Below are positions 1 through 32,927 of a DNA stretch of 32,927 nt, piece after piece; within the stretch, counting starts at the first letter, position 1; each line of letters begins with the position of its first letter. A model generated the notes under the pieces. That model was not told where the DNA came from and did not search any database. It was given only the letters and a program-made list of their open reading frames with translations. Both the position numbers and the translations under genes were made by a program. Origin of the DNA: Curvivirga aplysinae (GTDB lineage Bacteria; Pseudomonadota; Alphaproteobacteria; UBA8366; Aestuariispiraceae); the NCBI RefSeq assembly GCF_009711445.1, contig NZ_SMMC01000185.1:1-32927 (forward strand), written 5' to 3'.

Positions 1-1599
1 CCACAAGCCACAGCACAAAATCAGTCTCAGCCTGCGCAAGCGCCCGCTTCGACAACAACACAAGCGATAAATACACAGACACAGGCGCCAACACCGTCAC
101 AAGCGCAGCAACATCAAATTCAGGTAAAAACATCAGCATCACTTCCACAAGCTGTTTCAAAAGAATTGGCTTCTGGACAAAGTATTAGGGTAGAGGTGCA
201 GCAAGTTCCTAATCAATCAGCCAATCGTCTGACACTGCAAACTACGTCTGGCCCCGTCACAGTAACAACGCAATCAGGAACGCAGATTTTACCTCCACCG
301 AATACACAAGCAAACTTACATGTGTCCTTTCATTCTGCACTAGCAGGAAAAACAGCACAGGGAGATGGGCCCTTATTGCTTAATCTTTCTTGGTCAGGCA
401 CTGCTATCAAAGCGACGACAACAACAACTCAAGGAAGCGCAACAAATGTAACGCTCAACACATTGCAAGGAACACAATTACCTGCCACGACCTTAAGTCA
501 AAACTCGATATCACATTTACTACCTAAAACGCCCACAGGCCCTTTGTCACCCTCTCCTGCGGTACATGCGTCATCCATTCGTGGCGGGCCAGCTGCTGCT
601 ATGACACAGACTAATACCTCGCAAAACATACCAACAATGCCAACGCCACAAGGGTCGCCTATTGCGTCAAATCAGTCCTTAAATGTCCAAATTGCTTCCT
701 TACAGTTGCCTAACCAGACATTACCTGCAGGTTTAACAATCCCGACTTCTGGACCAACAGGCATACCTGCCATTCAAGCAACAGTACTTGCAAGCCAACC
801 CGGTAATACGATCATACAAACATCGGTTGGCCCCATGTCTTTACCAACCCCATCGCCCCTGCCTCCTGGCAGTTTATTAACTCTTCTTCCTTTAGGTGAA
901 CCGATCAGCATCCAGGTTCCTGTACAAACTGCCCTAAATACCTCTGCAGCTATTCAGGAACGATGGGCGATGCTACAACATGCCATGTCCATGTTACAGG
1001 CTGGCAACCCACAGATGGCGCAGCAAGTTATGCAATCCATGCCTCAAGCGAACACGCAAATGGCCACCAGTATACTTTTCTTACTTTCTACCTTGAGAGG
1101 TGGCGCTCTAGAAAACTGGGTCGGGCGAAGTGCCGCATCTCGCATTTCAGGGCCAATGGGCGATCGTCTGATTGATAGCATAAAACAAAATACCAGACAG
1201 ATACGTGACCCCATGGGACAGGAATGGCGGGCATATGGTATGCCCGTGGCCCAAGATTCCAGTTTTGGTGAGTTATGGTTATATTTAAAAGATAAATCAG
1301 ATGAAGAAAAACTAACATCAAATCAAGATGATGAAGCTAAAAGATTTATCATCGAAACTAGTTTTCAAAAAATGGGCCCTTTGCAGCTAGATGGTTTGGC
1401 AACCCAGAAAACAGTAGATTTAATGTTTAGAAGTTTGATCCCGGTCGAAGAAAAAATGCGTGATGATATTCGCGCACTTTTTGGCAACACAATCACGGCA
1501 TTAGGTTTAACAGGAACTATTCGTTTTCACGTTGCAGATCATTTTCCTGTTTCAATTACTGAAGAAAGCGTTACTCTAGGTGGAGAAGTTACCATTTAG
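1..1599 (+). CDS. FliK-like flagellar hook-length control protein, 5'-truncated
   Basis: The reading frame is open from base 1, so the gene begins before the window and only its 3' 1.6 kb is present. The first roughly 270 residues are low complexity, rich in Gln, Thr, Ser, Pro and Ala with few charged residues, as in the disordered ruler part of hook-length proteins. The last part (nt about 1340-1550) reads RFIIETSFQKMGPLQLDG, then a hydrophobic strand, then a helix with LRALFG-like spacing and 'ITALGLTG'. This fits the pattern of the FliK C-terminal Flg_hook domain (strand, Gly-Pro-Leu turn, strand, helix ending in Leu-Gly). In the family this domain contacts the FlhB export switch and stops hook elongation. 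It probably heads an operon with the next two genes (gaps of about 30 and 9 nt). The family call rests on pattern only; another secreted low-complexity protein is possible. Confidence 0.6.
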   Translation, partial: PQATAQNQSQPAQAPASTTTQAINTQTQAPTPSQAQQHQIQVKTSASLPQAVSKELASGQSIRVEVQQVPNQSANRLTLQTTSGPVTVTTQSGTQILPPPNTQANLHVSFHSALAGKTAQGDGPLLLNLSWSGTAIKATTTTTQGSATNVTLNTLQGTQLPATTLSQNSISHLLPKTPTGPLSPSPAVHASSIRGGPAAAMTQTNTSQNIPTMPTPQGSPIASNQSLNVQIASLQLPNQTLPAGLTIPTSGPTGIPAIQATVLASQPGNTIIQTSVGPMSLPTPSPLPPGSLLTLLPLGEPISIQVPVQTALNTSAAIQERWAMLQHAMSMLQAGNPQMAQQVMQSMPQANTQMATSILFLLSTLRGGALENWVGRSAASRISGPMGDRLIDSIKQNTRQIRDPMGQEWRAYGMPVAQDSSFGELWLYLKDKSDEEKLTSNQDDEAKRFIIETSFQKMGPLQLDGLATQKTVDLMFRSLIPVEEKMRDDIRALFGNTITALGLTGTIRFHVADHFPVSITEESVTLGGEVTI

Positions 1600-1629
1600 A
1601 AATAATTTATCTTGTAGAAACAGGGATAT

Positions 1630-2043
1630 ATGATGGAAAATAATATTGATGAAGCTGAGTTAACGGTAAACCAGAAATCACAATCGGATCGCCGCTTTTC
1701 ACTTGTCACCGTAGAAAATCCAAACCTTTCTATAGATTATCTTGTTTCTCTTGGCTCAAAGCTAACGGATGAAAGCTGCTGCATTCAAATCAGTTATGTT
1801 CCAGATAAGTTGGTTTTAAAACCTGAAGCTTTTGAACAATATCTTCATAGTTTCGATGATCAAGACACGTCGTCTTTAGAAGCACTGGCACTTAACGTTC
1901 TTATTGATCTAAACAACGAAGTTGTACCACGCTGGGTTCAGGTGCGCGCCAAGTCTGAAAGTTCCAATCACCGGGTTCTGGTGGAAGATCGCCAACCAAT
2001 ATGGGAAAATGAAGAACTTTTATCCCGCATCCAAAAATTCTAG
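1630..2043 (+). CDS. QueF-like T-fold protein lacking catalytic residues
   Basis: This 137-residue protein is not a functional preQ0 reductase by its residues, but its core follows QueF closely. 'VSLGSKLTDESCCIQISYVPDK' (split here as V39-C51 and I52-K60) lines up with the QueF stretch TSLCP...QPDF...ISYVPDK. 'YLHSF' (71-75) matches the YLxSF after the NADPH motif, 'SLE' (82-84) matches FHE, and 'PRWVQV' (100-105) matches the late strand. The nucleophilic Cys is Gly42, the QPDF aspartate is gone, the ESKSLK NADPH motif has become KPEAFE, FHE has lost its His, and the PRGGI segment is degenerate. The scaffold survives and the chemistry does not, so a binding, structural or regulatory role is inferred. 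The SD-like AGGGA (1622-1626) sits 3 nt before this ATG and 6 nt before the next one at 1633, which may be the true start. It lies 9 nt before the DUF599 gene. Confidence 0.6.
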   Translation: MMENNIDEAELTVNQKSQSDRRFSLVTVENPNLSIDYLVSLGSKLTDESCCIQISYVPDKLVLKPEAFEQYLHSFDDQDTSSLEALALNVLIDLNNEVVPRWVQVRAKSESSNHRVLVEDRQPIWENEELLSRIQKF

Positions 2044-2052
2044 GAACGCAAC

Positions 2053-2760
2053 ATGGAAAATCCGCTGATTGCGCTTGATTTAACCCTGTTAGATGTTCTG
2101 GCGTTAACTTGGTTCTTTATCTGTTGGATGGGATTTCAGTATTTCGCGGATCATAGTCGCTGGCACAAACGCAGCCTCACCATTCAAATTAATGAATACC
2201 GTCTGGAATGGATGCGTCAGATGCTACAACGCGACGTAAGAATGGTCGATACAACACTTTTAGGCAATTTATTAACCGCTATTGGCTTCTTTGCCTCAAC
2301 AACTATCCTTGTTTTGGGGGGATTATTTGCGTTACTTGCAAATGCAGATATTGCTATGCAAGCCTTAACCAGCTTACCTTTCGCAAAGCAAACCAGCCTC
2401 ACTGTTTGGGAATTCAAAGTATTATTGTTGATGAGTATCTTTGTGCATGCCTTCTTTAAATTTGGATGGGCATTTAGACTTAACAATTATTGCTCAATAT
2501 TAATTGGCGCGGCCCCGCCTCCAGAAACTTTATCACCTGAAAGAGAGCGCTATGCACATAAAACTGCACAGCTCAGTATTAATGCTGGGAAACATTTTAA
2601 TCGGGGATTAAGAACCTATTTCTTCGGTCTAGCCGCAATAGGTTGGTTCTACCACCCGCTGGCTTTGGTTATCGTTTCTACAATTGTTGTGTGCGTATTA
2701 TATCGCCGCGAATTCAGTTCCGCGGCCTTATTCAGCCTAGTGCAAGCTGAAGAAAACTAA
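2053..2760 (+). CDS. DUF599 family membrane protein
   Basis: The protein has 235 residues with four or five hydrophobic segments: near residues 8-30 (LLDVLALTWFFICWMGFQYF), 70-95 (LLGNLLTAIGFFASTTILVLG), 115-140 and 190-215. It fits the DUF599 pattern: an N-terminal helix ending in a Trp/Tyr-rich segment, 'WMRQMLQRDVRMVDTTLLGNL', the central 'FGWAFRLNNYCSILIGAAP' and 'AHKTAQLSINAGKHFNRGLRTYFFGLAAIGWF'. The family is an inner-membrane protein of unknown function. The start is supported by AGGAA six bases upstream of the ATG. It follows the QueF-like gene by 9 nt, so the two are probably co-translated, and it ends 12 nt from the convergent acetyltransferase gene with no obvious terminator between them. 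I am confident of the family and cannot give a biochemical role. Confidence 0.8.
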   Translation: MENPLIALDLTLLDVLALTWFFICWMGFQYFADHSRWHKRSLTIQINEYRLEWMRQMLQRDVRMVDTTLLGNLLTAIGFFASTTILVLGGLFALLANADIAMQALTSLPFAKQTSLTVWEFKVLLLMSIFVHAFFKFGWAFRLNNYCSILIGAAPPPETLSPERERYAHKTAQLSINAGKHFNRGLRTYFFGLAAIGWFYHPLALVIVSTIVVCVLYRREFSSAALFSLVQAEEN

Positions 2761-2772
2761 ATCTCAATAACT

Positions 2773-3645
2773 TTACAAATAAGACTGTGTGGATAATGCG
2801 AAATACTGATCCCAGCCTGCAGTGATATCCCAATCACCACGTATCATAATCGGGGCTGTTTCAACCCAATCCATACCTGCTTTTCTCATTCTCTCAATCA
2901 GGCTTTTATGCATAACAGGGATATCCACTTGATATTGCGGCTCAGCGCGATCGGCAATGGATTGCACCAAAGCCAGAGCCATATCTTCATTTGGCGCAGT
3001 TAAACCACCAATAACAGTGATGCCTTCTTGCTCCGAACCTAACGCATAACCTTGCAACTCATTTTCAGCATCATATAGAAAAGCGCGATATTTGGATTGC
3101 CCCATACGACGCTTTACCATCTTGATGCGGGGCGCCCCAAAACGATCCGCATCAAGGCGTAATAAAGTGCCTAAATCCTTTACAGGTAAAGATTCACGAA
3201 TGGAGCAACCTTCTTCGAGAAGCTCTTCTATTTTTCCGGCATTAAAAGTTTTGGCAAATCCGCGGGTGATCTCATCAACCTTCTTGAAGCCAAACTGTTC
3301 GTATAACCCCTGCCCAACATCAGTTGAAATCAGGCAAAGAGATACGTTCTCCTCTGGTAACAAACCAACGATGCGCTCAATTAATTCTTTGCCCAGTCCC
3401 TGACGTTTATAGTCAGGATGGGTGATCACACAGCCAATGGAACCTTTATCCGCACTGAAAGGCGTAATCGCACCACAGGTGACAATTTCTTCTTTATCAT
3501 TCACATGTCCAATTAGACGTGCGGATGTTAACAATGTCAGCCAGTCTTCGCGGTTTAAGGACCAACCAGTTGTGGCATTTAAGGCAAGTAACGCCCCAAG
3601 GTTTGCATGGCTTAACGGAATTAAGCGAGGGCGTTTTTCTGACAT
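2773..3645 (-). CDS. GNAT N-acetyltransferase with two tandem GNAT-like domains
   Basis: A 290-residue protein. The N-terminal half is a standard GNAT fold: 'GSIGCVITHPDYKRQGLGKELIERIV' (quoted here as GSIGCVITHPDYK then RQGLGKELIERIV) holds the acetyl-CoA pyrophosphate loop RQGLGK, followed by 'LYEQFGFKKV', the usual GNAT ending. The C-terminal half (from about residue 140) repeats a degenerate GNAT with 'RFGAPRIKMVKRRM' and a final strand region, as in proteins with an Acetyltransf_18 type tail. The acceptor substrate cannot be told. It starts 6 nt after the aroC stop, with the SD GGTGAG overlapping the end of aroC, so it is probably translated from the aroC message. The opposite frame shows no competing gene. 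Confidence 0.8.
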   Translation of the reverse strand: MSEKRPRLIPLSHANLGALLALNATTGWSLNREDWLTLLTSARLIGHVNDKEEIVTCGAITPFSADKGSIGCVITHPDYKRQGLGKELIERIVGLLPEENVSLCLISTDVGQGLYEQFGFKKVDEITRGFAKTFNAGKIEELLEEGCSIRESLPVKDLGTLLRLDADRFGAPRIKMVKRRMGQSKYRAFLYDAENELQGYALGSEQEGITVIGGLTAPNEDMALALVQSIADRAEPQYQVDIPVMHKSLIERMRKAGMDWVETAPIMIRGDWDITAGWDQYFALSTQSYL

Positions 3646-3651
3646 CGTTGT

Positions 3652-4740
3652 TTACTCACCGCATTGCGCGCGATGACGCATATAATGATCCAGAATGACA
3701 CAAGCCATCATGGCTTCCCCTACAGGCACAGCACGGATACCAACACATGGATCATGACGACCTTTGGTGAGGATATCTGCATCCTGTCCATCTTTGGTCA
3801 CGGTTTTACGAGGCGTCAGAATAGAACTTGTCGGTTTAACTGCGAAACGAGCAATAATGTCCTGACCAGTTGTTATGCCGCCAAGAATACCGCCAGCTTT
3901 ATTGCTGGTGAATTCAGGTTTACCATCAGCGCCCATACGCATTTCGTCTGCATTTTCTTCGCCTGTCAAAGCTGCAGATTCAAAACCTGCACCAACCTCA
4001 ACACCTTTCACGGCGTTAATGGACATAAAGGCACGCGCGATATCTGTATCTATTTTATCATATACAGGCGCACCAAGACCGACAGGTACTCCAGAAGCCT
4101 GTACTTCAATAACCGCCCCACAGCTGGAACCACTTTTACGGATGTCATTCAGATATGCTTCCCAGTCCTGTGCAGCTTTCACATCTGGGCAGAAGAACGG
4201 GTTTTGACCGACCTGATCCCAATCCCAATTATCACGATTAATTTTATGGGGGCCCATCTGAACCAAGGCAGCACGGATTTGAACGCCACCTTCGATAATA
4301 TGATTCAGAACCTTACGAGCAATACCGCCTGCTGCTACACGCATGGCTGTCTCACGTGCAGAAGAGCGGCCGCCACCACGATAATCACGAATACCGTATT
4401 TTTCCCAATAAGTGTAATCTGCATGCCCCGGACGGAATTTATCCATAATATCGGAATAATCTTTGGAACGCTGATCTGTATTTTCTATCAACAACCCAAT
4501 AGAAGTTCCCGTAGTTTGGCCTTCAAACACACCAGACAGAATTTTAACTTCATCAGGTTCACGACGTTGGGTGGTATGTTTGTTTTGTCCCGGCTTGCGT
4601 TGGTCCAGATAAACCTGCAAATCATCTTCGGTTAATGGTACACATGGTGGTACACCATCAACAACACAACCGATTGCCGGACCATGACTTTCACCAAATG
4701 TGGTGAAGCGGAATAAATGACCAAAACCGTTACCGGACAT
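3652..4740 (-). CDS. aroC: chorismate synthase
   Basis: Chorismate synthase converts 5-enolpyruvylshikimate-3-phosphate to chorismate with reduced FMN, the last shared step to aromatic amino acids and folate. The 362-residue length is normal. Family signatures are clear: '[13 protein letters not shown]' near residues 11-23, '[14 protein letters not shown]' then '[20 protein letters not shown]' in the middle, and 'AVKPTSSI', '[18 protein letters not shown]' near the end. I place the start at ATG 4740, with AAAGGG seven bases upstream, rather than the in-frame TTG at 4746. A hairpin at 4780-4804 separates it from fabI upstream, so it may have its own promoter or receive read-through. The GNAT gene follows 6 nt downstream. 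Confidence 0.96.
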
Positions 4741-4779
4741 ATTCAAACCCTTTATCTAAATCTCAAGGTCTTTAATTAC

Positions 4780-4804
4780 AAAGACCGGCATAATGCCGGC
4801 CTTT
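4780..4804 (-). terminator. rho-independent-like hairpin after fabI
   Basis: The arms AAAGACCGGC (4780-4789) and GCCGGCCTTT (4795-4804) flank a 5-nt ATAAT loop. On the minus-strand RNA the single non-Watson-Crick position is a G-U pair; on the plus strand it would be A-C, so the stem suits the minus transcript. The tract that follows in the minus direction is only weakly U-rich, so termination may be partial and allow read-through into aroC. Confidence 0.5.
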
Positions 4805-4853
4805 GGTTTTAAATCATATGAGCAGCTTTGCAATCGCAAAAGCGTCAAAAGAA

Positions 4854-5697
4854 CTACTTGGAACGTTCTTTAATCTGTTCAAGTAATTCCGCAGATTCTT
4901 CAGCGGCATCAATCGCAACCATACCAACTGTGTGATATCCACAATCAACATGATGAACTTCGCCGGAAACACCTGCACCTAAATCAGATAGCAGATAAAG
5001 GGCTGAGCCTCCTACTTCATCAATGGTTACGTTGCGCTTCAATGGTGCGTTTAACTCGTTCCAACGAAGGATGAAACGGAAATCACCAATACCACTTGCA
5101 GCCAATGTTTTGATTGGGCCCGCAGAAATCGCATTCACACGGACACCCTGACTACCCATATCAACCGCCAAGTAACGAACGGATGCTTCCAATGCAGCTT
5201 TTGCAACACCCATTACATTATAATGAGGCATTACACGTTCAGCACCATAATATGTGAGTGTTACGATAGAACCGCCCTCATTCATCAATGGCGCAGCGCG
5301 ACGCGCCAAGGCAGTTAAAGAATAACATGAAATATCCATAGACATTAAGAAATTGTCACGGGATGTATCTAGATAACTTGCCTTTCAATTCGCTTTTATC
5401 AGCGAATGCAACCGCATGAACCAAGAAATCAATCTTACCCCATTGCTTTTCAAGTTCAGCAAATACGTTATCCATGCTTTCTTCGTCAGTTACATCACAT
5501 GGTAAAATGATAGTAGAGCCTAATGATTCAGCCAATGGGCGTACGCGTTTCTCAAGCGCTTCACCTTGATATGTGAAGGCGATTTCCGCGCCATGCTCTG
5601 CCAATGCCTTAGAAATACCCCAAGCAATAGATTTGTCATTTGCAAGGCCAAGGATAAGACCACGCTTACCTGCCATGAGTTGTGACGGGTTAGTCAT
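4854..5697 (-). pseudogene. fabI: enoyl-[ACP] reductase (NADH) gene interrupted by a one-base frameshift
   Basis: FabI performs the final NADH-dependent reduction in each round of fatty acid elongation. The 5' part (5697 to about 5377) encodes the N-terminal Rossmann segment with 'GLANDKSIAWGI' and 'HAVAFADKSELKGK', then runs into LSRYIP and a stop. Dropping one base at the AA doublet 5375-5376 (TT on the coding strand) restores YLDTSRDNFL and joins directly to MSMDISCYSLTALARRAAP. The restored protein of about 280 residues is full length and keeps the catalytic Tyr-Tyr-Lys set in 'TYYGAERVMPHYNVMGVAKA'. Everything else is well conserved, so this is either a very recent lesion or a sequence error. 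The SD GAGG lies 9 nt before the ATG. Two separate proteins are unlikely, since the frames abut at a conserved motif. Confidence 0.9.
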
Positions 5698-5738
5698 ACT
5701 AAAAAACCTCTTGTTTTCCCGCTAAAAATCCAGTCCGC

Positions 5739-5766
5739 ATCATACGCTGTTTCGCCGTTTCGTCAA
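5739..5766 (-). promoter_or_regulatory. candidate sigma70 promoter of fabI
   Basis: On the minus strand TTGACG (complement of 5761-5766, five of six consensus bases) and TATGAT (complement of 5739-5744, five of six) are separated by 16 nt. They lie about 40 nt upstream of the fabI start. No other pair in this interval scores as well by eye. Confidence 0.45.
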
Positions 5767-5880
5767 AGGTCTGCCGATCAAATTCGTGAATTTTTTTGTA
5801 ACATTTAGACTCTTCACTTTCGAACCGACCATAAAGGACAGATTAAACCGCTAAAAGCTTTGAATTTTCAGGCAAATTAT

Positions 5881-5909
5881 TTAACAATAGAAATTAGATT
5901 TTTTATAAT
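5881..5909 (+). promoter_or_regulatory. near-consensus sigma70 promoter for the BrkB-family gene
   Basis: TTAACA (5881-5886, five of six) and a perfect TATAAT (5904-5909) are separated by exactly 17 nt. Transcription would begin near 5916, downstream of the first in-frame ATG at 5860. This rules that start out and supports ATG 5932, leaving a leader of only about 15 nt. Confidence 0.65.
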
Positions 5910-5931
5910 TTACCAACCAAAGGGCATGCAC

Positions 5932-7305
5932 ATGGTCGCTATGTTAGGACAAAAATTGCAAGAATTCGCGAAACTGATGCGTTATGTTCTTCAACGTTTC
6001 ATGCATGATAAAATGCAACCTCGCGCAGCGTCACTAACTTTCACCTCCCTTTTAGCCATGGTGCCACTGTTAGCAATTAGTTTCGCTATTTTTGCTGCCT
6101 TCCCTGCATTTGAAAATTTGAAAGCTGAAGCCCAAAACTTTATCTTCGAAAATTTTGTACCCGGCGTAGGTAATTCCGTCCAAGAGCATTTGGAAAGTTT
6201 CACGTCAAAGGCGCAAGGTGGATTAAGTGCGGTTGGCATCATTTTCCTAGGCGTGACATCTATCATGTTGCTGGTAACTATTTCCGGCACATTTAATGAA
6301 ATATGGCGCGCAAGACAGCCCAGTTCAATCATTTCTCGCATTCTGGTTTATTGGGCTATCTTAACCCTTGGGCCACTTTTCTTCGGGGCAAATATATCCA
6401 TCAGTACCACTTTATTTGCTTATGCCCGTACCTCTGGCCTTGATGATCTGACAGGATCCTATTTTCAGCTGGCATCATTCATGCCTTTCTTCCTGTTAAC
6501 CATTGGTTTTATGCTAATGTTTCTGCTTATCCCCAACTATCCTGTTCGCAAACGTGATGCGTTAAAAGGTGGTATATTGGCAGGTGCAATTCTAGAGTTA
6601 TTAAAGAAGGGCTTCACATTTTATATCACCAGTTTTCCGACTTATGAAACGATCTATGGTGCTATGGCGACCATACCGATTTTCTTGTTATGGATTTATC
6701 TTAGCTGGAATGTGATCTTATTTAGTGCACAATTCACGGCCGCCTTACCTGAATGGCGTGCAGGTAGCCGTAAAATCACCAAGGGTAGCATTAATTTATC
6801 TGAGAAGTTAACTGCGTCTCTTTCTTTGTTGCATGCCTTAAAAGAAGCAACCGCGAAAGGCAAAGGCCTAACAGAACGGCGTATGCCTGTCATTACAGGT
6901 TTGGGTCCGGAACAACTACATTTTGCCTTAACCAAGTTAGAAGAGCTCAATTTCGTCACCAAGTCCGATACAGGCCGTTGGCATTTATGTCGTGATTTGA
7001 AAGACTATCGCTTGGCTGATCTTATTCATAATTTAGATCTGACTTTGGAAAAGGAGTTCTCTACCACACATCTAAGTCAAGCATGGGCACATCGCTTACA
7101 AAATATGTTAAATCAGTCCGAACAAGAGATAGGACACATTTTTGCCGATAATCTGGAAAGAATTCTAGAAGACATGCATGAAGGAGAAAATTTTCCCATT
7201 AAAGCCAAACAGCCCATGAAAGAAATTGAAGATAAAGATGCAGCATCCGGTTTGGTTTCAAAAGCACTGGCATTGATTGGCGCCGGCGCGATCGGCAATA
7301 ATTAA
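5932..7305 (+). CDS. YihY/virulence factor BrkB family inner-membrane protein
   Basis: A BrkB/YihY-type protein of 457 residues, with about six transmembrane segments in the first 290 residues. Diagnostic stretches are 'RAASLTFTSLLAMVPLLAIS' near the N-terminus, 'GNSVQEHLESFTSKAQGGLS', 'NEIWRARQPSSI', 'YPVRKRDALKGGILAGAILE' and 'YGAMATIPIFLLWIYLSW'. The C-terminal 170 residues are soluble and include a winged-helix-like region ('MPVITGLGPEQLHFALTKLEEL'), an extension seen in many proteobacterial members. The family was once thought to be RNase BN; the molecular role is not established. I choose ATG 5932 because AAAGGG lies seven bases before it and because the promoter at 5881-5909 would start the RNA after the longer frame's ATG. 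It is divergent from fabI. Confidence 0.85.
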   Translation: MVAMLGQKLQEFAKLMRYVLQRFMHDKMQPRAASLTFTSLLAMVPLLAISFAIFAAFPAFENLKAEAQNFIFENFVPGVGNSVQEHLESFTSKAQGGLSAVGIIFLGVTSIMLLVTISGTFNEIWRARQPSSIISRILVYWAILTLGPLFFGANISISTTLFAYARTSGLDDLTGSYFQLASFMPFFLLTIGFMLMFLLIPNYPVRKRDALKGGILAGAILELLKKGFTFYITSFPTYETIYGAMATIPIFLLWIYLSWNVILFSAQFTAALPEWRAGSRKITKGSINLSEKLTASLSLLHALKEATAKGKGLTERRMPVITGLGPEQLHFALTKLEELNFVTKSDTGRWHLCRDLKDYRLADLIHNLDLTLEKEFSTTHLSQAWAHRLQNMLNQSEQEIGHIFADNLERILEDMHEGENFPIKAKQPMKEIEDKDAASGLVSKALALIGAGAIGNN

Positions 7306-7323
7306 GAGATTTTTTTGGAGGGG

Positions 7324-7386
7324 ATGATGTCGATTGAATTTTTATTACCTGCACTAGTGTCTTTGGCTTTCTTGGGGCAAAGATAG
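7324..7386 (+). CDS. possible 20-residue hydrophobic small ORF
   Basis: Nineteen bases after the BrkB-family stop there is a strong SD-like GGAGGGG (7317-7323) followed by two ATGs (7324, 7327) and a short frame, MMSIEFLLPALVSLAFLGQR, ending in TAG. The peptide is hydrophobic with a C-terminal Arg, like a single-pass small membrane protein. It lies before the terminator at 7415-7448 and so would be on the BrkB message. I recognise no family. It could be the stub of a decayed gene or chance. Confidence 0.3.
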   Translation: MMSIEFLLPALVSLAFLGQR

Positions 7387-7414
7387 CCCTTGCGGGATAA
7401 ACCATTTAACAAAG

Positions 7415-7448
7415 AAAAAAGCTGGCTTATTTCAAGCCAGCTTTTTTT
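7415..7448. terminator. bidirectional terminator overlapping the dnaJ-like stop codon
   Basis: Arms AAAAAAGCTGGCT (7415-7427) and AGCCAGCTTTTTT (7435-7447) make a 13-bp stem with a 7-nt loop and U-tracts on both strands. The last codons of the minus-strand dnaJ-like gene (Lys-Lys-Ala-Gly-Leu-Lys) form one arm and its stop codon sits at the loop edge. The same hairpin serves the plus-strand BrkB-family transcript. Confidence 0.85.
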
Positions 7449-8332
7449 CGGACATCGTAGTCAAAATCTTTGGACCATTTTTCAACAAACTCAATCAGTT
7501 CTTTGTCTGGTTTTTCTGGAAGCATGACTTTTAGCTTCACATATTGATCACCTGCATTGCCAGATTTTGGCGTAATTCCCTTACCACGCAAGCGTAAGGT
7601 CGCCCCGGTATTAGAGCCGGCAGGTACATTCACAGAAACAGAACCAGTAATAGTCGGCACGGTCACCTTGGCACCCAAGACAGCTTCGGCCAAACTAATA
7701 GGCAAATCTAAGAAAATGTCATTTCCATCACGTTCGAAAAACTTGTGCTTACCTACATGGATTTCAACATAGGCATCACCGTGCTCTGCCCCGCCCATAC
7801 CGGGCATGCCTTGTCCTTTAAGACGTAAAGACTGCCCATCTTCAGACCCCGCAGGAATATTAACATTTACACTGCGTCCATCATGAAGACGAATTTGGCG
7901 TCGTCCACCTGTCGCAGCCTCTTCAAATGAAACAGATATTGTATGACTAACATCTTGGCCTTTCATACGAACTGTATTGGATCGACCGCGAGATCGACCG
8001 CGTCCAAACATATCAGCAAAGATATCTTCAGCGCCAGCGCCAAAGCCGCCAAAACCGCCACCGCCGAAACCACCGCCACCAAAGCCGCCTCCGCCAAAGC
8101 CAGCACGCGCAGAACCATCCGCGTTGATCTCACCGCGATCAAATTGCGCTTTCTTCTGCTTGTCAGATAACAGATTATAGGCCGCAGACACTTCTTTGAA
8201 TCGTTGCTCCACTATAGAATCATTCGGATTCAAATCAGGATGCAGCTCTTTCGCTAATTTGCGATAAGCTGTTTTGATTTCGCTTTCTGACGCGCCACGT
8301 TGAACGCCTAGAATATCATATGGATTCTTCAT
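7427..8332 (-). CDS. DnaJ/CbpA-type J-domain co-chaperone without zinc fingers
   Basis: A class B J-protein of about 301 residues. Residues 1-65 form the J-domain, with the HPD motif at 31-33, which stimulates DnaK ATPase. A Gly/Phe-rich linker built of GGGGF repeats follows (about 80-105). Two beta-sandwich client-binding domains follow, with 'GRRQIRLHDGRSVNVNIPAG' and 'SVSVNVPAGSNTGATLRLRG', the typical paired IPAG/VPAG motifs. The CxxCxGxG zinc-finger region of true DnaJ is missing, so this is CbpA/DjlA-like rather than the main DnaJ. I prefer ATG 8332 because homologues begin MKNPYDxLG; an in-frame TTG at 8350 with GGGAG ten bases upstream is the alternative. No other chaperone gene adjoins it. 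Confidence 0.9.
   Translation of the reverse strand: MKNPYDILGVQRGASESEIKTAYRKLAKELHPDLNPNDSIVEQRFKEVSAAYNLLSDKQKKAQFDRGEINADGSARAGFGGGGFGGGGFGGGGFGGFGAGAEDIFADMFGRGRSRGRSNTVRMKGQDVSHTISVSFEEAATGGRRQIRLHDGRSVNVNIPAGSEDGQSLRLKGQGMPGMGGAEHGDAYVEIHVGKHKFFERDGNDIFLDLPISLAEAVLGAKVTVPTITGSVSVNVPAGSNTGATLRLRGKGITPKSGNAGDQYVKLKVMLPEKPDKELIEFVEKWSKDFDYDVRKKAGLK
8049..8102 (-). repeat. 15-bp tandem repeat encoding GGGGF units in the J-protein linker
   Basis: Three to four copies of a 15-bp unit (GGNTTYGGNGGNGGN on the coding strand) encode the GGGGF repeats of the Gly/Phe linker. Such in-frame minisatellites can change copy number without breaking the frame. Confidence 0.7.
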
Positions 8333-8370
8333 GCTACTCGTATATGCCAATTTAAGTTCGCTCCCAACAG

Positions 8371-8465
8371 ATCATACATATAGGGGCAGGTTTAAACAAT
8401 GACTTGCCATACAGCAATTAACTGTACCTACATATATTATAAGAGATAAGTAGGAATAAATGCAA
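8371..8465 (-). promoter_or_regulatory. candidate promoter region of the J-protein gene
   Basis: Two possible minus-strand promoters lie here. The upstream one has a perfect TATAAT (complement of 8436-8441) but a poor TTGCAT -35 at 18 nt. The downstream one has TATGAT (complement of 8371-8376) and TTGTTT at 17 nt. Neither is decisive. The rest of 8333-8608, shared with divergent pdxH, shows nothing else I can name. Confidence 0.3.
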
Positions 8466-8608
8466 TTTCCAGACCGTTTACACCGTATGATCCGAAATTT
8501 CCATAGTCTTTTCCCATATTTCCCCCTTTATCCCTACCTCAGTTCCAGATAACCTACATTCCAGATAAATCAAAAAGCAAAATCAAATAATAAGAGGAAC
8601 GGATTATC

Positions 8609-9202
8609 ATGGAATTATCCACCGAAAACCCATTCGAACAATTCGCAACATGGCTAAGCGAAGCGGAAGAAAGTGAACTGAACGACCCAAATGGTATGGC
8701 ACTGGCAACCGCAACAAAAGACGGGCAGCCAGCAGTACGCATGGTGTTGCTTAAAGGCTATGATGAACAAGGTTTTGTTTTTTACACGAATTTAGAAAGT
8801 AACAAGGGACGTGACCTGATAGAAAATCCAAAAGCTGCGCTTCTGTTCCATTGGAAAAGTAAACGTCGACAGATTCGCGTAGAGGGATTAGTCGAGTCAG
8901 TTACGAATGAAGAAGCTGATGAATATTACGCATCTCGGTCACGGGGAAGTCAGATTGGTGCTTGGGCTTCCCAACAATCCCGTCCACTTGAAAGCCGTTA
9001 TGCGCTTGAAAAAAGTGTGGCAAAATACACCGCAAAATTTGGCATTAGCAAAGTACCGCGCCCAGATCATTGGTCAGGCTTCCGTATCCGCCCACATCGT
9101 ATCGAATTTTGGCAAGATGGTGCCTTCCGTTTACATGATCGCTTTATTTTCACACGCGGAAATGAAGCTGATGATTGGGAAATCGATCGTCTATATCCCT
9201 AA
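8609..9202 (+). CDS. pdxH: pyridoxamine 5'-phosphate oxidase
   Basis: PdxH oxidises pyridoxine or pyridoxamine phosphate to pyridoxal 5'-phosphate using FMN and O2. The 197-residue protein has the family signatures: '[19 protein letters not shown]' and '[20 protein letters not shown]' (FMN site), '[10 protein letters not shown]', '[16 protein letters not shown]' and the terminal '[13 protein letters not shown]' followed by 'RLYP'. AAGAGGA lies ten bases before the ATG. It leads a likely three-gene operon with a cation efflux gene 11 nt downstream and an SDR gene. Two PLP enzymes (HemA and a class III aminotransferase) are encoded elsewhere in this window, but no direct link is shown. Confidence 0.96.
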
Positions 9203-9213
9203 GGATTTCATAA

Positions 9214-10164
9214 ATGCAGCCATTAAATCAAGATAGGCGCAATCACCTCACACGACTCTCTACTTCGGTCTCTGTGATGAGTGCGTCTTTCTTGGTTATC
9301 ATCAAATTGGTTGCATGGATCATGACTGGCTCCGTTGCAGTTCTCGCCAGCCTGATCGATACGATTATGGATCTTTTTTCATCCATGATCAGCTTTATTG
9401 CGATAAGATATTCACAAATTCCAGCAGATAATGACCACCGTTTTGGCCATGGAAAAGCGGAACCTTTAGCAGCCCTCGCCCAATCAGGGTTTACCTTCGC
9501 TTCAGGCATATATTTACTTTTTGAAGTTGGGAAAAGACTTCAAAACCCTATCTTATTGGAAAAGACGTATATTGGGATATATGTCATGATTATTTCCATC
9601 TTGGCGACTTTGTGTCTAGTTGCTTTTCAATCATGGGTATCTAAGAAAACTCAATCCGTTTTAATCAAAGCTGATACCCTGCACTATAAGGGAGATTTAC
9701 TGGCTAACTTTGGTGTCATTATCGCGTTGGTCGTTTCCGAGGTTTATAAGGCCTATTGGTTAGACCCCTTAATTGCTCTTTTAATCGCATTATATATTCT
9801 AAAAGCAGCCTATCTTATTTTCAAAGAAGCATTTGATATGTTGATGGATAAGGAGCTTTCGGATGAAGAACGCACAACAATTAAGAAAATTGTCCTCAAT
9901 CATATAGAAGTATACGGATTTCATAATCTTCGCACTCGACAATCAGGGGCAAATAGTTTTCTTTAAATACATCTGGAATTGGATGGCTCGAATAGTCTAG
10001 AAAAAGCCCATAATATTACTCTTGAGGTTACTGAAGCTATTAGAACAGCTCTTCCAAGTTCAGAAGTAATTGTACATCAGGATCCAGTCCCTAAAGAAAA
10101 ATTGGACATGCTTATAAAACTTAAGCAAAAAACACTGTCTGCATTGACAGATAAAAGGATTTAA
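9214..10164 (+). pseudogene. fieF: FieF-like cation diffusion facilitator with an in-frame stop
   Basis: A CDF-type Zn2+/Fe2+ exporter. The first 250 residues hold six membrane helices with the metal site pair 'LIDTIMDL' (Asp-x3-Asp) and 'HYKGD' (His-x3-Asp), plus 'DHRFGHGKAEPLAALAQSG'. The frame then meets TAA at 9964-9966, right after 'HNLRTRQSGANSFL'. With no change of frame it continues as IHLELDGSNSLEKAHNIT and 'SEVIVHQDPVPKEK' up to 10164. Family members read RFIQIHLE here, so the TAA replaces a probable CAA (Gln) by one C-to-T change. The lost part is most of the cytoplasmic metallochaperone-like dimerisation domain. The 3' part has no good start of its own (a TTG at 9979). Recent nonsense mutation, read-through or sequence error are all possible. 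Confidence 0.88.
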
Positions 10165-10165
10165 T

Positions 10166-10927
10166 ATGACAAGTGACCAAGATAAGCGTCCTGCTGTGGT
10201 TTTAACTGGTGCCAGCCGTGGCATCGGGCATGCAACCGTAAAACGTTTTTCGGACGAAGGATGGTATATCATTACATGCTCTCGTGACGATATTCCTGAA
10301 CATTGTAAAGCCGATCCAAACTGGGCATTGCATATCCCAACCGATTTATCAGATCAAAAATCCGTCGCAGCTTTCATTGAGGAAGCAAATGAATTTCTGA
10401 AAGGACGCCAACTAAACGCATTGGTCAATAACGCTGCTGTTTCACCGAAAACACCATATAAAGAACGCCTTGGGTGTTTGAATGGCGACACGGATCGTTG
10501 GCGCGAGGTTTTTGAACTAAACTTCTTTACCCCACTGACCCTGTGTCGTGGTTTTGCAGCGGCTCTTGGCCGGGGTGCAAAAGGCGTCGGGGCGGGTGTT
10601 GTAAATATCACGTCTATCGCAGGCCATTCTATTCATCCATTTGCAGGCTCCGCCTATTCCACATCAAAAGCTGCGCTTTCTGCCCTGACCCGAGAATTAG
10701 CGGTTGAATTTGCAGAATTAGGCGTACGCGTAAATGCGGTGGCACCGGGTGAAATCGCCACAGAAATGATTGGACCTGAATATGAACCTCTTATTGCCCG
10801 TATTCCAATGCAACGTATGGGCACAGCGCAAGAAGTTGCAGGCACAGTTTATCAATTATGCAACAATGATTTTGGCTATGTAACTGGCACAGAAGTCTTC
10901 GTCACAGGCGGACAGCACGTTTATTAG
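10166..10927 (+). CDS. short-chain dehydrogenase/reductase
   Basis: A 253-residue classical SDR. It has the nucleotide-binding 'TGASRGIG' (residues 14-21), 'NNAAVS' in place of the usual NNAG, the catalytic Ser region 'NITSIAGHSIHP', and the Tyr-x3-Lys dyad in 'AYSTSKAAL'. The late 'GVRVNAVAPGEIATEM' and C-terminal 'GYVTGTEVFVTGGQ' are also typical. The substrate cannot be told. Its ATG lies one base after the stop of the cation efflux gene, so it is translationally coupled to that reading frame. This suggests the downstream gene was arranged with an intact fieF. Confidence 0.85.
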   Translation: MTSDQDKRPAVVLTGASRGIGHATVKRFSDEGWYIITCSRDDIPEHCKADPNWALHIPTDLSDQKSVAAFIEEANEFLKGRQLNALVNNAAVSPKTPYKERLGCLNGDTDRWREVFELNFFTPLTLCRGFAAALGRGAKGVGAGVVNITSIAGHSIHPFAGSAYSTSKAALSALTRELAVEFAELGVRVNAVAPGEIATEMIGPEYEPLIARIPMQRMGTAQEVAGTVYQLCNNDFGYVTGTEVFVTGGQHVY

Positions 10928-10940
10928 TCGTGCTGTCTTT
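10911..10940. terminator. hairpin terminator enclosing the SDR stop codon, between convergent genes
   Basis: Arms GACAGCACG (10911-10919) and CGTGCTGTC (10929-10937) form a perfect 9-bp stem. The SDR stop codon TAG (10925-10927) is in the 9-nt loop, and a short T-run follows on the plus strand. The convergent acr3 gene ends at 10945, so the same stem may act in both directions, though the minus-side U-tract is poor. Confidence 0.6.
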
Positions 10941-10944
10941 CAGA

Positions 10945-12006
10945 TTAGTCCACTGACTTTCGTTCCATACGCGCTTTTACAGCTGAGCCGCGTTCATACC
11001 AGCCCTTTGATCTATTAACGATTTTTACCAAAGTTAACATCACAGGAACTTCAACCAACACACCAACCACAGTAGCAAGCGCAGCGCCACTATCGAACCC
11101 GAAAATACTGATCGCAGCCGCGACAGCCAGTTCGAAGAAGTTACTTACGCCAATCAATGAAGATGGGGCAGCGATACAATGGGCTTCTCCACTCCACCGG
11201 TTCAAGAAATAGGCAACGCCAAAGTTAAAATAAACCTGAATTAAAATCGGGATTGCCAACATTACGATGATCATCGGCTGATTTAAAATTTGATCCCCCT
11301 GAAAGGCGAATAATAACACCAATGTCGCCAGTAAGGCCGCCATAGAAATTGGTCCAAAAACGCCAAGTAAACGATCTAGACTTGCTTGACCACCAGATGC
11401 CATGGCCATCCGACGAATGATCTGGGAAATAATAACAGGAATAACGATATAAAGCCCGACAGAGAGCATTAAGGTATCCCATGGAATTGTGATGGCAGAG
11501 ATACCAAGTAACAATCCAACGATAGGTGCGAAAGCCACGATCATGATGACATCATTCAACGCTACCTGACTTAGCGTGAAATGAGGCTCCCCATTGGTAA
11601 GATTACTCCAGACAAAAACCATTGCTGTACAAGGGGCTGCGGCAAGTAAGATAAGACCTGCAATATAGCTTTCATGTTGATCCGCGGGCAAGTAGCTTTC
11701 AAAGACATAACCTATGAAGACCAAGCCAAGTAATGCCATTGAGAATGGCTTAATTCCCCAGTTGATGAGCAAGGTAACCCCAATGCCGCGCCAATGCTCC
11801 ATCACTTGCGCCAAAGCTGTGAAATCGATCTTCACCAACATTGGAATAATCATCAACCATATTAAAACAGCGACAGGTAGATTTACACTCGCCACCTCCA
11901 TATTTCCAATTGATTGAAAAAGTGCAGGAAAGAAATGCCCAAGAGCAATACCCGCCACAATACAAAGTGCCACCCAAATTGTCAGGAAACGTTCAAAAAT
12001 ATTCAT
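10945..12006 (-). CDS. acr3: Acr3-type arsenite efflux permease
   Basis: Arsenite/H+ antiporter of the Acr3 (BART superfamily) type, about 353 residues with ten membrane helices. The start 'MNIFERFLTIWVALCIVAGI' is the family's usual N-terminus. The essential Cys is in 'LAAAPCTAMVFVWSNLTNG' (TM4 region) and the conserved Glu in 'VGVLVEVPVML' near the C-terminus. I choose ATG 12006 (AAAGG seven bases upstream) over an in-frame ATG at 12051. There is no arsR, arsC or arsH next to it; instead a PadR-like regulator gene lies just upstream on the same strand, with a long palindrome in between. Confidence 0.9.
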   Translation of the reverse strand: MNIFERFLTIWVALCIVAGIALGHFFPALFQSIGNMEVASVNLPVAVLIWLMIIPMLVKIDFTALAQVMEHWRGIGVTLLINWGIKPFSMALLGLVFIGYVFESYLPADQHESYIAGLILLAAAPCTAMVFVWSNLTNGEPHFTLSQVALNDVIMIVAFAPIVGLLLGISAITIPWDTLMLSVGLYIVIPVIISQIIRRMAMASGGQASLDRLLGVFGPISMAALLATLVLLFAFQGDQILNQPMIIVMLAIPILIQVYFNFGVAYFLNRWSGEAHCIAAPSSLIGVSNFFELAVAAAISIFGFDSGAALATVVGVLVEVPVMLTLVKIVNRSKGWYERGSAVKARMERKSVD

Positions 12007-12091
12007 GGAAATGCCTTTGCCCAAATCTAATTGATCTAAGGCGGATAGCATGACTTGATAGAAGTCACAAACAGGATTTTGTAAAATATTT

Positions 12092-12119
12092 CTTAAATTC
12101 GAAAATTTTCGAAATTAAG
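12092..12119. promoter_or_regulatory. 28-bp near-perfect palindrome upstream of acr3
   Basis: CTTAAATTCGAAAA pairs with TTTTCGAAATTAAG, with a single mismatched symmetric position. It contains two TTCGAA cores and straddles the stop codon of the regulator gene (12115-12117). It lies about 85 nt before the acr3 ATG at 12006. It has no U-tract, so I read it as a likely operator rather than a terminator. Confidence 0.5.
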
Positions 12120-12654
12120 CTGCTTGCTTCTCTAATGCCTCAAGCCAATCAATGCGGGATTGTTGCTGTTGTATTTCCATTTGCAGACTGGCATCCAAAC
12201 TACCACGACCATGGGTGTCATGAATATCTTTAAGCCGGGCCAGCTCCCCTTGGTGAAATTCTTTTAAGAGATCAAGTTGATCCAAAAGATCATCACCATC
12301 CAGACAATCAAGGAAACGGAGTTTCAGGAAATAAACCAGTCGACCAGTTTCATCCATAGGCACCCGTAATCCTGACGACATCAGATTAAAGAAGACATCA
12401 ATACCTTCTTCAGTCACAACCAAAATCGTCGCATCATCAACATGATCACTTCCATCTTTTGGGCGAATAAGACCTTCTAAGCGCAAAATTTCCAAAGAAG
12501 ACCCAAGTAAATCCAGATTTGGCCCAACAACACGGGCAACCACATGACGAATATCACGGGCTAGGTCTGAATAGGTCATCTCTCCCATTACCAAGGCACC
12601 TAGAGCCGCCAGCTTAATTGCTTCTGCCGGAATAAGGACTTTATCCTGATACAT
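12115..12654 (-). CDS. PadR-like winged-helix transcriptional regulator
   Basis: A 179-residue protein. Residues 10-95 look like a winged helix: 'AIKLAALGALVMGEMTYSDLA', a recognition-helix region 'LLGSSLEILRLEGLIRPKDG', and a wing followed by 'LVVTEEGIDVFFNLMSSGLR'. The C-terminal half is helical, with 'LVYFLKLRFLDCLDGDDLLDQ' (here cut to LVYFLKLRFLDCL) and an acidic/Leu heptad-like end 'QQQSRIDWLEAL', the dimerisation layout of PadR-type regulators. It has no ArsR-type metal-binding Cys motif (its only Cys is in the helical tail). It sits directly upstream of acr3 on the same strand and probably controls it or itself. Assignment rests on pattern and is moderate. Confidence 0.6.
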   Translation of the reverse strand: MYQDKVLIPAEAIKLAALGALVMGEMTYSDLARDIRHVVARVVGPNLDLLGSSLEILRLEGLIRPKDGSDHVDDATILVVTEEGIDVFFNLMSSGLRVPMDETGRLVYFLKLRFLDCLDGDDLLDQLDLLKEFHQGELARLKDIHDTHGRGSLDASLQMEIQQQQSRIDWLEALEKQAA

Positions 12655-12747
12655 AAAAGAGAACTCCCTGAAGATGTTTTTTGAACTTATATGTTATATA
12701 AGATGCTTTGGAAAATATTTCCAGTCAATTAAGAACTATTCTTAACA

Positions 12748-12776
12748 AAAAAGGCAGCTAGTTAAGCTGCCTTTTT
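12748..12776. terminator. terminator at the end of the polyamine transporter operon
   Basis: AAAAAGGCAGC (12748-12758) pairs with GCTGCCTTTTT (12766-12776) across a 7-nt loop, with A/T tracts on both sides. It lies 28 bases beyond the last permease gene, so it ends that minus-strand operon. It can also act on the plus strand. Confidence 0.85.
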
Positions 12777-12804
12777 GCGTCGAAACCGAATTGGTTCCAT
12801 TTTC

Positions 12805-13797
12805 TTAGGATTGAATACCACGTAGACGCTCGCCACGACGACGTAGCAATTCCATAACAATCATTAAGATAATCGCCAAAACAACCAACAAACCAGCGGC
12901 CGCCGCAATTGTCGGGCTTAATTGTTCACGGATACCACTAAACATCTGACGCGGCAGTGTACGTTCTTCCGGACCAGCCAAGAAGAGCACCAAGATCACC
13001 TCATCAAAAGATGTGATAAAAGCGAATAAACCACCAGAGAAAATGCCCGGTATAATTAATGGAAAGGTCACTTTAAAGAATGAACGGACCGGGCTTGCTC
13101 CCAAACTTAGAGAAGCACGAACCAAATTCTGATTAAAGGAAACCATTGTTGCAGTTACGGTAATCACAACGAATGGGATACCCAATGTGGCATGGGCCAT
13201 AATAAGTCCCATCAAACTACCAGTTAAACCAAGCTCAGTTCCAAAAAGTGTCGTCGTTAACCAGTTGATACCTGTTGCTTCCATGAAACCACGAAGGCCA
13301 GGGTCTGCAGCACTATAAAAGAAGAACAAACCAACAGCTGTAATAACCAATGGTACGATCATCGGAGAAATAAGTACGGCTTGCACAAAGCCCTTACCAA
13401 AGAAACGACCTTTACTAAGACCCATCGCGGCAATTGTGCCTAGCGTGGTTGCAAGCAACGTACTAAAGATCGCAACAATGATAGAGTTTTTCACTGTACT
13501 TAACCATACGCCAGACGTTGTTTGCGGACATGGATTGTCACTGATTTCACCTGCATCGAAACGCATTTGATAGTCAGCAACGATATCTTGCGTACTACAC
13601 ATATCAAAGAAATCATAATACCAACGCCAGGAAAAACCTTCCATCGGGTAAGTAAAATACGGTTGTGAATTAAAAGAAAGAGGAACCACAGCGATAATAG
13701 GCGCGATCAGAAAGAATAAGATCAAGCCACAGCCAATTCGGAAGGTCCAGAACCAAGCTTTTTCTAGTGGTGATGCATAAGGAGGTAAAGCTGACAT
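12805..13797 (-). CDS. polyamine-type ABC transporter permease (PotC-like)
   Basis: Inner-membrane subunit of 330 residues with about six helices. The EAA loop that docks on the ATPase is visible as 'LVRASLSLGASPVRSFFKVT' followed by FPLIIPG. A periplasmic insertion after TM1 (residues about 55-95, with two Cys, 'DMCSTQD' and 'DNPCPQT') is longer than in E. coli PotC; the two Cys might form a disulfide. It is the last gene of the operon: AAGGAGA overlaps the stop of the PotB-like gene 12 nt upstream, and the terminator at 12748-12776 follows. Putrescine/spermidine is the likely substrate class; the exact ligand is not decidable from the permease. Confidence 0.88.
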   Translation of the reverse strand: MSALPPYASPLEKAWFWTFRIGCGLILFFLIAPIIAVVPLSFNSQPYFTYPMEGFSWRWYYDFFDMCSTQDIVADYQMRFDAGEISDNPCPQTTSGVWLSTVKNSIIVAIFSTLLATTLGTIAAMGLSKGRFFGKGFVQAVLISPMIVPLVITAVGLFFFYSAADPGLRGFMEATGINWLTTTLFGTELGLTGSLMGLIMAHATLGIPFVVITVTATMVSFNQNLVRASLSLGASPVRSFFKVTFPLIIPGIFSGGLFAFITSFDEVILVLFLAGPEERTLPRQMFSGIREQLSPTIAAAAGLLVVLAIILMIVMELLRRRGERLRGIQS

Positions 13798-13809
13798 TAT
13801 TATTTCTCC

Positions 13810-15063
13810 TTAACCCATTTTCATCCGGTCGATACCGACCAAACGGTTGTAAATTGCAAACAATACTAAGGTAATCGCCAATAGAACCACACCAATCGCA
13901 GAGGCCATATTCCAGTTTAATTGTTGGTTCATCTGAATATCAATCAGTTGTGAAGCCATAATATCTTTCGGTCCACCGACCAAAGCAGGCGTAATATAAT
14001 AACCGATAGAAATAATGAACACCAATAAACCACCAGCACCAATTCCCGGCACAGTTAATGGTGTATAGACACGCCAGAATGCGATCGCTGGATTTGCCCC
14101 CATAGATTTAGCCGCACGCATCAATGATGGATTGATCCCTTTCATCACGGAATATAATGGTAAGATCATAAACGGTAGCAAGATATGTGTCATCGCGACA
14201 ACCACACCGACACGATTTCGAATAAGCTCCAAAGGCTCATTAATTACACCAATACCTATCAGGGCTGAGTTGATTACACCCTGGTCTTGCAACAACACAA
14301 TCCAGGCTGTGGTGCGTACCAAAAGGGAAATCCAGAATGGCAACAACACAAAAATCATCAACATATTGCCCGTTTTTGCGGGCAAAGTGGACAATAAATA
14401 GGCAATAGGGAAACCAAGTAACAAACAAGTTAAAGTGACTTGTGCAGAGATAAATAAAGTACGCCCGAAAATATCCAGATATACCGCATTTTTATCATCA
14501 ACCATTGTTACTGACCCCTCCTCAGAATAGGTCATGTCAACAGCTCTTAAAATGTAACTGAAAGTATAATCCCCAGACTCTCGTTGAAGAACACGCCAGA
14601 ATTCCGGATCGGCCCATTTCTTATTCGCTTTAATAAGAGACTCTTTATACGGTGCCTCTAATTTATCAGCCTTACGGGCTGATTTAATCAACAACCGGCG
14701 AAACCCCGGCTTTTCAAAATTCAGTCGCTTACCGACTTTGGCAATATTTCTATTCTTTTTACCTTCTACCAAGTCAGCAGCCATCGCTTTCCACACAGGT
14801 TCCGGTGGAAGATCAGTCCCATCCCAGTCCTGAATTGCCTCAACCGTGTTGGTTAGAATTTCTGGCACAATTGAATTGTCCACAGAAACTGAAGCCAATT
14901 TTGCGATTGGAAAAACGAAAAAGACCAAGATGAATAAAAATAAAGGAGCAACCAAGCCAAATGCACGAAGCTTATTCAAGCGTTCCGCACGCCTTAAGCT
15001 TTGGCGCAATGGGGTGCCGTCAGCAGTCGTCAACGGCTGTGATGAATCAGTAGCAATTGCCAT
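13810..15063 (-). CDS. polyamine-type ABC transporter permease with long periplasmic insert (PotB-like)
   Basis: A 417-residue permease. TM1 lies at about 34-56 ('FGLVAPLFLFILVFFVFPIA'). It is followed by an unusually long, charged, soluble stretch of about 145 residues before the remaining helices start near residue 200. The EAA loop is 'LMRAAKSMGANPAIAFWRVY' then TPLTVPG, and 'GYYITPALVGGPKDIMAS' is a hallmark of PotB/PotH-type subunits. The insertion explains the length against about 285 in E. coli PotB; similar long forms are known in alphaproteobacterial polyamine and opine-type transporters. It precedes the PotC-like gene by 12 nt and follows the binding-protein gene after a hairpin. 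Confidence 0.88.
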   Translation of the reverse strand: MAIATDSSQPLTTADGTPLRQSLRRAERLNKLRAFGLVAPLFLFILVFFVFPIAKLASVSVDNSIVPEILTNTVEAIQDWDGTDLPPEPVWKAMAADLVEGKKNRNIAKVGKRLNFEKPGFRRLLIKSARKADKLEAPYKESLIKANKKWADPEFWRVLQRESGDYTFSYILRAVDMTYSEEGSVTMVDDKNAVYLDIFGRTLFISAQVTLTCLLLGFPIAYLLSTLPAKTGNMLMIFVLLPFWISLLVRTTAWIVLLQDQGVINSALIGIGVINEPLELIRNRVGVVVAMTHILLPFMILPLYSVMKGINPSLMRAAKSMGANPAIAFWRVYTPLTVPGIGAGGLLVFIISIGYYITPALVGGPKDIMASQLIDIQMNQQLNWNMASAIGVVLLAITLVLFAIYNRLVGIDRMKMG

Positions 15064-15117
15064 AGCTTTGAACCAGTCTAATCAATATTATTTTAAGTAA
15101 GTCATTTAATGATAAGA

Positions 15118-15147
15118 GAGGCGAACACAGCTTGCTATGCCCGCCTC
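15118..15147 (-). other. intra-operon hairpin between binding-protein and permease genes
   Basis: GAGGCG (15118-15123) pairs with CGCCTC (15142-15147), with an inner AGC/GCT pairing. It lies just after the binding-protein stop and has no U-tract. Such stems often protect the 3' end of the binding-protein message so that it outnumbers the permeases; that role is inferred here. Confidence 0.5.
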
Positions 15148-15159
15148 CATATCAATTAA

Positions 15160-16206
15160 TTATTGACTAACCCAAGCAAGGAAACGCTCGTTTAGATCGT
15201 CAAAGTTATCGGCCCAATAATCAAGGTTATGTGGAACCCAGTTCCCCAAGTTTACTGGTGCAGAAGGCAATTTTTCAGCTAATTTATCATCAACAATCAT
15301 TGTACCAGCTTCGTTAGTTACTGGACCATAACCGATATATGTATGTTGTGTACCCATTTGCTTAGCAGCAGACGCGAACTTCAAGAAGTCATACGCCTTG
15401 TCCAAGTTTGGTGTACCTTTTGGAATCACCCACATATCAAAGTCTAGGTTTTGACCGTCCCAAATAATTTTGAATGGCTGGTTTTCACCGTCAATCGCAG
15501 ATTGAATACGACCATTCCAAGCCGCAGACATTGTTACTTCGCCGTCAGCCAATAGTTGAGGTGGTTGAGAACCAGATTCCCACCAAACAATGCTGTCTTT
15601 GATTGTGTCTAGCTTAGCAAATGCGCGATCGATACCTTCTTCTGTATCCATTACATCATATACGTCAGCTGCAGGCACACCATCCGCGATCAAAGCAAAT
15701 TCCAACATCACTTTCGGGCTCTTACGAACACCACGCTTACCTGGGAACTTATCTAGATCGAAGAAGTCCGCCATTGTAGATGGTTGGTCACCAGAGAATG
15801 CTGTTGTGTTATAAGCAACAATTGTTGCCCAAGTAATCGTACCGACACCACATTCCAATTTGGAACCTGGAATAAAGTCATCCGCGTTTGGAATACGAGA
15901 CCAGTCGATAACTTCTAGAACACCTTCGTCACAACCTTGCAAAGCTGTTGCGGACTCAAGGTCAGCAACGTCAATTGTAACGTTACCAGCTTCCACTTGC
16001 GCTTTAATTTTAGCTAGCTCACCGTTGAATTCATCTTCAACGATTTGAGTACCTGTCGCAGCTGTATATGGTTTGTAATATGCTTCGCGTTGAGAAGATG
16101 CATAAGCACCACCCCAAGAAAGAACTGTCAAGCTTTCAGCCTGTGCAGTTGCCGCAACACCAAATGTTGCTGCAGCCAATACAGATGTTGTAAGTAGTTT
16201 TTTCAT
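15160..16206 (-). CDS. periplasmic polyamine-binding protein (PotD/PotF family)
   Basis: The substrate-binding subunit has 348 residues. It opens with a Sec signal peptide: Lys-Lys, a hydrophobic core and an ATAQA cleavage site before ESLTVLSWGG. 'VLSWGGAYASSQREAYYKPY' and 'EDEFNGELAKIKAQVEAGNV' are typical of the SBP_bac_8/PotD group. Later stretches 'VWWESGSQPPQLLADGEVTM' and 'DFLKFASAAKQMG' also fit. It has the strongest SD of the operon (AGGGAGA, seven bases before the ATG) and is flanked by hairpins on both sides, consistent with high expression. The ligand is inferred as putrescine, spermidine or a related cationic amine from the family and the neighbouring aminotransferase. Confidence 0.88.
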   Translation of the reverse strand: MKKLLTTSVLAAATFGVAATAQAESLTVLSWGGAYASSQREAYYKPYTAATGTQIVEDEFNGELAKIKAQVEAGNVTIDVADLESATALQGCDEGVLEVIDWSRIPNADDFIPGSKLECGVGTITWATIVAYNTTAFSGDQPSTMADFFDLDKFPGKRGVRKSPKVMLEFALIADGVPAADVYDVMDTEEGIDRAFAKLDTIKDSIVWWESGSQPPQLLADGEVTMSAAWNGRIQSAIDGENQPFKIIWDGQNLDFDMWVIPKGTPNLDKAYDFLKFASAAKQMGTQHTYIGYGPVTNEAGTMIVDDKLAEKLPSAPVNLGNWVPHNLDYWADNFDDLNERFLAWVSQ

Positions 16207-16326
16207 GTTTTTCTCCCTGTCTTGAAAAATAATCCTACCATAAGATTAGATCAGACTAAGCTGAACCTGTTTAAATCCACCGCGACAAAACCAGATTTTG
16301 ATCTTTGCTTTGATGGAAATTCCCAA

Positions 16327-16355
16327 ATCCGTGAGGGTTCAGCTTTCCCACGGAT
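16327..16355 (-). other. stable hairpin between ATPase and binding-protein genes
   Basis: ATCCGTG (16327-16333) pairs with CACGGAT (16349-16355), extended by GGG/CCC pairs around one bulged A. It starts about 20 nt past the ATPase stop in the minus direction and lacks a following U-tract. It could be a processing or stability element, or a weak attenuator that sets the ratio of ATPase to binding protein. Confidence 0.5.
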
Positions 16356-16373
16356 CCAGAAACTTTTTTATTA

Positions 16374-17477
16374 TTATACGTTTGGTGCATCCAAGGCACG
16401 GCAGTCATCTGTCTGCCATCCAATGGTCACTTCGGTACCTTCCTGTAAGATAACGTGACCATGAGAGTTAGGAATCTTTACAATAAAATCACTATTTCCA
16501 GAAACACTTACACGTGTACGAATATGATCTCCTAAATAAATCAATTCTTCCACCTTCGCGGAACATGTGTTTTCTGAAGCGTTACCCTCAGGATTAATCG
16601 TAACACGCTCTGGACGCATGGATAATGTGGTACGTGTTCCAACACCGGATGCATTTACTTTCATCGCAGCAACAGTGCCACCGCCACCTTCAAGCTCCAC
16701 TTTACAATTCACATCATCTTCGGAAACAATTTTACCATAAAGTTTGTTATTTTCCCCGATAAATCCGGCAACAAAAGCATTATCTGGTTGTTCATATAAC
16801 ACATCAGGTGGTGCCAATTGTTGAATCACACCGTCTTCAAACACGGCAACGCGGTTCGACATCGTCAAAGCTTCGGATTGATCATGGGTCACATAAACCA
16901 TACTCACGCCAAGATTTTCGTGAATATGTTTAATTTCATATTGCATTTCTTCACGAAGATTCTTGTCCAACGCGCCAAGCGGCTCATCCATCAATACCAA
17001 TTCAGGTTCAAATACCAATGCACGGGCAACAGCCACACGCTGTTGTTGACCACCAGATAGCTGTGCTGGACGACGATTAGCGAAACCACCCAAACGCACC
17101 ATATCCAGCGCCTTATTTACGCGGTCTTCAATTTCTGCTTTACCCATTTTACGTACTTCTAATGGGAAAGCTAAGTTCTCGCCAACTGTCATATGCGGGA
17201 ATAACGCATAATTCTGGAAAACCATTCCGATACCACGCTTATGCGGTGGCGTATTATTAATTGGTGTTCCATTCAATAAGATCTGACCATGTGTTGGCAC
17301 TTCAAATCCGGCCAACATCATCAACACAGTGGTCTTACCGGAACCCGAAGGACCAAGCATGGTCAAAAATTCACCTCGGTCAACATCTAAGTTCAAATCT
17401 TTGACGACTAATGTTTCACCGTCATAGCTTTTTTGAACACCTTCAAAGACAACAATATTGTCGGCGGATCCTGTCAT
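16374..17477 (-). CDS. potA: ABC transporter ATP-binding protein (PotA-like)
   Basis: The cytoplasmic ATPase of the polyamine importer, about 367 residues. Walker A is 'GPSGSGKT' (near residue 42-49), the signature 'LSGGQQQR' (about 140-147), Walker B 'LVLMDEP' and the switch His in 'THDQSEA'. A C-terminal TOBE-type domain follows from about residue 240, with 'GFIGENNKLYGKI' and 'MSMRPERV'-like SMRPERV, as in PotA. I choose ATG 17477 because GAGGG sits nine bases before it; an ATG at 17486 directly abuts that SD. It is the promoter-proximal gene of the transport operon (ATPase, binding protein, PotB, PotC). Confidence 0.92.
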   Translation of the reverse strand: MTGSADNIVVFEGVQKSYDGETLVVKDLNLDVDRGEFLTMLGPSGSGKTTVLMMLAGFEVPTHGQILLNGTPINNTPPHKRGIGMVFQNYALFPHMTVGENLAFPLEVRKMGKAEIEDRVNKALDMVRLGGFANRRPAQLSGGQQQRVAVARALVFEPELVLMDEPLGALDKNLREEMQYEIKHIHENLGVSMVYVTHDQSEALTMSNRVAVFEDGVIQQLAPPDVLYEQPDNAFVAGFIGENNKLYGKIVSEDDVNCKVELEGGGGTVAAMKVNASGVGTRTTLSMRPERVTINPEGNASENTCSAKVEELIYLGDHIRTRVSVSGNSDFIVKIPNSHGHVILQEGTEVTIGWQTDDCRALDAPNV

Positions 17478-17508
17478 AGGCCCCATCCCTCATTCACGTT
17501 AATGGTTG

Positions 17509-17537
17509 ATAATACGGACGAAAGATTTTGCTCGCAA
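17509..17537 (-). promoter_or_regulatory. candidate promoter of the polyamine transport operon
   Basis: On the minus strand TTGCGA (complement of 17532-17537, four of six) and TATTAT (complement of 17509-17514, five of six) are separated by 17 nt, about 30 nt before the ATPase start. The -35 overlaps one arm of the CTCGCA/TGCGAG inverted repeat, so a bound regulator could block it. Confidence 0.45.
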
Positions 17538-17674
17538 TTAGAGTGCGAGTTGTCGGCATAGACTCTGCCCACAATAAGAATCGGTTTAATCACCAGTCTC
17601 TTTCTCCCTGCACATACATGTCATTTAGCGCATGTATGATTTTCATTTATTTTCAGGTCTTTTGCCCGAATAAT

Positions 17675-17691
17675 GATTGCAGTGTGCAATC
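17675..17691. promoter_or_regulatory. operator-like dyad GATTGCA-N3-TGCAATC
   Basis: This perfect 7-bp inverted repeat lies about 190 nt upstream of the potA-like start. Its half-site GATTGCAGT recurs in the dyad at 20631-20656 upstream of the aminotransferase gene. A shared regulator is possible but the half-site spacing differs. Confidence 0.3.
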
Positions 17692-17798
17692 CCTTTAACC
17701 AAACTGTCAACGATTAAAACGACGTTTTTTTTCTTGATTTTTCAAAATCTGATATATCACGGGGGTTTAGGGAGATATTTTTTTATAATTTGCAAGAA

Positions 17799-19019
17799 CT
17801 ATGCAGCTCTTTTCAAACCCATTTGATCCCATATTTGACATAAAGCATCAATAAATTCATCCATAATGTCATCATTATGTAATGGACATGGGGTTAATCT
17901 GATACGTTCTGTCCCCTTGGGAACTGTGGGATAATTGATAGGTTGTACATAAATGCCGAATTGCTTCATCAATTCATCAGTCATTTGCTTACATCTTACA
18001 GGGTCGCCAACAAAAACAGGAACGATGTGACATTGCGAAGGCATCACGGGAATACCAACAGCAGTCAATTTATCTTTCAATGTTTGAGAACGTTCCTGAT
18101 GCGCAGCACGAATAGAATCGCCTTCCTTCAATAACTGAATGCTTTTAATGGCACCCGCGGCAATTGCAGGCGGTAAAGCTGTTGTAAAGATAAAACCATC
18201 ACCAAAGGAACGAATAAAATCTACAATTTCTTTCTTGGCTGCAATGTAGCCACCGACAACACCAACAGCCTTACCCAACGTGCCTTGAATAATATCAATT
18301 TCATCCATGACACCATCACGTTCTGCAATACCTGCCCCATGTTTTCCATACATACCTACGGCATGTACTTCATCCAGAAAAGTTAAGGCATTATATTTTT
18401 TACAAACATCAATGATCTCACGTAATGGCGCCACATCACCATCCATGGAATAAACGGATTCAAAAATGACAATCTTTGGAGCGTCAGGATTATCTGCTGC
18501 TAATTTTTGCTCCAAATCTTCCACATCATTATGGGCCCAAATGCGTTTCTCAGCTCGGGACTGTTTAATACCCTGGATCATGGAGTTATGGTTCAACGCA
18601 TCCGAATAAAGAATAACATCTTTGATTTCGCGCCCCAAGGTCATCAGAGCGGTTTGGTTTGCAACATAACCAGATGTAAACAGCAAAGCAGCATCTTTAT
18701 TATGCCAATTTGCCAATTCTTGTTCCAATACCGCGTGATAATGCGTAGTACCAGAAATATTACGTGTACCGCCTGCACCGGCTCCACATTCTTGCAAGGC
18801 TTTGGTCATCGCATCAATCACACGTTGATCCTGTCCCATGCCAAGATAGTCATTGGAACACCAAACTTTTACATCCGGTACTGGCTCTTTATTGGTATCT
18901 TCATAAAAATTCACCGCAGGAAACTGACCAACTTGACGTTCAAGTTCCGCAAAAATCCGATAACGTCCTTCGTCATGTAATTGGTTGAGTTTATCTTGAA
19001 ATAGCTTATCAAAAGTCAT
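17799..19019 (-). CDS. hemA: 5-aminolevulinate synthase
   Basis: Condenses glycine and succinyl-CoA to 5-aminolevulinate, the first step of haem and corrinoid synthesis by the C4 (Shemin) route, found in Alphaproteobacteria. The protein has 406 residues with the typical N-terminus '[12 protein letters not shown]', the Gly-rich '[19 protein letters not shown]', '[17 protein letters not shown]', and the PLP-binding Lys250 in '[14 protein letters not shown]'. '[12 protein letters not shown]' closes the catalytic domain. The SD is weak (GCGGGA about ten bases before the ATG). It lies inside a polyamine import and catabolism locus, preceded by a terminator (19066-19102) and an FNR-like box (19161-19174). 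These suggest regulation separate from the aminotransferase gene upstream. Confidence 0.96.
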
Positions 19020-19065
19020 TTTATCAAATCCCGCAGGAGCAACCTTAATCTTAGGATGCTTCTCA

Positions 19066-19102
19066 TGTAAAAAGCTGGAGCATCTTTTAGAATGCCCCAG
19101 CT
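19066..19102 (-). terminator. terminator or attenuator between the aminotransferase gene and hemA
   Basis: Minus-strand RNA pairs AGCTGGGGCAT (complement of 19092-19102) with ATGCTCCAGCT (complement of 19073-19083): 11 bp with one G-U and an 8-nt loop, followed by a run of five U. It ends the aminotransferase transcript about 75 nt past its stop. It leaves under 50 nt for a separate hemA promoter, so it may instead attenuate hemA. Confidence 0.75.
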
Positions 19103-19160
19103 GATTTTACAATGTCATAATCTATGAAATGACTTCACATTTCTTTTAAAAATGCAAAGT

Positions 19161-19174
19161 TTGATCTAGTTCAA
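19161..19174. promoter_or_regulatory. FNR/CRP-like box upstream of hemA
   Basis: TTGATCTAGTTCAA matches the FNR consensus TTGAT-N4-ATCAA at nine of ten positions. It lies just past the aminotransferase stop, about 140 nt before the hemA start. FnrL control of hemA is known in Rhodobacter; here the terminator lies between box and gene, so the link is uncertain. Confidence 0.35.
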
Positions 19175-19176
19175 TT

Positions 19177-20568
19177 TTATCCATTCCATTGACCGGTTTC
19201 GCGCAACCAATTGGCAGTGTCATCCAATGCCTTACCGAAACGCTCAACCAACATGTCCAGTTCTTCGCCTGTAATAATCAGTGGTGGAGAGAATGCAACA
19301 CCATCCCCCCCCATCGCACGAAGAATTGCGCCATGTTCTTGCGCACGCCCGACGAGATGAGGCCCTACAGCCATTTTAGGATCAAAGTTCTCTTTGGTTT
19401 CTTTATTTGCAACCAACTCAACAGCCGCAATTAAACCGGTACCGCGCACTTCCCCAACCAATGGATGATCCGCAAACTTACGCAAGCCATCTTGCAAATG
19501 ATGGGCTACAGAACGCACATGCCCAAGAATATCGCGTTCTTCGTAAATCTTTAATGTTTCAACAGCAACAGCAGCAGAAACTGGATGGCCGGAATATGTG
19601 TAACCATGACCGAATGTACCAATTTTACCGGAATTTGTAGAAATGGTGGAGGCAACATCTTCGTTTACGATCACAGCTGAAATCGGCAAATAGGAAGATG
19701 ATAGCGCTTTCGCAACAGTCATCATATCTGGTTTAAGATCGAAAGTTTCAGAACCAAATATATTACCAGTACGTGCAAAACCGCAAATCACTTCATCAGC
19801 AATGAATAAAACATCATATTTTTTAAGAACTGCCTGAACTTTCTCAAAATATGTTTTGGGAGGCAAAATAACGCCACCTGCCCCCATAACAGGTTCAGCA
19901 ATAAAAGCAGCAACCGTTTCCGGGCCTTCATCCAAAATTTTCTTTTCTAAACTATCTGCCATACGTGTTGCGAAATCTTCTTCGCTCTCACCTTCCTCCC
20001 CGAAACGGTAATAATGAGGGCAATCTGTATGCATAATGTTGGCAATTGGCAGATCGAAATCTAGATGGTTATACGGTAAACCCGTCATGCTTGCTGCTGC
20101 AACAGTTACGCCATGATAACCTTTGGTACGGGCAATAATTTTCTTTTTGTCTTTACGGCCTTTGGCATTGTTGTAATACCAAACCATTTTCACCACTGTA
20201 TCTGTTGCTTCGGAACCTGAGTTACAGAAAAATGCTTGTGCCATTGGTACAGGGGCCATTTTTACAAGGCGTTCAGCCAACTCAATGGCCGGGTTTGTCG
20301 TCTTATGAGCAAACAAATGATAATAAGGTAATTCCTGCATCTGCTTGGTCGCCGCATCTACAAGGCGTTGTTCATTAAAGCCTAATGATGTTGACCAAAG
20401 CCCTGCCATACCTTCGATATATTTATTACCATTTGTATCAGTAATCCAAACACCTTCGCCTTTTTCAGCGATCATCGGGCCAATTTCTTTATGCTTTTCC
20501 TGATTAGTGTAAGGATGCATTACATAGGCGATGTCACGGCTTTCCGGAGAGTTACCAACGTTGCTCAT
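19177..20568 (-). CDS. class III PLP aminotransferase, probable polyamine (putrescine-pyruvate) aminotransferase
   Basis: A 463-residue omega-amino-acid/amine aminotransferase of fold type I. 'FFCNSGSEATDTVVKMVWYY' is the phosphate-binding region, 'KGYHGVTVAAASMTGL' is typical, Asp258 in 'FIADEVICGFARTG' binds the PLP nitrogen, and Lys287 in 'VAKALSSSYLPISAV' forms the aldimine. The closest functional types I know with this layout are SpuC-like putrescine:pyruvate and related diamine or beta-alanine transaminases. The adjacent polyamine importer makes a polyamine substrate likely, which is an inference. AAGGAA precedes the ATG by about 8 nt. The upstream region carries two strong dyads (20599-20616 and 20631-20656), suggesting specific control. 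Confidence 0.85.
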   Translation of the reverse strand: MSNVGNSPESRDIAYVMHPYTNQEKHKEIGPMIAEKGEGVWITDTNGNKYIEGMAGLWSTSLGFNEQRLVDAATKQMQELPYYHLFAHKTTNPAIELAERLVKMAPVPMAQAFFCNSGSEATDTVVKMVWYYNNAKGRKDKKKIIARTKGYHGVTVAAASMTGLPYNHLDFDLPIANIMHTDCPHYYRFGEEGESEEDFATRMADSLEKKILDEGPETVAAFIAEPVMGAGGVILPPKTYFEKVQAVLKKYDVLFIADEVICGFARTGNIFGSETFDLKPDMMTVAKALSSSYLPISAVIVNEDVASTISTNSGKIGTFGHGYTYSGHPVSAAVAVETLKIYEERDILGHVRSVAHHLQDGLRKFADHPLVGEVRGTGLIAAVELVANKETKENFDPKMAVGPHLVGRAQEHGAILRAMGGDGVAFSPPLIITGEELDMLVERFGKALDDTANWLRETGQWNG

Positions 20569-20598
20569 TTCACGAATTCCTTAATTCTTGAGAAAATA

Positions 20599-20616
20599 AT
20601 TTTGTGATCACAAAAT
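20599..20616. promoter_or_regulatory. perfect 18-bp palindrome, candidate operator of the aminotransferase gene
   Basis: ATTTTGTGATCACAAAAT reads identically on both strands and lies about 31 nt before the aminotransferase ATG. A possible minus-strand promoter (TTGAAC, 17 nt, TGTGAT) has its -10 inside the palindrome, the expected place for a repressor site. Confidence 0.55.
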
Positions 20617-20630
20617 CACATAAACGCGAA

Positions 20631-20656
20631 GATTACAGTTCAATGAAACTGCAATC
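20631..20656. promoter_or_regulatory. second dyad upstream of the aminotransferase gene
   Basis: GATTACAGTT and AACTGCAATC are 10-bp arms with one mismatch around a 6-nt spacer. It lies 14 bp from the 18-bp palindrome and overlaps the likely -35 region. Its GATTGCAGT half-site also occurs at 17675-17691. Confidence 0.45.
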
Positions 20657-20707
20657 AAGAAGATTCCGATTAATAATTAATTCACTTGGAAATTTACCCA
20701 GACTCAG

Positions 20708-20725
20708 TAACATTCGGAAATGTTA
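20708..20725. promoter_or_regulatory. dyad upstream of the ribokinase gene
   Basis: TAACATT-CGGA-AATGTTA is a perfect 7-bp inverted repeat about 80 nt before the ribokinase start, with an AT-rich TAATAAT stretch following. It is a candidate operator for the plus-strand gene; no regulator gene adjoins. Confidence 0.4.
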
Positions 20726-20802
20726 ATAATGAATGACTTAATGAAAAAAATGTATGATACATGGGTCATAAACATAAAAGACAACACTTGGGATGGCACA
20801 AG

Positions 20803-21726
20803 ATGATTATCACCTTTGGTTCAATTAATCTGGATATCACATTTCCGCTGGATCATATGCCAAAACCTGGCGAAACGGTTCTTGGGAAGACCTTCTTAAT
20901 GAACCCCGGAGGAAAAGGTGCCAATCAGGCTTTAGCCGCAGCATGCGCAGGTGCAGATACAGCGATGGTCGGCATGGTTGGTGATGATGGGTTCGCAGAA
21001 GAAGCATTGTGCCTGTTAAAAGAGTATGAGGTTGATCTTTCCCAATTAGGTAAATCGGATCTACCAACAGGTTGTGCGTCTATCTGGGTAGATCAAGGTG
21101 CAGAGAATTCTATTGCTGTCGCTTCAGGGGCAAATCTTAGCGCAAAGTCAACTCAAGTTCCTGATTCTTGGCTTACACCAGACAATCGATTATTGATTCA
21201 AATGGAAACACCAATCGAAGAGAACTGGAAACTGATCCGACGGGCCCATGAAAAAGGATGCCCGGTCACGCTAAACGTAGCACCTGCAAGATATGTCCCT
21301 TTGGACATTCTCAAGATGATCGATCTATTGATCGTAAATGAAGGGGAAGCACGTACTATTGCCGATGGATTGGACATAGATAGTGAAAAAGTCACGCGCC
21401 TTCCGCGTTATCTTGCAGAAAAGTTTGGAATGAAATCAGTCCTTACCATGGGTGGTGCGGGTAGTATTTTCTTTAGCCCTGATGGGGGAATTTCCACACC
21501 TGCTCTTCCTATAGCGCCAATTGATACAACCGCTGCGGGCGATACTTTTGTTGGATATCTAGGTGCAATGCTAGTTGCCGGCAAAGATATGGAAGAAGCT
21601 TTACGTTACGCTTCAGTAGGTGCGGGTCTTTGTTGCATGAAAGCCGGCTCACAAAGTTCAGTGCCAATTATCGAAGATGTGGAAGCAAAACTTTCCTCTT
21701 TGCCGGCTAGCAAGGTTATTAAATAA
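20803..21726 (+). CDS. rbsK: ribokinase-family (PfkB) sugar kinase
   Basis: A PfkB-family kinase of 307 residues, most like ribokinase, which phosphorylates ribose at O5. The N-terminus 'IITFGSINLDITFPLDHMPKPGE' (cut here to IITFGSINLDITF) with the substrate-binding Asp, the first signature 'GGKGANQALAAACAGAD', and the second signature 'DTTAAGDTFVGYLGAML' with the catalytic Asp are present. The usual GAGD anion hole reads AAGD. There are no ribose transporter or rbsR genes nearby, so another pentose or nucleoside sugar is possible. I choose ATG 20803 (GGGATGG six bases upstream) over an ATG at 20761. Confidence 0.85.
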   Translation: MIITFGSINLDITFPLDHMPKPGETVLGKTFLMNPGGKGANQALAAACAGADTAMVGMVGDDGFAEEALCLLKEYEVDLSQLGKSDLPTGCASIWVDQGAENSIAVASGANLSAKSTQVPDSWLTPDNRLLIQMETPIEENWKLIRRAHEKGCPVTLNVAPARYVPLDILKMIDLLIVNEGEARTIADGLDIDSEKVTRLPRYLAEKFGMKSVLTMGGAGSIFFSPDGGISTPALPIAPIDTTAAGDTFVGYLGAMLVAGKDMEEALRYASVGAGLCCMKAGSQSSVPIIEDVEAKLSSLPASKVIK

Positions 21727-21731
21727 CTGAC

Positions 21732-22259
21732 TTAATTCTCCAACAACGCCGCTAGAACTTCAATATGTGGACGATCAAGCGCATAATTAAGTCTGTGCAA
21801 CCTAAAACTATCGTCTGATAATTTGTCGAAGAAAACACGCGCCTCTAAATCTAAACGCTCCACTTGCCATTCAAGTCGCGCCCAGCCCTGTTCTTTGGCA
21901 AGTTGAGCCACTTGAATCATTAAGTGCGATCCTACCTTTTGGCGACGAACAACCTCTTCCACATAAATGTGGCGAACCAATGCACAAGTTTCTCCCATGA
22001 TCGCATCATATGTAAGTGTGAAAAACACAGCACCGCAAATGACATCTTCGATTTCAACGACTAAAGCTTGAAACTGGCCTCCTGCATCGGCAGCAGCCAT
22101 CGCCAACCTCTGTTCTAAATCCACAGCAGGCACAGGCCTGATAGAGGGATCGTCATCCGGTTTTTCAACTGTTTCAATATGCTTAGATAAATTCGTCATC
22201 AAGCGCACTAATGACGGTGCATCCGCAGATGTGGCAAGGCGGAAACTCACATTTGACAT
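21732..22259 (-). CDS. GNAT family N-acetyltransferase
   Basis: A single GNAT domain of about 175 residues. 'FRLATSADAPSLVRLMTNLS' opens it, the central strand is 'ALVRHIYVEEVVRRQKVGSH', whose RRQKVG forms the acetyl-CoA loop, and 'EWQVERLDLEARVFFDKL' is the usual last helix-strand. It resembles small polyamine or amino-group acetyltransferases of the PaiA/SAT type in the R-L-E-W-x-V pattern, but the substrate is not decidable. ATG 22259 has AGGG eight bases upstream and is preferred to 22298. It follows the S41 protease genes by a short gap and is probably in their operon; it ends 5 nt from the convergent ribokinase gene. Confidence 0.8.
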   Translation of the reverse strand: MSNVSFRLATSADAPSLVRLMTNLSKHIETVEKPDDDPSIRPVPAVDLEQRLAMAAADAGGQFQALVVEIEDVICGAVFFTLTYDAIMGETCALVRHIYVEEVVRRQKVGSHLMIQVAQLAKEQGWARLEWQVERLDLEARVFFDKLSDDSFRLHRLNYALDRPHIEVLAALLEN

Positions 22260-22326
22260 TCTTATACCCTGTATCGCTGTTTCTACAGCGCTTCCCATAA
22301 ATTACGTTCGACCTAGCTTCTTATAA

Positions 22327-23685
22327 CTATGATCCAAGTGCTGCCTGTTTTCGGTCATCAATGATTTTTTGAATAGCATCAAAAGCTGCTTTCATCTGCT
22401 CATCTCCATACAAATCGGGATCATCATCAACATGAATATCAGGTAGCAAACCACCCTTAACAGATTCTCCTAATGGAAGAAAGTAGCGACTTGTGGTTAA
22501 AACGATCATGCCACTTTTATCACTCATCGGTATTACAGATTGCGCGACATCTTTCCCATAACTCCGACCACCCATAATAGTAGCACGTCCATTTATTTTC
22601 AAAGCACCGGCCACCAATTCTGATGCAGATGCAGAACCGGCATCTTGTAATATAACCAATGGTAGATCACGACTAAGATCAATATCCGAAGCAATCAGCT
22701 GCCTTTTTTCATGTTTACCAACCATTTCACCAATCGAACTGCCTTTGGGTAAAAACAAATCTAAAATGCCAATTGCCTCTATTAAATCCCCTCCAGGATT
22801 AGCCCTTAAATCCAGAATGATACCCGCAAGAGAGCCTTTTGTTTCCTTAAACGCATCGCTCATCACTTTTTTCATATTTTGGGCCGCCTGATCGTCAAAA
22901 TCTGAAAGCCGTATAACAGCGATATTGTCTTCTATATATGATGACAGCGCTTTCAGTGCCTTACGTTTCTGTCTAGGAATGATGACTTGATCAATTTCAT
23001 GACCATCGCGAATAATTTGTAAGCGCATCTGATTACTATAAAAATTCACAACTTCTTTAGTTGCTAAAATTTCATCTAAACCGGACAACTTTTTATTATT
23101 TGCTGTCGTAATAATATCCGCTACCCTCAAACCAACAGAATATGCAATCCCTTCGCGTTTCAACCCAATAACTTGCAAACCAAGGGGTACCTTATTCATC
23201 ACAGCACCAAACTGGGCGGCACCTATCTCCAATTCACTCATTTTTTTATAATTAGTTTTAAGATCGTAGAAATGGCTATAAGGGTCTAAAGATGATAAAA
23301 AACCATCAATGGCATAAGCTTCATAAGCGCGATCAGATACCTTCCCATTTTGCGCAACCTCTTCACGAATAGCTTTCCATGCAGCTTTTAGAGCTAAGCT
23401 TTGTTTGATATTTTCTATATGATACGTGCGTGCAATCATATATATCAGCTGAAATTTCTCCAAATCATACTGTGTAATGGTGCCATCCTTTAAGAGGGCT
23501 TCCTCTTCATCATCATTTAAGGTCGCCAAACGACGAGTAGCATCAATACTTTCGTAATAATGCCTTCCAAGTTTTTTGGGATCAATTTCTAAACCAATTT
23601 GTGGTTTAGGAGCGCATGCCACCAACAATAGAACAATGAAAAGTGAAAGAAATTTCCATCGGGAGATTAACGAGAAAACGGACAT
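22327..23685 (-). CDS. S41-family PDZ carboxyl-terminal protease, lipoprotein (second of a tandem pair)
   Basis: A 452-residue protein with a lipoprotein signal: hydrophobic core then LLLVAC, giving an acylated Cys near residue 24. A PDZ domain (about 165-235, 'LGLQVIGLKREGIAYSVGLR') and an S41 protease domain follow. The nucleophile Ser lies in 'DAGSASASELVAGALKINGR' and the general base Lys in 'SYGKDVAQSV'. The latter reads GKD where most members have GKG. 'LRANPGGDLIEA' is the conserved strand. The family degrades misfolded or tagged envelope proteins. It begins 8 nt after the first S41 gene and shares its layout, so it looks like a diverged duplicate. Confidence 0.88.
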   Translation of the reverse strand: MSVFSLISRWKFLSLFIVLLLVACAPKPQIGLEIDPKKLGRHYYESIDATRRLATLNDDEEEALLKDGTITQYDLEKFQLIYMIARTYHIENIKQSLALKAAWKAIREEVAQNGKVSDRAYEAYAIDGFLSSLDPYSHFYDLKTNYKKMSELEIGAAQFGAVMNKVPLGLQVIGLKREGIAYSVGLRVADIITTANNKKLSGLDEILATKEVVNFYSNQMRLQIIRDGHEIDQVIIPRQKRKALKALSSYIEDNIAVIRLSDFDDQAAQNMKKVMSDAFKETKGSLAGIILDLRANPGGDLIEAIGILDLFLPKGSSIGEMVGKHEKRQLIASDIDLSRDLPLVILQDAGSASASELVAGALKINGRATIMGGRSYGKDVAQSVIPMSDKSGMIVLTTSRYFLPLGESVKGGLLPDIHVDDDPDLYGDEQMKAAFDAIQKIIDDRKQAALGS

Positions 23686-23693
23686 TAACTAAA

Positions 23694-25031
23694 TCATTGT
23701 CCTTCACTACCAAGTGTCCAATTCAAATTGGGGCCACCTGCTAATTCAACAACCAAGCGATAAGCTGCGATTAGTTGCTCATCTCCATCTTCGTCAGGAT
23801 TATCCGAAACTGTATATTGGGGCTGAATACCACCATTAACCGTCCGACCCGACGGTGTAAAATAAAGAGCTGTCGTAAGCTTCACACCACCTTCATATAA
23901 TGGGAAAACAGACTGGACGGATCCCTTGCCGAATGTTGCCTGCCCTAAAAGAGCAGCACGCTCATGGTCTTGCAATGCACCAGCAACAATCTCCGACGCA
24001 GAAGCCGACCCCTCATCGATTAACACCACCACAGGCTTACCATCTGCGACCTCACCATATCCCGCATCAAAACTATTTTCACCATCTCGTTCCCTAGTAC
24101 TAACAACTAGTTTTTGAGATAGGAACGCACTACTAACGCTTACAGCTTCTGTTAACAAACCACCGGGATTCTTACGCAAATCAAGAACATAGCCGTAAAG
24201 TTTATCTTCACCAACCTGACGTTCAATATCATTGATAGCATCTGTAACCATATTACCGACACCTTCCGAGAAATTAGAAATTCGGATATAACCAACCTCT
24301 CCTTCGACTTCATAACGTACAGGATTTAACTCAATAATATCTCGACGAATGGATGCATTAAAACTTTCACTCTTTTCACGTTCTACAGTCACCACAACCG
24401 ATGTTCCGACACGACCACGAAGCAAGTTTATAGATTCTTGCATGGATAAATCTGCCAATGACTTACCATCCGCATGGGTAATGACATCACCTGGCAATAT
24501 CCCAACCTGATCAGCAGGACTACCTTCAAAGGGGGAAACAACTAACAATCCTTTTTCATGATTTGAAATTTGTATCCCTAAACCTGCATAAGCACCTCGT
24601 GTTTGCTCCATAAAAGAGCGATATGCTTTTGCATTCATATAAGTACTATAATCATCAAGCGAAGCCAGCATCGACTGTGTTGCAACCTCATCAAAGGTAT
24701 CACGATCCATACTGCCATCATCTGCTGCATGGGCTTGAACCCCATCAATAGCCGCCAACAACAATGCTTGGCCATCCACTTCATACACATATTGATCTTG
24801 AATGTTGCGATAAATAATCGGAAATAAATTCAGGTCATATCCTTCAAGAGAGTTGTCAGATAATATGTTGCCATGATCATGCGCAGTTTGAACCAATTGG
24901 GCGGTCACACGTTTTGCCTCTTTATTTGGTTCATAGAGTGGCTTTACACAACTTGCGACAAGCACCGCAATAATAGTTAGTGCCAGCCAAGAAATCGCAT
25001 TGTTATGTTTTTTAAAAAAGCGCGCAGACAA
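23694..25031 (-). CDS. S41-family PDZ carboxyl-terminal protease, lipoprotein (first of a tandem pair)
   Basis: A 445-residue CtpA-like protease. A positively charged N-terminus (RFFKKHNN), hydrophobic core and VLVASC lipobox mark a lipoprotein. The PDZ domain (about 150-215) contains 'GAYAGLGIQISNHEKGLLVV' and 'GSPADQVGILPGDVITHADG'. The catalytic Ser is in 'DEGSASASEIVAGALQDHER' and the Lys in 'TFGKGSVQSVFPL', both canonical. The start appears to be TTG at 25031: GAGG lies eight bases upstream, a TGA precedes it in frame, and no ATG is available before the signal peptide. Compared with its downstream copy the active-site loop is more standard, so this is probably the better conserved enzyme of the pair. 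Confidence 0.9.
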   Translation of the reverse strand: MSARFFKKHNNAISWLALTIIAVLVASCVKPLYEPNKEAKRVTAQLVQTAHDHGNILSDNSLEGYDLNLFPIIYRNIQDQYVYEVDGQALLLAAIDGVQAHAADDGSMDRDTFDEVATQSMLASLDDYSTYMNAKAYRSFMEQTRGAYAGLGIQISNHEKGLLVVSPFEGSPADQVGILPGDVITHADGKSLADLSMQESINLLRGRVGTSVVVTVEREKSESFNASIRRDIIELNPVRYEVEGEVGYIRISNFSEGVGNMVTDAINDIERQVGEDKLYGYVLDLRKNPGGLLTEAVSVSSAFLSQKLVVSTRERDGENSFDAGYGEVADGKPVVVLIDEGSASASEIVAGALQDHERAALLGQATFGKGSVQSVFPLYEGGVKLTTALYFTPSGRTVNGGIQPQYTVSDNPDEDGDEQLIAAYRLVVELAGGPNLNWTLGSEGQ

Positions 25032-25113
25032 GGGTCATACCTCAAAAGAAATATATGTTAACATTATTAATATAATGCACAGCAAGAATTCTGCCAGTTT
25101 TTAAAAGAGATAT

Positions 25114-26598
25114 TTAAAGTTTCATGATTTCTGCTGAAATTTGCTCGACAACTGATTGCCAATCTCCACGAGATTCTTGGCGATAAAGCTTGACTGATTG
25201 ATACCAGTAACTTTCCGCCCCCTCCAGTTCCCAGCGCCATTCCGGCACATATTTCAGCATAATCCAACTATCACACCCCAAAGCACCTGCAAGATGCGCC
25301 GTTGCCGTATCTGATGTCAGCACCACATCCATCAACATCATAACCGCCGCTGTGTCCGTAAATGCATGACCATCTTTATCGAGCTCGTTTCCTAAATCAA
25401 TTACGTTATCAGGCAATGTCATTCCTTCGAAGCGATCTCGACCATCCTCCATTTGTAAGATGTAAAAAACAGCTTTATCTGTATTGAATAAGGGCAATAC
25501 ATCTCTAAAAGACATAGACCGACCTTGTTCCGCAGGAGAATTAGGGTCCCCTTGCCAAACCAAACCAATTTTTTTTCTAGCGGTAAATTTTTCTAACGTC
25601 TTCCCGGCTAAGTATGTTGCCCAATTAATCTTATCGGATGCATCTACGTTAAGATACTGATGAGAATATTGTACCTTAATGCTCTCTTTATTAAGCCCTA
25701 AAACTAAAGGTAAGCTCATCATCGGTATAGCTATTTCCGCGGAAGACGCATGACTCAAATCATCATATATTTGGCAATCCGAAATTTGTGACGACAATAA
25801 TTTCTGCAATTTAGGGCGCAAACGTAACGCAACCGATTTTGCCAATGACTTAACCTCAGGGATAAATCGGCTAAATTGTATGCAATCCCCAAACCCTTGC
25901 TCATCAAAGATAAGTATATCTTTGCCTCTAATATGGTCACCAAATTGCCACAGAGGACAAGGGAGCTTTACCTTATCTTCTAATCGTTGTTGCCAACGAC
26001 TTTCATAGTCCAAAAAACCATTTTCTAAATCTCCTTGCATCAAACGATTTTGTGAAAGTGCAAATCGCGCAACAAGATTGTCAGGTGAATTTTGCAGCTC
26101 CTCCATCAGTAAAGCATCAGATCTAAAAAGCATTTTGGAATTTCGATATGCGAAGGCGAGAGGCAACCGAGTTTCTTTGATAAGTTGTGAATCCGTTAAT
26201 GTCATTTCATATGCGGAAATTGCTGCTTCCAAATCACCTATTTCATGAAAAGCATGACCAAGCCATTTATATAGCGTTAAATGACCAGGATAAGCCGCAA
26301 TAGCTTCTTCCAAATGCGGAATCGCTAATTCGAATAATCCAAGCTGCACCTCCAATGCGCCCTGCTGCAAAAGAACCAGAGGGTGATCTGATTGCAAGTC
26401 TGATAGAGTGTTGACAGCCTCCAACGCCTCCTCAATCTCTCTTGCTAACAAATGCATTTTTATTTCCAAAGACAGAATTTCTACAGTCTGCCCCCAACGC
26501 TGAACTGCAAGCGTAAGAAGGGTCTTTGCTTGTTCCAATTGCCCATCATCTAAAGATTGATTTACAGTTTCTAATACTTTTCCCGGCGTCAGGCTCAT
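25114..26598 (-). CDS. TPR protein with C-terminal glycosyltransferase-like (GT9/GT41-type) domain
   Basis: A 494-residue protein in two parts. Residues about 10-215 are tandem helical TPR units (for example 'HLTLYKWLGHAFHEIGDLEA'). The rest resembles the GT-B glycosyltransferase module commonly fused to TPRs: 'YESRWQQR' and 'PLWQFGD' with 'IRGKDILIFDEQGFGDCIQF', then 'KKIGLVWQGDPNSPAEQGRS' and the nucleotide-sugar region 'VVLTSDTATAHLAGALGCDS' followed by W..LKYVPEWRWELEG. In other alphaproteobacteria such proteins lie near flagellin or surface-polysaccharide modification genes. The target is unknown here. It is divergent from the DUF6165 gene, a partner I recall from similar neighbourhoods. 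Confidence 0.8.
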   Translation of the reverse strand: MSLTPGKVLETVNQSLDDGQLEQAKTLLTLAVQRWGQTVEILSLEIKMHLLAREIEEALEAVNTLSDLQSDHPLVLLQQGALEVQLGLFELAIPHLEEAIAAYPGHLTLYKWLGHAFHEIGDLEAAISAYEMTLTDSQLIKETRLPLAFAYRNSKMLFRSDALLMEELQNSPDNLVARFALSQNRLMQGDLENGFLDYESRWQQRLEDKVKLPCPLWQFGDHIRGKDILIFDEQGFGDCIQFSRFIPEVKSLAKSVALRLRPKLQKLLSSQISDCQIYDDLSHASSAEIAIPMMSLPLVLGLNKESIKVQYSHQYLNVDASDKINWATYLAGKTLEKFTARKKIGLVWQGDPNSPAEQGRSMSFRDVLPLFNTDKAVFYILQMEDGRDRFEGMTLPDNVIDLGNELDKDGHAFTDTAAVMMLMDVVLTSDTATAHLAGALGCDSWIMLKYVPEWRWELEGAESYWYQSVKLYRQESRGDWQSVVEQISAEIMKL

Positions 26599-26667
26599 TT
26601 TGAATTTTATCCAGACTGAATTCTGCTTTGCGTTATCTACAAATCAGACTAGGCTGTTTTGCGTCCA

Positions 26668-26694
26668 GCCCGCAAGATGCGGGCCTTTCATTTT
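26668..26694 (+). terminator. GC-rich hairpin in the leader of the DUF6165 gene
   Basis: GCCCGC (26668-26673) pairs with GCGGGC (26679-26684) around AAGAT, followed by CTTTCATTTT. It resembles a short rho-independent terminator located 30 nt before the DUF6165 start, between divergent genes. It could attenuate that gene or end a small upstream RNA; which is not decided by the sequence. Confidence 0.4.
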
Positions 26695-26723
26695 GCAGAA
26701 AAAAGCTTGGTAGGGAAAATAAA

Positions 26724-27110
26724 ATGACCTTAACGGCACCTGTCTCTTGGGGTGAACTTATCGATAAAATAACTATTCTTGAAATCAAGTTGGAAAACAT
26801 GACTGATCCTGAAAAACTTGCGAATGTAAAACACGAACTTGATGTTTTAAGCAAAACTCGGGATAATTACGCCTTACCTGCAGGCTTAAAGGATCTAACG
26901 GCCCAGTTAAAAGATATAAATCAACAATTATGGAATATTGAAGATGATATTCGTGATCAGGAGCGCCAAAAGGATTTTGGTGAGAAATTTATAGACTTGG
27001 CGCGATCCGTCTATTTCACGAATGATAAACGAGCTGCACTCAAAAAAGAAGTAAATATCTTAATGGGCTCTGATGTTGTTGAAGAGAAGTCATATCAAGA
27101 TTACGAGTAA
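26724..27110 (+). CDS. DUF6165 family protein
   Basis: A 128-residue, mostly helical, charged protein. 'APVSWGELIDKITILEIKLE' followed by 'LANVKHELDVL' is the pattern I associate with DUF6165, whose function is unknown. The second half ('LKDINQQLWNIEDDIRDQER') has a coiled-coil look. The start at ATG 26724 is set by TAGGGA seven bases upstream; an earlier in-frame ATG at 26628 would add a cysteine-bearing tail encoded through the leader hairpin and is unlikely. It is divergent from the TPR-glycosyltransferase gene, with a possible shared role in glycan or flagellin modification, and convergent with the O-methyltransferase gene, ending 12 nt away. Confidence 0.75.
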   Translation: MTLTAPVSWGELIDKITILEIKLENMTDPEKLANVKHELDVLSKTRDNYALPAGLKDLTAQLKDINQQLWNIEDDIRDQERQKDFGEKFIDLARSVYFTNDKRAALKKEVNILMGSDVVEEKSYQDYE

Positions 27111-27122
27111 TTCTAGAATAAA

Positions 27123-27800
27123 TTAAACGGCTTTACGAATTAAAGTCATCCCATCACCAATAGGAATAGTAGAAATTTCAACATCTTTTTGTTGGGCGGC
27201 AAAGTCATTAAACTTACGTACGGATACAGTTAAATTTTCACTATTTTCTGGATCAGCGACTTTGCCATACCACAGAACATTATCCATAATCAAAAGTCCA
27301 CCGGGACGTAAAAGCTTCATTGCCTGCACGTAGTAAGAAATATAGCTGCCTTTATCCGCATCCACAAAAATCATATCGACTGTCTCACCGAGCCCCTCTA
27401 TTTCCCACTGAAGAAAAGCATCCTTGGCCAATTCGTATCGCATATCGATTTTGTCCAGCAACCCCGCCTCAGCCCAATATCGATGTTGGATATCCATATG
27501 ACGAATATCATGATCACATGCATATAGTTTACCATCTTCCGGTAAGGCGGCGGCAAGTACAGCCGCACTATACCCTGTAAAAACACCAATCTCGATCGCT
27601 GTTTTTGCACCCAGCAATTTCACAAGCATCCGCATCAATGCGCCTTGTTCTGGCGTTATCTGCATCCGACCGGCTGGATGTTTCGCTGTTTCCTCACGAA
27701 GTCTCACAAGATAATCCGGTTCACGAACTGACTTTTCGCGAATATATTCCAATACCGGATTAGCCGGATCAAACATATCATATGTTTTATCAGCAGACAT
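27123..27800 (-). CDS. class I SAM-dependent O-methyltransferase (COMT/CCoAOMT type)
   Basis: A 225-residue member of the Methyltransf_3 group (caffeoyl-CoA and catechol O-methyltransferase-like). Motif I is 'KTAIEIGVFTGYSAAVLAAA' (SAM site), the acidic loop is 'LYACDHD', the metal-binding Asp is in 'VDMIFVDADKGSYISYY', and 'LRPGGLLIMDNVLWYGKV' carries the second metal ligands (Asp-Asn). It ends with the conserved 'PIGDGMTLIRK'. It should transfer a methyl group to a hydroxyl of a small aromatic or other acceptor, Mg2+ dependent; the acceptor is unknown. It lies 21 nt after the DMT exporter gene, so the two may be co-transcribed. Confidence 0.9.
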   Translation of the reverse strand: MSADKTYDMFDPANPVLEYIREKSVREPDYLVRLREETAKHPAGRMQITPEQGALMRMLVKLLGAKTAIEIGVFTGYSAAVLAAALPEDGKLYACDHDIRHMDIQHRYWAEAGLLDKIDMRYELAKDAFLQWEIEGLGETVDMIFVDADKGSYISYYVQAMKLLRPGGLLIMDNVLWYGKVADPENSENLTVSVRKFNDFAAQQKDVEISTIPIGDGMTLIRKAV

Positions 27801-27821
27801 TTTGTAAAACCTGTTTCGTAT

Positions 27822-28766
27822 TTAAACTTTAGCGCGTTTCGATGCGCCTGTTATCATACGCCACGGTCTGCCGTCAATTGCAGCCAACCCCAAAGCAATC
27901 ATCGCCATTCCTAAAAAATGTTTTAACGCTAATACCTCGCCCAAGAATGCAGTACCTAAAATAACCGCACTTACAGGCACTAACAAAGTCACCAACATCA
28001 CATTTGTCGCACCTGCTGCAGCTAAAATTTTGAAAAACAGAAGATACGCCAATGAGGTTGCTGCCACGGCCAAAAAAACAATCGCTAAACGGGTTTCCAT
28101 ACCTGGCATGGCAAGCGACAGAGGTTGATCTAAATAAAAAGTGATAGGCAAAAGAATGAGGCTAGACGCGGTTAACTGTCCTGTCGCCGTAACTATCGGA
28201 GCCGTCCCCATTCTCTTAAAACGACGTCCCCATACACCCGAAAAAGCATAGCTTAAAGTCGCGCCGACAATCGCTAATTGCGCCCATACAGCTGTGCCTA
28301 AATCTCCCAATGCATCCATACCAATCATCATGGCTACACCTGTGAAGCCAATAAAGACACCCAACATTTTATTAGGACTCATTTTTTCATCTGCTGTCAG
28401 GAAATGAGCAACTACCACTGTGAAAATAGGTGTCGCAGCATTTAGAATTGAGGCAAGACCTGAAGCAATATGTGCCTGCCCCCAGACAATTAAAGAGAAA
28501 GGAATAGCATTATTAAGTAATCCCATACCAAAAAAGGCAATCCAATGTCTTAAATCCATTGGCATGGAATTCCCCATCAATTTTAGAATGACAAATAAAG
28601 TCATAGCCGCAATCGCCACACGTAAATTCACAATTGTGAAGGTTGGCAGTTCCTGTACTGCGATACCAACAGTAAAGAAAGACCCGCCCCAAAGGATGGA
28701 GAGCAAGATCAGCATCCCCCATTCCTTAGACCCCATATGTGTATTTACGGCTGCTGACGAATTCAT
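27822..28766 (-). CDS. DMT-superfamily (EamA) transporter
   Basis: About 314 residues with ten predicted membrane helices in two EamA repeats. Repeat 1 opens with 'WGMLILLSILWGGSFFTVGI' and contains 'ASGLASILNAATPIFTVVVA'; repeat 2 ends with 'LVTLLVPVSAVILGTAFLGE' and 'FLGMAMIALGLAAIDGRP'. Members export amino acids, nucleosides or other small metabolites. I choose ATG 28766 because AAGAG precedes it by about six bases; the ATG at 28781 has no SD. It probably shares a message with the O-methyltransferase gene downstream. Confidence 0.88.
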   Translation of the reverse strand: MNSSAAVNTHMGSKEWGMLILLSILWGGSFFTVGIAVQELPTFTIVNLRVAIAAMTLFVILKLMGNSMPMDLRHWIAFFGMGLLNNAIPFSLIVWGQAHIASGLASILNAATPIFTVVVAHFLTADEKMSPNKMLGVFIGFTGVAMMIGMDALGDLGTAVWAQLAIVGATLSYAFSGVWGRRFKRMGTAPIVTATGQLTASSLILLPITFYLDQPLSLAMPGMETRLAIVFLAVAATSLAYLLFFKILAAAGATNVMLVTLLVPVSAVILGTAFLGEVLALKHFLGMAMIALGLAAIDGRPWRMITGASKRAKV

Positions 28767-28909
28767 TTTAATCTCTTTCATTGACGGAAATATGTAATGT
28801 TACGTCTTAACAGAAGAGCTGCACTATCCTCATTCCGTTTCTTGGTAGCAAAAGCAAAAATATTTGCCAAACATACTATTTGTTAAATGAAACCTAAAAA
28901 GCAGAGATA

Positions 28910-29638
28910 TTAAAATCCCCATTCCCCATCAGGTCGGAAGCAAACATTAGCGTTTTTCTTTTCACGCGCCCCCTCTTTACTAACGACTTCAACCTCTAAG
29001 GTGCGACATGTTGTGTTGCCTGATATTTTTTGCGTCACAGTTTTACCTTCGGCCGCCCCTATATCCGCGTTGTTTTCATCCGTTGTCACAACCAAACTTT
29101 TATTCACATAACCAATAATGACCCCGTAACGCTCAACTAAAATCCATTCTTCATCTTGAACAGCGCCTACGGCACGAAATACATCCCCTTCTCGCAGCCA
29201 AGCCGTCACCCGACCAGTTGTTTTTGGTGATGTGCGTACATTTGTGTTTTGGGTAACAGTATACAACGCCCCTAGAAATTGAATATCCTTAGGAAATTGA
29301 ACATTTTCGGCAAAGATTAGATCATACGTTTTCTGTTCGACCCGCGTATTAAGCGGCGTCATCGTAACTGTTGCACCAGTTTGTTCACTGGTCCATTCTT
29401 TACCCTCGCCATCAACATTAGTTTCTAAAACAGTTTTTCCTTCTTTTCGGATTTCTTTCTTATCATCTTCTGAAAAGGCATCTGCATAAACTTCATTAAA
29501 CCATTCCTTAGAATCTTGATAAGCTTGCTGAGCGTCCGTTTTAACCTGCTCCCATGCCTCATTGATATTCTGTTTTGTCTGACATCCTGATAATATCGCC
29601 AAGAATACAACAACTCCCAATCGTAATGGCTTAAACAT
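28910..29638 (-). CDS. SH3-domain lipoprotein with 17-kDa-antigen-like C-terminal domain
   Basis: A 242-residue lipoprotein. The signal ends in LAILSGC, with Cys19 as the acylation site. A helical charged stretch (20-65) follows. An SH3b domain (about 128-190) carries 'VTQNTNVRTSPKTTGRVTAW' then 'EWILVERYGVIIGYVNKSLV', a type that usually binds peptidoglycan. The last 45 residues, with 'NTTCRTLEVEVV' and 'NANVCFRPDGEWGF', fit the Cys-paired C-terminal domain of Rickettsia 17-kDa-type surface antigens, where they read CREY...CRQPDGSW. An outer-membrane anchored, wall-binding role is inferred. It is divergent from the SDR gene at 29787. Confidence 0.8.
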   Translation of the reverse strand: MFKPLRLGVVVFLAILSGCQTKQNINEAWEQVKTDAQQAYQDSKEWFNEVYADAFSEDDKKEIRKEGKTVLETNVDGEGKEWTSEQTGATVTMTPLNTRVEQKTYDLIFAENVQFPKDIQFLGALYTVTQNTNVRTSPKTTGRVTAWLREGDVFRAVGAVQDEEWILVERYGVIIGYVNKSLVVTTDENNADIGAAEGKTVTQKISGNTTCRTLEVEVVSKEGAREKKNANVCFRPDGEWGF

Positions 29639-29786
29639 ATTAAAACCCTGTTCTTAACTATAACCAAAAGAGGTATCTAAATAAGCAGATTCGAAGATAT
29701 AAGTCATCCAATCAATAACGGAATATTTTTCTTCCAATAGTCCACGAACTGGTTATAGGATAATGGGAAATGAAAGTTAGAAGATC

Positions 29787-30551
29787 ATGAAAGATCAATT
29801 TAGTCTCCTCGGGAAAACTGCTGTTATTACGGGTGGAAGCCGCGGCATAGGCAAAGCAATAGCAGAAGAATTCATACAGCGCGGCGCGAATATTGCCATT
29901 GCAGGTCGCGATCAATCATCCTTGTCTAAAGTCGCAGACGAATTGAAATATCATGATGCAGGTATCTCCATACATTCCCTTGATGTCTCAGATAGTGCAG
30001 CCGTTGAATTATTCAAAAATGATGTTCTATCAACCCATGGCAAAGTTGATATTCTTGTAAATAATGCTGGAATTAGTCCTGTCTATATGAGTACGGAACG
30101 GATTAAGGATGAAGATTGGCAAAAACTGGTTAATGTAAATTTAGGTGGTGTTTTCAATTGTAGCAGAACATTTGGCTTGGCCATGTTGGAAAACCAATCT
30201 GGAAGCATCATCAATATATCTTCAATAGCAGGACATGTTGGCCTCGCAAAACAAGCTGCCTATGCGGCAACAAAAGGGGGTGTAGAGCAACTTACAAAGG
30301 GAATGGCTCTAGATTGGGCAAATAAGGGTATCCGCGTAAATGCAATCGCGTATGGGTTCGTCGAGACGGATTTAACCCAAGGGTTACGGGCACATGAAAC
30401 ATTATCCAAGCGCTTGTTGGATAAAACACCAATGGGACGCTTTGCCCGCATAGAAGAAACAACCGGCGCTGCGGTATTTCTTGCATCCAATGCTTCCAGT
30501 TATGTAACCGGCAGCAGCATCATAGTTGATGGTGGATGGACAGCAGAGTAA
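29787..30551 (+). CDS. short-chain dehydrogenase/reductase (FabG/gluconate dehydrogenase-like)
   Basis: A classical SDR of 254 residues, with 'ITGGSRGIGKAIA' (cofactor loop), 'NNAGISP', the catalytic Ser in 'INISSIAGHVG', and Tyr-x3-Lys in 'AYAATKGGVEQLTKG'. The C-terminus 'SSYVTGSSIIVDGGW' is standard. Ser-Arg after GG and 'GRD' after the second strand (AIAGRDQSS) suggest NADP preference. The substrate is unknown; 3-oxoacyl or gluconate/sugar alcohol types look most alike. It stands alone: the divergent lipoprotein gene lies upstream and a PAS-domain gene downstream across about 110 nt. Confidence 0.88.
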   Translation: MKDQFSLLGKTAVITGGSRGIGKAIAEEFIQRGANIAIAGRDQSSLSKVADELKYHDAGISIHSLDVSDSAAVELFKNDVLSTHGKVDILVNNAGISPVYMSTERIKDEDWQKLVNVNLGGVFNCSRTFGLAMLENQSGSIINISSIAGHVGLAKQAAYAATKGGVEQLTKGMALDWANKGIRVNAIAYGFVETDLTQGLRAHETLSKRLLDKTPMGRFARIEETTGAAVFLASNASSYVTGSSIIVDGGWTAE

Positions 30552-30660
30552 TTCTCAAAACGTTCTTAAGCATTTTTTTGTATATGCATCCTAATCCTTT
30601 TCTATTGTTTATCCATTTATGAAGATTTATTACTATGAGGATAATAAAGGGATACTATAT

Positions 30661-31257
30661 ATGGCCGAGAAATTAATCGGGTTATCAGATAATGCGAAAA
30701 GCAAACTGATTACAAGTGGAGTGCTTTGGCAAAAGAAAGTTTCAGACTCCGAAGAGTATATTGGACGGTTCTTCACTCCCTCTTTGTTATCTTCCGACGA
30801 CCTCGTCTACAAACAACATAAAGCAGCTTATACAGCTTGGCTTGAGGCTAAAGCTGATCGACTGCTACCTTGTCGAAAGGATTTGGACCCTCTCAAAATG
30901 CCCCAAGCACTTGGCGATTTGATCTTGCTTAAACCCGAAGAAAAGAACGGTAAGCAAGATTTTCTATTTCGTCTCTATGGCACCAATATCGCGCGACGTT
31001 TTGGTAGTGATATGACTGGGAGATATGTTTCTGACTTTCAAACAGAACCACCGAAAGCCATGGCGGAACAATATATACGGCTTCTGACTGAACGTTTACC
31101 TCTTTATGGTGAACATGACGCCCCACCAGAAATATCATCCATGGTTCGATGGTGTCGACTTGTCCTTCCTTTTTGTGAAGACGCTAAGAATGAAGATTAT
31201 ACAATTACTCGCATTTTGGTATGCAACATCCCTGTCGACCAGCCAATAGATCACTAA
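30661..31257 (+). CDS. PAS-domain (PAS_5 type) protein
   Basis: A 198-residue protein with no output domain. The core '[20 protein letters not shown]' followed by '[20 protein letters not shown]' then '[20 protein letters not shown]' fits the single-domain PAS_5 family, common in Rhodospirillales-type genomes (pattern: P-x-R-x-D-[IL]-[DP]-P, then FxFRLxGT, GxDxTGR). These are thought to sense a small ligand, but their partners are unknown. I prefer ATG 30661, with AAAGGGA eight bases upstream, over ATG 30619. Its stop codon overlaps the stop of the convergent yidD gene by three bases. Confidence 0.75.
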
Positions 31258-31520
31258 TTTGTATTCTTAGAACATTCACAATTATCTTTTCCCGGCACGG
31301 GGTCATATCCACTCCCACCCCATGGATTACACCTTCCGATACGTTTTAAGGCCAGCCACCCGCCTTTAAAAGGTCCATGAATATCTAAAGCTTCCAACGC
31401 ATATTCTGAACAGCTAGGCATATATCGGCAATTACGTCCCATAAAGCTGGATAAGGTATAGCGGTATAAAAGCACCAACCCTTTGAGGGAATATAACACC
31501 ACGTTGCGAAAGAATAACAT
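31254..31520 (-). CDS. yidD: membrane protein insertion efficiency factor YidD
   Basis: An 88-residue YidD homologue. The amphipathic N-terminal helix is followed by the diagnostic '[20 protein letters not shown]', '[20 protein letters not shown]' and DPVP. YidD helps YidC insert inner-membrane proteins. In many bacteria it lies in the rpmH-rnpA-yidC cluster; here it follows an IscU-like gene with no gap (stop then ATG), an arrangement I recall in alphaproteobacteria next to folE. Its 3' end overlaps the convergent PAS gene by three bases. Confidence 0.95.
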
Positions 31521-31970
31521 TTAGGAAACGCTCATATTTGCTTTAATCTCAGCAATTGCCTTTTCCACGGCTTTAAAAGGTAAAAGAATAGAGGCATGAC
31601 GAGATTTATGCGCCCTTGCTGGCATCAATGCTTCTAATTCAGCCCATTTGCCTTGAGGCGCATCCCCCTCCTTCTTCAGCATTGCTTCGACTTGTTGACG
31701 TAAAACTGTGGCTTCTTCTGCAGATGTGCCTTGGATATGTTTCGCAACGATGGCCGCAGAAGATTTACCAAGCGCACAAGCCCGCACCTCCTGCCCATAG
31801 GCAGTTACGCAATCTTCTGTAGGGGAATAATTCAAGTCCACTTTGACACGGCTTCCACAAAGAGGGCTGTCTACAGTCACAGTTGTATCCGGCGCCTCTA
31901 AACGGTCCACATCCACCAACCCAGCGGCAAGTTTCAAAATTTGCTCATTATAAAGATCGTCCGACACCAT
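31521..31970 (-). CDS. IscU/NifU-N-like Fe-S scaffold-family protein lacking the third ligand Cys
   Basis: A 149-residue NifU-N/IscU-like fold. The first conserved Cys is in 'DSPLCGSRVKVDL' and the second in 'VRACALGKSSAAIVA', the usual positions. The third, normally in a sequence like R-x-K-C-A-x-L-x-W/E-A, reads 'SRHASILLPFKAVEKAI', so it is replaced. I believe this loss is shared by an alphaproteobacterial side group annotated as Fe-S assembly scaffold proteins, but cannot check it here. A true scaffold role is therefore uncertain; it may carry or hand over clusters differently. It is co-transcribed with yidD and divergent from folE. Confidence 0.8.
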   Translation of the reverse strand: MVSDDLYNEQILKLAAGLVDVDRLEAPDTTVTVDSPLCGSRVKVDLNYSPTEDCVTAYGQEVRACALGKSSAAIVAKHIQGTSAEEATVLRQQVEAMLKKEGDAPQGKWAELEALMPARAHKSRHASILLPFKAVEKAIAEIKANMSVS

Positions 31971-32318
31971 CTTTGTCCTTTACGATTAATATCAAATTCT
32001 ATCCATGTTTAAGGGAATGACGCGGTTAGAAAAATCCGTGTCTTTCCCAATATTGACAATGTCCGTCCAGTGGGCCTATATGCCGCATAAATATTATATA
32101 TAGAACTGGATCTAAGACTGCCAAGTTCCAATTTACATGATTTTGTCTTATCAGAAATGATTACATGATCAGAAACTATGGTATTCGGTAAAGCTGTGTT
32201 TCCATATTTGCAATAGTCATCTATTGAAAAAACGGCCATAGATACCGATATGGATTTAAGTATGATATCTATATAAAGGATATCACTAAACTAAAGTTAG
32301 AAAGATAAGGTCTGCCCC
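31971..32318. other. 348-bp AT-rich interval between the IscU-like gene and folE
   Basis: There is no convincing gene here. It contains a plus-strand promoter candidate (32053-32082), a hairpin with arms GAACTGG (32103-32109) and CCAAGTTC (32121-32128), a repeated ATCAGAAA near 32150-32180, and a GATATC-N9-GATATC symmetry about 50 nt before folE. I cannot match it to a known riboswitch. It is visibly more AT-rich than the flanking genes. Confidence 0.5.
32053..32082 (+). promoter_or_regulatory. candidate sigma70 promoter upstream of folE
   Basis: A perfect TTGACA (32053-32058) is followed at 18 nt by TATATG (32077-32082, four of six). RNA would start near 32089, leaving a leader of about 230 nt before folE, long enough for RNA-based control. 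A nearer promoter cannot be excluded. Confidence 0.4.
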
Positions 32319-32918
32319 ATGCAAGACGCATTGAAGAAACCAGAACTTGTTGTTGATCGTCCTTCCCGTGACGAGGCCGAAGAAGCTGTTCGGACACTTT
32401 TGGCTTGGACAGGTGACGATCCAACCCGCGAAGGCCTATTGGACACACCAGCACGTGTGGTACGCGCTTACGAAGAATATTTTGCTGGTTACCAGAATGA
32501 CCCGGTAAAAGTATTGCAACGTACTTTTGAAGAAACAGATGGTTATGATGAGATTGTAATGCTTCGTGATATTCCATTTGAATCTCATTGTGAACATCAT
32601 ATTGCACCGATCATCGGTACCGCACATGTAGCCTATTTACCAGATAGCCGTGTTGTTGGTATTTCCAAATTAGCACGTGTTGTGGAAATTTTTGCCAAAC
32701 GTCTGCAAACACAGGAAATCATGACTGTTCAAGTTGCAGATGCCATTCAGGAAGCCTTACAGCCACAAGGTGTTGCTGTCGTTATTGATGCTGTGCACCA
32801 ATGCATGACAACTCGTGGTATTCAAAAACAAGGTGTCGCAACTGTTACATCTCGTATGACCGGTGTTTTCCGCTCTCAACCAGAGACACGCCGCGAATTT
32901 CTGGCGATGATTAAATAA
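32319..32918 (+). CDS. folE: GTP cyclohydrolase I
   Basis: FolE opens GTP to 7,8-dihydroneopterin triphosphate, the first step of folate and of queuosine-type 7-deazaguanine synthesis. The 199 residues are full length. Zn ligands are Cys91 and His94 in '[14 protein letters not shown]' and Cys162 in '[11 protein letters not shown]'; '[20 protein letters not shown]' and 'RLQTQEIMT' are family signatures. This is the Zn-dependent type IA enzyme, not FolE2. It is divergent from the IscU-like/yidD pair and ends 9 nt before the window edge. Its leader is long and AT-rich. Confidence 0.97.
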
Positions 32919-32927
32919 AATCATCCC

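Follow-up and report, generated by a model that had tools for sequence, protein, structure and literature searches.

QueF-family proteins are known as tRNA-modification enzymes. What, then, is the role of a QueF-like gene that stands in a flagellar-looking cluster, and can its product still catalyse the QueF reaction? The question is raised by one gene in the 32,927-nucleotide stretch of Curvivirga aplysinae DNA analysed here (contig NZ_SMMC01000185.1), which we call the window. Its open reading frame occupies exactly positions 1630–2043 of the plus strand, starts with ATG and encodes 137 amino acids; it lies 30 nt 3' of a 477-aa reading frame and 9 nt 5' of a DUF599 gene. We use the name QFL for the QueF-like alphaproteobacterial family that includes this protein. 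The three genes are:

166–1599, plus strand: FliK2, variable in its N-terminal part, with a FliK/PscP-like fold predicted for its C-terminal domain; conserved neighbour of QFL
1630–2043, plus strand: QFL, 137 aa, a T-fold protein of QueF type that lacks the catalytic residues; the main finding
2053–2760, plus strand: DUF599 membrane protein, 9 nt downstream of QFL (PF04654, E 7.5e-63)

Sequence similarity and predicted fold

The preliminary description of this locus took the 1630–2043 product for a pseudoenzyme built on a QueF scaffold. In an HMM search the Pfam QueF profile, PF14489, matches the protein above chance, with 31.9 bits (E 1.6e-7) against a gathering cut-off of 27.3; TIGR03139 gives 30.5 bits (E 2.6e-7), far under its equivalog cut-off of 86.9. 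A PDB search with the single window protein sequence was marginal (best E 0.05), and one with a profile of 19 QFL members matched Bacillus subtilis QueF at E 5.4e-6, QueF-Like at 0.012 and, weakly, GTP cyclohydrolase I at 0.21. No QFL match to the Pfam FolE family was found; the folE of the same genome matches that family at E 8.5e-75.

The family was sampled in two ways. We used the pattern D-x-N-[ND]-[EQ]-x-V-[PA]-R to find the 61 other members of a main set of 62, and because this set came from a motif-based scan, 24 further QFL loci were fetched by profile only, without the motif filter. PF14489 is matched at E 0.001 or better by 31 of the 62. The conservation of the family rules out a chance reading frame or a pseudogene.

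Structure prediction from 62 sequences gave a model with pLDDT 90.7 and pTM 0.84, in which the beta-beta-alpha-alpha-beta-beta elements form a complete T-fold. Compared by VIA-align, this model resembles Bacillus QueF (4f8b; Z 15.0, rmsd 2.8, 116 residues aligned), QueF-Like (5jyx; Z 14.2, rmsd 1.6, 93 aligned) and M. tuberculosis FolE, a GTP cyclohydrolase I (9p8z; Z 14.1, rmsd 2.7, 113 aligned), with dihydroneopterin aldolase at a Z of about 10; Foldseek agrees (best E 6e-7). Z scores within 1 are tied, and by predicted fold QueF, QueF-Like and FolE are about equally near to QFL. Sequence, unlike fold, favours QueF as its nearest relative. Neither a structure unlike the T-fold nor an absence of profile similarity to QueF, the two outcomes named beforehand as speaking against the preliminary description, was found.

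The best sequence-profile match is thus to a unimodular QueF, that of B. subtilis (PDB 4f8b, 4fgc, 5udg), which shares with QFL an anchoring Glu (Glu97, equivalent to Glu84), a similar YxPD turn, and the YL and PR-aromatic positions. QFL differs from it in lacking the Cys55 loop, Asp62, Glu78 with the QueF motif, His96 and the PRGG turn, in its flagellar operon and in the length of its branch in the trees described below. The QueF-Like archaeosine synthase (PDB 5jyx, 5k0p) resembles QFL as a small single T-fold, and, according to PMC5485725, it is likewise related to QueF without carrying out an NADPH-dependent reduction; it acts on tRNA through a thioimide Cys and a general acid/base Asp, and QFL has neither residue. 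FolE has the T-fold in common with QFL, which falls outside its Pfam family.

Residues lost and residues retained

We merged the 62 QFL proteins, 20 alphaproteobacterial QueFs and a B. subtilis fragment into one alignment. The parts of the window gene on which the comparison turns are:

1738–1800, plus strand: beta1-beta2 hairpin and turn, residues 37–57, the site of QueF's CPxTGQPD loop (Cys55, Asp62)
1879–1881, plus strand: codon of Glu84, counterpart of Glu97, which anchors preQ0 in B. subtilis QueF; kept in 62/62 motif-found and 20/24 profile-found members
1906–1935, plus strand: D-x-N-N-E-x-V-x-R-W family signature, residues 93–102, from the end of helix 2 into the start of strand 3
1984–2010, plus strand: conserved C-terminal motif EDRQPIWEN, residues 119–127, seen in the alignments of 62 and of 24

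The motifs C..T.QPDF, ES[KL][SA].K, FHE and PRGG are present in 20/20 of the alphaproteobacterial QueFs and in 0/62 QFLs, and neither the Cys loop nor the QueF motif was found in the 24 members fetched without the motif filter. The losses originally listed for the QPDF Asp, the ESKSLK motif and the PRGG turn are borne out in the 62. The nucleophilic Cys, by contrast, had been read as replaced by Gly, and this has to be corrected, since the whole CPxTGQPD loop is missing: the Cys55 column, C in 20/20 QueFs, is a gap in 60/62 QFLs including the window protein, with A and S in the other two. The Asp62 column, D in 20/20 QueFs, is a gap in 40/62 QFLs, again including the window protein, and D is not among its six commonest letters in the 62. 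At the Glu78 column 11/62 QFLs have E and the window protein has K. In the predicted model the turn between beta1 (residues 39–44) and beta2 (50–57) would be too short for a CPxTGQPD loop. For FHE the loss of the His stands, and a retained residue had been overlooked, namely the Glu of this motif, which is residue 84 of the window protein and E in all 62. Among the 24 profile-found members it is replaced by S, S, P and N in L172, L174, L169 and L179, respectively.

In PMC5372742, any sequence without Cys55, Asp62, the Glu78-bearing QueF motif or Glu97 is classed as non-QueF; Glu97 is described as anchoring preQ0, and its mutation to Gln raised the KM of B. subtilis QueF 280-fold. Three of these four features are missing from QFL, and the Glu97 equivalent is retained. 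Because Cys55, Asp62 and the QueF motif are required features by that account, QFL cannot be a preQ0 reductase, as had been claimed for the window protein.

Might QFL nevertheless work as a preQ0 reductase, or as some other protein of the queuosine pathway, filling in for a queF that its genome lacks? The Pfam name QueF would suggest as much, and the window's genome (98.78% complete) has tgt although a search with PF14489 found no second queF in it, the only other match, below the cut-off, being GTP cyclohydrolase I. In a draw of genomes from the class, however, 14 of the 29 genomes with QFL have a second match of QueF grade, and all nine such matches that we fetched (L119, L123, L129, L130, L131, L132, L133, L134 and L135) are intact QueFs by motif. 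A genuine queF elsewhere was not found in the window's genome and is present alongside QFL in nine others. Since the two coexist in the nine genomes examined, QFL does not replace queF; together with the missing residues this rules it out as a functional QueF, and with a conserved context that is flagellar we consider any such substitution exceedingly improbable.

Conservation within QFL itself has to be read with the sampling in mind. In the other 61 members of the main set the search pattern itself makes the D-x-N-N-E-x-V-x-R-W signature invariant at the positions that it fixes; in the 24 profile-found members D93 is kept in 23 and R101 in 18 (K in 4). The best-kept feature of these 24 is the C-terminal motif, with P123 in 62/62 and 24/24, Q122 in 58/62 and 23/24, and W125 in 61/62 and 23/24 of the two sets. 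Similar ends, of the HRQPGW or YRQPGW type, also occur in some short genuine QueFs outside the class (L201, L205), and we therefore regard the QFL motif as partly ancestral.

We used the usual T-fold topology, combined with the strand order of the model, to place these residues in space. In this predicted arrangement Glu84, where helix 2 begins, would lie at one end of the domain, and D36, D93–E97, R101 and D120–W125 would gather at the other, which suggests an older end for a ligand and a newer one for a partner.

Two alternative readings of QFL bear directly on these residues. In the first, QFL would be a pure adaptor or chaperone: its T-fold would serve just as a scaffold, and FliK2, FlhG or FlhA would be bound by the EDRQPxWxN motif and the end of helix 2, without any small ligand. 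Outside the motif-selected set the C-terminal motif is indeed kept better than Glu84, which speaks for this reading; the adaptor nevertheless leaves unexplained why, of the active-site residues listed, Glu84 and no other is kept in all of the 62, and part of the motif on which it relies is ancestral. We hold a pure adaptor to be somewhat unlikely, and note that it overlaps with the explanation that we prefer, which leaves the ligand open.

In the second, QFL would be an enzyme with a new chemistry on a purine or pterin, acting in flagellated cells without Cys, Asp or NADPH. T-fold enzymes do catalyse very different reactions, QueF-Like being an amidinotransferase (PMC5485725), and the 62 have invariant polar residues at E84, D93, N95, R101 and D120, of which D93, N95 and R101 are invariant by construction of the search. 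On the other side, no catalytic Cys is conserved, just one Cys column in the 62 having more than 6 Cys (it holds 8), and no His is found among their invariant or nearly invariant residues. The conserved upstream neighbours, moreover, are flagellar (downstream, the survey covered DUF599 alone). We consider a new enzyme improbable.

Genomic context and distribution

Neighbouring genes were detected by blastp to the proteins of one locus (L042), where Pfam families had been assigned, and the Azospirillum annotation agrees with the result. FliK2 is directly 5' of QFL in 72 of 79 named loci; the seven others include one with just 0.5 kb of upstream sequence (L097), which cannot be judged. The commonest junction is a 4-nt overlap of the two genes (31/79 loci), a close coupling that adds some weight to the adaptor reading. 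Upstream sequence extends to 6.5 kb or more in 59 loci; of these, 52 have the order flhA-flhF-flhG-fliK2-QFL, and FlhA, FlhF and FlhG were found upstream of QFL in 56, 53 and 54, respectively. The stretches fetched for the 24 profile-found loci show FliK2 in 19 cases and FlhA likewise in 19. The flagellar-looking cluster of the preliminary description is borne out. The two immediate neighbours initially reported fared differently, for the FliK-like gene is conserved and the DUF599 gene is not: the latter was beside QFL in 0/79 named loci and adjoins it only in the window's genome, which rules it out as a partner.

Departures from the common order are of several kinds. QFL directly follows FlhG, with FliK2 undetected, in L171, L175, L176, L177 and L107, and in L112 one gene and about 0.9 kb lie between FliK2 and QFL. 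Two Thalassospira loci (L082, L099) have about 1.06 kb between these genes, unlike the other Thalassospira loci examined. In L061, L069 and L081, QFL is outside the flagellar cluster; these are uncultured genomes of Rhodospirillales type and offer a natural test of which function stays. FlhA was matched in the genomes of all three loci and in that of L097, above the cut-off except in the L069 genome, where the match consists of three pieces below it. In two further QFL-bearing genomes, FlhF-like and FlhG-like sequences share a single open frame and look fused: 650 aa at L113 4147–6099, where Pfam finds both domains, and 615 aa in L171 (ORF 3337–5182 of the reverse strand).

In the window's genome another contig (C150) ends with flhA, the window contig begins just before FliK2, and an FlhF query found no match. 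It is likely that the two contigs join here, and the missing flhF link is probably an assembly gap. Elsewhere in the window, an enoyl-ACP reductase gene is split on the minus strand (4854–5697) into ORFs 5356–5697 and 4854–5345, which lie in different frames and match the first and second part of PF13561, reflecting either a draft frameshift or a broken gene. A cation-efflux ORF of 250 aa (PF01545; 9214–9966, plus strand) stops inside its C-terminal dimerisation domain, at 35 of 78 positions. The two together hint at base errors in the window contig.

The label FliK-like, given to 166–1599 in the preliminary description, has weak to moderate support from predicted fold and none from sequence. 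PF02120 (Flg_hook) had no match in 23 FliK2 members at E up to 1, a sequence search of the PDB gave no match, and profile-profile comparison with canonical FliK returned a probability of 0.4%. The FliK2 model (pLDDT 74) has nothing at 0.001 in Foldseek; in VIA-align the top two for its C-terminal domain are PscP (5cuk; Z 7.2, rmsd 3.0) and FliK (2rrl; Z 6.6, rmsd 7.0). FliK2 may resemble the FliK/PscP switch domains in predicted C-terminal fold and differs from them in having no PF02120 match. We regard its identity as a FliK as unsupported by sequence and weakly to moderately supported by predicted fold; because both top matches belong to a single functional class, despite modest Z scores, the models make a FliK-type role likely. 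A canonical FliK is encoded elsewhere in the same genome, beside flgD on contig C207.

QFL was matched in 24 of 39 relatives' genomes searched, the own genome included, in 12 Azospirillum plasmid records (product 'hypothetical protein' in the two examined), and at 93 places in the named genome collection, 80 of which were kept. The titles of QFL-bearing records are alphaproteobacterial or unspecific, except for one Mesoflavibacter (L035), which is probably mislabelled since its gene order is that of the other QFL loci. In the class draw, counting matches of 45 bits or more that reach past profile position 111, QFL is present in 29/289 genomes. The weaker matches have 43.3 bits or less and end at position 111 or before, except for a 23-aa QFL-like fragment in G045; the 20 examined are all QueF by motif. 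In a draw from the phylum 85/299 genomes matched at 1e-6, and the two matches of QFL grade are both within the class. Of the 83 weaker matches, 16 were examined as possible QFLs outside the class, all of them from other classes, and 16/16 carry the CPxTGQPD loop that marks a genuine QueF.

In a tree of 74 proteins, for which the bootstrap is not fully settled, QFL and QueF are split by one branch with support 100/100 and a length of 5.35 changes per column. When 16 short QueFs from outside the class are added, QFL takes its place among these, away from the alphaproteobacterial QueFs, and the branch measures 6.07; because this branch is so long, the placement is weak, and a long-branch error is possible.

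Does QFL follow the flagellum across genomes? FlhA, counted with TIGR01398 at E 0.001 or better, is present in 27 of the 29 QFL genomes and in 166/289 of all genomes in the class draw; in the two QFL genomes without a match (G159 and G097) FliK2 adjoins QFL, and in G097 a flagellar-type ATPase and a FliJ gene lie next to the pair. TIGR03499, tried as an FlhF marker, proved useless, matching 287/289 genomes and all 14 controls, probably because of related GTPases. Among the 39 relatives, QFL and canonical FliK occur together in 22, QFL alone in 2 (G031 and G036, both fragmented drafts), FliK alone in 3 and neither in 12. The three FliK-only relatives (G014, G019, G035) form one genus of the same order, with no QFL match. 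The co-occurrence p-values are 8e-6 and 2e-5, ignoring phylogeny.

FliK2 is found in 101/289 genomes of the class, 24 of them QFL genomes, and being far more widespread than QFL it merits a separate study. Of the 77 FliK2 genomes without a full QFL we examined 20 loci and found QFL after FliK2 in none; G045 is among them, its fragment sitting on a different contig. In about half of these loci, judged by eye, the next gene is fliJ-like and runs in the opposite direction, and in L189, the only one tested, Pfam confirmed FliJ. These counts rule out FliK2 as an obligate partner, and QFL, present in 29/289, is dispensable to a module that is itself widespread, having been either gained in some of the genomes or lost often.

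An optional element might owe its flagellar link to hitch-hiking, QFL being a housekeeping protein at the end of a conserved operon. The frequency of FliK2 without QFL can be cited for this, as can the three loci in which QFL is outside the cluster. The genomes of those three nevertheless have FlhA, QFL and canonical FliK are jointly absent from 12 of the 39 relatives, and the two cases of QFL without FliK are fragmented drafts. We think it quite unlikely that the link is incidental.

A proposed accessory role in flagellar assembly

The explanation that we prefer, with a rough probability of 0.55, is that QFL is a catalytically dead T-fold protein of the QueF branch that serves as an accessory binding protein of the flhA-flhF-flhG-fliK2 module. 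That its role is in flagellar assembly and is non-enzymatic seems to us probable; that a ligand is part of this role has a little less than an even chance. Purine or pterin sensing, proposed when the locus was first described, is made plausible by the anchor Glu kept in the alignments. Because Glu84 is lost in 4 of the 24 profile-found members, any ligand site would, on the same alignments, not be universal.

The mechanism might be as follows. By likeness to other T-fold proteins, QFL may assemble into a ring with pockets between its subunits; in B. subtilis, QueF forms a decamer from two pentamers (PMC5372742). A purine- or pterin-type ligand could still sit on Glu84, and binding would tune either FlhF and FlhG, and so the placement and number of flagella, or FlhA and FliK2, and so export and substrate switching. 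In a more specific proposal, which is speculative and rather unlikely, a T-fold ring taken from queuosine metabolism would have come to respond to nucleotides within the machinery that assembles the flagellum: QFL would hold a guanine-type ligand (GTP, GDP, a cyclic dinucleotide or a pterin) on Glu84 between subunits and so set when or where FlhF, FlhG, FlhA and FliK2 build the flagellum.

A pseudoenzyme of a known fold is a known kind of protein; the QFL family, its pattern of losses and its flagellar placement look new. We found no description of a QFL-type protein, that is, a non-catalytic member of the QueF family or a flagellar T-fold, among the papers listed in searches of the open-access literature, a scope outside which preprints and most subscription papers fall. 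The family carries a warning for annotation, in that the window protein passes the Pfam cut-off for QueF although it is without the residues of the QueF reaction. QFL is open to knock-out in Azospirillum and Thalassospira, laboratory organisms that are not pathogenic. If our reading is true, this widespread dead branch of QueF, linked to flagellar genes, would offer a clear example of an enzyme fold re-used for cell assembly.
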